From NCBI GenBank assembly GCA_015501595.1, contig JADNRX010000011.1, positions 62,001-126,000 on the forward strand: a DNA stretch of 64,000 nucleotides, given 5' to 3'. The notes under the pieces were generated by a model, which saw only the letters and a program-made list of their open reading frames with translations, was not told where the DNA came from and did no database searches. Positions 1 to 64,000 of this stretch are shown here, one piece after another. The position numbers and the translations under genes are program-made. The stretch comes from Hymenopellis radicata. Taxonomy: Eukaryota; Basidiomycota; Agaricomycetes; Agaricales; Physalacriaceae. Each line of letters opens with the position of its first letter. The first letter of the stretch is position 1.

Positions 1-301
1 TCGAATTGAGGCGGAACAGTGGAATATCCTCCGGACGGTCCGCTAAACGAGCATACTTGAGAGGGCGGGAAGTCTGGAGACCTATACGGCGTGTATCTCG
101 ATCCGCCGCCACCACGACCGGCGCCGCCACGGCCGCCGCGAGCTCTACCACCGCGTCCCCCGCCGCGAGTAGAGCCGCGACCACTCTGATTGCCACCGCG
201 ACCGCGACCTCTGTTGGCTGCTCTTGACGTACTAGCGTTTCCTTCAGATAAGCGTTAAAAAGAAAAAAGGAATCAACGGAGGACGAACTGTCTGCAGGCA
301 T
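1..301 (-). CDS. RGG-box protein, 5' part only (gene runs off the left edge)
   Basis: On the minus strand a Gly/Arg-rich stretch with repeated RGG and GRG units is encoded between about 75 and 230, followed by a Ser/Pro/Tyr-rich segment reaching the window edge. Such RGG boxes usually bind RNA and occur in snoRNP, hnRNP and DEAD-box proteins; no folded domain is visible here to choose between them. The best start is the ATG at 301 (MPADSSSS). That frame joins the RGG frame only through an intron; a GTACGT donor near 231 and a CAG acceptor about 47 nt later keep phase but remove the first RGG units, so the 5' structure is unsure. The coding strand and Gly/Arg composition are clear; the product name is not. 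Confidence 0.35.
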   Translation of the reverse strand, partial: MPADSSSSVDSFFLFNAYLKETLVRQEQPTEVAVAVAIRVVAALLAAGDAVVELAAAVAAPVVVAADRDTRRIGLQTSRPLKYARLADRPEDIPLFRLNS

Positions 302-2499
302 GTCGTGGTACGAAGAGAAAATGAAGATGACTCTGTCTCAAATTGGTCTCAAAGATGAAATTACGACGCGTACGTAATGTCGTTACACGGTCTGCTGACC
401 GAGATTTGCGGTCTCACGTGATATATAAGGCTTTAAACGTTCAACGTTCAACAAAGAGGTACTCGGAGGACAGAGACACCATAGCATGTTAATTACTAGA
501 CAGGTTCAGGCACACTGTCCGTCAACGCCCTAGGCGATCCAAGGTTCGGCGTTCCATCCGAGTGCCAACCGACCTCTATAAACCTCGTCAGTAATGCGGC
601 CAAGACGATATGTAGGCTGCTATAAACATACGTTGAACCATTGTATAGCGACTGCCATCGCACAACGCAGGGACCGCTGCAGAGGCATGATACACCATAT
701 GAATCTGATTGCCACTAGGACTGAGGAAGAAGCCGTTATGACCAGGCTATCGGGGTATAAGCATTCAGAGTACAGGTCCTTGACGCGCATACCTCGTTGT
801 TCCTGTGGGACACCAGTTGAGGAATGGACTTGTCAGGTCAAAGAAAACCTTACCCGTTCGCCGAAGTAAAGATAGCACTACCGTATTTCGTCCACGAGCT
901 CGCACTGAGAGGGTTCGAGCCAGTAAGCTCGAGTCTTCCAAGCGAATATCCGGTTCCCGCACAACTTGAGGCGGAAAAGACGATCCAAGTCCGGCCTTCG
1001 TGATAGAGAGCGGCTAAACAAGAACATGAACACTGAAATATAGAGGAACATGATGTACCTGCCTGGGCCTTCGTTAACGTTCGCGCTGACGGTTTCCCAA
1101 GACAACGTCGGCGTCGAAATTTTGACAGCATCTCCGACAGTAGTCGCACTGTTCATTTGTCTGCTCATATCGATCAACAAGGTGAGCTTCATGGAAAGTT
1201 TGGAATGATCTCACGCGATGTAAAGGCATTGATCTGGAAAGGATTAGGATCAGATACTACCACCTCGAACGTTTCGCTCACTTGCGCCGTCCCAACTAGA
1301 ATACACGAGATACCGCGTCGTGCCTAATACAAGTATGCTCGCGTCGATGGACCACACGTCTCGGTTCGGGATCGCGATACGGCCTAGCAGGACAATTGTT
1401 CAACATGTATCAGTGAGGCTACAAGCCCATTACCTGCATAGCTCCACGTAGAATCCCAGATGATGGTCGAAGACCCCTTCAAGACATGGATACGCTGATT
1501 ATCCAACGTTCCACTGGACCCGGCCGAGTAGTATCTACGAAACGACATTCAATCCACAAGACAAGTAGGAGAGATTGAGCATACATATACCAAGCACCTT
1601 CCGCAGATTGCCTGAAAAACTTGACAATTCGTTCAGCCTCTTTCAAGAACACTGCGCGCACCAATGGATCTCAGGCGCCCCTTCAATACGACAGTTTAGG
1701 AATCGATGCCAACGAAGCAAAACAGACACCTACACAGGTTACAGCACCTGGACGACGTGCTGTCAGTCCAAACGACTTTTGGCGTTGCGGTCTTCAAACC
1801 ACCAACAGTCGTTGCACGTGTGATCTGAATATTAGTCCATGTAGTTGAGGTCAGATCTGTTTTCCGTTCGAGTAAGAACGAGCATAACAGGCAGACAGTC
1901 AAGACAGACAATAATATCCTTCATGATAGACCTGACGATGCTTAGATGCCGAAATGAGATATGGCTATGATACACTCACCATGAATGGGTCAGAACCATC
2001 GGTGGACTTGATAGGATTCGTGAAAGCAAAGGATAGCAAAGGTTGTAAGAGGACGAGGCAGAACACAGCTAAAAGCCTGGGGAACATTTTCCAGCGCTGC
2101 CTTCTCTCGAACGTAAAATAAGACTTTATATTCCTACAAGCTGGTGCATCGAGCGGCCCGCATCGGTTGCCGCAGTGTTAAAACACACCATCTGATTGCC
2201 TGGCATCCCGAAGAAAGACCCAAGCTGTAGAAATTCAGTGTCGGCATTTGTACCGTGAATCGGTTCATCTTCGGTTCGCGGATAGAACCGTTTCAAGACT
2301 TGGGTGATGGTCCTGTGATACCTTTTCTAGTCAACGCGTTTTCCTCACGAGATCATCCAGAGTAGAGTGTGCACAGGAAAAGGTACAACATGTCCAGATT
2401 AGATTTCAAGCAAGTATCGATCGACGATACACCAACATGCCACTTGTTACCCGAGTAGTCCTTTAACATACCTGAGGAGATCCTTGCCCTTGATCCCGG
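302..2499. other. long gap without a convincing gene
   Basis: Only short ORFs with no recognisable motif occur here. The longest is a 104-codon minus-strand ORF (878-1192) containing a short hydrophobic run; it has no family signature, and a GTACAT site inside it could be an intron donor. A TATA-like element (gatatataagg) lies near 420. I see no repeats, RNA gene or transposon ends in this stretch. Confidence 0.4.
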
Positions 2500-4057
2500 T
2501 CAGATGGCATATATGTAGCATGGATGAAGACGCACCCCTCGAGCTTTTACACCTTCTACCATGGCGTTGACGCCACCTTCGAATTCCGTCCCATTTGCTG
2601 GTCGCCCTTCCTCGCCTTCCTCGACGCGATGCCCACTAAGTTGCGATCTCTGCGCCATTCCATATCTCAAAAGAACATTAAGAACCGCGCGCCAACCTTC
2701 CATTTCCCCTTGGCCGCTTAATGACACTGTGCTCGAAGTGGACCGAACATTTTGATTCAAGGACGGTATCACTGTAGACCGAACGACGTACGGACAATAC
2801 GACCGATGTTCCTTGAGCAAGTCGAACTGTCTACGGGCAGGAGTACGACTGGACACAGACGAGTCCCCTCTGGGTGCGAACGCCCATAGACCTACGCGGC
2901 GTTGGCATAAGGGGCAGTGGAGAAGTGCGTCTTGCTTTGTTGGGGCTGTAGTGGGAGGAACACTTAGTCGTGACGGTGTTTGAGCACGACTAGATGGCGA
3001 TGCGCGTGTAGGACTGGAAGGGGCAACAGACGATGCTCGAGAGGGTGCGAGAGATGATGCTCTTGACAATGATGTTGGGCGCGTATGGGAGGGTAGAGGG
3101 GGCGCTATTGTCCAACCAAAGAGCGACGTCAGCAAGGCTGTTTCAGACGGTTCCTCCAGAGATGGCGATGGTTCCGCTTCAGATGACAAAGAATAGAGCT
3201 TGACAGTGGATTGAAGAGATAACAGTTGGTTTGCGGTCTAGCAGGCGAAGTGAGATTGGGCATGCTACAGAAACAGACTTGACGGACGAGCGGGTGTTTT
3301 GCTTCGACGTCCTGGAGGAGACGCTCTAAAACGAGGGCGTTGGATTTGACATCTCGAATGGCAGCAGTCGGCGATTGTAGCGGTATCCGGTAGATGGAGG
3401 CTGAAGAGAATGAGAGTTGAGCTTGTATTGGCACACAAGACGCACCATCACACTGCCTCGTCTTCCAAGGACAGCCGTCCTTATGAGCGCTGACAAGGGA
3501 TACTTTCTGCTTTTCAACGAGCGCATTGGCAGCGTCCCGAGACATCCCATCTTTGCCGGCTACAACCCATGAGGCGTTGCATATCCCGCACAAGAGCCTG
3601 TCCTTCCCGTCATTTACCCATCCGCACTTTGAAGCTGCCACTGCATCTAGAGCGGGCGGCTTGTTCGCATAGGTAGCCAATTTGAAGGTTGACAATCTGG
3701 AAAGAAACGAGGAGATAGAAGAAGGTCGATACTCGACGTTGCCGGATACGGGGGCAGGTTCGGAGAATTTGAAGGGGAAGGCTTTCCGTGTACGCGTCGC
3801 TGCACGGGAGAGAATTGCCGTAAGATGTGGCGTACTCTTGGAATATGCCTCCGTGGACCTGCTCTCGTTGAGAATATCCTGAGCCACGATTTGAATTAAA
3901 CTGACTGGTCTTTGCTCTTGATTCCATACTTGGCGAACGTTGAGTAAAGCGAGCGGGCTGTATTCGACTTTTTCAGTGGCGGCGGGCGATATTCTGGCGG
4001 GGTGACGGCGTCATCCAGAGATTGAAAGGCATCATCAAGTTTACGCTGACTGGACAT
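2500..4057 (-). CDS. C3HC zinc-finger protein of the NIPA/Rsm1 family
   Basis: Three exons (4057-3906, 3858-3279, 3237-2500) give about 489 residues. The N-terminus (MSSQRKLDDAF) leads to the C3HC zinc finger: a CGW motif, LLCGICNASW and the downstream His and Cys of HKDGCPW. After a Ser/Pro-rich linker a second zinc-binding half follows, with CPLCQRRVGLW, HRSYCPY and EGWR, matching the Rsm1-type C-terminal domain. Homologues are nuclear: fission yeast Rsm1 is linked to mRNA export, and vertebrate ZC3HC1/NIPA sits at the nuclear basket. The 47-nt and 41-nt introns restore frame exactly and join conserved residues. An alternative first exon begins at 4171 (MSTEAGGG) and joins at the RKLDD codons through a 63-nt GTGAGA...CAG intron; the sequence alone does not decide. 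No damage is seen. Confidence 0.85.
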
Positions 4058-4451
4058 GAGATTGGAGACGTTTTAGAGGCTCTGAGGACACACCTTGGTA
4101 GCTCTCACCGCCAATATCGACTGGTCAACAGAAGGAACGTCAGCATCGCCGCCACCAGCCTCAGTCGACATTGTGGTAATGAAAGCAATGTTCGATTTGG
4201 AAATGGCCTTGTGGCTGTGTTCTATGCTTGTCATTTGCCTCTGCAACAAACAAGGACCTATAAATGTACCCCAAGCAAACCCAAGTGAAAATGTAACGTT
4301 ATAAAAGACGAGTAGCACTACATCAAAGGTAGGAACTCGAGGCTAGCGAATCTGTATTTGGAATCGTTGTGGACAGCCTACCGCACGGTCGCTCTAAAAT
4401 GTGATTACAATACACAATCACGCGAAATCAACCCGCCCGCCACACTTCAAA

Positions 4452-4906
4452 TCAACTCTTTCCCGGATCCGATGCACCGGATGAAGGATCGGGATACATC
4501 CGCTTCAAATGTCGATATTTGCGCAAGGAGTAAAGCGCGAGCGTCTCTAGAACCATTTGTATTTAGACTGATACGCCACCATGTACTGCGTGATGGGATA
4601 CCATTCTTGATGTACTCGCCAAACTTGAGGGCCTTCTCGATTTCCTCTGGATCAGTTAGGTTCCTGTTCTCTGTCACCCAAGTCAGACAGCTTGCCGGCC
4701 CAGGCGACTGAGGCACAGAAGACCGGCTTACTCTCGAACATCTGTCGAATGCGTCCGGTGAAATCATAACTGGCAAACGTGTGTCACGCCTCGATCAGAC
4801 CGAAACGGAGCAGCGCATGGACGGGCACACACGAGGGGTCTGGGTACTCTTTCCCGAGCGTAATTAGCTCCTTATACAGCGCGATGACTCGAGTGCGCGA
4901 TGACAT
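4452..4906 (-). CDS. LYR-motif protein, LYRM5/ETFRF1-like
   Basis: This small gene is hidden by three introns in 455 bp. Exons 4906-4833, 4769-4732, 4670-4602 and 4546-4452 join in frame to about 91 residues. The product starts MSSRTRVIALYKELI, where ALYKEL is the LYR-type tripeptide region, followed by LGKEYPDPSYDF and then NRNLTDPEEIEKALKFGEY. This order, and the tail LALYSLRKYRHLKR, fit the LYRM5 branch of the Complex1_LYR family. Relatives are mitochondrial matrix proteins; human LYRM5 binds and deflavinates electron-transfer flavoprotein, and others serve Fe-S or complex I assembly. All three introns have GT and AG ends, and each junction recreates conserved residues, so the model is strong although no single exon is long. 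It lies 394 bp upstream of the zinc-finger gene on the same strand. Confidence 0.85.
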
Positions 4907-5129
4907 GTTGTCGTGTTGAACGTTTGGATCAAAGCACTGTACCTGTGGGGCGTGGGAATGCGGTCCTGATTTCTTCTTTCGGCATGCTCCGGGTAAGGGT
5001 CTTGGGGGACAGCTTGTTTACCTTCAGTACAGTCCTTCCAACATTCAATATGCCGTACTTGGCTCCCCTTGTTGGTCTACCTCGCCCTCTACGTCCTCTT
5101 TGACAGTCAAGCCTCCATCTGCCCCCATG

Positions 5130-5135
5130 CACGTG
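5130..5135. promoter_or_regulatory. CACGTG element (possible PHO box)
   Basis: A palindromic CACGTG followed by TG lies about 210 bp before the phosphate transporter start codon. CACGTG is the core recognised by Pho4-type bHLH regulators of phosphate starvation genes. The role is inferred from position and target; a 6-bp site can occur by chance. Confidence 0.4.
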
Positions 5136-5286
5136 TGATTGCGATCCTGGTGTGATATCCGTTTCGTTCATCGTGTTTAAAAATAGAACTCCTCCAAATG
5201 ATCGTGTGCGCAGTGTATGATTGGCTGAAGGGGGCACGAACGTGCAGACCCCATTCAAGGGTTTTAGTAGGGTGATAGTTACAGCT

Positions 5287-5294
5287 TATATAAA
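5287..5294 (+). promoter_or_regulatory. TATA box of the phosphate transporter gene
   Basis: TATATAAA stands 49 bp before the ATG at 5343, a reasonable distance for a fungal gene with a short leader. Confidence 0.5.
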
Positions 5295-5342
5295 GTCGGG
5301 GACAGTCTCTCTCCGTTTCTCATCCCTGCAGTTAACCTCCCG

Positions 5343-7579
5343 ATGTCTTTGGAAAAAGGTACCAGCATTGCCTCTGGCAACAAGGTCACCTCGTCTGGGT
5401 ATGTCCTCGACGAGCGTCGCCGTGCTGCTCTGGCCGAGGTTGATAATGCCAAGTTCTCGTAAGTCGCCTTGTTGATGTTAGTATTTTTGGTCGTCTGACA
5501 ACCCCTCAAGTTGGTTCCATGTCAAGGTGTGCGCCGTCGCAGGCGTAGGTTTCTTCACCGATGCGTAAGTCACCTTCCTTGGATCTCTGGCAGCGTCTTA
5601 CAGTCTCTCAGCTACGATATCTTCGCCATCAATATTGCCTCTACAATGTTGGGCTATGTGTACGGAAGCAGTACGTACCATTAGGAGTCCCTCATCCAAC
5701 TACTCACCTCTTTTCAGAACAGGTCCTTTCTGACAACCAGGACCTTGGCGTCAAGGTTGCTACCCCCGTCGGTACTCTCGTTGGTCAACTACTCTTCGGT
5801 TGGCTTGCCGATGTCCTTGGTCGTAAACGCATGTGTAAGTTTGCCCGCTCTTCCCGGTGGCGTACTTCTGATCCACTTCTAGACGGTGTTGAACTGATGA
5901 TTATCATTTTGGGTACTTTCGGTCAGGCATTGTCGGGAAGCGGATTTGCCGTCAACATTATTGGGTGAGCCTCTCTTCGTGTTGCACATCAATTTAGACA
6001 ACTTACACTTCGAAGGGTTCTCATAGTATGGCGCTTCATAATGGGCGTTGGCATAGGCGGTGACTATCCGTGGGTTTAAATCGTTATTCTAAAGTCAATA
6101 TGCTTATCATTTCTATGACAGGCTATCAGTGGTTGAAATCGTTATTCTAAAGTCAATATGCTCATCATTTCTATGACAGGCTATCATCTCCTCGGAATTT
6201 GCTGCCACTAAGATCCGTGGGCGAATGATGACAGCTGTATTCGCCTCCCAAGGATGGGGAAACTTTTGTGAGTGGACTCGAATTGGTCAGATAATCTATT
6301 CGTCCTAACCGTCTACATAGCGGCTGCCCTTGTCGGGCTTATTGTCACGGTTGCGTACAAGAGCGCCGTCCTTGGAGACACCCCTCCCCACTACAATCAT
6401 GTCGACTACATGTGGCGTCTGCTCATCGGTCTTGGTGCCGTTCCGGGAGTTATAGCTCTGTACTTCCGTCTCACCATTCCCGAAACTCCACGTTTCACCA
6501 TGGATATCGAACGCAACCTGCAGGCGGCTACTGCCGATATCGAGAACGTTCTCACCACCGGCAAGGCTGTGCGCGACCCCGACGCTGTTGTTGAACGCAC
6601 TCCCGCACCCAAAGCCAGCTGGGCCGACTTCCGTCGTCACTTTGGACAGTGGAAGAACATGAAGGTTCTCATTGGTACCTCATATTCTTGGTTCGCGCTC
6701 GACGTAAGTCTCGCCGATCATTTCCACGCCTCGACTGAGCCTCTCTTCTCAAGATTGCCTTCTACGGTCTAGGACTGAACTCCAGTATTATCCTCACCGC
6801 CATCGGATTCGGCAAGCCTGTCACCACTGGATCGCAGGGTGTCTACGACAACTTGCATAACATCTGCGTTGGGAACTTGATTCTCTCCGTGGCCGGTCTT
6901 ATTCCCGGATACTGGGTTTCATTCCTGTTCGTCGACTCGTGGGGCCGCAAGCCCATTCAGCTCATGGGTTTCATCATGCTCACCATCCTCTTCGTCATTA
7001 TGGGTTAGTGAGTCTCCCTTTTACCTTGACACTTTCTCACTATTGTGATAGGCTTTGGTTACGATAAACTCACGGCCACCGAGTCCGCGAAGGATGCTTT
7101 CGTGTTCCTTTACTGTCTGGCCAATTTCTTCCAGAACTTTGGCCCTAACACCACGACTTTCATCATTCCTGGCGAAGTCTTCCCCACGCGGTACCGTTCG
7201 ACCGCTCATGGTATATCCGCTGCCAGCGGTAAGCTTGGTGCCATCGTCGCTCAGGTCGGATTCGCTCGCCTGAGGAACATTGGTGGCACGAATGCCTTCG
7301 TAAAGCACATGTCAGTACTCTTCCATAACTGTGGCGCAGCGCGTGGACTGATGTATACCTCGCAGTCTCGAAATATTTGCTCTGTTCATGTTGACTGGTA
7401 TCTTCTCGACACTGTTGCTTCCTGAGACCAAGGGCAAGTCTTTGGAGGAATTGTCCAACGAAGACCAAGACCATTTCATTGCCAGTACGTTCTTTCCCTA
7501 CTATCACCCGTCGTTTCATCTGTCTCATGCCTTCTTAGGTGCCGCTGGCGCAAGCAAACGTCCCGACACTTCGGATTGA
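5343..7579 (+). CDS. Pho84-type inorganic phosphate:H+ symporter (MFS)
   Basis: Thirteen exons give a full-length MFS phosphate permease of plasma-membrane type. The start MSLEKGTS is followed by VAGVGFFTDAYDIFAINI (helix 1), LADVLGRKRM (motif A), the PHS signature region GGDYPLSAIISSEFA, a central loop with PPHYNHVDYMWR, then LFVDSWGRKPIQ, the late-helix run NFGPNTTTFIIPGEVFPTR, and a C-terminal LPETKGKSLEEL. These are hallmarks of the high-affinity Pho84 branch, which imports phosphate with protons. Exons, in order: 5343-5458, 5511-5564, 5612-5670, 5718-5834, 5883-5964, 6016-6069, 6122-6128, 6180-6266, 6321-6703, 6754-7003, 7052-7310, 7366-7484, 7539-7579. The seventh exon is only 7 nt and lies between two copies of one intron. 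A TATA box and a CACGTG upstream fit phosphate-responsive control, which is an inference. Confidence 0.95.
6070..6179 (+). repeat. tandemly duplicated intron around a 7-nt exon
   Basis: Intron copy 1 (6070-6121, 52 nt) and intron copy 2 (6129-6179, 51 nt) match except near the 5' end and one interior C/T change. Each begins GTGG and ends ATGACAG. Between them is GCTATCA (6122-6128), which reappears at the start of the next exon. Removing both introns yields DYPLSAIISSEF, the expected family sequence. Confidence 0.9.
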
Positions 7580-8784
7580 TTATTTCTCTCTTTTAACTCT
7601 CGTATCGTATACATGCGCAATATCAATCAGCACCAAAAAAGTCTCCTGGCGGACGAACATTGTACTAATACTATCCATCTAGTTTAACAATGTATGATGA
7701 TGATCATGATATTTAATCGAAGCTTTCACGTGTTTACTTCAATATTAGGCTATAGAGTATGCCTAGGGAGACTAGTAACTAACGGCGTTCTGGTTTAACG
7801 TCCGATTTGAGCCTGTTCATAGTTTCTCGTTGGCAGTGCAGGCACCTTTGTGTAGCTCAATCAGATCAGGCTACTAATAGTAGCCTGCGTACTTACTCGT
7901 GTGGAAGCTAGTCAAAGCATTTCTTCTGAACGGCGTCACTTCTACAGTGTGACGCAAAGAGAGATAGCGGGGGATGCGCTGCGCTGCTACGCACCTACAA
8001 ACAACAGCGGATGCAGACCTTATCGGCAGATAGTGTGACAGAAAGTCGCCCGCGTGTTATGGTCGGGAGAACATGCGTTCAAAACGCGGTCAAGAACGGC
8101 ATTTTCCGGGCGCGAACCTTGAGCAGAACGTGACCGTGAGAAAGGTAGTAACCTCAGTTGGTGATTCGCACAACTCGTTGAGATTTTTACATTCCGAACA
8201 TTCCGAATACTTGCTTATACGCATTCGACCACACTTCAAGCTCGTATCACTGGAAGCTGCCTCCGAGACACCGCTATTCGAAAGACCGCGTTACCCGCGT
8301 GCTATCTTCTTATCAATATCATGCCAGCTATCTATTTCCGCCCGCGAAAACGGTATTGTCAATGGACTGAGCGACTCAGGGATACAGAAAGGAGTTGGAG
8401 CTTCCTCGTATACTATAGCCTGATACGGCTCTAGCCTTGGAGCTTCTTCGCCGTGGCACATCGCGTTGATCCCACTTGTTCAGAGAATGCGCACTTGTGT
8501 CGCCGATGGGCTTATTCAGAGAAGGTCAGTTGAATTATACGTGTTACCATCACTGTGGACTCAATGTTCTCAAGGTTTGTTTCGAACTGTTGCGTTGAAT
8601 AACTTGATAAGTACTTGTCCGACTCACGTTGCGCGCCCACAATCAGGCACACCGATGCTTCCACGGTGTAGACGGCATCATGACGAGATAAGGATCTCTA
8701 TCAGAACCCACACAAGAGCGCCGGGGCAGAGTTCTAATATACTACTTTCACCCACGATCTTAGCCGAGGGCTCGACTTGCCCCA
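7580..8784. other. intergenic region
   Basis: This is the gap between the phosphate transporter and the APC permease. Short ORFs (for example 8073-8423) lack family motifs and splice logic. No repeat or RNA gene is recognisable. Confidence 0.5.
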
Positions 8785-8790
8785 TATAAG
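8785..8790 (+). promoter_or_regulatory. TATA-like element of the APC permease gene
   Basis: TATAAG lies about 96 bp before the ATG at 8886, suitably placed for a core promoter. Confidence 0.35.
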
Positions 8791-8885
8791 ACATCACCGA
8801 TAGCCATAAACTGTTGTCACGAGGATAACAGCTTAGATTTATTGGTGACATCCTGCGACTTCCTTTTCGATTCCAACCTTCAGCG

Positions 8886-11018
8886 ATGGCTTCCGCCGAC
8901 TTGCACAACAAAGAAGACAAGAATGTTACTCACACGGACATCGTCGAAGTTAGACACGCTGATGATGTTCGACTTGCTGAATTGGGCTACAAGAGCGAGT
9001 TCAAACGCGAGTTCTCGGTAAGTTGTCTCTTCGTAACTTGAGCTACTCGATTCATGTCGCGAACAGCTCTTTGAAACGGTCGCGTTCTCGTTCTCTATCA
9101 TGGGTGTAATCGCTTCTGTTTCTTCCACTCTGGAATTTGGGCTCGTCAGCGGTGTGTGCGCACCTCTGGATCTCTATCAGGCGTACTCATTCTGCAGGCG
9201 GCCATGTGGGTATGGTGTTCGGATGGCTTATCCCTTCCATTTTTGTGATGACTATTGCTCTATCAATGGCCGAGCTTGCTTCCTCTATGCCGTACGTGTA
9301 CCAACGCTTCCACGAGCGCCAATCCCTGATCTTACCCAGGACGAGTGCTGGGTTGTACTATTTCTCTGCTAAGCTTGCTCCAGAAAAGTATGCCCCATTG
9401 GCAAGCTGGATCACAGGTGACTACCCACATTCACTAACCCACCGCCACACGCATAATAATTCCACAGGATGGGCTAACATTACTGGTCAAATCACTCTTG
9501 TCTGTTCCATTGACTTCACTTGCGCCCAAATGATCACTACGGCGATTGCTGTGAACTCTAATGGCGCTACAGTCTTGTCGAACGGTGCTACTTACGGCAT
9601 ACTCATCGCTATCCTCTTGTCGCACGGTGTTGTCTGTTCAGCTGCGACGAGTATCCTGGCCCGCCTCAACATATTCTACGTGCTGATCAACGGCGAGTGC
9701 ATTTTTCCTTTCTACGACCATTGATCCTAGTTTGACGCGTAGTGGGGACCACAATCGCGGCTATCATTGCGCTCCTCGTGGTATCAGGCGATGACAAAGT
9801 GTCCACCAAGGACGCATTTACGCTGTTCGAGAATAATACCGGTTGGGCAAACAGTCAGTGGACTTCAAGGTTGTTCGTTTCGAAACCATCCTAATCAAAG
9901 TCTGCAGGCGGTTGGGCATTTTTGTTAGCATTCACTGCTCCCATGTGGACCTTGACTGGCTGTGAGTATCTCATCCCGGTGTGTATGCATTACCTTGAAC
10001 AATGCCAATAGACGACTCGGCTGCACATATTGCTGAAGAAGTCGCTGGAGCCGACCGTGCAGCACCGATAGCTATAATCTCGGCGGTTGCGGCAACCGCC
10101 AGTCTGGGCTGGCTACTCCTCATCGCCACATCGTTTTGTGTTACTTCAGTAACTGACCTTCTCGCCTCGGAGCTTCCCCTTCCGATGGGGCAAGTATTCT
10201 TGAATGTCCTCGGGAAACGCGGCATGCTTGCAATGTGGTCCTTGATTATCGTTGTTCAGGTGTGGCGGTATCTTACTGAGTATCAACATTGCTGATCATG
10301 TTGCTGTTCAGTACGTTACGGGCGCTGCCCAAGGTGTTGATGCTTCCCGCGTTGTTTTCGCCTTTGCCAGGTTCGTCGAATACGTCGAAGCGGTGCTCTT
10401 ATTTCAGTCTGATCTCTAACAGGGACAACGCTTTACCTGGTTCTCGTTGGTGGAAGAAAATGAATGCACGGACTCAGACGCCTGTGAACGCGGTCTGGTT
10501 TGTGATGGTAATAGCTGCGATCTGCGGGTTTCTCGGGTTCTCCACCACGGCTCTGACCTCGCTCGCTGGGTGAGTGTGGAAAACTGTCGTCTAAAACCAT
10601 CTAACTCGAAATTTCTAACAGATCTGCTGTGATCGGGCTTTACACCTCTTACGTCGTCCCCATCTTCCTTCGCATAACCAGCGGGAGAAATAAATTTGTA
10701 CCTGGTCCTTTTGCGTTGGGTCGATGGGCTACACCCATTGGGATCGTCGCAGTCGCATGGGTCTCCTTCATAGTCGTCATGCTTCTTTTCCCCCCAGGAC
10801 AGACGACGACAGCGGAAGATATGAGTATGCTGGTCATTTCTCTCACTCGTATCGACGCTGACACCATTTAATCAGACTACGCCATTGTTATCATTTCGGC
10901 CGTCTTCATTTTTGCCACGGTGTCTTGGGTTACATCGGCACATAAATGGTTCCATGGGCCCGTGAGGAACGTCGGCGAGGAGGAGGAGGTCACGAAGGAG
11001 AAGGATCTTCAAACTTGA
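8886..11018 (+). CDS. APC-superfamily amino acid/GABA/polyamine-type permease
   Basis: A multi-exon membrane transporter of about 500 residues. After a polar N-terminus (MASADLHNKED) the first helix region is FETVAFSFSIMGVIASVSS. The ACT-family signature follows: SMAELASSMP joined by splicing to TSAGLYYFSAKLAPEKYAP. Later segments include GYDSAAHIAEEVAGADRAAP, RVVFAFARDNALPGS and PVNAVWFVMVIAAICGF, all usual for fungal GABA/choline/amino-acid permeases of the ACT branch, which have twelve helices in the plasma or vacuolar membrane. The C-terminus is acidic and lysine-rich (EEEEVTKEKD). Each intron is short, with GT and AG ends. The substrate cannot be read from sequence. The convergent neighbour is an agmatinase-like gene, so amine transport is attractive but unproven. 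Confidence 0.9.
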
Positions 11019-11586
11019 GCGCTCCGCGCTAAGCTCCATTTATTTAGAATATGTTGATCCTAACAAAGCCTGTTACCTGTAACAGTGAATATTATATAGT
11101 CTCTGCAGACATTGAATTCCGATTGAGCGCTCGAGTTCCGGAAAGGTAGTCTCGGCGCTGTGTGTGGACTTGTTCAAACACGCGGCGACGCGTCCGGAAA
11201 GATCGTTCCGTGACTTGGCTTCAACTTGGCTCTTCTTCCCCAAATGCTGCAAGACCCGCAGCGCTATCCAAACTCTGCTTGGTTGCTCCTCGCGTCCCAT
11301 CACCCATCCTTGGCGCGAAATTGGTCCTTAAGTCCCTGACATTCTTACGCCATACATACCAAGTTGCAATACAAGATAACTATTGAGCAAGATATTTCTC
11401 CTCCCTTATCCTTGTTCTTGGAGTGAGTCATCACCATAAAAGTCTGTCGTCTTCAATATGGAAACAAGATAGTAGAGGTAATATTCAGGTCAACAATCGT
11501 TACAAAAATGGATACTAATTCGAAGAAAATTTGACGTTCGAGGTCAAAAGGACAGTCATTCGATACCTTTCATGGAGTTATTCCTT
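11019..11586. other. intergenic region between convergent genes
   Basis: The ends of the permease and agmatinase genes face each other here. Nothing beyond short chance ORFs is visible. Confidence 0.5.
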
Positions 11587-13291
11587 CTACTTGCCCAGGG
11601 GTGTTTTCGTCATGACCGTCAGAACCTCGAAAAGGACCTAAGAGGCTCGTCAAATTCAGGTCATCGAAAGAGCCAAAACCACTCACATCCGCGGCGGCCA
11701 TCGTGGTGAGCTCGGCGTTCGTGTCGTAAGCAGGAGCAACTTCGACGATGTCAGCCGAGACGATACGAAGGCCGTCCAGTCCTCTCAAAATTGTGCGGAG
11801 CTCCCTGGTCGACCATCCCCCAGTTTCTGGGGTACCGGTTGCAGGAGCAAATGCCGGGTCGATGGAATCGATCTAATGGGATGTGATCAGTCATAAACAG
11901 AGTCAGTGGTGTAACGCGTCTCACATCGATAGACAGGTAGACTGGCGAGTCTCCGACGACATCACGAATCTTTTTGATGATGCCTTCAGTACCTAAACTA
12001 GACATAAGCATCGAGCATTGTATACAGCTCGCGAAACCCTACCAATGCTGTCAATCTCGCGAGCCTCAATCCTTGAGAATCCGGCGTCGTCGTCGTTCTC
12101 GTAGTCTTCGACTCCGGAAAGTGTCGTCCGGATCGCGCCGTGCTAGAAAAATGACAAACTAGGATCAAAGTACTCCAATGAAGAAGAGGATAAGGAAAGA
12201 AACAATGGACAGGGTATTAGAACAGGAAGCACTTGCAATTGACGATCCGTTGTTGATGAGGCCTTCTTGACTAGCCCAGTAGAAGTAAGTGCCGTGGTTG
12301 ATGGCGGCGACATCGGAGGGTGCGCCACCAAACACCGAAGGCTTCCAGGTATCTAGCATGCACCATGTAGCCAAAGTCGGCGGAATGAGGCGAGAAATAT
12401 TTACCGAGATGCGAGTCGAAGTGGATGACAGAAATAGGACCGTAAGCGGAGTAGATTGAACGGAGAAGCGGAAGAACGATGGTGTGATCCCCACCAAGGG
12501 TAATGATGCGCGGGTGGTGTTTCCCATCGATCGAGATAGGCGTCAAGGCTTGACCAGTGATAGAGTCATTGCCCAGAGAAGAGTAAGGCTCCCGGTGCAA
12601 GAGAGCCTTGTGACCGTCCTCGATTTGTTGGATGGCAACCTTGTTATCATACGGTCTAAGCGGTCTATCAGCTGTCCGAACACGTTCAAGATGAGAACGG
12701 TACTGACGTAACAGGAATGTCGCCACAGTCTACGATTTTAAGACCCGACTTGAAAGGATTGAATTCCAAAGGAACATTATAGCCTCCATAGAGTGTCAGG
12801 CGGCGTGATCCTGCACGTATGCCCGCTGTGAAATGGGGGTAAAGAAATTTTCAATGAAGCAGGTGTAAGACAAACGCACCGGGCCCAAAACGTGCGCCAG
12901 GACGATAACTGGTGCCGGTATCCTATGGTGGGAGTGAGAAACCTTATGGAACAAAGTGCAAGAGAGATTTACGAAAGGTGCACCAAGGAAGGCAATATCA
13001 AAGGCCTCGTTTCTGTCTTTGGAGAGACACTGGACCCACGGCAGCTTGGCAAAGGTGGTAATACCGGAGAAAATGGCATCAGCCGTTACTGAAGAAGACG
13101 TATAAGCAAAGCGAACACAGGCCAAAGTATAGGTCTTTACCTTCGCCGCTGGCACCGCGGTACAAGGGTTCGACGGGATACCTAACATAGTCCAGAGGTA
13201 CTTGGTCATTGTGATGGTCATGTTCGTGGGCGACAGCAACACCAGAGAGTGCGATGGCAAGGACGACGCTAGCGATGGAGAGGAACTGCAT
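11587..13291 (-). CDS. agmatinase-like ureohydrolase with a signal peptide
   Basis: The start at 13291 gives [20 protein letters not shown] and then A-HEHDHH: a clear secretory signal followed by a His-rich segment. The catalytic domain is spread over several exons and contains [25 protein letters not shown], the metal-binding [25 protein letters not shown] and [19 protein letters not shown]. These Asp and His motifs hold the two Mn ions of the arginase/agmatinase family, and their order is complete. The C-terminus spells [12 protein letters not shown] and stops at 11587. Agmatinases convert agmatine to putrescine and urea, and related enzymes act on guanidino acids. The signal peptide predicts a secreted or endomembrane enzyme rather than a cytosolic one. 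It is divergent from the MATE gene, with a 355-bp shared promoter region. Confidence 0.9.
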
Positions 13292-13646
13292 GTTGGTCAA
13301 CAGTGAAGATGCACCCGGTCAGATTGGGAGTCTTTATACCCAGAAGAGTCACAGGTGCCATAGAATCGTGTCATTTCGATAGAATAGAATTACGGAGTAA
13401 CGGCGCGTTAATTGGAATAGTATCGCGTCGTGTTTTGCCTTGAGGCCAACTCCGCTCTGCCGGGTTTCTCAAGAATCGGAAGAGACTAGAGATAAGGGCG
13501 GAACAACGTAAGAGGGTGTATCTGGATAGGAGGATCTGTTCAGGAGCATGTGTGGTGCAGATAACCAGTGAGGATAAAGAGAAGGCGGCGTCCCCGCGGC
13601 GAAAGTTGAATTCGTCAGCGCGCTGTCACACTTCGAACCTCTTGTC

Positions 13647-15583
13647 ATGTCCCACCAAGTCTCACCAACAGAAAGCGACCCTCTGATCTGGCCAGCCTTG
13701 ACGTCCCCAGGAGTCGACGTCGCCGGCTACAATGCGACTTCCTCCTCGAATGTTGAACGTGGTGGCAAGATCGAACAGGCTGACCGCGTGAACTTTCGCC
13801 TTTTTGGGTCACTTGCCGTTGATTCGGCACCCGGTACGTACGCCTTCAAGGCGTTCACAACTCTGACAATGAACTAAATCGAGTTCTTAGTTATTCTCTC
13901 CTACATCTTACAAAATTCTATTCAGACTGTCTCGATACTCATCGTCGGCCGTCTGGGCCAGGAAGAACTCTCAGTTGCCGCATTTTCGCTGATGTTGGCT
14001 TTCGTAACTGGCTAGTGTTTGGTCTTCTTAACTCCATATAGGATGATCCCACGTAGTCTGTAGGTTGGTGTGTGGCGCTTGGAGGAACGACGGCTTTGGA
14101 CACCTTTGGATCTCAGGCTTTCACTGGAGGAAGTCGTCCGACTGATCTCTCTATCCACTTCCAGCGGTGTATCTTATTGTTGTGGCTGCTTCTTATCCCT
14201 GTTTGCGTCTTTTGGGCGTTCATCGAACCTGTCTTGCTTGCACTTGGTCAGCCAGAACTGTTGAGCCGCGACGTTCAAAGGTTTCTTCGCGTACTCATCA
14301 TTGGCGCGCCCGGTTACATCGGATTTGAAAGCCTGAAGAAGTACCTTCAATGTCAAGGTCAGTTTTGTGGTGCTATGCGGACGGGAAGCGCGCTGACTTT
14401 TCTTTGCAGGTATTATGAGTGCATCTACCGCCGTCTTAGCGATTTTATTCCCTATCAATATCGGCCTGAACATTGTCTTCGTTCGTGGCTTTGGTCTCTT
14501 GGGGTCTCCTTTGGCCCTGTCTGTTACTTACTGGTTATCCTTCGTCTTACTTTCGGTCCTTACCTACATCTCTCCCACTCATCGCCGCAATGGATGTTGG
14601 GGAGGAATTCAACTAGTTGAAGTGGTCGATTTCCGGAGCTGCGTCCTGTTCCTGAAGCTCGCAATCCCCGGTATTTTGATGGTCGGCACCGAATGGTATG
14701 TTGTATATCATACATACTGTCGAGTATGGCCAGTTAACAGTCTGCAGGGCCGCGTTCGAGATTGTGGCGTTGGCCGCTGGACGACTAGGATCTTTGCCGC
14801 TTGCTGCCCAATCCGTCATCATGACCACTGATCAGAGTGAGTTCGTTTTTTCCATTAGCTTCAGATCTCGCCTGATATGAATGATAGTTCTAAATACCTT
14901 ACCATTTGGAATCGGCGTTGCTGCCTCTAATCGGGTCGGAAACCTTATTGGATCACGTTCAGCTCTTGGCGCGAAGCACGCTGCTCATGCTTCCGCTCTA
15001 TTGAGCGTCATCGTCGGAACTCTGGTGATGATTGTCATGATGGCCACGAAAGACGTAGGCTCGTTTTCGTCCAACAGAGTAACATTGTTGATATAGGCTA
15101 GGTGTACGGATATCTATTCAGTGACGATAAAGCTGTAGTAGACTTAGTCAGCAAGGTTATGCCCTTGGTAGCCTCCTTCCAGGTGGCCGATGGGTTGGCT
15201 GGTTCTTGCGGAGGAGTATTACGTGGGCAGGGTATGTTTTTTTCTGCCTTTGTAACAAACACTGAATCATCATCAGGGCGTCAGCATCTCGGAGCCTTCT
15301 TCAACCTCGTCGCTTACTATGTCTGGCTTTACCGATGGGTGTCTCCCTCGCATTTCGTACAGACCTTGGTCTGCAAGGGCTTTGGATTGGTGGGCTTACA
15401 CCTTCTCTTCTTCTGAATGTCTGACATTAGGCCATAGGTCAAGTTGTAGCGTTATTCATCGTCGGCATAGGGGAGTACTGCGTTGTCTGGTTAGCAACGG
15501 ACTGGGACTTGGAAGTACAACTCGGGATTGAACGCAACAACGTAGAATCGAAGTACAGGGCAGCTCACGCTATCGAAGAATAG
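13647..15583 (+). CDS. MATE-family multidrug/organic cation efflux transporter
   Basis: A multi-exon gene, about 500 residues after splicing. The start [14 protein letters not shown] gives a cytosolic tail. Hallmarks of eukaryotic MATE (MatE) proteins follow: [19 protein letters not shown], then [45 protein letters not shown], the second half with [19 protein letters not shown], and [19 protein letters not shown] carriers exchange H+ or Na+ for organic cations or toxic metabolites at the plasma or vacuolar membrane. The C-terminal exon ends at the TAG at 15581-15583 (AHAIEE). Introns have GT and AG ends and no frame break was found. The 5' end faces the secreted ureohydrolase gene, so co-regulation is possible. 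The exported substrate is unknown. Confidence 0.9.
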
Positions 15584-15957
15584 TACAGTACTACCATATA
15601 GCACGAGCGGGATAACGTAAGGCATGGAATTCGCAACACTGTTGAACATTTGAACATTTCAGTACTCAGTACTCAGGAGCCAGACAGCGACTCTGCCGGT
15701 AGAGCCGCCACCGGTCGGTAAGTATTTAGTATAGCTTAATCTATAGCGTGGATTTGGAGTGTTCTCGAAAGTAGATTTGATGTTGATGTATTTGTTGCAA
15801 CTCGCAACCTTTGTTATGAGTCAGCGGCGCAGGTATTGATAGAGTAAAAAATTCATTCGATTTGCCCTGCGTCGTCGGCCCAAGGACGAGCAGCAAAAGT
15901 ATTACTAATCGATGACGCATGGTAGGTTACACAACGTGTCACGCTTTTATTTCAACC
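15584..15957. other. intergenic region
   Basis: Upstream region of the DUF1295 gene. No clear TATA box, repeat or small gene was identified. Confidence 0.4.
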
Positions 15958-17265
15958 ATGGCTTTCGTCCCACCACCATCGTTGGCAGCCCTTGCTTGGC
16001 CTCTTCAATTTTGCGCGTTCTCGACGGCGGCCACATATGTCGCCTCAATAATAACGGGAAATGTCTCCCAGGTCTGTCTATGTGTAAGGAAAAGGGCCGT
16101 GTCTCATCCTTATGCAGGTCGACCGACTCTGGACGTTTTTACCGACGATTTACTCTGCCTATTTCGCTCTTCTCCCTCTGTGGCCCAGATATTTGCAGCC
16201 TTTTCCGCTGTGTCCATATGTCCCAGAAGAACTCTCGCTAGCTGCGACCGATTTTAGCCCTCGTGGACTTTTCATGTTCGGGCTCATAGTCATTTGGATG
16301 TTTCGGTGCGACTCCTCTGGTCTGCAATGCCTCTAAGTTATTGATTCTTCTCCAGACTGAGTTACAACACGTTCCGTCGCGGTCTCTTCAGCCTCAAAGA
16401 CGAGGATTATAGATGGGCCGTCCTTCGCTCGCAACTTCCTCCGTGGCTCTTCCAGGTTGTGAACTTGACCTTCATTGCCGCCATTCAGAACGTTCTACTC
16501 CTTCTTCTCGGTATTCCACTTACATAGCCGCTGTGGTACAGCCACACAGTCCGCTGTTGATATCTGATGTCGCCCTCGGCGCAGTCACGATAGTTGTTCT
16601 TGCCTTAGAATTCACTGCGGACAACCAGCAGTACGCGTACCAGAGCTACAAACAGTCATACCTCAAAGGAACTGAGTATGACGAGAAAAAGCACTGGGTC
16701 GGCGCACGTCTTAACTGGATACCCGCAGACGCGAAGCGCGGTTTCGTGACGCGTGGTCTCTGGGCTTGGTCCCGACATCCCAACTTCACTTGTGAACAGA
16801 CCTTTTGGGTCAGTATGTTTTCTCTCCGGGTGTACTTTCTCATCATTAAATTTGCAGTGGTTGAATGCGCTCATTCCCGTCGCCGCGCCTTATCCTCCTT
16901 CACTTCCTCATTATTCGGTTTCTCAGCTTTTCCTCATGCTCAAGTCGTCTTTCTTTTCTCAATCAACCACTCATGCATCATCTGGGCAGCTGCTTTCCAG
17001 CTGGACACAGTTCCTGTCTCCATTTTGGCCAATACTTCCTGCTTTATGTCTGACCGCACTTTTCTTCTCGTCGACAATGTACACAGAGAACATTACGGTA
17101 TCCAAATATCCAACGTATGCTGTTTATCAGCGTCGCGTGGCGATGTTCGGATTCTTCAAGACCTTGGAGATGTCTCTTTGGTATCGTCTATTTGATGAGG
17201 AGCAAAGGGTCGACGACGAGAAGATTCTTTGGGGCTCCGATAAAGGCAAAGGAAAAGAAGATTAG
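15958..17265 (+). CDS. DUF1295 (steroid-reductase-like) integral membrane protein, apparent one-base deletion
   Basis: The start at 15958 gives MAFVPPPSLAALAWPLQF, with several hydrophobic segments. The diagnostic part is GARLNWIPADAKRGFVTRGL joined to WAWSRHPNFTCEQTFWW, the DUF1295 core resembling the NADPH site of steroid 5-alpha-reductase-like and isoprenylcysteine methyltransferase-like folds. The tail ends MYTENITVSKYPTYAVYQRR and a Lys-rich end. Introns after NVSQ, WMFR and TFW are clean. At about 16516-16518 the frame changes: FIAAIQNVLLLLLGIP sits in one frame and TYIAAVVQP in the next. One missing base explains both; a 50-nt intron starting at 16486 would also restore frame but would delete a conserved helix. 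The biochemical function is unknown. Confidence 0.8.
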
Positions 17266-17599
17266 TGGCACTTCTTGAAACTCTTGGACTTAGTCTAGTC
17301 TGTATTACTTCCCGCATTGTAAGATCGACTGTATGAAGAATAAACATGTTCCCTTTCTAGCTCAACTCTGATTTTCTCGTCGTACACATCAATACATCTG
17401 TACATTTAGTCACCATGATACGCAAATGATTCGAGCCATGCAAGCAGCAACGGGACTTTCCGCCCTGCGCAGCAGTAGATGCTCCGCGGTTGTCAATGCC
17501 AAGTTTGAACTTCTCTGATCAGTGCAGAGTCTCCGCAGCGATCTCCGGCGTAGCCATTCAGCTCATATATATGGGCTTTGGTGCTGAAGAGGAGCCGCG

Positions 17600-18210
17600 A
17601 TGTACCAAACGACCCGCCTTCTCATACGCCCATTCGAGGACAGCGACACACTAGACGTCCATAACCTATGGACAGACCCTCGAGTGGATCCATCACGGAC
17701 TTCCAGCACCATGGAGCTCTTGCAAGATAAAATACATGCGACGCATTCGCTGTTTTTTGTCGTCTTTGAAATGCTGGATACTGGCGCGTTCGTGGGGATG
17801 AGCACTCTCTCCATCGATGGCGAATGGGGAATAATGCTTCGAAAGGAGTTTTGGGGACGTGGGCTGGGCAGAGAGGTGGCGCAGTGGACATTGCGCTACG
17901 CATTATCAGAACTTCAGATGATCGAAGTCAACCTACGTGTGCTTGAGAGCAACGTTAGAGCACTGCATCTGTACAACTCAATGTGAGTTGTTACGTTGAC
18001 GCGCGTTGGAGCATAGAAACTGACATAACATACAGCGGGTTCCTCGAGATCGGAAGAGGCCAGGGCATAGTGCAGATGATATTTACGCGGGACGCTTGGG
18101 AAGCGTCGCCGTCGCAGCAGACGAAAAGCCCACCCATCCAATATGCATTTCATGTCTGCAGGCAGACCGTATCTTCCGTTCAACCTCCTGTACAATCTGT
18201 AATTTTATGA
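17600..18210 (+). CDS. GNAT-family N-acetyltransferase
   Basis: Two exons split by a short GTGAGT...ACAG intron after LYNSM/I. The product begins MYQTTRLLIRPF, typical of RimJ/RimL-like GNAT proteins that acetylate protein N-termini or small amines from acetyl-CoA. Motif A is visible as EFWGRGLGREVAQWTLRYA, whose G-x-G-x-G/R turn holds the acetyl-CoA pyrophosphate. Then come EVNLRVLESNVRALHLYNSIGF, the classic motif-B helix, and a short tail. Length is about 185 residues, normal for a single-domain enzyme. No targeting signal is seen and the substrate cannot be told from sequence. Confidence 0.85.
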
Positions 18211-18622
18211 CTTCTATACCCTGTAATAATTTATGTTCGTCGCAGTCCGGCTGTCAATAATCCTGCCGTTGTTTCACTTCAGTACGACCGTCGGTAGACA
18301 CATCAGGTGGCGCCGACATGGCGGAGGTCAAGCAACGGACACGACCTTCCGTTTTCGGTCTTCCCTCATGATCACGACCATCATGCTTTGAAATTTTCAT
18401 GTTCTAATTTCTCGTCCATTTGCCACACTCTGAACTGATGGTTATTTGCGGAGAGAGATAACGTGGGAGGTAAGCACCACTTCCAGTAAACTGCCTATTC
18501 TAGTTCATTATTTGTCGTCTCCAGGAAATCCCTTCCGTGGAAACCCCGAACCTCATGATCGCCACGGCCGAAGGCTGAGGAAGCCTGCCATCCTTCGGGC
18601 CTGTGGTAAGATAACGAACTTG
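18211..18622. other. intergenic region
   Basis: No gene is supported here. The ORF in this stretch continues into the esterase exon but has no esterase-like sequence before the Met at 18623. Confidence 0.35.
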
Positions 18623-20674
18623 ATGGCCAACGTCCATCTTCATGAGGAACTCGCATCCAACTCAGATCGCGTTACTGTTGAGACAAAATTCGGGAAGGTT
18701 ACTGGTGGAAGAGCGTTGAATGGCGCTGTTGTATTCTTAGGTTCCCTCTTCAAATCATCTTTCATTCGTAACATGAGCTTATTTCGAGCCAGAGATCCCG
18801 TATGCCCTCCCACCCCTACGCTTTGCAGATCCTGTGGCGCTACCAGAAGACTATCGTACGAGGAGGGAAAGGAATACATTACTGAAGCCAGTTGTACGTT
18901 CAATTAAATGTTCGAACCTGTAGGACATGGATTGACATATTTATATCAAGATGCTTTTCAGCCGACTAACGACGGCCAAGCCGGAGGTGACACTTCGACT
19001 TTCCTAATTCGAGCGCAGAGTTTAACATAACCCAGACACAGCATTCGAGGATAAAGTCGGTCTAGGACAACCGACTGAAAACCCGTAATTGCAGTTGTCG
19101 AAGTCTTAGGAATGTTGACTGAATTGGCGTCTAGACTGTTCGCCAATATCATCGGGCCTCCATCTTTTCCTTCAAAGATCGGCCTACCTGTAAAGGTTTA
19201 CCTTCACGGCGGGTACGTGCTGTTTACTCTCTCTTTTGCAGTCCGTTCTAACGCTGAAGTTGCCAGATTTCTTCAGTTTGGATCTCCGCACGGCCTCAAA
19301 TCACAAAAGCAATTCGTAGCTGCCGAAAAAGAAGAAGTCCACGTAAACATCGGATATCGACTCTCTGCCTTTGGTTTTTTGGCCTGTGACGAGCCAAAGG
19401 TAGCAGGCAATTTCGGCTTCAAAGATCAATGGATGGGGCTCGAATGGATCCGAGACAATATCGCTGCCTTTGGAGGTGTGTCGGGTCATTCAGAGCATAA
19501 TCAAGAATTCGTTGCTCAAGCTCATGCCTAGGCAATCCTGAGAACATAACTATTCAGGGTTTATCTGCTGGTGAGCCGGTTCCTTTTGGTCGTAGTCGTA
19601 TCCTCAACAATGCAGGTGCCCATTCGGTTCACCAGATTCTTCATCATGCGTCGAGACTACGCAAAGGAGTGAAGGCGCCGTTCCAAAGAGCCCTACTCAT
19701 GTCAAATGCTATTGTGTAGCTCCCTTCCCTTGTCCGTTTCTTGTATAACTGATGTTCCCGACAGTCTACCGCCCAAGACGCCTGCCGAACTTCGCCCTCA
19801 ATTTCAAGCGCTGTGTCGAGCATTATACCTCGATCCCGCGTCCCCCTCAATCATATCTCAACTAAGAGAAGTTTCGGCCGATAAGATCTGTCACGTCATT
19901 GAAACAGATGCCGTTGGAACTGAGTATGGAACTTATCGAGGATGCGTCGACGATGACTGGCTGGCAGCAGTGCCGGACGCTATGGCATGGCAGCGCTCTG
20001 GGAATCTGGCTCAAAGCTTGCAGGACAAGGGCGTGAAGAGCGTGGTCATAGGGGACACTATCGAAGAATGGTATCTGTATTCCATCGCGCATCCGGTGAA
20101 GGCACCAGCAGATGTCGTTCTGAATTTGGAAAGATATTATCCGGATGATATCGTTAGGAAGATGGTTAAACTATACAGGACCTTGCCCGACGATGCTGGA
20201 GCAGAGGAAAGCGCACGTCTGTATGGCGAGATCGCGTCCGACTATCAGGTGCACCTACCTGTGCGTCTGCTGGCGAGAGATCTCCAGGCGGCTGGATATC
20301 CGGTTCTCAGATACGAGTTTCGATGGACGCCCGAACAGGTTAGACCCAAAGGTGCTTCCAAGTTTCGTTCTGGATTGGATCTTTATTCAACTATTGATTG
20401 CACAGGTTACGTTACCCATGGTACGGATGGTGTCATTTGGCATCTCCGTGTGCCTTCGCTCGAACCCGCTCAAGTTGAGGTGGCCAAAAAATGGATCGAG
20501 TCTATCGATGTGGAAGTTGAGAAACTTGAAGCAGCCGGGAAGCCGTTGAAGCCTGTAAATCAGGTACTTGCCTTGTGTGAAGACAAGAGCATCAAGTGGA
20601 TCGAAGATGGGACGTGGGATTTGAAGATGAGATTACTCCAACATTACCTGGCGAGATGTAAGTGGTTTGAGTAA
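18623..20674 (+). pseudogene. type-B carboxylesterase/lipase-like gene, N-terminal third damaged
   Basis: Clear type-B carboxylesterase sequence: TKFGKVTGGRALNGAVVFLE, then IPYALPPLRFADP, PTNDGQAGG, LFANIIGPPSFPSK, YLHGG-FLQFGSPHGL, NIGYRLSAFGFLACDEP, the nucleophile elbow QGLSAGAHSVHQ, and a long C-terminal exon with EYGTYRGCVDDDW and VTHGTDG. From 19166 on the gene splices perfectly. Upstream, the frame breaks at about 18857 (LPEDYR and YEEGKEYITEAS lie in different frames; one missing T would join them). Between 18990 and 19160 no intron restores the usual loop, and the normal EDCL disulphide motif before LFANI is reduced to SRL. Decay is therefore likely, though part could be sequencing error. 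An intact relative would be a secreted or lipid-associated ester hydrolase. Confidence 0.65.
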
Positions 20675-20925
20675 AAAAATCACAGGAGCCATCGGATTGA
20701 CGCGTTCGCAGTACCAAATATCAAGCGGCTTCTTGTAGCGTGCTACGCACAGGAACTTGGAATTTAAAGACTAAGAAGTAATTAGTCGCTCATTTTGCGG
20801 GTTCTACGGGTTTAAGATTATTGTTTCATTGCTCTTAGTTGCATATCTTCTCCTCAGTGGTGTTCGCCATGACTCGTCCAGGTTTTGTGCATTGAGCTGT
20901 ACATTCTCGTTATTGATCCGCACAG

Positions 20926-21482
20926 ATGCACTGCCCAACGACAGCTTCAAAGACGAACAAACTCGCGACCTTCCCTTATGAGGACGCTCCGCCATTGTTG
21001 CTGTACTTCCCGCGCCTCGTGGACCACTTTATTACGTTCCAATACGAAGGCCTCTATGCTATCGTTCGAGAGTGCGCTGTGGAACACTGCCTTGTAATAA
21101 ACCGTCCATTCAAAAGGTTCACAATGACTCACGTTTGGAGCATTAATACACTGCACCATGGCCCACCTCATATGTAAGCTCGAACCTAGTGCAAGCGGCT
21201 TGCGCAAGCCTAGCGATCTTAGAGCCCTGGAATGAAGCCAAGTGAGCTAGATGTTCGCTACTATTGCGGTCTATACTGACAATCGTCTACACATCCAGAT
21301 CAGAGCATCCGGTCGTCCTCAAAGTCATTGAACACGTCCGAATCGTAGGCTCCGACTTCTGTGTCAATTTGGTGACAAGCAAGAAACTCGCCAAAGACGG
21401 TTATGCGCTTTCGCGCGACATAATGTGCCTTTGCGAGCTTCTCTTGGAGAAGCATAGTTCGAAAGTCGACATATCGGATTAG
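20926..21482 (+). CDS. unassigned ORF pair, possibly one spliced gene
   Basis: Two open segments, 20926-21173 and 21299-21482, join in frame if a 125-nt GTAAGC...CCAG intron is removed. The joined product would carry FPYEDAPPLLLYFPRLVDHF in the first part and VVLKVIEHVRIVGSDFCVNL, then a Cys-rich CLCELLLEKHS, near the end. I do not recognise a family. The proposed intron is longer than its neighbours and the start codon is uncertain, since a possible extra exon begins ATGACTCGTCCAG near 20870. It may be a real short gene or a relic. Confidence 0.25.
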
Positions 21483-21825
21483 GGCATGCGCCGCAAAGCG
21501 AAAAGGGCGTGTAAAGATGTCGAAGCAGTTTCGTTATGTTCACGATGACATCATGAAAGTAGGCGTCATAACTCTGCTACTGAGTCGCCTCCTCACGCCG
21601 TCGTAGATTATAGACGACATCCAGGTGAAGGTAGCCACACTCACGCGGCAGGAAGTACGACTTAGCGAAAGCTCGAACACTCTAACTAGAAAGTTACGAC
21701 TGTTGCCATTGGAGTGGCAGGTGCCCTGGCGTCCCTTTGCCTTCTCCCTACATTACTCTTCATCAACCATTAAACCCCCAACTTGCGTAACACCCCGTAT
21801 ATCAATTATAAAACACAGCGCAATA

Positions 21826-22851
21826 TCAAGGGGGAGGTGTGCTAGAAGATGTCGCAGAACGTACATCGCGTCCGACCTGTTCGGCCTCGATGGCGGCGAT
21901 GAATGCCTGACCAATGTCCGCCACATCGTCTGTACATTCAGCCAGATAAGCCTCCTTAAACGCGACATAAAGAGGATCCGAGGGTCGAGGACGAGGATAA
22001 TAAGGGTCATTCGCGAAAAATGCTGACACAAGCTCATCGATCCTTTCGAGAGTTTTGGGCCAGTACCGCACCTGGTTGGGTACCATCTCAGAGGATATAC
22101 TCATAGGGAGTATGCCACGTACCTGATTGAAATCAATCACGAAAAAGGTGAAACCAGCTCCTCCATCGCCACCAAGGATAAACTCAACATCCCTAGCATC
22201 GATGGATGCCCTGTAATGGAGACGTGCTAACATTTCCGCTATGCCCTGCGCCACCTCTGTCGCCGAAGGAAGTTCCGGGAAAATGGAAACCAAGGTATTG
22301 TAGCGACCTTCGTCAAGAGGAAAGTTTAGGGTATTATAGAATCTGGAGATGCGGGTGCCTAAGGTCTTGCCGAAATAAAGGCGACAGATCACGGGACCCG
22401 CCTCGATAGTAGAGGTTGGCGGAATATAGAGAGCGCGAAGCCTCGCACGGGCGTTCGGAGGTAATGCATGTATCCGATCCATGGCGTACGTGGCAGAATG
22501 AAAGATCAGAAGCTCCTCCTCAGCAACGACGGGGCGCGCAGGACGACGGCGCTGGGATGACGGCGGGCTAGGGGAGGACATAGAGTACCCAGTCGAATCA
22601 TGGGCAGGGTCATTGAACGCTAACGGGCGTGGAATACCGAAAAAAGAGTCCGTATTGCAGCGGCGATATACCGCGCGGAGGGCGTCATACTCTGAGCGAA
22701 GGGCGGCGCCGTCAGAACTGCGAATTTGCTTGTACGCGACACGTCCGCCATTGATGACATATATCTCTGCAAAACTTCCAGCACCGATGCAGATAGGGTG
22801 TGACATCAAATCGTAGGTAGTGGTGGTGGTGGAGAGTTCCTGTTGGGCCAC
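21826..22851 (-). CDS. DUF3669 (kinase-like fold) protein, copy A
   Basis: A single-exon gene of 341 residues. The N-lobe shows a Gly-rich loop ICIGAGSFAEIYVI and a VAIK-like lysine in VAYKQIRSSDG. The C-terminal part holds EGRYNTLVSIFPELPS, EMLARLHYRASIDARDVEF, FFVIDFNQVRGI (DFN in place of the kinase DFG) and YYPRPRPSDPLYVAFKEAYL, the DUF3669 signature, ending DIGQAFIAAIEAEQ. This family is abundant in Ascomycota and Basidiomycota and has no proven function; whether it binds nucleotide is unknown. It is arranged head to head with a paralogue 171 bp away, and their 3' portions are identical over 234 bp. No intron, signal peptide or membrane span is seen. Confidence 0.85.
   Translation of the reverse strand: MAQQELSTTTTTYDLMSHPICIGAGSFAEIYVINGGRVAYKQIRSSDGAALRSEYDALRAVYRRCNTDSFFGIPRPLAFNDPAHDSTGYSMSSPSPPSSQRRRPARPVVAEEELLIFHSATYAMDRIHALPPNARARLRALYIPPTSTIEAGPVICRLYFGKTLGTRISRFYNTLNFPLDEGRYNTLVSIFPELPSATEVAQGIAEMLARLHYRASIDARDVEFILGGDGGAGFTFFVIDFNQVRGILPMSISSEMVPNQVRYWPKTLERIDELVSAFFANDPYYPRPRPSDPLYVAFKEAYLAECTDDVADIGQAFIAAIEAEQVGRDVRSATSSSTPPP
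21847..22080 (-). repeat. arm 1 of an identical 234-bp inverted tract in the DUF3669 pair
   Basis: The reverse complement of 21847-22080 is identical base for base to 23905-24138. The tract ends at a C/A difference on one side and a 6-nt indel on the other. Confidence 0.9.
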
Positions 22852-23022
22852 GTGTGCATATCGTACACGCGCGTCCAGGACATTGACAAGAGGACGATTG
22901 CCTCCCGCACTCGCTCACAGTAGGCAGACGATCTTGATGATGATCGATGATCATTGATGACGAGTTGCCAGAACTCCATTGGTCGGAGTTTGAATTTGCC
23001 ACTTCGCCAAAACCGTTTCAAC
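22852..23022. promoter_or_regulatory. short bidirectional promoter of the DUF3669 pair
   Basis: Only 171 bp separate the two divergent start codons at 22851 and 23023, so both promoters must share this stretch. No clear TATA box or named factor site was recognised. Confidence 0.5.
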
Positions 23023-24186
23023 ATGTCGACGCTAACGATGTCGACACATACAGAGTCTGACCCACAGGTATCGACAGAGGCGCCTTCCATCGGTGCTGGC
23101 GGTGCAGCAGAGATGTATGTGCTCACCAAAGGACCTATCCCATCCAACCGAAACTCCGACGGTGCTGCCTTTCGTTGTGAGGAGCCCGCCGAGCCTATCT
23201 GCATCGGTGCTGGAAGTTTTGCAGAGATATATGTCATCAGTGGAGGCCCTATTGCATATAAGCAAATGTTCGGCTCTGACGGTGCTGCCCTGCGCTTTGA
23301 GTATGACGCTTTGAGCGTTATTTATCAACGCTGCCACGACTCTCAATCATTCTTCGCTATTCCTCGACCCTTCGCATTCAATGATCCCTCTGGACTGATT
23401 GCATTTCATACAACATCCCCCATCCCGCTGCACCGCCGACCTCGTCCTGTGCGCCCCATCGTCAATCAAGCGCTTCTGTCTATCTTCAGGTCACCTGTAT
23501 ATGCCATGGATCGGGTGCAAGCCTTACCTCCGAGGGCCAGTGCTAAACTTACTGCTCTATATTTTCCACGTACTGTCGAGACGGGCCCTCTGCTCTGTCG
23601 CCTCTACTTCGGCAAGACTTTCACAGGCGCCCGCATCCCCAGCTTCTACAACACCCAAAATTTTCCTCTTGACGAAGGTCGCTACAATACCTTGGCTTCT
23701 CTTTTCCCGAGACTTCCTTCGGTGACAGAGGTGGTGCAGGGTATGGCGGAAATGTTAGCACGTCTCCATTACAGGGCATCCATGGATGCTAGGGATGTTG
23801 AGTTTGTCCTTGGTGGCGATGGAGGGTCTGGTTTCACCTTTTTCGTGATTGATTTCAATCAAGTACGTGGCATACTCCCTATGAATATATTCTCTGAGAT
23901 GGTCCCCAACCAGGTGCGGTACTGGCCCAAAACTCTCGAAAGGATCGATGAGCTTGTGTCAGCATTTTTCGCGAATGACCCTTATTATCCTCGTCCTCGA
24001 CCCTCGGATCCTCTTTATGTCGCGTTTAAGGAGGCTTATCTGGCTGAATGTACAGACGATGTGGCGGACATTGGTCAGGCATTCATCGCCGCCATCGAGG
24101 CCGAACAGGTCGGACGCGATGTACGTTCTGCGACATCTGCAAGTTCTAGCACACCTCCCCTTGATACTGTTGAGGGTGGCATGTGA
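23023..24186 (+). CDS. DUF3669 (kinase-like fold) protein, copy B, with duplicated N-lobe segment
   Basis: A single-exon gene of about 387 residues, homologous to copy A across its whole length. The start at 23023 (MSTLTMSTHTESD) is preferred; an in-frame Met at 22954 would run into the shared promoter. It carries the motif series ICIGAGSFAEIYVI, IAYKQMFGSDGAALRFEYDA, EMLARLHYRASMDARDVEF, FFVIDFNQVRGI and RPRPSDPLYVAFKEAYLAEC. Unlike copy A, a degenerate extra copy of the Gly-loop segment (SIGAGGAAEMYVL, then SDGAAFRCE) precedes the main one and lacks the lysine position. The final stretch matches copy A exactly at DNA level, while the middle differs at many positions. The C-terminus is slightly longer (LDTVEGGM). 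Confidence 0.85.
   Translation: MSTLTMSTHTESDPQVSTEAPSIGAGGAAEMYVLTKGPIPSNRNSDGAAFRCEEPAEPICIGAGSFAEIYVISGGPIAYKQMFGSDGAALRFEYDALSVIYQRCHDSQSFFAIPRPFAFNDPSGLIAFHTTSPIPLHRRPRPVRPIVNQALLSIFRSPVYAMDRVQALPPRASAKLTALYFPRTVETGPLLCRLYFGKTFTGARIPSFYNTQNFPLDEGRYNTLASLFPRLPSVTEVVQGMAEMLARLHYRASMDARDVEFVLGGDGGSGFTFFVIDFNQVRGILPMNIFSEMVPNQVRYWPKTLERIDELVSAFFANDPYYPRPRPSDPLYVAFKEAYLAECTDDVADIGQAFIAAIEAEQVGRDVRSATSASSSTPPLDTVEGGM
23083..23301 (+). repeat. internal tandem duplication in DUF3669 copy B
   Basis: Unit 1 (23083-23181) and unit 2 (23194-23301) align as diverged copies of the Gly-loop coding segment; both contain CATCGGTGCTGG, GCAGAGAT and GACGGTGCTGCC. Copy A has only one unit. Confidence 0.75.
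23905..24138 (+). repeat. arm 2 of the identical 234-bp inverted tract
   Basis: This is the partner of 21847-22080. It covers codons for the second half of the DUF3669 domain, and synonymous sites are identical too. Confidence 0.9.
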
Positions 24187-24908
24187 CGATGCGTGCAGTA
24201 GTAGGCGAGCATGACTGTCGGCGGCATGCCATGTAAGGTGAAAGACTAGGTTCTAGGTGGCGATGGAGTAGTCACTTTCCTTTCAAGTAGATACCTTATG
24301 CACTAAAGGCGCGTAAGTCATAGATGTACTGGTATGAGCGCACTTGACATATGGCCTATATCATTATTACTCTTGTGCCCAGTCCAAGGATGCTGGATGT
24401 GCCGACGATGTTGGTTAGAATTTTTCGCTCAAGCTAAAGGTAGTTCTTAGTAGATATTATTCTTGATATGTACAGTAACCGAGGCTTAGTAGTACTATGG
24501 TTCTCAAGTCATTGCGCTCATGGTTCAGGTTGTTAGGAGCGCTTGATAGGATAGAGGTACTTAGTTCATCTGGAAAATGCCTGTCATCAATGATCATGTA
24601 GTTCTACAGTAGCCCATATCAATTATAGCAGATTACCTCCCCTTAGAGAGCAGTTCTACCATAGTTTCTGTGCCTGTCACTTATGACACTACTAAGACAA
24701 CAGAATGTAAAGGACCGACTATCTTCCTTCATTTCTGAGTGTAACGAGACTAGACAGAATGCCATTGTGAGACTGTCGGACAAGTCAGTTAGATAGAAAG
24801 CTCTGTATAACCATGAGTTATAACCACTGCTTGCACATTCTCGGCATGTACGGGGACAACAAATCAGGAAATAACATGATGGAGTCCGGGCATTCCAAGG
24901 TACTACTT
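24187..24908. other. intergenic region
   Basis: A somewhat AT-richer stretch without convincing ORFs. No transposon ends, tandem repeats or RNA genes were recognised. Confidence 0.5.
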
Positions 24909-27049
24909 TTATATTTTACAGAAACCATCTGCATCCCAACGTTCACTTCCAATACCGCCTGCGACAATAAACACGTCAGCGGGATCATACTTGCTCTTGA
25001 TCGTGCTTAGTTTGTCGTAATTGGGTCCGTAGAAGGTAGTCTGGAAATTGGGCTCCGTCAAGTCTGCTTCGTTGGAGTACGAGCCAGCGTCGGAACCAAT
25101 GACTTCCTCCATGATCGGCAGTTGAATCGTCTGGAACTCCGTCTGGAAAGAGGGGACTAAGGACGCATCAATGTTATCCTGCCACTGATTGACAAGTATC
25201 ATCTATCCAAAGCATTAGACTTGAAAGGAAACCTCAACAAATAGGAACCTCAGCCATACATGCGTCTTGGCTGATCTCCAGGCCGGGTGAACAGCAGAAT
25301 CGATATCCGCGTTTTCTGTTACTTGGCCTGCGGAGCGAAAGACATTAGCTGTGATGCGCCTTGGTCGTGATAATGATTTCTTACCGCCAGCGACAAGATG
25401 ACCAAGAACGCTGTGCGACCCGTCTAGTCAGCATAAGTTACACAAACGAGGGACGACTTACGAGTTAGAGCCAGCATCGAATAGCTTCGTGTACATCTGG
25501 CCAATAGCATCTGGCGAATTCCGATAAACGGCTTCGGGAAACAAGCGAGAGCCCATAGCCAGATTTTGCGCAACAACGTCATCCTGCGTTGTGACAGTGT
25601 CGTCGAAGTTCGCTTCCTGGACAGACTGAGACCCAATCGTCCCCCCATTCGCTACGATATCATCCAACAACGGCTGCATCGCCGACGTTGCAGCTTCTGC
25701 GCTGACATTAGGGAAGAATGTGGCTATAATGAGATTAAACTGATTGGAGGTCGCGTTCCGGCGCGCATAAAAGTACTGGGCGGGGCGAAGGTCGTCCAAG
25801 TCGAAAATGTGTTTAGCGTGCACTGCCATGACGTTTCCAAAAGTCGTCGAGTCGTTGGAGTGTACCAGGACGCTGGACACAATCCCATTGAAGGTGGGAA
25901 ATGTACGGAAAGTCGCCGATATGATGACGCCCCAAGAACCGGCGCCACCACCACGAAGAGCCCAGAACACTGAAGCGTAGCATGAGTTGTGAAAAGATAG
26001 TGAAAATGGAGAGACTGACGATCGCTATTCTGAGTCTCGTCCACCGTTACAACTTCTGCATTCCCAGTGACGACCTGGAATTCTAAAGAACTGTCAAACA
26101 AGGGAAATACCGAGACGCCAGAGAACATACGAAGCACATTGTCAGCGGCCAGACCGAGTAGAGGAGATAATGCCGAATGTCCAGCGCCTTGGACATATCC
26201 CCCTGCGGCTATGACGGTGCCAGCCGTTCCACCAATAACGATCTTACCCTCCGCCTTGGCGGCCGGGTACAGTTTGTTCAAAAAGACGCCACTGCCAACG
26301 GTGACAGCTGAGCCTTGACTCTGATTACCGATCTGGTAGTCCTCAGAAAACGAGATGTCCTGGAGAAGGTGCGTCGAGATCAGTAATGAGTCGCGGGCAG
26401 TGGAACGGCCGAGATAGTCGTGGCCCGACGCCTTGACGGCGACCCGCAAGTTGTATGTTTGCGCAAACGCGATGCCAGCCTAGAAGATAGAGTTGATGAA
26501 GAATCTAGATGATCAAGATGTTTCTGACCTTAACGTCATCCGCAGAAGATGCCAGGACTGCATAGAGAGGAACGTTTCCTTGCTCGCAGTTTCCGGTCGT
26601 ATTGCGCAAGCAAATCTGTGCTGGATCGGACTCGAAATTCTAAACCTGCGTGAGATGATGTACGAAGATCAGAATTTGTGTTACCTGCTCCCAATTCAAC
26701 TGTGTTTTCAAAGACGTGAATGACAATAAGTGTTGGAAGCTTGAAGGGATGCATACCTGGTTCATCGCGCCAGGAACGTTCGCACGGAATACAGAACTGG
26801 TCCATTCGGCGTCTGTACACCCACCACGGTCTTTGCAGAATTGGCCAGAGGGAACCACTGTAACAAGGCGGCCTGAGATCGACGCGTTCAATGCACCCCA
26901 CGCGTCATCCGAAGGGAAACCTGCGTCTCCCGGAGCACTTCGACAGGACTGAGGGTCAGCTCGGCGTATGGAAGGAAAAGCGTCACGCGGAGGATGGAAG
27001 GAAAAGTAGCGAAAAGAGCGAGAAAGGAGAGTTGTGGTGAGAGGAACAT
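24909..27049 (-). CDS. secreted FAD-dependent oxidase, BBE/glucooligosaccharide-oxidase type
   Basis: The start at 27049 gives a hydrophobic leader (MFLSPQLSFLALFATFPSIL) and, after a short intron, CRSAPGDAGFPSDDAWGALN. The FAD_binding_4 domain follows: VKASGHDYLGRST, where the conserved His after SG is the position used for covalent FAD attachment, then VIGGTAGTVIAAGGYVQGAG and LADNVLQFQVVTGNAE. The substrate side and BBE tail are present, ending with DPADVFIVAGGIGSERWDAD. Fungal relatives are extracellular oxidases of oligosaccharides or secondary metabolites that release H2O2. Several introns split the gene, and the frames join through GT and AG ends. No disruption was seen. The substrate cannot be named. 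Confidence 0.85.
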
Positions 27050-27968
27050 AGCGCTAGTAGTATAATGAGAGATAATCTGAAGCGAACCTTTTATACGCTG
27101 GAGCCATCACCTGCTCAGGATCGATACTCAGGCCTCTAAACTGCCGATTTGACAAGTCGGAAAACGTAGCCGCACGGCATTATTGAGATCGCCGTTAGAC
27201 TGCGGAGAAATTCAGACTTTCAGTAGTGCTGTCGAATGCAGGTGTGCCGATATAGTTACCAGTGCTCCAGGACAGGCTCAATTTGATCCCAGAAACGGAT
27301 GATAGGTGGTCGTATAGGAATCCTGAGACGCGTACGTATAACGACGTTCCCCACCTGCAGCTCCGTTCAAGTTGGAGATTTGGACATTGAATGCTCTCCT
27401 TTGTCAACGAGGCTAAATCCCAGTTGGGAGCCTGTGCAGCGCTCGTCGAGGCGGGCACCCTGACTGTCGCCACGATGGCCACCAGTTTCGGACCCTACAA
27501 AGACGTAAAAAATTAAATAAACTGAAGAAATGAGCTCGAATTGAGGAGGACTATGGGCTAATAGCGTCACTTGGGGGACGCCGCAGTAGTATCAACTCCT
27601 GAGACGACTTCAAACTTGAACATTGGCGCGCCTCTGATACAATGAAACGATGAAACGAACTACGCACAAAGTGCATCAAGGTTCTCATTTTGAACTCAGT
27701 TAGCCGGGCAATAGCCGGGTATTTCATGCTCCTCTAGCAGTGCAAGTAGACGATGGCGATGGCGACCTAATGGCGACCGTAGATATGGTGTGAGGAGGGT
27801 TGGAGGAGGGATGATGGTTGCAGAGTTTCATGCCGCTCCGGACCGGGAATGTTCGTGGCGCACGATTACGTCAGCGTTCCGAACTTTTCTCGCATCCACC
27901 TGGCTCCACCAGCATTGAAATAACGTCTTTCACGCTCTTTTACGCGCCAAGCATTGACCGCAACCTTG
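27050..27968. other. gap with a possible short secreted-protein relic
   Basis: A minus-strand ORF at 27195-27482 contains VRVPASTSAAQAPNWDLA and ends NYIGTPAFDSTTESLNFSAV; another frame in the same stretch carries VQISNLNGAAGGERRYTYA. The fragments look protein-like but no clean spliced model emerges, so no gene is called. Confidence 0.3.
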
Positions 27969-29655
27969 ATGAAGATGATTCTCGCGATTTCCTTTATTCT
28001 CTTGACGTTATGCTCTTTCGCGAAGCCAATAACGCGCGTCGACGCTGTTTCCAAGTTACTCTCAGTACCTTTGGTGCAGTCTCATAGCCTTGAAGGCAAA
28101 TATCCATCTATTGTGAGTAGTCTCTGTTGACTCTTTGAGGCGTGGGCTTAAGGGGTTAGACACACCAACAACACATCAACAGAGGCCTCCAGCGTCTTTT
28201 ATTTACACAAGGACAGCCGCCTTTGTCAAACACGGATCTGCTAAATCGAATTTCACGCCGCGTATCGGCTCTTCTCCTGCAACATGAAACGGTCCATTCC
28301 AGTCATTTAGAAACCCAGTATGTGCGCGCGCCCCGTCAAGTAGCCCGCCATTTACGTGACGCGATAGGGCTGAAGACGTTGGATGTTAGTGAATGATTGT
28401 AGTGCTCGCCAATCATTCTGAGATGTTCATAGATTATGGACCCATGAAGATGGGTACACCGTCAAGGACGTTCCAACTGCTCATGGATTCCGGATCCGCC
28501 GACTTGTGGGTTGGAGCGGAAGACTGTCAGTGTGACGATGGAGGTTCGTGTGTACGTCCATCAAGTCCAGCTACAGCTCTACACCTCCGAACATTGACTG
28601 TAGGGAAAACATAACTTCCTTGGACCAACGTCCAGTTCCTCGTTTCACAGCACACAAGAGACATGGGTTCTCTGGTATGGTACCGGCACGGTCTCCGGAT
28701 ATCTCGCCCACGATAAAGTCTCGATATCTGGTCTAGCTATTGAGCAATATAAATTCGGTGTCGCTCAAAACGAGAGCAGGGACTTCACTGGGTGCGTCTT
28801 GATTGTGCACTCAGGCTATGATAACTCTTTTCAAAACATTCAATCAGGGACGTACCATTCGACGGGATTCTCGGACTAGCACAATCCGTTCGCCTTGTCC
28901 TCTGTAGTCTGCCCTTTCACTTACATTGCTCTCAGAAAGCTTCGCGTCAACACACCGTCTCCTTCTTGGAATCGTTGAAAATTGCGGGGCATATCGATCA
29001 CGCCATCGCTTCATACCGTATTCCTCGTCGGCGTGATGGTTTGAACGACGGAGAGCTGACTTTAGGCGGCATGAATCCAAAGAAATATGATCCCTCATAT
29101 ATGATCACCGTTAGCAATATCAACGACCGCGGCTTCTGGGAGGTCCCAATTGACGATATTCAAGTAAACGGTCAAAGCCTCGGCTTGACAGGTCGATCTG
29201 CAGTCCTCGATACCGGATCTGTGAGCCCAAAGTGTTGATGATAGTTCCAAGAATAGCTGAAGGTTCCCTTAGACGCTGTGTCTTGTTCCGTCTGCGGAAA
29301 CAACCGCGATACACCGTTCAATCTCTGACTCTCGCTCCGATGGCAACGCGTGGATCATTCCGTGTAAGACTACAGCTTCAATTGCGATCACCATCGGTGG
29401 CAAGACTTTTCCTATCAATCCGCTGGATGTCGCATGGATACCTGTTAGCGATGAGAGAGATGAAAGTGAATGCTACTCTGGCGTCAGTGAAGGTGGCGTA
29501 TCCACCGATGGTCACACGGCCTGGCTTGTAAGTTGTAGCACTGTGTGAGCTCGTTAAGTACTCACCATCAACAGCTTGGAGACGTGTTTCTAAAGAATGT
29601 TTACTTCAGTACGAACCACGACACGAACGAAGTGACGCTTGCACGACTGTTATGA
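27969..29655 (+). CDS. secreted pepsin-like aspartic protease A (A1 family)
   Basis: Start MKMILAISFILLTLC is a signal peptide, followed by a propeptide with LLSVPLVQ and, after splicing, QQHINRGLQRL. The mature part enters at NYGPMKMGTPSRTFQ and carries the first catalytic site LLMDSGSADLWVG, the flap region YGTGTVSGYL, LPFDG-like DVPFDGILGLAQS, DGLNDGELTLGGM and the second catalytic site VLDTGS. A stop just after DTGS disappears when the intron 29221-29271 is removed, giving TLCLVPSAETTAIH in frame. The C-terminus is LGDVFLKNVYFS and ALARLL-like. The product is an acid endoprotease acting outside the cell. It is the most diverged of the three local paralogues and lacks their Ser/Thr/Ala-rich spacer. 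Confidence 0.8.
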
Positions 29656-29677
29656 ATGCATATGCCTACATACCGAA

Positions 29678-29728
29678 CATACTATACCCACACCCACAGC
29701 ATACTATACCCACAGCATACTATACCCA
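29678..29728 (+). repeat. short tandem repeat
   Basis: CATACTATACCCA occurs three times, starting at 29678, 29700 and 29716, separated by short CCCACAG-like spacers. It lies just after the protease A stop codon. Confidence 0.8.
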
Positions 29729-30017
29729 AGTCATCGTGACACCATGCCAGAGTTGGTCCAGAGCTCGAGGAAGATGCCGGACGGCGCCGTACGTCTCATA
29801 TTTCCCACGGATGTTTTTGCAACTCGCCTCAAGCTTGCCTGTCAATTGTATTCTCAGCTTAATCTACGCTGGCCTTGCAGCATCCTCATTCAAGGATTCA
29901 ATGTTTGCCGAGGGATATGTCAAATGACTGCAAAGTAATCACATGCAAGTGACCGGCACTCGGTGAAGGTGACCGCTTTATATACTTGGGATCCTTCGGG
30001 CAGCGTTCACAAAGACG

Positions 30018-31162
30018 ATGTCGTACCCACTCAGCTTACCCGCTGGAGGCCCTCTCATCAACCTGACCCATCGTAAGTTGTTCGTTGCTGCCTGTGACGA
30101 CGACCAAGTCTGATATGTCATAGCCGAGGAATGGTTGTGGATCATTGAGCTCACGAATGGCGTTGACAACCGCATCACGAAGGCGATGGTGGAGGAAGCT
30201 TTCCAGCCCGCTTTGGACGTTGTTGAGAAGGATTGGCGCGAACAATGGCGTACAGCACAGAAGAACAAGGACAAGGAAGGTGCGAGGGGCGCACTTGTGT
30301 TCGTGGGAGCCAGAAATCAGGAAAAGTTCTTCAGCAACGGTCCGTTCGAGTCTTGTGGAAGGTCATCTGTATGTTGACGCACGTTTAGGACTGGATTACG
30401 ACAGTGTCATCAAAGACCTAAACTTCTTCCCTGGTGTGCTCCGTTCCTGTTCCCCAATCTCCGTTGACCGCTAAGCCCTTTGTTCCAGTCACATATAACC
30501 CTTTCCTTGCCAGACTGTTGACGTTTCCAAGTAAGACCAGTAATAATTTTACGGGGAGAGCGCTTATGAATTCACTTCGTTAGTACCTACAATTGCAGCC
30601 ATCAATGGGCATTGCATGGCGGGTTCGATGATGCTATCTCTCGCCTGTGACTACCGCGTCATGACAGATGGTAGTAAAAGACGCGCATTTATGAGCATGA
30701 ACGAAGTGAGCACGCGTTGATTTCAATGTCATGTTATTATTATCAATGCGGTAGCGCCACAACAGGTTCTCTTCGGCGCCATCTGGCCGTTGTCGTTTGC
30801 AGCATTGCTCCGTGCAAAGGTTCCAGACGGTCAGATGGTTCGCAAGATATCCATCGAGGGCCACATGTTTACCCCGAAGGAGGCTCTAGCAGGTGGTATA
30901 GTTGATCATCTCGTCGAAGGAGACACGGAGGCCGTTCTGAGAAAGGCTGTAGAGGTGGGCAAGTTTGCCGGTGCGAATGCGAGGCTCGGTGTATGGGGTT
31001 TGATCAAGGTAACACTGAAATCAGGATATGACCAAGTTGCTAACTCTTTCATCACAGAGCGACGTTTACCGCGACGTGTTGGAAACATTTCAAAAGCAAT
31101 CGCGCCCAATGAATCCACAGATTGACGATGCCGCCGCCCGGTCTCGGTTGTCGAAACTTTAA
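30018..31162 (+). CDS. peroxisomal enoyl-CoA hydratase/isomerase family protein
   Basis: A multi-exon gene of about 280 residues. The N-terminus MSYPLSLPAGGPLINL is followed after splicing by EEWLWIIELTNGVDNRIT, the usual crotonase first strand. The CoA-binding core is IAAINGHCMAGSMMLSLACDYRVM, with the GHCMAGS oxyanion turn, then AFMSMNE and IWPLSFAALLRAKVPD. The end reads DDAAARSRLSKL, and SKL is a canonical PTS1 signal, so the product should be imported into peroxisomes. Family members isomerise or hydrate unsaturated acyl-CoAs in beta-oxidation; the length and lack of an obvious second catalytic Glu favour the Eci/Dci type, but this is not decided. An AATAAA lies right after the stop. It sits between aspartic protease genes with no obvious functional link. 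Confidence 0.9.
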
Positions 31163-31607
31163 TAAAAGCGTTCGCCGTAACATCGGATGCATAACGCAAG
31201 AACTGATATTGTTCAAGGGACGCCGTGTACACCGTACAGTGTAGTTGAATCAGATGAATTATGTTACAGGTCGTCGTAGCTGATGCAGCAGTTTAGTCGT
31301 TTTGAGCGCCGCATGATTTTGCTGAACGGAACACACGACTCGCTGGCACGACGACCTGATGGAGGAACAACACGAGGTGACGAGTGGTTAAATTTGGCAG
31401 CGGCGGTGGAATGATACGTGCGCTATCTGCCTCTGCACAGCAAGGTTCTAGGACGGCTGTAACTGACAAACATGACCTGTACACTGTACAGGGCGTTCAA
31501 TAGGTCGCAATGGATCGCACAGAAAAGGACTAGCCGAAGTTAAATTTAAATCGAGTCGACGGGAATCAAGGAAAGGGCCGATCACGCAGCACGGCTCTAG
31601 CCTCCCT
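31163..31607. other. intergenic region
   Basis: Upstream region of aspartic protease B. No gene is supported apart from the promoter element listed next. Confidence 0.4.
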
Positions 31608-31615
31608 TATAAAAG
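31608..31615 (+). promoter_or_regulatory. TATA box of aspartic protease B
   Basis: TATAAAAG is 173 bp before the ATG at 31788. A pyrimidine-rich stretch follows, as is common at fungal transcription starts. Confidence 0.5.
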
Positions 31616-31787
31616 GCTGGTCACGAAGCCAACCAGTCCTTCATTACCGTCCCCTTCTTCTCCTCTAGATTCCCTTGAGTGGCGCTATCTGTGTTTCGCC
31701 AAGGCAGGGCCCTTGACTTGTTCATCTACTTTCCTTCTGTCCATTGCTGTTTCTTGCACCTCTCGCTTCTTTTTTTCGACGGGCATT

Positions 31788-33830
31788 ATGAACCTCAGTC
31801 TCTCTTTTTGCACGCTTCTGGCAGGCCTTCTTCTCATTCTTTCCGTCCATGATGTGGATGCCCTACCGATATCGAAAGCCAAACGCAGTTCGGGAATGAT
31901 CACTCTTCCCCTAAAGCGTCTTGATCAACGCTCAGATCTTCATCCGCAATTGGTATGTTTATACATGAATGGAATCTATGTTCAAGTCTGATTTTTGTTC
32001 TATGTATAGCTCCTGCAACAACACATCAACCGCAGTGTCCGCCGACTCGCTCGCATGACCGGTAATGCGGTTCCGACTGATGATGACCTTCGCCGCAACC
32101 TCGAAAAACGCGTGGCCTCGTTGGCCGACGACCCGCTGTTCAAGCGCTACAATCCATACATTCCTCCAGCATTGAACGAGAAGCGCTACAACCGTGCTGG
32201 GACGGGTCGCGTTCAGGCTGTATCTCCAGTCTCTCTCCGCGGCGGTCACCATCATCATGGAGGAAATGGGTTAGCCTTCCCCGCATACCACCGCTAACAA
32301 TATTCGCTAATTTATCTTTCTTCGTAGTAATGCTGGGACGAGTACAAACGATACGGCCACAGCTGTAGACTCTGCGACTGTCGTAGCCACGGCTGTGGAC
32401 TCGACCACTATCGTCTTGGGATCCGCTGGTGCTACTGCCACTGCCGCTGCTTCCGGGGCTGCCGCGACTGATTCGGGTACCGCCGATTCTGTTACACCGG
32501 CGAACACGCCCTCAGCTGCTAATTCCCTTGGTCTGGACATCGAGTGAGTTGGCTACTCAACAATCCCATCGCACTAAGTCTGATTTCTTACTACCAGATC
32601 AACTGATATCGGATATCTGGCAACCATCCAGATGGGTACTCCCCCTCAGGATTTCTCTCTGTTGATGGATTCTGGATCTGCTGATATGTGGGTCGGTGGC
32701 GAAAACTGTGTTTCCGAAGCTGGCGGAGATTGCGTGAGTATTGGGTCTTCTTTCTTCAACGCCGTCTAACTTAGGTGTTATTAGGGTCCGCATACCTTCC
32801 TCGGCACAGGCAGTTCTTCCTCTTTCAAGGATTCGGGGACGCAATTCCAAGTCACGTATGGTACCGGTGCGGTCGCAGGAGACATTATTCAGGACAACGT
32901 TGTCGTTGCTGGTCTTGCTCTTGATGCCCACACGTTCGGAGTTGCTACAACTGAGAGCGTGGAGTTCTCTGGGGATACTACATCGTTCGATGGACTTATG
33001 GGACTGGCGCAATCCGTGAGTCTTCATAACACTGCCCTCTGTATGCCTTGCTGACGCGGTTTCAAGACGCTTTCCAACCAAGGTGTTCCCAGTACGTTCA
33101 ACAAAGCATCAGTGCTTTTCCCCCATACTCACTGGCCTTTCAGCTCCTCCCGAGTCCTTGGCTGCTGCTGGTCTGATCGCCGGAGCCATCACCTCCTACA
33201 AGATCTCTCGCCTTGCAGACGGTCTCAATGACGGTGAAATCACGTTCGGGTTCGTGTCTTTCTTTCCAGAGTTTCCTCATTTAACTGTATATAGTGGACT
33301 CGACGACACCAAGTTCGACCCCGCCACGCTCGTTACCCTTGACAACGTCAACGCCCAAGGTTTCTGGGAGGCTGCCGTCGATTCCTCGTCGGTCGATGGA
33401 ACTGACCTCGGCTTCAAAGGACGCACTGCCATCTTGGACACTGGCACAACCCTCATGATTGTGCCTCAGGCCGACGCTAATGCCATTCACAAGCAGATCA
33501 AAGGGGCCACCAGCGACGGTCAAGGTGGCTTCACCGTACCTTGCACTACGACCGCTTCTGTCGCTATAACGTTTGGAGGACAGGAGTTCACCATTGACCC
33601 TCGCGATCTCGCGTTCACACCTGTTGATCCCAATGACCCAACAGGTGATTGCGTCTCTGGTATCGGAGCAGGCAACATTGGAGGTGCAAATGAATGGCTG
33701 GTGAGTCGTTTAACCTTTCAGCTCTTGTCTTCGTTTAATTTTCCTCTAGGTTGGTGACACGTTCTTGAAGAACGCTTACTTCAGTCACAGTGTAGATGAC
33801 AACACACTTTCTCTTGCGAAGCTTGTATAA
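31788..33830 (+). CDS. secreted pepsin-like aspartic protease B (A1 family)
   Basis: The first exon encodes a signal peptide (MNLSLSFCTLLAGLLLILSV) and the start of the propeptide. The pro-region continues with LLQQHINRSVRRLARM and a short His run (GGHHHHGG). An exon rich in Thr, Ala, Ser and Val forms a spacer of about 70 residues. The mature enzyme begins near IGYLATIQMGTPPQDFS, with the first catalytic motif LLMDSGSADMWVG, the flap YGTGAVAGDI, FDGLMGLAQS, GLNDGEITFGG, the second motif AILDTGTTLMIVP and VPCTTTASVAITFGGQEF. It ends LGDTFLKNAYFS-type sequence and LSLAKLV. Introns are short and canonical. It is most like protease C and probably arose by tandem duplication. The Ala/Thr spacer is likely O-glycosylated. 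Confidence 0.9.
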
Positions 33831-34104
33831 TACTACCACCGCAATTTCGGAACGCATGTACAATAGTCTTACACTTTTCTGGAAAAGTATGAATGGGATC
33901 TTGGTATAATAAACCCGGCGTGAACAACGCGAGCTGAAAGAGGACACGGCGAGTCCTTTTGTGGTACAAGACCTTTTACGGCATTTGATGGCGGTAACGG
34001 TGACCGACGGTGACCGGTGACCCCGAGACCCGGGTCACTTGAACAATAACCATTGTCTTCTGGCGTACAAAGCTCGAACGTTATTGTTCTTGTGCCTTCT
34101 TCCC
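33831..34104. other. intergenic region
   Basis: Short spacer between proteases B and C; no gene seen. Confidence 0.4.
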
Positions 34105-34112
34105 TATAAATA
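34105..34112 (+). promoter_or_regulatory. TATA box of aspartic protease C
   Basis: TATAAATA lies 144 bp before the ATG at 34256, a spacing similar to that of protease B. Confidence 0.5.
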
Positions 34113-34255
34113 TGGAGGCTGCTGCGCTGATCGTCATCCTGACTTCTCTTGCTCCTGGTTGAGCCTATTCTGTCTGACTTCCGGTTCACGAAAACTTTAC
34201 GCGGCTTCCATCCTACACGACTTTCACTCTTTGTATGCTTTACGCTCATTTTACG

Positions 34256-36097
34256 ATGCACTCCACCCTCCTCCTGGTAGTTCTCGGTGCTCTATCTTTT
34301 ATTGTCGAGGCTGCGCCTCTCGCGCGCCGTCACAATCTCATCACTCTTCCCCTTACGCGTATACATCAAGCTCGCGATGATATACATCCCGAAATTGTAC
34401 GCTGCCCATATCCTTTGATAGAACTAGTCTTTGACAACTGCCTCAGCTCCTACAGCAACATATGAACCGAGGCCATCGACGCTTAGCTCAAATTGCTCGT
34501 TGCAAGGTTCCCACCGACGAAGAACTCGGGAACAAGCTTCGCAAAAGGATGCGCATGATTGCGGACGGCACCTCGCCAGTGGCGAAGCGATATAATTCGT
34601 ATACGCCTTCAATTGTTCCTCCTCATATCTCTTTGGACCTTCACGAGGAAGATGACACAGGTGAAGAGTGCATCGATGAATCTGAGTAAGTCTCAATTCA
34701 CTTCAGTCTTCTTACGCTCACTGTCCAACTAGCTCGAACACTAACGACTCAGGTGGTAATCCGGGCTTTTCTGAGGCCGAAATCGAACAACTCTTCGAGA
34801 ACGGGGTCACTGAGGGAAACACACCTACCGCCAACGATTCCTTGGCGCTGGATATCTTGTAAGTTTGAATTTGGTAGCTTCTTTCATCCCATGAACATCT
34901 TTTCAGAGGTAACGATGTTGGCTACACTGCCACCTTCGAAATCGGAAACCCTCCACGCCCATTTCGCCTGCTCATGGACTCCGGGTCGGCAGACATGTGG
35001 ATACCTATCGATGGTTGTGTGAGTGAGGATGGGCTCGGAAGCTGTGTAGGTTCAACCCTGGTCGTAGTATCACATACTAATAGGCTTGCGAATAGGGTAA
35101 TCGAACCTTTATCAGCGAGGACAAGTCTAGCACCTTCAATCTGACCGACGAAGCATGGGACATCACGTATGGAAGTGGTCGAGTTTCTGGCTTCAAAGTG
35201 TCGGACGATGTCAATATTGCTGGTCTGACTCTCACTGGTCATCGGTTTGGGGTGGCCAATAACGAATCGAGTGATTTCTCTGGTGACACGGCGAAGTTCG
35301 ATGGCTTGGTTGGTCTTGCGCTGTCGGTAAGTTACTCTTTTGATCGTTCTATGATTCGCGCACTAACATTGAGTCTCAGAACATTTCTAATCAACATGTT
35401 TTGACACCTGTGGAAGCGCTCGCCAAGGAAGGCCTCATCGATGAAGCTATAACATCATACAAGATTTCCCGGCTCTTTGATGGCCTGAACGATGGAGAAA
35501 TTACTTTTGGGTACGCTCTGTTGTTGTTGTCGAAAGAAACTCTACTGACAGTGGTTTAAGCGGCCTGGACGAGAGCAAGTTCAACACAACTTCTCTTGTG
35601 ACAATTGACAACCTTTCTGACGGGTTCTGGGTTGCACCGCTGGATGCAGTAACCGTGGACGGCACAGACTTGGGTATCTCCAACCGATCAGTTATCCTCG
35701 ACACCGGGACCACTCTGCTCATTGTACCCGTCAATGACGCCAATGCGATCCACAAAGGCATCGAGGGTGCTGGACCAGACGGGCATGGAGGCTTTGTGCT
35801 ACCTTGCAACACTAACGCGAGCCTCGCCCTAACGTTTGGCGGTACCGCCTTCAGCATTGCCTCTCCGGATCTCGCTTTTGTGCCGATAGATCTCAACGAT
35901 CCTACAGGCTTATGCCTTTCAGGAATTGCTGGCAGCGATGGAATCTCCGACGGTCAATGGCTTGTAAGTTTTTATCGTCGTCTACGAAGCTCCGGTTCTC
36001 ACGAATTTAATTGTAGGCCGGAGACACCTTCCTCAAATCGGTCTATTTTTCTACTAACGTTAACAAGAACCAACTTTCTTTGGCAAAGTTGATCTAA
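34256..36097 (+). CDS. secreted pepsin-like aspartic protease C (A1 family)
   Basis: Start MHSTLLLVVLGALSFIVEAAPLARR is a signal peptide with a cleavable end. The propeptide resembles copy B (LLQQHMNRGHRRLAQIA), but its spacer is acidic (DLHEEDDTGEEC, EAEIEQLFENG) instead of Thr/Ala-rich. Mature motifs: VGYTATFEIGNPPRPFR, first site LLMDSGSADMWIP, flap YGSGRVSGFK, AKFDGLVGLALS, GLNDGEITFGG, second site VILDTGTTLLIVP and LPCNTNASLALTFGGTAF. It ends AGDTFLKSVYFS and LSLAKLI. All motifs needed for an active A1 protease are present. Exon borders match those of copy B, supporting recent common origin. Confidence 0.9.
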
Positions 36098-36420
36098 TTG
36101 GGCTTTATGACATGGACACTAGAATGGCGGACTTGATATCACTGTACATTACTGCATTGCGAAATCTGTTGTAGCGTTAGACATGTTATGCGGAGTCAGA
36201 GGTATTTGTGTGAACCCCGTCCCGTGCGATCAACGATCACCGACTTGCGTCTACGTCAGTGACCCTTGCTTACTGTTGACTATATATCATGAGCTTCTCG
36301 CTTCCCTTCTTCAACGGATTCGACTCTCCCCCATAAAATATACGCCCCCACGGACACGAAGACGGTTTTGTACTCCGCGCAAACGTCGAGCAGGTCTTGC
36401 GCAGAGCACTTCTTGGACTA
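36098..36420. other. intergenic region
   Basis: Upstream region of the MFS antiporter gene. The ORF reading through it has no homologous features before the Met at 36421. Confidence 0.35.
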
Positions 36421-38293
36421 TGACGAACAGAAATGATAACGAGGAAGCGGCGCCTCTGCTCGCAAACACGCCCGGCGGGAAACACAACGCGGTTTACGAC
36501 AGATTCTCGTCAAAAAAGAAGAACCTAATCGTCGCTTTGGTATCCTGGTGTGGCCTGATGCCTTGTAGGTCGCGTATTTTCCTACAAGTCTGAATAAAGC
36601 TGACGTGGTTGAAGTGTTCGCCTCGGGGTCCTTCTTCCCGACTATTCCTGATATTGCGAAAGACCTGAACACTACCGGTTCAGTCGTCAGGTCATGAGCC
36701 TTCGTACCCTCGTAGTTTTCTGCTGACCGTCACTGCAGCATCGCTATATCTCTATCTGTACTAGCGGCCGCCCTTGGTGCTCTTATTGCTTCGTCGTACT
36801 CCAGTTTCTGTATGATGCTACTATCTGCTTCTCTTTACTGGCGGGGGACTCATCCATGACGATAGATGGTCGTCGTCCTATCTATCTCTTCGGGCTTCCA
36901 CTTCTCTCAATCGGCTCCCTCTTGGTTGGACTTGCACCTTCGGTTCCTGTTTTAATGACCGCACGTTTCATCCAAGCGTTTGGCGCTTCTCCAGGCCTAT
37001 CAGTGGGCGCGGGCGTTGTGGGCGACATTTATCGGCTTGAGGAGAGGGGTGGCGCCATGGGTATATTTTTCGCGGCTTGTCTATTAGGGCCAGCTATTGC
37101 GCCGTTTTGTGGAGGTATGATACATTTCTCGAAATGCCTTTCATGCGATTGACTGGGCCATCTCTAGGCGTCATCGCACATCTAGCCTCATGGCGCGTTA
37201 TGCAGTTCATCCTCGCTGGTGCTGGTTTTCTTGGATTCATTTGCATATTTCTCTTTTTCCCAGAAACGAGTCATCCAGGCATGCGTGGAATTGATAAACT
37301 CCGCGGAACCCGCCAGATCGAGGACCAGGGAGGATCGTTGAAGGAGAAACATTCTGTGTGGGTATGGGTTAATCCTCTGCGACCTCTGTGGCTTTTGAGG
37401 AGTCCCAACCTTCTGGCGGTCACCATTGCAGGTCTAGCGGTTCTGCTTACAAACTATGTCTTGTTGACGCCATTGCCTTATGTCTTTGTGAGTCTCGTTG
37501 TAAAGCACTTTTGAGCGTTCTTTGAAGATGAATTCATGACATAGGCTGCTCGTTACGGGATTACGAATCAAGCATACATTGGATTGTGTTTCCTTCCGAT
37601 TGGGATGGGCAACCTCAGTATGGCTTTCAAAGAATATCGTAGGTACCTCCCGACTAATGTTTTTAGTTGGCGCTCCTCTCGCGGGATTCGTTTCCGATCG
37701 ATTGGTCAGTTCGTATCGCACACACAGAGGCGGAACGTGGTATCCAGAGGACAGGCTACGTGGGACCTTGATTGGCGCAGGAGTGTTTGTCCCGCTGTCT
37801 GTACTAGGCTCCGGGCTACTCTCGGATCCTAGATTGGTGTGGCTATTCGGTCATGGTAAGGCGGGCTTTATTGGAAACTTGATTTGTCTGTTCTTCAATG
37901 GAATGGGCGTGGATCTCGTTCTGAGTCCGTCAGCCGCATATGGCGTGGACATACTGCATGAGCGCAGTGCGGAGAGTATGGCTGCAAACAAGTCAGTAAT
38001 TTCACTTTGAAGGCTAATGTTACTCATCTCCTTTCGCAGTGGCCTACGTTCGTTCCTCCTTTCTATCCTTATTGCTGGCATTATCCCACTCGTCGAAACT
38101 GCCGGAGTGGCTGTGACGAGTGCTATTGCAGCAGCAGGTGCCTGGTCATTAGGATTTGGGTACGTTCTTTCTGTTACTCTTTGAAACTAGATGTAGAATG
38201 TTATTTTATAGGTTGCTGTGGTTGACTATACGGTACGGAGAGCGCATGCGAGCTTGGGTAGATGTGGGGTACTCTACTGAGGAATCTAATTAG
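36421..38293 (+). CDS. MFS drug:H+ antiporter-type transporter
   Basis: A multi-exon transporter of about 480 residues. The start MTNRNDNEEAAPLLANTPGG gives a cytosolic tail with a di-leucine-like PLL. Splicing joins GLMPLFASGSFFPTIPDIAKDL. Motif A is split over exons: DGRRPIYLFGLPLLSIGSLL. Then come FIQAFGASPGLSVGAGVVGD, motif-C-like GAMGIFFAACLLGPAIAPFCGG, a central loop with HPGMRGIDKLRG, and GKAGFIGNLICLFFNGMGVD in the second half. This is the DHA1-like pattern of fungal multidrug or polyamine exporters. The tail is short (YSTEESN). Introns are canonical and no break was found. The substrate is unknown; it lies just upstream of an oxygenase pseudogene. Confidence 0.85.
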
Positions 38294-38400
38294 AGTGCGG
38301 TGTAAGTGCTTTGTGTAGAAACACCGCGATTCCTCAGAGATACATCACAACGTTTTGAGCAGAAAACTTGATGTTACCTGGTGTCGACGAAACGTTAACT

Positions 38401-38561
38401 TTCACTATAATACAGATGTCCGTTCCCATTCACTCGTGCGTGACCAGTGTTCCTTTACTTGCTGTTCAACCATTTACCAAGCCCGAGGCTCGTATAGATT
38501 TTATCCAGGCCCTATTGTATGAGTTAGACACGGGACAAGTGCAAAGAAGATGTCGACGTAC
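38401..38561 (+). repeat. 161-bp direct repeat, copy 1 (first exon of the oxygenase pseudogene)
   Basis: It matches 42698-42858 with about eight substitutions. It starts just before ATACAGATGTCCG and ends at CGACGTAC; flanks on both sides differ from copy 2. Confidence 0.9.
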
Positions 38562-39843
38562 GCCTGCACTAATGTGGGCTTCTTCTATGGTGCAAGGCTT
38601 GCTATTGCTACACAAAATCTCTGCCGAAGACTGTTTCTGACGGCATCCCCGAGGAGGTTATCACTTCCTTCATCTCCGAATCAAAAGAGTACGATGCAGG
38701 TGCGTACTTGAGCTCGTGTGACATCTTCTACCGCGCGTGATAGTAACCGTGGTATCAGCTAGAGAACAAGAAGACACCCAACTTTAAAGGATACTCACCA
38801 CTCCTAAGTGGAAACAATGACCCCAATAACAATGGCGACCTTCATTGAACCTTTAACCGCCCGCGCAGCTCAGGGCGACCGCTCTGGCGATGGTGTCATG
38901 GCGGGCGCGAACGTATGGCCCGATAAACCCCCCCGTTTCCGCGAAGCTGCTTTACAGTATTAGTACGCCATCATACATGATCACGCCCGACGGCTTATTG
39001 ACGTTCGTTGACGACAGTCACTCCGCAGTACGCCTCGGGAAAGCGATGTTTCCATTGTTCGCTCTGGCGCTTCACCTTGATGAAGATTTTTTTGACGATA
39101 AGGTTGTTGTCGATGTGGTGTTGGCACGTATGGCTGACATGGTGCAGACCGTTCACTCCGCAGCCCTGATGAAGGTGCTTCATTACCCGCCTCAGACGGG
39201 GCCCGTGTGTTGAGCCATACGGAGTGAGTTTCATCTTGGCATGAACAGCTGTGTCTTACGGAACCACGTAGGAAGTTCGCTTATCGCCTCGTCTCCTTCT
39301 GATCACAACAGTGCTTCACGATACTATGGCAAGAACCTGATATCCAAGCCTTGCAAGTTTTGAACTCTGATAACAAATGGATTAATGCACCACCTGTCCT
39401 GCACTCACAAAAAATAACTAAAGTACTGTAGGATCCACGGTTATTAAGTGAGCGCATGCACGATGCAGGAGCGAGCTGCATCCATACTGAGAATACGTGT
39501 AGTCTGGGAGATCAACTGGCTCGCTGGAAAAGTGAGCGTCGATTCTGTCGGCGTCGCGAAGGGACCTAATCTGCACGCGTATTTATCAGATTCTTCAAAT
39601 CGAATGTCCACAGAGCCGTCAATAGAAGTGGCGTTCGTCGCTACTCACTGTTCTTTGGAACAGATTACGATGTCAAGTTAGAGGTTGGTTGTAGGTCTGA
39701 TTCCTCGATTACCTCTCGCGACTGATATTCCACCTCAGCCGATTCCAGGTTGCGTGTCGGACACGAGGCCAATGCAGTACGAGGTTGTTACTGCTGGGAA
39801 CTATGTACCATCGAAGCTCAAACAGACGTACAATCACTCTTAG
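38416..39843 (+). pseudogene. isopenicillin N synthase-like 2OG-Fe(II) oxygenase, decayed
   Basis: Remnants in the right order: VTSVPLLAVQPFTKPEARIDF (start), VGFFY near 38576, GIPEEVITSFISESKE, NKKTPNFKGYSPLLSGNNDP, EPLTARAAQGDRSGDG, GKAMFPLFALALHLDEDFFDD, MKVLHYPPQTGPV, FTILWQEPDIQALQVLNSDN, LGDQLARW, FFKSNVHRAVNRSGVRRYSL, and a clean last exon ending TYNHS. This is the IPNS/DIOX family of non-haem iron oxygenases. The gene is broken: a frame change after GDLH at 38854 with loss of the GFDIGWE stretch, a stop after GPV at 39213, and the HTD iron ligand motif near 39290 is unrecognisable. The distal His (VHR) remains. Loss of the iron site means no activity even if expressed. Confidence 0.8.
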
Positions 39844-40380
39844 TGGCGTCAACCCTCCTCTGATGCGCAGTCACCTCGTTGTTCTTGTTACCTGTTCTTC
39901 GTCACAGCAACAATGATCCGACTTTCTCCAACCTCCTCGCTTGAAGTCGGAACGGCTGTATCAGGGTATTTTCTGTGAGGCGTAACTGATCTTCCGCCCG
40001 TTGGACAGGGCTGTGATTAGGTTCTAATGAATATCTCCACTGTGCTGGACGGTGGCGCATCATCCTGGAGGGAAATGCGGAATAGCACGCCACTACGACT
40101 GGTCTTGCTGGCGAAAGAAACTCGGAGGGACTGTAAGTTTGACGTTATTGTTCTATCTCGCCGCTAGGCCCAGCAATGTTTCCAGTCAACTCCCCGATAA
40201 CGCGTCTATCTTCAAAATTTCATACCCTCTTCCGCGATCGTGCCAAGCCCAAAGAATAAGGAAAACCATCTATCCCCACGATTTTGCGCAGTACCGACCC
40301 TTCGTAACCATCAACTGCGGTGACCCCCACAAAGGACCAGCTTGCGTTTGTTCACCGCCATTGCGCAGCGCATAGACATG
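39844..40380. other. intergenic region
   Basis: No gene is supported between the oxygenase pseudogene and the inverted repeat that follows. Confidence 0.4.
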
Positions 40381-40430
40381 GGACGGAACCAATTGGCAGA
40401 TTGGTTCCGTCCTGCCAATTGGTTCCGTCC
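40381..40430. repeat. perfect 19-bp inverted repeat with nested hairpin
   Basis: GGACGGAACCAATTGGCAG (40381-40399) is the exact reverse complement of 40412-40430, with a 12-nt spacer. The spacer itself (ATTGGTTCCGTC) pairs with 40382-40393, so two alternative hairpins are possible. It lies 291 bp before the TDT transporter start codon. Confidence 0.9.
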
Positions 40431-40720
40431 CGATTGTTCACCATTTTGTCGATCACGGCTTGGCAGCTTCGAATGCCATTTAGAGGACCATGGTCAATAA
40501 GAACAGGCTCGCCACCGCTGGAGCGCCTCATACTAGATAACCTGCCAAAGATCAGGTCGGCTGTGCCACTTTTACTTCTTCTTCCTCCCCGCTATCTTGG
40601 GTTTTCTGTTGACGCTGGCGTTTTCTTTTCATTTTCTCTCTTTCTCTTTCACAATCCCTCCGCTGGTCTAGGCCACCTCCTCCCGTCCTCTGTTCCCGTC
40701 CCCGATTACCCACATTCATT

Positions 40721-42525
40721 ATGCACGGATCTGAGCCTGAGAGCACGAGCAAGTTCTCGGTGTACACCATCCCGAACGCCATTCAACCCAAACCCAGCGT
40801 CAGCGCCCTCGCGCGCCGTATTCATGGCTGGTCCTGGCAGGCGGTGCGTATTCTTGTACGCTGCTCTACGACTTTCAACTGACGTGTCTCTAGTTTCCCA
40901 TTGGCATGGGCACTGGTGCCGTCTACGTGACGCTCTCCGGTCTGAAACAACACTCGTCGGCTCTCACAGTCGTGGAAACTGGTTTCTACTTCCTCAACAT
41001 CACACTTTTCCTCCTCAACAGTATCACTCTTTTATTACAAGCTATCGGTGCGTTTCTTATCTGTGCCATCGCGCGTCCATGCTCAAGAATGTCGGCAGTA
41101 TTCCCTCGACAGGCATTGCGTCTTGTACAGGATCCCGTCAAAGGAGTGTTCGTCCCTCTGATCGTGGGTGATCCTTTGACGCGTAATTCGTGTATTGATC
41201 TCTCCCGTAGGTGCTGTCTTTCGCCACTATCATTATTGGAACGATCAACTACGCTATCCCTTCCGGTCATATAAGTCCCGAGTTCATATATGCGTTGTTC
41301 TGGTATGACCTTTCTTTTTCCTCTAATTTCGCTCGCTCACGATGAACCAGGCTCTATGTGACGTTCGCTATCATAACCTGTTTCCCGATGCTCATGATCT
41401 GGTTCAACAAACCGCATGATCTGAGCCATTTCACTCCGGCGTACGCATTCCTTGTGTTCCCAATGGCAAGTGGCCATCACTAGACAAATGTCGTGGAGCT
41501 CATATACCTTCAGATGCTCGTTGGTGTTGTGGCTTTCAACGTGTTGAAGGTGATGAAACCCGAGGACAACAGAGCATTAGGTGTTCTCCTCGTTGGGTAC
41601 TTCTTCCAAGGTATGCACCTCCCTCTACTTGCTCGCGATCTTCACTGACATGTTGGCATCGAAGGGTTGGGCTTCTTCATGACGCTATTCTATCTGGCCA
41701 TCTATGTCATTCGGTAAGTCTCCTAGCATTCATCAAGTCTTCGCAGTCCTAACACGGCATATAGGGTCATGAGTGTCAGTTTGAATCGAATCGTACTTTG
41801 CGCAGCCGTCTCATATATATTTACAGACCGGTTTCTTGGAAGGACATCAAGCGAATGGAGCTTTCGTCGCTTGCGGTCCGCCGGGCTTCACAGCGCTCGC
41901 TCTTATCAACCTGGGGGCGCGGGCCCAAGAGATGTAAGTGACGGGCAGGATGGAGTACCGTCAGTTTGTTAACATCTCCTTATAGTCTTCCTCTGCACGG
42001 CGTTGTGTCCGCACAGGCCGGAGAGATTTGGTACGCCACCAGTGTCATGGCCGCTCTGATGCTCTACGGGCTGGCGATTTTCTTCTTCGTCTTCGGAATC
42101 CTCCCGTACTGGTTCAAGCTCCACAAGCACCTCAACGAAATCCTCGGATGCTGGGCCTTGACGTTCCCCAACGGTCAGTCGCATGTTTCTCTGTTTTCCT
42201 TCGGAGAGCTGATTGTCCCATAGTCGGTTGGATTGCGACCACACGCGTCTTGGGTGATATCTTCCACCTCGACGGTCTTTTCTCTCTCCACCTCATCATG
42301 GCTGTCATCATGGTCATCACCTGGTTCATCCTCTTCATTCTGACCGTCATGGCGTTTTGGAGAGGGTTGATTTTCAAGTCGAAGGCGGAGGATGTTCTCG
42401 TGGACTCGATGCCCGCCAAGATGATAGATGAGGAGAAGCGAGCTGGTACCCCCGACTCTTTCGAGTCGATGGATACCACAGTCGAACACCCTCACTTGAC
42501 CTATCCTCAAGCCGTCAAGTTCTGA
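40721..42525 (+). CDS. TDT-family transporter (Mae1/Ssu1/SLAC1 voltage-dependent anion channel type)
   Basis: A multi-exon membrane protein of about 430 residues. The N-terminus MHGSEPESTSKFSVYTIP is followed by RIHGWSWQA joined to FPIGMGTGAVYVTLSG, the start of the C4-dicarboxylate/malic acid transporter domain. Later markers are FYFLNITLFLLN, ISPEFIYAL, MLIWFNKPHDLSHFTPAYAFLVFP-type sequence, LLVGYFFQGLGFFMT, GPPGFTALALINLGARA and FHLDGLFSLHLIM. The family includes Mae1 malate uptake carriers, the sulfite exporter Ssu1 and plant SLAC1 anion channels; ten helices are usual. The GPPGF pattern is frequent in fungal members of this family. The tail is hydrophilic (TPDSFESMDTTVEHPHL). Splice sites are canonical. 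The true substrate, dicarboxylate or sulfite, is open. Confidence 0.85.
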
Positions 42526-42697
42526 ATTGAGCTGCGGTATTCCTCTATGTGTCGTACTATAACATAGACGAGGTCGACACCCTCCGACCCTTTTAGTATA
42601 CTTGCCTTAAAGTCAGTGCTCACACCCTCTAGATTACACGTTGTCATTATCGTTCTTTCCAATCGGAACCTTCATCATGCGGTTACAAGTAACAAAT

Positions 42698-42858
42698 TCC
42701 ACTAAAATACAGATGTCCGTTCCCATTCAGTCGTGCGTGACCAGTGCTCCTTTACTTGCTGTTCATCCATTTACCAAGCCCGAGGCTCGTATAGATTTTA
42801 TCCAGGCCCTATTGTATGAGTTGGACACAGGACAAGTGCAAAGAAGATGTCGACGTAC
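42698..42858 (+). repeat. 161-bp direct repeat, copy 2 (inserted at the DUF6987 3' end)
   Basis: About 95% identical to 38401-38561. It still encodes the oxygenase N-terminus on the plus strand (MSVPIQSCVTSAPLL). On the minus strand it supplies the last DUF6987 codons and the stop at 42763. Confidence 0.9.
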
Positions 42859-43659
42859 CGTGGCTGCGACGATACCTTGGAGGAGACTGTCGAGTCCGAG
42901 GCCGCTCAGGAGTCTGCCTAGCAAGTTAAGGACTCCGGCGAGAAGTAATCCAACGCCTGCGACAATTTGCGTCAAGGGTTCTGTATATCCAACGTCAGCT
43001 TCAGTTGAAAGCCATGAAGTTATACGAACGGCCCAATGCGTCGAGAAGCGGCCCAAGATCCTTTTTAGCTTTCGGAAACGCGTCCAGCTTGTTCTTTGCC
43101 CATTCTATGGTACCACCGACTTCTTCCAAGAGCTGAATAGATTGAGCAAACTGTTTTATGACAGGTAGAGTCCTTCCGTACCACTTTGAGCGCTTCTGCG
43201 AGACGCTGCTCTTCTGGAGATGCCTTGTGATCTTGAACATGCCGAGTTGCTCTGTTGGAGAGACGTTTCTCGGGGTCCGCGCCCTTCACAGAGCCTTGTG
43301 TCTCGTTCAAGATCTTCTCGGCCTGCTCCAAGAGAGGTTTGACTTGTTGGACGAGCTCGTCCTCGTTCCGGTCCTCTTCCTTTCTCGCCTCCATGTTTTC
43401 GATGTGCTGAAGAGTAAGTAAGTCAGCCTTCCGCGCGTGTCATGCGGGAGAAGTAGCGCACCTTACGAATCATCTTCGTGAGAGGAACGACACGCGAGTT
43501 GGCATCCTCGATGAGAGCGGATAGACGCTCCGCAAGTTCTTTGTCGTTCTTCACCTCCGCCGGTGTACGTTCATCCTCGGTGGAGTCGGTGGCCGCCGAT
43601 GGCTCCTGCTGTTTGCCAAGGTCGCGCCCGGGGAATTCGCCGATATCCGCTTGCGACAT
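42763..43659 (-). CDS. DUF6987 domain protein with a repeat-derived C-terminal tail
   Basis: Start MSQADIGEFPGRDLGKQQ at 43659. The first exon has LAERLSALIEDANSRVVPLT; the second has HIENMEARKEEDRNED, LLEQAEKILNETQGSVKGADPE and a charged helix; the third has EEVGGTIEWAKNKLDAFPKAKKDLG; the fourth has QPLTQIVAGVGLLLAGVLNLLG and LLSGLGLDSLLQGIVAAT. This is the helical DUF6987 of fungi, of unknown function, with a hydrophobic C-terminal segment. The last junction (GGC C/AA) recreates the conserved ALGQPLTQI. Exons 2 and 3 need a very short intron (31-34 nt). After VAAT the sequence VRRHLLCTCPVSN and on to the stop is encoded by the antisense of the 161-bp repeat, so the native end was replaced. 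Confidence 0.8.
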
Positions 43660-44270
43660 GGTAGTACTAGTTCGCTGCGGTGGTTGGTTTGTGGCGCTGC
43701 TGCCAGCCAGGTCGTCGCTTTATGTAGGTGGTGGGACGCCACAGCTACGCCTTGACATCATGGTGATGATTTCACCGATGTCATTCTGGATACCTGAGTG
43801 GCTCAAGAGGGTAATGTTGGTCACCGTTGTAGAGTGCACCGGTTCCTGGAATATACTCAAGGTAGGTACTCCAGCGATGACTTGAGTATGACGGTGAAAG
43901 TGGCGCATATACGTACTTAAACATGACTTGAAAGGGCGTAGCTAATAAATTTGACAAAGCACTCGGACGGCTATTACAACATGACGGTTAAAGCGTCGAA
44001 CATCCTTCGTCTAGTATCAGTGTTCACATTACAAGAAAATCAAGGCGAACGCGCAGACTGCGGACTGGAGCGACCTGAGAACAGCTCAAAGTAATGCGGT
44101 ACTCTTAATCCATGACCAGCTCAATCGGGGCAGTGGCGTAGTGGCGGCGCGATCGATCGATCAAAAAGATCCAAGTTCACTCCCTCACATAGAGAATCCT
44201 GAAAGAATAAATATCCCGTCACCAAGTCCATATCGTATCGCCACAATACATTAGAATAAGGGTCCTGAAT
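43660..44270. other. intergenic region
   Basis: This is the 5' flank of the DUF6987 gene and 3' flank of the next minus-strand gene. No gene or repeat is recognised, apart from a GATCGATCGATC run near 44150. Confidence 0.45.
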
Positions 44271-44976
44271 CTAAAGTAGATTCCTCTTGAGAGAAATCGC
44301 CACCACCTGCCGATTCCCTACGCCAACGCTCGTCAAACCATCTTCGTGTCTGTCATAACACACAACCCAGTCGCCTGGCCGCTCTTCAAACGCTAGAAAC
44401 CCTTTCCAGCCCTCTAGTACAACGCATTGCTGATCAGGAGTCCAATCCCACCGCCCCGTAAGATGCTCTATGCTGGCCGTCTTGTTTCCGTACTTCACCT
44501 CCTGCGTATACTTGTCGACATAAATCCAGTTCAATTCGGGGGGATCGGGCTTGATGGTGGAGACGAGCCCAAGGGGCTTCTGCTCCCAAGGATATTCGAC
44601 GTAAAATCCAGAGAACGGGTGGCCCTCGGGATACCGACGATGTTCAGGATCCCGTTCGTCGAGGTAGAGCTGTGAACTACTAGGTTAGCGCTCTTAGTAG
44701 AACGAGCCGCGGGGGAGGACGGGGACGTGCCTTTCCGTTGCGCAAGACGACCTGCTTGTCATCACACTCGTCTGCTTCATCACATTCCGTGGTAATGGTG
44801 AATTTTGCAAGACGAGGATCGTTCTTGTCCGCCTCTGAAGGCTGACTTTGGCTGCCGGACCCCGATTGTTGGGATTGAGTACCTTGGGCTATCCCGATGA
44901 CGGAAGTAGACGTCGAGGTGGCACCGAGGGGAATGGCGACCGCGCCAGCAGCGATACCAATGATACCGAGAACCAT
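44271..44976 (-). CDS. conserved fungal hypothetical protein
   Basis: Two exons. The start MVLGIIGIAAGAVAIPLGAT is hydrophobic and may be a membrane anchor or signal. A Ser/Gln/Gly-rich linker follows, then FTITTECDEADECDDKQVVL; the intron after RNGK joins LYLDERDPEHRRYPEGHPF. The C-terminal half (FYVEYPWEQKPLG, WDWTPDQQCVVLEGWKGFLA, WVVCYDRHEDGLTSVG) looks like a compact beta-rich domain with several Trp and Cys residues. I do not recognise a named family. Composition, splice logic and even codon use argue for a real gene. It is divergent from the gene at 45403 with about 430 bp between. Confidence 0.65.
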
Positions 44977-45402
44977 TGTGGGATGTTGTGGCAGAGTAAA
45001 GGTGAGTGCGGGAACCGCAATTAGGCCACCTCCATCGTAACTTGAGAGTTTTAGAGTGCAGCGACGTCATGTAGAGCCAAGTGTCGTCAATAATTGATGA
45101 AGCGCAAAATATGCCAGAAGAGCCGAGCAACCAGTTGGTCTTGAAATGACCGTTAGTTCGTCATAGATGAGTAGACTGAGGTTCTATTGAGTGCCCCATC
45201 CACAAGCAAATACGGATATCTCCGTTTGATACTTTACCTTATCCTACCACTGCTGGCGGTAGCGCGTCAAACATGATGTAGATGCATGATAGATTGATGT
45301 CATTCAGCTCCTCCTCCTCACGGTTTGATTTAAAGAAGTAAAGACCTTCGTAGATCCTCACTTTCCCATCACCCTCACGGAAACCAAATAAACGTACCTG
45401 AC

Positions 45403-45849
45403 ATGTCCGAGCCTAACTCTCGTTCATCCTCACCCGCGGCGCTTCCCCTTCCGCGGCAGCAGCAAGCGTCACGCTCGAACCGCACCGCCCGCAGCATGTC
45501 GCGCAGCTCTGAGAGCGTCGATCCTCCTCCTCAGCGGAGACGCCGACGTGGTGGTAATCAAGGAGGTCCCCCCGAGGGCCTCACGAATACTGGTCAACTT
45601 CTGCAGAATCCAGGTGGTACCGTAGGCGGCCTTGTCGGCGGACTTGGGCAGACCGCGGGAGGATTGACAAATGCAGCAGGAGGAGGCAGCGAAAAGAAGG
45701 ACACCTTGAAGCTTCGGTGAGCGCTTTCGCTTTGTATGTCCACTGATATCGAGCTGATACTTGGGGCACACAGGCTGGACTTGAACCTTGACGTCGAGGT
45801 GACTATCAAGGCCAAGGTCCACGGCGACGTTACGCTTTCACTTCTGTAA
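45403..45849 (+). CDS. small conserved protein with a Gly-rich repeat region
   Basis: Two exons give about 129 residues. The N-terminus is Ser/Arg-rich (MSEPNSRSSSPAALPLP, RTARSMSRSSESVD) with a basic RRRRRGG patch, followed by Gly-rich repeats (GGTVGGLVGGLGQTAGG). After a 59-nt GTGAGC...CACAG intron the end is LDLNLDVEVTIKAKVHGDV, an alternating beta-like motif that I associate with short fungal proteins of unknown role. The RS-like part may be phosphorylated; function is unknown. The frame and intron are clean. Confidence 0.65.
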
Positions 45850-46221
45850 GCAGTCATTTGTTTCCTTCGTGTTGTCGGCTATATCAAGCTCATGAGTCAG
45901 TGACTGATGCCTCCAGTGGATGAAGTCGTCCGCGAAGACACGATTCTAGGTTGGTCAAGCGCCGTTCTTCAGTCGTCGAGCAAGTGCTTAGAAGTCTTTT
46001 TTTTCAGCGAAGTATGATCGGACTAGTAGAGTGGAACGCAGACACGGGATTATTCACGACCGTTATGACATTGAAGTCGTGTACTTTTGCCAGAGAACGA
46101 TCCTGCCTTGATTAGTGTAATACTTGAAATGGAGATCACCTGCCCAAGTTCGTGAGTGTCAGGAAGAGGAAGGAAGCCGACGGCAAACAGGGCCAATCAA
46201 AATCACTCGTTACTTCCGACC

Positions 46222-46565
46222 ATGTCAAGAATTACTGACGAGCAGAGGGCTATGCTCAAAGGTAGCCCGCCCTTCGCACACCATTATTCGGACTCTCATA
46301 ACACATATTCTGCCAGCCAAACTCGAAGCACAGGACCACCACATCCGCGAGTCCTGGGTGCGGGCAATGGAGGCCCGGCTCGTGCGCGACGAGCTCGAGA
46401 AGTGTCAAAAGTCGGAGGGCGTCAATTCGTACGAGAACTGCAGGTGGCTTGCAGAGAAATACGCGGCGATGTTGAAGACCCACAAGGTATGTGGCAGTGA
46501 ACTATTCAACCCTACACTCGTTGACCACCGTGTAGGTTCAGGGATATAAGATCATAGATGTCTGA
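46222..46565 (+). CDS. NADH:ubiquinone oxidoreductase 12 kDa subunit, NDUFB10-like
   Basis: Three exons (46222-46261, 46317-46486, 46536-46565) give 79 residues. The sequence MSRITDEQRAMLKA joins KLEAQDHHIRESWVRAMEARL, then CQKSEGVNSYENCRWLAEKY and the end VQGYKIIDV. The WVRAMEARLVRDEL and NSYENCRWL motifs are characteristic of the NDUFB10/PDSW-type accessory subunit of mitochondrial complex I. The two Cys residues frame a 12-residue loop, as in the intermembrane-space members. Phases match at both introns. No upstream mitochondrial presequence is evident, which is normal for this subunit. It converges on the ThuA-like gene, with 185 bp between stops. Confidence 0.85.
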
Positions 46566-46750
46566 AGATGTATCCATGCGCGAATTCACTGTTTTCTGAG
46601 CGAGTCTGAAATACCACAATGTGCAAGAACTCTACTGGAAGTACAAGGAAACTACGACCATAGACATCGCACAATACCACACCGGCCACACAGAAACAGT
46701 TAGTCTTCAATCTTCCGTGAATATTTGAACTGTTCATGGAGGAACTAAAC

Positions 46751-47984
46751 TTACGCAGAATCATGCTCATTACCATCAGACGTCTGTGAGCTATTAGTCG
46801 ATGAATTATTCCCGGCAGCTACCGTGACGCCATTCCCAACGACTGCACTATCATTGAAGGCCTTGGTCGTATTTGCTAGCAATGTCCATTGAATCCCACC
46901 AAGGACATGGCTCATGAACGTGTCGTCCTAGAGCGCGTCAGAGACCACGCTTGGTTTTCTGGATTCACTCGCCTGCCATGTCTCGTTCAGATGACCTAAA
47001 GCAGTATAAAAGCTACGGCCCGCCGTTCCCCCGCTTTGAACTCCTGCCCCATGCTCTTGATACCATGCTACAGACTGAGCACAAATCCCGGAAACATGGG
47101 CGTGTTACCAACTCACCTATTGGATGTGGACTTCCCTGGTCGTACTGCCGCGTCCCATCGTCTGTTGTTTCTCGTGAAATTAACATCAACATATGACTGT
47201 ACTTTTCTCACCGGTGTAGGTGGATTCGTTGACGGTCAGTACAACGACTGCTCCCACATCTCGTGGATCTGATTTGAAGTTGTACCTACGCAGGTTCCAT
47301 ATCAGTCTCTTTCAGGGCGAAGCATCAGCTCGTACATCTCGTCTTGCACAGGCCATTCCGTGGGCAGTTTTTGAGTGCTTGGATGAGAGTCGTCGAGCAC
47401 AAGGATTGTCTTAAAGGTCATTAATAAAGCTCAAACGCGTCAAAGGATTGTTTCCTCACCGCGTTTTGTAACTCGGGATGGTAATCAAAGTAAGCGCCTT
47501 ATAATCGCCGTCAGCATGCTGGAGAAGACTCCAATAACAGACGAACCCAACTCCTGGCCGTAGAATGCCGTCGTGTTGAGGGTATCCGAGGCGGCATGAA
47601 TGCCAATGAAGTTTCCACCTAGGTTCAGATATTTTTGGAAAGCCGTTTTGCCTGCATCGTCCAGTACTGTCCAGGACGGACATGTCAGCCAATTACATAT
47701 CATCATACCTCACGACACCCGGACATACCGTCCCCCGTTGTGCTCAGAAATAGGACGGCGTCGTAAGCCGAGAGCGTTTCATCGTTAAACATGTTCTGAT
47801 CCTCCGTGTTGTCGATTTCCACATCAATACTCGACGAGCGTGCTTTCAGTGCTTCCACAGCAGTGGGGATGGAGTCATGTCGAAAGTTTAGTGTCCTGGT
47901 GTAGACGAGTATCTTGGCTAACGAAGCAGCCAAGGAAAGGTGCGCCGATGCCAGTAGAATGAGTGGAATGCATTTGGGCCACAT
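46751..47984 (-). CDS. ThuA-like domain secreted protein
   Basis: Start MWPKCIPLILLASAHLSLAA is a signal peptide; an in-frame Met 22 codons upstream is less likely. The ThuA-like (trehalose utilisation, GATase-1-like) fold follows in pieces: LVYTRTLNFRHDSIPTAVEAL, AYDAVLFLSTTGDG, FQKYLNLGGNFIGIHAASD, FDYHPELQN, VLDDSHPSTQKLPTEWP, DEMYNFKSDPRDVGAVV, DGTRQYDQGSPHPIAWYQEH and AGRSFYTALGHLNETWQ. The last intron (46972-46928) starts with GC instead of GT and is needed to continue to DDTFMSHVLGGIQW. The end is Ser/Asn-rich. Secreted ThuA proteins of fungi lack a proven substrate; sugar metabolism is suggested only by the family name. Otherwise the gene is intact. Confidence 0.8.
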
Positions 47985-48450
47985 GAGAGAAAACAAGAAA
48001 GAGTATGTGAAAGAAGGTGAAAGAGTGGGGGATGGAAATAGCGCATGCAAATTCGAACCTGAGAAATTGCTCTGGGTATGAGTCAGCCTGATGACCCTAC
48101 ATCCGAATAGAAGTCTTCTAACGTTAAACGAAGCTCATTATAGCGTGCAGTCAAGCTAGTCAAGCGCCATCAAGTCGACGACTAAAACTGCAATAGCAAC
48201 ATCCGCGTCGCATCATGCATCAGGTCTAGCCGAACTGCAATAGAATTCCTATAGATCTTCTCGACGGTAGGTCGGGCGTCTGCTCGGTCGAACTGGAGAG
48301 TATGGATCAGACCTTGCGATGTATGTATATCAGAGGTCAGAAGCTTGAATTGACGCAGCAGTTAGATCGACCTGGAAATGCTTCCATTGTCCACAAATCA
48401 TAAGATGATAGAGAATACAGGGAGCTATCCTTTTTGGGTTCAGCCAGCAA
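47985..48450. other. intergenic region
   Basis: 5' flank of the ThuA-like gene. No gene is supported. Confidence 0.4.
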
Positions 48451-49551
48451 TCACTTCTTGGCTTTGCGCTTTCTGCCCTCTCCGCCGCTGGTTTCTGCGC
48501 CGCTGAGTTCATCACCGCTGCTAAGGGCGCCGCTCTTCTTCGCCTTCGACTTGCGGATGTGGTGGTCGGGGATCCATTCGTCTTGGTATCCACTTGCGCC
48601 AGTCGCGGTGGCGGTCCCTACGGGGGCGCTGACGTCCGCGCGTTTAGCCTTCTTGGACTGGGGAACGAAGGAGAGGAAGGTGATGTAACCAACTCCACCG
48701 AAGATAGCAAGAACCATAAGGTAGGTCGTGATCCTGGGGGAGGTCATTAGAACAAGCATGATCAAAGGGGTGATATCTCACATCTTGAAATCGAAAATAG
48801 AGACCTCGGGCTCGACAATGGTGATAATGGAGTCGTAGGCCGATACGGAGTATTTCTCGCCCTGAGGTGGCATGAGCATAGAACACTCGACGACACGATC
48901 GAATACAGACCTCAGACTCGTGCTCCATCCAAATGTTGAGGCGTAAGTCACCCGGCTATGATATGTTCATTAAGATTGCGTGTCGAGTGAAGGAGGGGAC
49001 ATGGCTACCTTGAACCTGAATTACAGGTAAGCACTTGGTTGAATGGCGGAAGTAGAATACTCACTCGCTGTAGAACGTGTACGGTAGCTGAAGCTTGACT
49101 CCTTGAATTAAAGTAATTCCGTAGGGCGCGGTTGTCAACTATACAGTGTGAGCGAACGTCTTGGACAGAAGAAAGGGAATGCATACGTTCTTGATTAACG
49201 CGTTCGACTCTGCGTGGTGAATGGATCCGGCCATGTTCAAAAGAGTGACATTCTTGTCCGACTTGTTTTCAATGTTGAGTAAGAGCAAGTTCTTTTCGCC
49301 ATTCACGACGTCTTGAGCAGCATGAGAATTGGGGTGGCGTGGAATAATAGCAAGACATACGGCCGAATGGGTTGGACTCGGGCCACGAAGCAACAACAAG
49401 GATTTCAGGCTCAGCAGGTGCATCTTCCGCGGGGGCTACAAGAAGAGAATCGTAATGAACACTCGTGTTAGACCTTGAACAGGAAAGACGCACAAGACAC
49501 GACGACATTGACGAGGAAGACGAGCGACGCAAGAAAAGCAGAGAAACGCAT
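48451..49551 (-). CDS. translocon-associated protein alpha-like / Irc22 homologue (ER membrane)
   Basis: The first exon encodes a signal peptide MRFSAFLASLVFLVNVVVSC; splicing joins APAEDAPAEPEILVVASWPE. The lumenal TRAP-alpha domain follows: NGEKNLLLLNIENKSDKNV, LLNMAGSIHH, TAPYGITLIQGVKLQLPYTF and DLRLNIWMEHESE with GEKYSVSAYDSIITIVEPE. A single membrane span (TYLMVLAIFGGVGYITFLSF) leads to a basic cytosolic tail rich in Lys and Ser (HHIRKSKAKKSG, EGRKRKAKK). This is the topology of SSR-alpha, which sits beside the Sec61 channel, and of the yeast homologue Irc22. All introns are short with GT and AG ends. Confidence 0.85.
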
Positions 49552-49784
49552 GACGGATGACCGGTAAACCGAGAAAGCTGTTGTGCTCGACGACAACGAC
49601 AACGATAACGGTGAAGGAGATGAAGGTTGTGTTGAGCAATCGAAATAATTGCCACGTCCCGATACGGTGTCGGCCGGTCTACTCCGGAAACATACCATAC
49701 GAGGAAGGTGCTCACCTTCCGCTTGCGGCATCGATCATCTTTTGCAAATATTTCGGTTTTCAAGCTTGAATCCACCTCGCCACC

Positions 49785-51060
49785 ATGCAAAGCGACGACG
49801 TGATCTGGTCTGTCATTAACACTCAGTTCTGCTCTTACAAAGTCAAGTAAGATGCCTTTTTACGCTCCGCGTGCATCTCCTAACAAATCACTCAGAACAA
49901 CCACCCAAAATTTCTGCCGAAATGAATACAATGTAACAGGTCTCTGCAACAGACAGTCTTGCCCGCTCGCCAACTCTAGATATGCCACCATACGCGAAAA
50001 AGAGGGTCCGTATGACTGACTACCAAATCGACTGGCTTGTATTGACGGCATACAGGTGTCCTCTATCTCTATGTGAAGACTATAGAGCGCGCCCATACGC
50101 CTGCGCATATGTGGGAGAAGATAAAACTATCCAGCAACTATACCAAAGCATTGGAACAGGCGCGTTCTCACTATGCCTATTCAAGACTTCTCTAATCGTT
50201 CATTAGATCGACGCCGAACTAATACACTGGCCCAATTTCACCATTCACAAATGCAAACAGCGTCTCACGAAAATAACCCAATACCTCATCAAGATGAGGC
50301 GCTTACAGCTACGAGAACAGTACGTTCAACTACCTTGCACCGCGCATCAGCTCACAAGTTTCGTTAGGCCAAAACTAATCGGGGTCAAGAAAAAACTCGA
50401 TCGCCGTGAAGCTGTTCGCGAACGCAAGGCCCTCTCTGCTGCCCACCTCGAACGTTCCATCGAAAAGGAGCTCATCGAAAGATTGAAATCCAAGGCTTAC
50501 GGTGATGCACCTCTAAACGTCAACGAAAGTGTCTGGCAAGCTGTTCTGGATCGCGAAAAGAAGGGACAAACATCAGAGAAAGCCCTCGAGGACATGATGG
50601 ACGACGAAACTGACGAAGAGGACGAGGAAGAGCTCGAGGCCGAGATGGAGAACGAGTGGGACGACCGGGAGTTTGTCAGTGATATCAGCGGGGACGAAGA
50701 TGAGGATGATGATGGGCTGAGTGATTTAGAAGAAGCTGCGGTGAGTGTTCTTGACTTGCTTTCTCTCGTACATCTGTTCTTATCGCTTTGCAGGATGAGG
50801 CGTCTGGCGATGAAGATGACGAGGACTCAGACTCAGACGATTCTCCCGAAAACGCGCCAAAATCATCACTCGGAAAGCGGAAAATGCCTCCACCAACAAA
50901 ACCCGCTCGCAAGCGGCCAGACAAGAAGACAAAAAGTACGTTCAACGCGCGTTTCGTCTTCGATTACACGAGCTCATTCTTGTCTACAGAAGGTCCGCGG
51001 GTGGAGGTGGAGTACGAGCAAGAAATGGAGAGCGCGCCGTTCTCGATGGCCAACTGGTGA
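49785..51060 (+). CDS. MAK16: ribosome biogenesis protein Mak16
   Basis: A highly conserved nucleolar 60S-maturation factor. The start [20 protein letters not shown] joins [20 protein letters not shown] and [16 protein letters not shown]; the [20 protein letters not shown] run is the Mak16 zinc-like signature. Then come [38 protein letters not shown] and [20 protein letters not shown], with the conserved block [22 protein letters not shown]. The C-terminal part is very acidic ([16 protein letters not shown]) and then Lys-rich with [18 protein letters not shown]. The last exon ends [11 protein letters not shown]. At least six introns, all canonical. Expected to act in nucleolar pre-60S particles with Rpf1 and Nsa1. 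Confidence 0.95.
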
Positions 51061-51580
51061 CGAGCTACCACCAACCATGTGCTTCAGTATGTTTTGGTAT
51101 CACAGTTATACAGCGACAGCTTTTGCCTCGATCATTCATCACAATATCAATGCGTCGGCAAATGCTTGGACTTGAAACCGATTACTTGACTGAGGTGATG
51201 CCGTAGAACTAGAGGTGTGGATCAGACGTGGCCCAGAAAATTGAGCAATGAACTGTATGCATAAGTAGTGTATCAGTCGTACATATTGATTGCTAGCTGG
51301 TGTTACACGTTGATAGGAAGATGAGAAAACGTAGACATGCACCTGAAGCCAAAAGTCATAAAAAGGAGTAAAAAGGATATACAAAACCGAATAACGAAGG
51401 AGAGTGGACTATATATATGGGAGGATGCCTTGATAATTATAGTGAAATTGAGCAGAGTACTCATGCCTTTTCTATGCGATCTCGATTTCCGCCGTGGGTA
51501 TCTATCGAATACATACCACAGAGTCGGTAATAGGAGGATCTCGCGACAGCGAAAGAGCAACTGCCGCGAACGAAGCAATG
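51061..51580. other. intergenic region between convergent genes
   Basis: The stops of MAK16 and the LAMMER kinase face each other over about 520 bp. No gene or repeat is recognised. Confidence 0.5.
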
Positions 51581-53544
51581 CTATATCTCTTCCGGTATGT
51601 TCAGAGAAAAGTAGGGATGGTTTAGCGCTTCCCGGACTGTAATACGCTGATTAGGATCAAAAGCAAGGAGCTTCTGTACCAGGTTCAGAAACTGTATATT
51701 GGCCCGGTCAGTCTGCGGTATGACATCCTGTGAAAGCTGAGTAAGGCGAACGTCCGCAACAACGGGAGTTGAGTACTGACCGCAAGTGCTCTGGTGGAGC
51801 GAACATCCTTTTTACTCTGCCGGTGGCTTTAGGTTTCGGCCAGTCCAATTTGCATCCCTCTTTGAAGAACTCTGGTTTCGTGCGGGCGCCTAATCGGGCG
51901 AATCGCTCGGCATCTTGCCCATGACCGCCTCCATCATGGCTAGGTGCTCCAAGTTGTCATGAGTCTGAAAGAGGGCAATGCCGGTGAAGAACTCGACCAG
52001 AATACACCCAAGGGAGTATGCATCGCAAGGATAGGACCAGCCCAGTCCTAAAGAGGAAGATTAGCATTCTGTCAATCTGGGATAAAGAATCACGGACCTA
52101 GAATAATTTCTGGTGCCCGGTAATGACGTGTGGAAACGACCGTTGAGTGATACTCAGACTCAAAGGTGGCCGAGCCGAAGTCAATAAGACGAATGTCTGT
52201 TGATTGTAAAATACGCTTGAGCTTCGGTGGGGCATTTCGCTGAGAACGGTCGGTGTCAATAACGGAACTAGAGAAGAAACGAAGAGCATACCTTTCCAGG
52301 AACAGGAACACTGGCGGTCTTGTAATCATTGTGAACAAGTAAGATGTTCTCTGGTTTCAAGTCGGTATGAACGAGCTTGAGATCATGTAAAACTGGTGAT
52401 GGGAGCTTAGTATTGATAACGAAGCCGTGAGGAAACTTACAGGCAACGCTCCCAAGCAGTTGGCGCGCAAATGATTGTATCTGGTGTCGCGGAAAGGGCG
52501 CAAAATCGTTATCCTTCAAAAAGTCGTACACACACATCCCCAGAAGTTCGGTCACTAAACATATGTGGTTTTTGTGATCAAACCAGTGCACTAGGTGAAC
52601 ACATTTGCTGGAAAGAGATGAGATGAGATGAGATACGGCATGGTGTACGTACTGGCGATTGAGGGGATCGCGTTCTTTCAGTCGTTGTAGCACACGCACT
52701 TCGATTTTGCTGGCGTCGCGGTACTTCTGGATGGCACGGATAATCTTGATGGCCACTCTTGTGTTGGTCTCTGTGTCTATGGCTTCGACGACCTTGCCGA
52801 AGGTTCCTTGGCCGAGTAGTTTTACGGTGCGATCTGTGGCCAAGGATCAGGGTACGACCACGACGATCGGAAAAGGACTCACAGCGCCGGTGGATCAGGT
52901 CATTAGGGACAATGATATAGTGCCCTTCCTTGTCGTCGCAAGAAACTGCGCTCTTGGAGTTCTGGGAGTGAAAAAAACACCATTAACACGTCATGTTAAG
53001 AAAGGTTTCGATTGGAACAACTTACATCGTCAGACGTGGCAACGGTCCTGCTGTCCCATGCCTTGGACTGAGAAGAGGGTACAGCATGATGGGTGCTCAA
53101 AAGAGGCTTCTTTCCAGGTAGCGCACGGACCTCCTCATGGTCCCGTTTCCGTTTCTTGGCTGGGGGAGCCAGTATGGTAGACGATGAACTCGCCGATAGT
53201 GCTTGTGCCTCGGCAGCAGCTCGTGCCCGTGTGCGAATAGGTGCAGAATATAGCGGCGGCTGGTAGGATGCAGAATAACCGCCGTTGAGGGAGGCGGCGG
53301 GCGACATGGTTGGTGGAGGTGTATCCTCGATGATGATAACGTCGCGGAGACGACCGTCATTGTCGACCTCCTGGACTTCGCTATAGCTGATGGTGACCTG
53401 TTGCGCACGTTTTCGCTTGCGAGTGCCCACTGGCGGCGTAGGCAGGATACTGGGACCCGCAGTGGACGAACTGACGCCATTGGGTGGCTGGCGTGAATAC
53501 TGTGAGAGCATCTGCGGCTGCATCGAGTGCACGGCAGCCTGCAT
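51581..53544 (-). CDS. LAMMER (CLK-type) dual-specificity protein kinase, two apparent base deletions
   Basis: The N-terminal 170 residues are low-complexity with nuclear-type basic patches ([20 protein letters not shown]). The kinase domain has [46 protein letters not shown], the DFG motif [27 protein letters not shown] and the name-giving [20 protein letters not shown] kinases phosphorylate SR proteins and regulate splicing. The reading frame breaks twice near the end: at 51907/51908 (GKMP to [14 protein letters not shown], one G missing) and in the A5 run at 51809-51813 (GRV to [10 protein letters not shown], one A missing). Adding one base at each site restores conserved sequence to the end at LNIPEEI. 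Both are homopolymer positions, so sequencing error is likely. The start at 53544 is the first ATG in frame after a stop. Confidence 0.85.
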
Positions 53545-54261
53545 CGTCTGTACGGTGGTGAACGACGTGGTGGTAACGGTGAGAGTGGGCGTCAGCACTC
53601 CGAGCACCGATACAAGTAATCTGCTCGGAATGTACCCTGTTTGTCACCAGGCAAGTCGAACCAAACAACGTGTGGCTTTAGCTCCTACAGCCACTTGTTC
53701 CCAGCACTGCTCCTTCCTTTTCTAGTCTATATCGACGCTGTATACTGTAGACTATCTAGCAGGACGTGTTTTTCTTTAATTTTTCTGTTTTCTGCGGTCC
53801 ACTGCTTGCTAGAACCTGCCGGTACAGCTTTCCTGCCCGGTCTAGGCAGCACGCGCCGTCTGCCGGCTTTTGGCATTCTCTCCAACGCCTACGCACCACC
53901 CTTCACCGTGCGCCAACGTCACCTTTTGAATGACATCGATAGCGTGGATATCCGCCCATCAGTGTCTGACTCTCCCGGCTGTGCTGTAGCTGCCCATTAC
54001 CACGTAACTCGCCGTGCTCTCTTTCATTTACGGTGCGCTCCGCAGACCCCCGGCTCTCTATATCGATAGCCAGGGCAAAGGGACCGCGCTTCCCCTTGAA
54101 GACACGTTTGAAATCGAGATGAGGTAGAATCCGTCCGATCCAGGCAATGCGCCACCGGCTCAGTTGGTGACTCTAATACCTGGCTACACCGAGCTACATT
54201 CATGCGTCCTGAACTATGTTACAACAAACTATGGTACAGTTTTTCTTTGGCTGGTACAGAT
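53545..54261. other. intergenic region
   Basis: 5' flank of the kinase gene and 3' flank of the AIF-like gene. A plus-strand ORF at 53641-54069 has no family features and is not called. Confidence 0.45.
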
Positions 54262-56760
54262 TTACACGGAAACCGTTTGCTGGGCAGCTACCGAATTTTG
54301 ACTCGAAATGTCAATCGATAATGGGTCCTGCACAAAAATTGGTCAGGATGGGACGACACACGGGACCAATGGGAACATACCAGGCCTCCTCGGAGTTCCT
54401 CAGGCGAAGGCATAATCCCCAATCTCAACAATTGGGCACACTTGCTCATCACAGGGTCATTTTGCATGCTGCGAACAATGGTTATCAGGAGGCTCATATA
54501 ATTTCGGGCGTCCACACCTTGCGATGGCGATGACACGATTGTTCTGGACATAATACGCGACAAACTGATGTGGACCGTGTCAGACAAAACCCTGTGGTCC
54601 GACACAAACATTTACCTTGAGCTTTTCTGCATCACCGGTAATGATGACATCTTCAAAGCCGACACCGTAGCCGCAATAGCGCAATTGCTGTCCCTCTGAC
54701 GTTGCGACCGGCTTAGTGATGTATAAAGCCCGGAACAAACAACTTACGCGCACTCCAAAAGACCGGCACTTTCTTGTACACTTTGGGAATGCCGGCAATG
54801 GACTGGCCAAGCGCGCGTCCTTGGTTTGATGCAACCTGGAAAACGAGTTGGAGAACGGCCTGAGACAATAGCTGTTAATCTTACATTCCAGTGCTCGATT
54901 CTTGCGTAACCCTGCCCAGCAAAAAGTGGTGGTGAAGCAATGTCCCCTGCAGCATTGGTAAACAACGATTTTGCCTTCGAGACTGAGCACGAACCAATTG
55001 CGTACAAACCCTTGACCGTGTTGGGCACATTGAGCACCCTCATGTATTCGTCCACCTTTACGCCACCATCTTTCTCGAGCTCGACGTGGCCTTTGAGCAA
55101 CTCGGTTGCAGGGGCAACACCAACTCCCATAATGACAAAGTCGGCTGGTATGGTCTCGCCATTCACCACCACGCCGGTCGCTAGCTTGTCATTTTCTTCA
55201 CTGACCACGATCTTTTCGACCTTGACTTGCATGTGGAACTTGATCCCTTGAGACTCGTGGTACTTGGGTCAACGCCATGAGCTGAAGATGCATATCTCAA
55301 GGGAGCGATCGAACCTTCATGAGCGCCTGTCCAACTTCTTTTCCCAGGACGGCTTGGAACGGAACTTCTTCCATTCCAATAACGTCGATTGAAGCGAGTT
55401 CACGTTTACCCATAGCGACCGCGAGTTCCATGCTTATGAACGAGGTGCCGAGAAGCACTGCACGTTTGCCCTTTTGTGCAGCTACAGAGTGACGATGAGC
55501 CTTCATTCACGACGAGAGACCAGATACCGACCTGCATCTACTACCTTGGCGTCTTCGATGCCTCTGAATGTGTACACATTCTCGCAGTCTGCTCCAGGGA
55601 TAGGCAGACGACGAGGAGTGGATCCAGTTGCTAGTACCAACTTATCGTATGTTAGAGCATCCTTGCCGTCGATGACGACCTTTCTGTTAACCAGATCCAA
55701 AGACGTAACGGTCTATTTCAGAGTTAGCTAGACATTATTGAAGTAGATGATATCTTACGACGCCGGTGCGAAGGTTAGTGCCGAATTTAATCTTCATTTC
55801 AGCGGCACTTTTCCATTCCACCTTTGAGGCGTCAGTAATCAATGCCTTGCTTAGTTTGGTCCTGGACAAATAATCAACGAGAAGGAACCCGCTGAACCTA
55901 GCTAATGACTGACCTGTCAATGGGTGCATGCGGTTCTCGGGAGAGCATAGTGATTGGGTATTTATAACCATTCTAATTAACGTCAGAAAAGTAAATAGCT
56001 TGCAAGGCGTAAACCAGCTCACTTCTCGCAAACTTTCCATGACATGGAAGGCCCCGGCGCCGCCACCGACTATGATGACGCCTTTGCCGACAGCATCGAA
56101 GCCAGTAGTCGACAACTTCGGGGGACGGGACTTGTTTGCTGGAAGGGTGTATTCTGGATGGGCGGTTACATGTATCTTACCATCTGCCACGTGAGCTTTG
56201 AAAGAATGAATGCCAGCGGGGGCAGGTGCATCCTCTGAAGGTGACGTTCAGAACAGTGCATCACATAACTCTGCGGTAGCACCGTACCAATGTCACCGTT
56301 GCAGACGTTGAAACAGGCTGTCCAAAGTGCGTCAGGCTGTGTCAATGATGAACACGTTACACTATATACCTCCATGCCATGGACTAGATAAGCATTAGAC
56401 ATAGAGAAGGGCATGAATAATGGCGTAACTAACCAGGTAACCTGTCCATCGTGGCTAAGGACACCTTTGGCCAGCGGGGCACCATAGTGGGTGCAGAATG
56501 CGCTGGTTGCGTGTATTTGGTCGCCCAGTCGTGCGAGCAAAACCTTTCCTTGCTCAAAAGCAACTTCTTTCCTATTTCTGGTGTAAGAAGGGGACAATCT
56601 GCGTCTCTTCGGAGAAACGAGCACACATTTCGCCATCTTTGAGCTCAGACTCGTCCAAAACAGGAATCGACTTGGCGTGGGCCATTCTTCGTATGCTCTG
56701 GTAGGTATGGAGGCGAGTAAGACAAGCTGTGAAAGGCGATAAGGCAAGACGTAAAGACAT
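54262..56760 (-). CDS. Rieske-type apoptosis-inducing factor (AIFM3-like NAD(P)H oxidoreductase)
   Basis: The start at 56760 gives MSLRLALSPFTACLTRLHTY, basic and without acids, fitting a mitochondrial presequence; an alternative Met at 56685 begins MAHAKSIPVLDESEL. The Rieske domain has the first ligand pair in AFCTHYGAPLAKG and the second in CPWHGACFNV, created by splicing a 14-nt exon. The flavin domain follows: GVIIVGGGAGAFHVME (dinucleotide fold), DRTKLSKAL, LVLATGSTPRRLPIPG, the NAD-binding AVLLGTSFISMELAVAMG, VIMGVGVAPATELL and GLYAIGDIALF. The C-terminus has FVAYYVQNNRVIAIA and DPVMSKCAQLLRLGIMPSPEEL. The protein should transfer electrons from NAD(P)H via FAD to a 2Fe-2S centre. Many short introns; no disruption. 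Confidence 0.9.
56370..56383 (-). other. 14-nt microexon of the AIF-like gene
   Basis: TCCATGGCATGGAG lies between a TAG acceptor and a GTATAT donor. With its neighbours it creates CPWHGA, the second Rieske ligand pair. Confidence 0.8.
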
Positions 56761-57047
56761 TTCCAGGAAACCACCTACCAAGTTATAAGACAGTGTCCAA
56801 TAAGAGTGGCTGAATTGGTCAGCGACATCGCGATCAGTCGATGTCGTATTTACTTGCTGTTGTTGACATCCGCGGGTAACCGTCTTCTTTTCCCTGGTAC
56901 AAATTTAAAGGCGTGTTACCCGCGACAGTGCGAGAGATGCTCATCTCCGAGTCTCCTGTTCGTCTGCCCCGGGTGTCCGGTCCGGCTCACCCCAGTCACC
57001 GACGCGTCGCGTGCCATCACGTGAATGTCACTCTTTCCTTAACCACC
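56761..57047. promoter_or_regulatory. shared upstream region of the AIF-like and polymerase eta genes
   Basis: The two genes diverge with 287 bp between their start codons, so promoters overlap here. No clear TATA box was found. Confidence 0.4.
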
Positions 57048-59430
57048 ATGTCCGGTTCCCCTGTCAAGCCTTGGAAGGGCAAAGCGAAAGCTGCGGACAC
57101 CGACTTTGATGATCTGGATCCAGTGATTACATACCGCCAGCTCTATTCTCAGACTTTGGGCGTCCGGGATCCTCTCCGTGTTATTGCTCTCTGCGACAGT
57201 GATGCCTTTTACGCAGCGTGCGAAATGGTTCGGCTCGGAGTAACTGACCAACCTCTTGTGGTACTGCAATGGGAATCAATTATTGCGGTAAATTACCCTG
57301 CCCGTAAATTCGGCATCTCTCGGATGGACAAGATCAAGGACGCGAAAGCACGATGCCCAGAGCTGATGGTTATCCATGTCGCCACGTACAAAGAGGGCGA
57401 AAAAGAGCCTGGCTACTGGGAAAATGTCGACTCCAGAACGCACAAGGTACCGTCCCGGCCGGTACCTCTCGAGACTTCGTGGGAGTGATTGGGATTATTC
57501 CAGGTCTCACTTGATTATTACCGCAGAGAAAGTATGAAGATCCTGGGGATGTTCAAGGAAATGCTTCTAGACGCCGAAATAGGTACGAGAATATGGGTTT
57601 GTGGCATCTCTTTCTGATTTATCCAAGAAAAGGCATCTATTGATGAAGCTTTCATTGATTTCACAAAACCTGTTCGCGCAATTCTTTTACAGCGATATCC
57701 ATATCTTGCCGAGCTACCGAAGGACGCGCCCAATGGCATGGACACGGCACTTCCGCCCCCGCCACAAATTTCGTGGGACAACCTTGGCTTTCTTATACCT
57801 GTCGATACAAGTCCAAGTAATGACACCGACACGAATAGCACCGTGCAACCGGATCACCCATGCACATGGCACGACGTTGCCCTCGCCATTGCTGCTCAAC
57901 TGATGCACGACGTCAGAGAGGCAGTCAGGACAAAACTCGGCTATACGCTTTCCGCTGTATGTGACCAAGTCATGCTCGCAATCAATCTTCTTCATAATAT
58001 CAATGTACTTCTCAGGGCATCGCACGGAACAAGTTTCTGGCCAAGGTACGGAAGCCGTCGTCGACCGCCCAACCATAGACTGACGTCGTTTCCAGCTGAG
58101 TGCATCATATCGTAAACCAAACAGTCAAGTTAGTCCATCATCTCTCTGTCCGCGTCAAAGGAAATTCAAGTGAGCTGGCTGTAGAGCATCTTGCGTAATT
58201 CTGCCATACCAAACTATCTTAAGCCCATGGCCTTTCAGAAGGTGTTTATCAATCTCATGATCCCGCGTGTAACCTTGACATGCAAATGTAGATCCGTTTC
58301 CTAGGTGGCAAACTCGGAGACGCCTTAGCAAAAGAATATGATGTATCCAATGTGGAGGACCTACTGTATGGACTTTCTTCTACATAATTTTTCCATCTCA
58401 TGACCATCCTCCAGCTCCGTCAGCTTAGGCATGTGCGGTTCTGATCCTCGCCCAATTCTTTCTTAGCCACGTTTCCTGTTTTAGAAGAAATGCAACAGAA
58501 GTTTGGCGAGGGCGCCATTTGGGTCTACGAGATTCTCCGGTGAGATCTTCGTTCATTGATGTTCGACATGTTCTCACAGATTGTCAGCGGGATTGACCGA
58601 ACGGAAGTATTCAATTAATGTTCGTCTACTTGTCCCTTCTTTCTGAGCCGGAATACAGTCAAGGCAAAGTCGGCAGTCAACAAGAGCATGCTCGCGTCGA
58701 AGAATCTCCCCCAGCCTATCACGAAAGCCTCTGAAGGACATCATTGGATCCGAGTCCTTGCCGCTGAGCTCGCACTTCGACTGAAAGACGCGCGAGAGGC
58801 CAATCCAACCTCTGGCCAAGACACTGGTTCTCCACGCTCGGAAAGGTCAGTAGTTACAAGTCCTTACGCTCCCGCATCCCATTGACCTTACATTTCACAG
58901 GCTATGAAGCTTCGAGGTCTAAACAGGCAGCTTTTCCGTTCAATCGCGACTTCAATGTAGACGTGATTGCCGCGGCAGGCGACAAGCTTTGGAAGGACCT
59001 AGTCGGCAGCGCTACAACAATGAAAGTGACCAGCGTACAGTTGGCGTTTACCGGGATAGAGACGGCCGAGTCGGGGCTGCAGAGCATTGCTGGGTTTCTC
59101 GGAACAAAGCGCACGAGGGAAGAAGACGGTGCTGACTCGGACGCAAATGACGCGAAGAAGGTTTTCTTCGTTTGTTCTCGATGTAACAAGGAGGTCAGGC
59201 TCCCAACTTCTTCAATCTCTGGCGACGAGACAGCAGATGATGCTGCGTTGGAGGAGATGAAGATGGAGCACAGTGATTGGCACTTTGCTCAAGATCTGAG
59301 CAAAGAGGCCGACGACCCAGCTACTCCTCGCGAACCGCTGAAAGAGCCTGTCAAGAAAAAGAAACGTGTCAAGGAGCCACCAAAAAAGCAAAGAGGGTAT
59401 CGAGAGATTTTTTACGAAGCGGTAGCTTAG
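57048..59430 (+). CDS. DNA polymerase eta (Rad30-type, Y family)
   Basis: Start MSGSPVKPWKGKAKAAD. The palm begins VIALCDSDAFYAACEMVRLG, with the two metal-binding Asp residues, then VVLQWESIIAVNYPARKFGI. The second catalytic motif is EKASIDEAFIDFTKPV. Fingers and thumb pieces follow: GIARNKFLAKLSASYRKPN, ILRNSAIPNYLKPMAFQK, IRFLGGKLGDALAKEYDVSN and EGAIWVYEILRGIDRTEV. The little finger has KNLPQPITKASEGHHWIRVL. The C-terminus carries a UBZ ubiquitin-binding finger (FFVCSRCNKEVRL with EHSDWHFAQDL) and ends RGYREIFYEAVA, which resembles a PCNA-binding PIP box with loose spacing. It bypasses UV photoproducts. Introns are many and short; the frame is intact. Confidence 0.9.
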
Positions 59431-59570
59431 TAGTACCGCTCGATCGCTATCATGAACGCTCAGTGTGAACAACACGATTAAAATATCCGTTCCGATCTAA
59501 ACAAGTAAACATGAAGCAGGCAAGTTGCTATACTATATCCATTCATTAAATAGCGAGCACCATTCTTAGG

Positions 59571-62322
59571 TTACTCAATTCTACCCCTCAACCAGCTCAG
59601 CAGACCCTTTGTGCCCTCCCTCTCCCAAATACGTCTAGCGGGAACTCGGAATCTGTCAAGGACGCGTCAATAACTAGAACGTGCTGAAAGAAAGCACTAC
59701 TAACACATTGCCATCAACCAAGAAAACATCCAAGGGTAAAAGCCCCAGCTCGGGAGGCAACTTGCCAATCTCGTTGTCTCGCAAGTCCAATTCATCAAGT
59801 TTCCATCCCGGCACGTCGCGATGTCCCTTGAACAGCTCAGCGATCGCCTTCAGCCCATCCAACTCTGTAATCTTGTTCCCTCTCAAAGCCAGCCGCCTCA
59901 AACCTTTCCTCTGCGATGTACACAATATCAACGACGACAGCGCTTCCATCGTGAGAAATCCACTCGACAGCGTGTTGTACGACAAGTTCAAGGCCTGTAG
60001 ACTGGGGAAGAGCCTAGTGACGAGCGGAAGAAGAGACTCGGTGCTCCGACTTGGGTGCGCAGCCGCGGAAGGAGTATCAGACCTCGTAACTGCAACCTGA
60101 TCGGAGAGGTTGCATCCTTCCAGATCCAGCTCCTCGAGGTTAGGAAGCGACGGCTGGTCCTCCATTAGCAAGCTAAAGCACCGATCCATGCGTCGGTTCA
60201 CGAGCGTCAGAGTCCTCAAGGATTCAGCGAATGGCTGAGCCAAGATGGCTGTAAGCGGCAGCGTGGGCGTAGGTAGCGCGATATCCGACGGTGGAGACGG
60301 GGGAGCACCAAACGAGGATGAAGTTGGGGCACATGAAAATGTCCGGAAGTGTCCCACTTTAGAAGGCGGAGCAGAAGGAGGTAGTGTGAGTGTTTTGCTT
60401 GCCTCGTCATAGTACTGCGGGTTCGACAACGAGAAAGTAGGATTTGTCGGGCTCGGACCTCGTGAGGACGATAAAGCATCGACTTTAAGCTTCTGCTGTG
60501 CCCTGAGAGCAGCCTCGGCGCGCGCTCTGCGTTTGCCGCCTTCCGTGAGTAATCCCTGCTCCGCTTCGATCTCCCATGCCTCCTTCTCCTGCGATTTCGG
60601 AGGAGTAATTTTGTTGGGCACCGACGGAGTAGGAGCCGTAGCCGTAGCAGCCTGGGCGCGAGCGCGTCGCTTAGCACCCTCCGACAAGAGACCTTGCTCT
60701 GCCTCGACTTCCCAAGGCTCCTTAACAACCTCGGTGTTCCTTCCATTGCCCTTTGTTGATGTAGTCCCCCAACTAATCCCAGACCCCTCTGTATTCCTCG
60801 CTGTGCGGGCCTTCTGTCTTCGCTCCGCCTCTATTTCCCAATATTCTTTGACTATCAATTTACCCACTGTAACCTGTAAGGTCCCCTCTGGCGGCTCTCC
60901 TGCGGTTATTTCAGTCGTAACATGCTGCTGCAGTCCTTTAAGTGCTGTGACAATTGCATCCCGGGTAACAGCAGTATCTTGCAAGTCCAGTATTCGCAGT
61001 ACCATGAAGATTGGGTTCGACGCGAGGTCAGGCGGGAAAGCATCGTCTCCAATTTCAGCATTGCCGAGGCGCAACTCGGTAAGCGCATGAAGCGAGCCAA
61101 TATTGCGGACAAGTTCTTGGGTAGCTGGGTTGCGGATCCCGAGGGGATTGTGAGATAGATCGATCTTCGCGAGAGAGGTGGGTATATGCGAAGAGTCAAT
61201 GGCTTCGGCACGAAGTTTGTTGTGTGATGCTTCGAGGGTTACAAGGCGCGGTAGAGGCGTGATTGCTCGATTAACGGCCGGAGTGAAGAATTCACTCGTC
61301 GAGTAAGCTGATCCAGAGCGGCCGTCGGCAAAAGGCGCGTTGAAAGGGAGTGTTGTGAGCGCATTATGAGAAAGATTGAGGACCGTGAGTTCTGGAAGGG
61401 AGAATATAGCAGCAGGTACGCTGGTGAGGGCATTATGCGAGAGATCGAGGGCGGCTAGGGATGACAGATCCCCTAACGTCTCTGGTATGGACGTCAATCT
61501 GTTCTTATGCATCTATAAAGCCGTTAAAAGTTATAGAAAGCACATGGCGATATACATACGACATACATCGATGTTCTTCAAGGACCCAAACATGGATATT
61601 TCGGGTTGAATCTCTATGATCTCGTTGTTTCCAATCTTGAGTGTCTTCAGATCCTGCGCCTCGAACCACGCTGCCTTCTTGGACGGAGGCGCGTCGGAGC
61701 CATAGGGAGGCTCGGTTGGCACGGATTTCAGAGGTTCGGCGGTGACACCGAGGTGAATACTGAAGAGAATGGAGGGTATACATGGCAAATTGCGAGTCGC
61801 CAGATTCAGATGTCCTTGACTAGAGTTAGGGACAGTATGAAAACGAGGTGGCATTCAATTACCTGTACTTCTTGCCCTTTCAATTGTCTCCTTCACAGAC
61901 TGCCTTCCGTACACGTCCTCGTCCGGCGCTGGTTCATTTGTTGAGGGTACGGCGTCCTCCAATGATTCAACTGCAAGCCCGCTGCTGCCTGGCGCTTGAG
62001 CCTTCTTCGCCTCAGCCCGCTTCAATGCAATAGCCTCTTTAATGCTAAGAGGCGGTAGTGGGGGTGGCAAGTCTTCGACCTTGGCCTTTGGGACCGGCTT
62101 GGTCGTCGACTTTGTTCGTAACCTCGGCGTCGACGTTGGTGTAGGACTCAATGTGGACGTTGTGCGAGTTCTCAGCGGCGTCGGCGTTGGTGTCGGACTC
62201 AATGAGGACGTTGTACGAGTCCTTGCTGGTGGCGCCACCGGTGTCCGCGCTCTCAGCGGCGTCGACGGAGATTTCGCAGGCTTTGTCTGCGTACGCGACG
62301 AAGGCACTGGCACGCGAGACAT
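59571..62322 (-). CDS. leucine-rich repeat protein, LRRC40-like
   Basis: The N-terminus (MSRVPVPSSRTQTK) is a Thr/Pro/Arg-rich tail with repeated RTRTTS and SPTPTPTPL units and a basic patch SIKEAIALKRAEAKKA. LRRs start with LNLATRNLPCIPSILF and LKIGNNEIIEIQPEISMFGS, then NRLTSIPETLGDLSSLAALD and LSHNALTTLPF. In the middle a helical insert has three copies of KE-x-WE-I/V-EAE followed by a basic stretch, spaced about 125-170 bp apart. More LRRs follow (LNLSYNTLSSGFLTMEALS, RGNKITELDGLKAIAELF) and the end is VFRVPARRIWEREGTKGLLSWLR. The typical cap and order suit LRRC40/Rsu1-like scaffold proteins. No signal peptide; probably intracellular. Confidence 0.85.
60505..60860 (-). repeat. internal WEIEAEQ-type repeat in the LRR protein
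   Basis: Three diverged units (around 60505-60595, 60640-60725 and 60795-60860) encode KE-[APY]-WE-[IV]-EAE and a following basic run, RRARA in two of them. They lie in the insert between LRR blocks. Confidence 0.6.
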
Positions 62323-63894
62323 CGTGATCGTTCAGGCGAACGAATCTGACGAAAACTCTGCTGGGCACTGTGGCCCTTCGTCACGCCCTTGACAAACATC
62401 GGGATTCGGGCCGGTACCCGTCTTTGCTTCCTGCTCTTCCAACTTCCAAGTGCGACGGATCCCTTCGACTTTACTGGACGCAGCTAAGTAAATCGCGAAC
62501 TTTAAAATGCGCTGCATCCGTGATATAGCTCTGTTCTGATACAGTCTTCTTCTTTCTGGTTGTTCTGACGACGCTACTTCAACTGGCTAGATCCTTTTAT
62601 CACTTTTAGCAAATGGCGTAGACTATCCTGGACCTGGCAGTTTCTCTGTCTGAGTGGCAACGGCGAGACACGTGGATACGAAACTAAATTGAACCAGGAA
62701 GTATCAATTCTAGGCGTCGACGTCCATGAGAAAATCACGAAGACCTCGTGATATCTGGGCGCTCTGGAAAAAGACTGAAGGTAGAGGCGAGGTACCCGCT
62801 GTTCCAGACTCCGACTCTTCAGCGGGATATCGATGTTTGGACGTCGCCTCATCAACTTGCTGCTCCTACAAACAATCCCCGGTTCTGGCAGTCATCCCGG
62901 CCTTGATTCTACTGCTGACGACGTGAAAGTGGACATTATACTAGCGTCGTACCGCGCGCTTTCTTCGTACCGAAGAGTTTGAGCCACTCCACTGTACATA
63001 TCTCCGGCCGCCCGCATTCTGAATTGCTATTTCGGAGAAGGGCTGTTGCTTAAATGTGGCTTACACGGGCTTACATTTCCTTGATGACCACACCTGCGAA
63101 CGCGCGGGGCCAGCACAGTCCTTTACCCGAGACGCCCATGGCGCTGAAGAGCCCTCGTTGGTCAGTTGACTCAAGGATGATTTCGCTCCAAGTCCTCTTT
63201 CCTAGACTACGAGGAGCATTCGTTTCTAGTCCCGAGCAATCTGCGTACATCTATGCGCTCGTGTCATTCCTGGTGTCAAGGGGATGGTTTGCGGGCACCC
63301 TTTTAGGTTCCACCGCGCTCCGCGCAGCAAGAGTTCGCGTTACAAAGAGCTCGATGGTTTCTGCGTTCGGTGGCCGACGCCTTTGTGTCGCGCGATACAT
63401 TAAAAAACGGATGTTTTATGCGGAACTCTGATTCGACGCTTGATCAATCGAGCTGCCAAGTCCCCTTTACTTACCCTTGAAGACAATTGTTCCTATGAGC
63501 CATACTTTTAGGGACAAGAGGCTTGCAGTCGGCTAGATCGTCAGATTCGCGTTATACACGGATAGAAATATAGGCCAGGATGTTTGGTAACTTCATATAT
63601 TTCGTTTCCCGAGAACATCCGAAGTCAAGCCAGATGACAAGAGAATTGAAGAGTAGAAGGATAGGCTTTCACGTCGTTGACGAGTTCACGGACGTGTTGT
63701 CACAGGGTCGGATGATGGTCGTGAAGACGACGATATCTTGTTCTTATGCAGATTGCGATGAAGATCTAGAACTTCAACTTTCCGTAACGAAAATCAAAAT
63801 TCGAAGTGCGCAGGCTGACTCCGCAAATATCGTCAAATACAAGTCCATAGTGCCGCGATCAAGCACCGGCTTTGTTCCTCTTTCGTTCTCCTCT
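62323..63894. other. long gap without a convincing gene
   Basis: Only short ORFs (for example 63054-63431) without motifs or splice logic were found. No transposon, repeat or RNA gene was recognised. Confidence 0.45.
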
Positions 63895-64000
63895 TCATCC
63901 ACTTTCTTTGTTTCTTTTCTTTTTCTTCGGTGGTTCATCTCCCGTATTCTCGAGCAGAATACTTTGACGTGACGAGGCGCAGGACGACCGCTCCCGTCGT
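63895..64000 (-). CDS. 3' end of a gene running off the right edge (basic tail)
   Basis: On the minus strand a frame entering from the right edge encodes a Ser/Arg-rich stretch, then ENTGDEPPKKKKRNKESG, and stops at 63895-63897. A Lys/Arg-rich end of this kind is common in nucleolar or DNA/RNA-binding proteins. The gene body lies outside the window, so no product can be named and the frame may include unspliced bases. Confidence 0.35.
   Translation of the reverse strand, partial: RRERSSCASSRQSILLENTGDEPPKKKKRNKESG

Follow-up and report, generated by a model that had tools for sequence, protein, structure and literature searches.

Near-identical introns paired around 7- and 8-nt exons at one motif of two phosphate-transporter paralogues in Hymenopellis radicata

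We find that a phosphate-transporter gene of the basidiomycete Hymenopellis radicata (g1) carries two adjacent, near-identical introns enclosing an exon of only seven nucleotides, and that a second pair with the same intron core lies at the same GGDYP motif in a distant paralogue (g2), where it encloses a different exon of 8 nt (TCCGCTAG). Our favoured explanation, which we consider probable, is that one spliceosomal intron was copied recently and seamlessly into a short stretch of the two paralogues, with four insertions in all. Gene g1 lies within a 64,000-nt stretch of contig JADNRX010000011.1 (hereafter the window), and the features discussed below are listed in Table 1. Its product resembles solved phosphate transporters, with similarity over the full length and the GGDYP motif present, features by which we class it as a PHS phosphate:H+ symporter, and our gene model is 100% identical to the deposited protein P0001 (542 aa).

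Table 1 Gene g1 and the features surrounding its intron pair (positions within the window)
Feature	Position	Strand	Characteristics
PHS-family phosphate:H+ symporter gene g1, Hymenopellis radicata	5343..7579	+	542 aa/codons; 12 introns in model
Exon with end GGTGACTATCC (VLIVWRFIMGVGIGGDYP)	6016..6069	+	
Intron 6	6070..6121	+	52 nt; donor GTGGGT; CTTAT branch-like site 15 nt before end; 44-nt core 6078-6121
Micro-exon GCTATCA	6122..6128	+	7 nt; required by the frame; used in deposited P0001
Intron 7	6129..6179	+	51 nt; weak donor GTGGTT; CTCAT branch-like site; 44-nt core 6136-6179
Downstream exon, start GCTATCATCTCC (AIISSEF...)	6180..6267	+	

A preliminary description of this locus had noted near-identical introns of 51 and 52 nt flanking GCTATCA, differing mainly at their 5' ends and by one interior C/T change, and had regarded the event as young. 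Our comparison agrees on each of these points: positions 6073-6128 are repeated directly at 6131-6186 (56 nt, 96% identity), introns 6 and 7 differ by a single T/C in their last 44 nt, their 5' parts (8 and 7 nt, respectively) are separated by an edit distance of 2, and two near-identical, recent introns are supported. Tandem Repeats Finder (TRF) reports the pair as an array of period 58 and score 218, the sole array scoring at least 30 within 5000-8000; over the whole window it finds four arrays scoring at least 50, the other three having units of 15, 16 and 51 nt. The proposal that GCTATCA direct repeats mark the borders of the event, by contrast, is not supported. GCTATCA occurs only at 6122 and 6180, the left border reads ACTATCC, and the doubled GCTATCA supplies the codons for L-S-A-I; the repeat has no counterpart in g2, and ACTATCC and both copies of GCTATCA are native codons.

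Splicing of both introns with recognition of the 7-nt exon, as previously suggested, yields GGDYPLSAIISSEF and is the only one of five translated g1 splice outcomes that keeps an open frame, the other four (loss of the exon, or retention of either intron or of both) each meeting a premature stop. Support for this splicing comes from the frame and, indirectly, from the deposited gene model; the H. radicata genome paper, whose genome we take to be the assembly analysed here, states in its available text only in general terms that RNA-seq improved the annotation (PMC8480192). A nested twin intron (stwintron) was considered and rejected, given that a coding exon needed for the frame separates the two introns. 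The description's further claim that splicing restores an invariant motif stands in part. The motif is indeed restored, and the distance from GGDYP to SEF is constant in 120/120 homologues among the matches listed (the g1 protein itself included), of which 117 carry the g1-clade motif GGDYPLSAxISSEF; the residues between GGDYP and SEF are not strictly invariant, however, reading LSAVIS in 84 of these homologues, LSATIS in 18, LSAIIS in 15 and otherwise in 3. No Mucidula-named g1 orthologue appears among the 120 matches listed (two lists), in which many rows are nameless.

The paralogue g2 lies on the minus strand of contig C552, between positions 143000 and 152000, and is deposited as P0121, the two deposited proteins being 36% identical. 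Its two core copies are 60 nt apart, and removal of both copies and of the next intron (g2i9), with the 8-nt exon kept, restores the g2-clade motif as GGDYPMSASITSDRAN, whereas skipping of that exon leads to a stop. Among the matches listed, 117/120 g2 homologues carry GGDYPMSA or GGDYPMSS; two of the remaining three fall outside the searched pattern, and the third is the deposited H. radicata g2 model itself. The orthologue from Mucidula mucida (P0122) reads MSSSITSDRAN, with the motif GGDYPMSSSITSDR. The deposited g2 model omits the 8-nt exon yet stays open through one long intron (GGDYPM-RRLYRSSTFKL-DRAN), so that P0121 reads GGDYPMRRLYRSSTFKLDRAN where nearly all listed clade members have one of the two clade motifs. 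Because it skips the small exon, this deposited route speaks against splicing of the 8-nt exon, unless the model is itself at fault, and the deposited g2 model is perhaps wrong around the small exon. In comparison with Mucidula and Desarmillaria proteins, g2 also seems to lack one base within a run of C near TGSLSP/DNC, which our own and the deposited models alike pass through an unusual donor (GTTCAG); in view of this apparent one-base shift, g2 may be decaying or misassembled. We also compared g2i9 with the core, as the two share AATCGTTAT at the same offset, and rejected it as a relative, the similarity not being significant (global p 0.36, local p 0.02, 27 introns compared).

A BLAST-type search of the 75.5-Mb assembly detected four copies of the 44-nt core, two in g1 and two in g2, and the same four places were returned by three search patterns 20, 23 and 21 nt long when as many as 3 mismatches were allowed; as DNA searches of an assembly, these give lower bounds. 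One core pattern gave two extra matches with 3 mismatches, at which the core is not continued, and reversed-pattern controls for the three core patterns gave 1, 0 and 2 matches. The detected copies are confined to two genes of one family. All are introns of 51-56 nt, and in 4/4 copies GT-AG ends are combined with a YTNAY site (CTTAT or CTCAT) 15 nt before the end, so that by sequence features all four classify as U2-type spliceosomal introns. Between copies, the core shows 0-2 mismatches in 44 nt and the 5' parts differ by edit distances of 2-7, the 3' 44 nt being near-constant up to the acceptor and the 5' 7-12 nt ragged. Despite the low identity of the two proteins, the 44-nt core of g1 intron 6 is the same as that of the second g2 intron of the pair, and the 5' parts of these two introns differ by an edit distance of 2. 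Counted from the GAC of the motif, the insertion points fall at nt 8 and 15 in g1 (phases 2/0) and at nt 12 and 20 in g2 (phases 0/2). Exons of both genes are uninterrupted once the introns are removed, a pattern of seamless whole-intron insertion in which the 5' ends vary between copies.

Neither of the two g1 introns has a stable fold (z 0.96 and 1.11), no target-site duplication is visible by eye at g2 and the GCTATCA of g1 is native coding sequence by homology, no Rfam family was found within 5300-7700 at E values up to 1, and the core patterns had no exact match in viral_contigs or prokaryotic genome_contigs. Among the open-licence papers listed in literature searches, titles and opening lines of abstracts yielded no published case of such a pair.

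Ten further transporter-like loci were inspected, and the motif was found in two of them (C584 and C525), both of which read GGDYPTSSVITSEF with no intron there. Protein P0020, from C584 or C525, is 80% identical to g1, and both loci are closer to g1 than g2 is. As controls for repeated introns, the assembly was searched with g1 (3501 nt), g2 (2801 nt) and window 50000-58000. Beyond themselves and each other's pair, the g1 and g2 queries matched only C584 and C525 (69%, window 6320-7476), and these are paralogue matches spanning some introns. C525 seems to be one base short relative to C584 in the motif-bearing exon, and in a further locus, C485, just 56 nt separate transporter fragments corresponding to residues 47-116 and to residues 207-259, so that the motif region is missing; both C525 and C485 are perhaps decaying paralogues.

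Other repeats within the window were recorded alongside these searches. Window 54937-58000 is 98% identical to C60:12428-15492 (the query ending at 58000), perhaps the other haplotype of a dikaryon, and the assembly search with g1 found no comparable haplotype partner for the transporter gene. An inverted stretch of 519 nt at 95% identity (21842-22360 versus 23625-24143) is common to two divergent open frames, and the region 21829-24183 has the appearance of a gene recently duplicated head to head. A direct repeat of 165 nt at 95% (38397-38561 and 42694-42858) is separated by 4.3 kb.

Short introns are recognised across the intron, and splicing of both pairs would proceed by intron definition, each donor pairing with its nearest acceptor and the introns being removed one after another. 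A G at donor position +5 is present in 25/27 other introns of g1 and g2 and is missing from the donors of g1 intron 7 and of g2i7 (GTGAAA); splicing at these donors may therefore be inefficient, and some unproductive RNA is predicted.

In the explanation we favour, the intron would have been copied to two points in each gene with the exons left unconverted. By a rough argument, four random insertions at one motif are ruled out, and something guided them to one gene family; indeed, the copying seems to have been targeted and not random, because the pairs sit at the same motif in two distant paralogues and were detected nowhere else. The most likely mechanism would have the excised intron insert directly into the gene being transcribed, in a manner resembling reverse splicing, and nearly as likely would be repair of a break templated by an intron-bearing paralogue, with short switching tracts. 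These two jointly carry most of the weight, and we make no firm choice between them. Reverse splicing leaves the 7- and 8-nt spacings and the ragged 5' ends unaccounted for, and to our knowledge sequence direction is not known for it. Neighbouring introns have been kept on both sides of the comparison (g1i5, 54 nt upstream; g2i9, 11 nt downstream), and any cDNA tract must therefore end within 54 and 11 nt, respectively, unless g2i9 is younger. A review of gain mechanisms allows for partial recombination that leaves neighbouring introns in place (PMC3443670).

A more specific and more tentative proposal, possible rather than probable, is a homing-like gain, in which one intron would have inserted itself repeatedly and seamlessly within the ~13 nt that encode the same motif across family members, the resulting pairs giving rise to micro-exons. 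If true, this would amount to sequence-directed intron gain, for which we know of no spliceosomal mechanism.

Taken as an explanation in its own right, break repair at the motif would have an intron-bearing paralogue serve as template, so that the intron is copied without exons and with ragged 5' joins, repeatedly at the same weak spot. This would explain why the paralogue was chosen, why the positions are offset, why the 5' parts vary while the 3' 44 nt stay constant, and why the neighbouring introns were kept. It would, however, require two round trips per gene, each back to the exact base, and no direct trace of a break was found; we regard it as somewhat doubtful in this form. In intron transfer between paralogues (PMC3443670), too, a near-identical intron occurs in two paralogues. 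Recombination between paralogues would be expected to keep the position of the intron and to carry exon sequence with it, yet neither is found in g1 and g2, where the positions are nt 8/15 versus 12/20.

The preliminary description had read the locus as a simple local duplication of an intron. Such an event is insufficient, because it could explain a second copy within one gene and not a second locus, here a paralogue of low identity on another contig with a different small exon and no border repeat. An extended version, which we judge unlikely, has a local tandem duplication arise in one gene by slippage or unequal exchange, the pair then moving to the paralogue by ectopic recombination and the splice sites shifting later. 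In its favour, adjacent near-identical introns do occur within one gene, those of g1 are alike at the 5' end too, the cores are spaced similarly (14 nt apart in g1 and 16 nt in g2), and a BLAST match between the two loci, which takes in the upstream exon, extends over 161/171 nt at 79%. Nevertheless, the exon enclosed by the copies codes, in g1 as in g2, for the motif typical of the respective clade, insertion positions and phases differ between the genes, no exon conversion was found by eye, and no duplicated exonic part accompanies the introns; duplication of an intron plus 7 nt would, moreover, lengthen the protein, against the constant spacing in all listed homologues. A related case is the repeat expansion of Cryptococcus CNN00420 (PMC2395259), where (near-)identical introns in one basidiomycete gene are attributed to duplication at the DNA level. 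Those introns lie inside a repeat expanding within a single gene, whereas the coding sequence of H. radicata is not lengthened and a divergent paralogue bears the pair too.

We consider it very unlikely that the copies are a small family of introner-like elements (ILEs) clustered by chance. Near-identical introns, seamless in coding sequence, would fit such a family, and fungal ILE insertions no more than 15 bp from other intron positions have been described (PMC4457414); yet the copies detected number only four and are confined to two genes of the same family, the g1 introns have no stable fold, no target duplication is seen at g2, and by a rough argument the probability of chance clustering this tight is negligible. 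The ILEs of Dothideomycetes (PMC4457414) are similar in their recent seamless gain, near-identity and proximity to other intron positions, but occur in hundreds of copies in unrelated genes, with pairs 145-626 bp apart as compared with 7 or 8 nt here. Introners of DNA-transposon type are flanked at each copy by a target-site duplication of 3-9 bp (PMC9860276), which is apparent neither at g1 nor, by eye, at g2. Sister (stw)introns of Hypoxylaceae (PMC8469720) likewise proliferate seamlessly at low copy number without target duplication, and intron-free paralogues exist for 17/33 of their hosting genes; these, however, have strong terminal inverted repeats, lie at seemingly random sites and are nested, in contrast to the fold-free g1 introns, which lie at one motif and are not nested. 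The H. radicata copies are not a typical introner family, and the basidiomycete amylase intron gain, as far as its available text describes it, has no bearing on it (PMC3584928).

Least probable of all is that the introns are old and common to both genes, their core being preserved by a function such as controlled inclusion of the micro-exon while the 5' ends and the exons drift. The core is nearly unchanged between differing flanks, and splicing could act as a switch, given that the g1 frame is lost whenever the exon is skipped or an intron retained; against this reading, C584 and C525 lack the introns despite being nearer to g1 than g2 is, the positions differ by 4-5 nt, and there is neither an Rfam match nor a stable fold.

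The origin of new introns and the choice of their sites remain under discussion (PMC3443670). Four near-identical introns in two paralogues, together with two intron-free sister genes, present the states with and without the intron inside one genome, and make directed gain and paralogue-templated repair testable against each other, for example in 18 resequenced H. radicata strains (PMC10847261). The two pairs also offer a clean test case for how short-intron splicing handles exons of 7 and 8 nt between near-identical introns.
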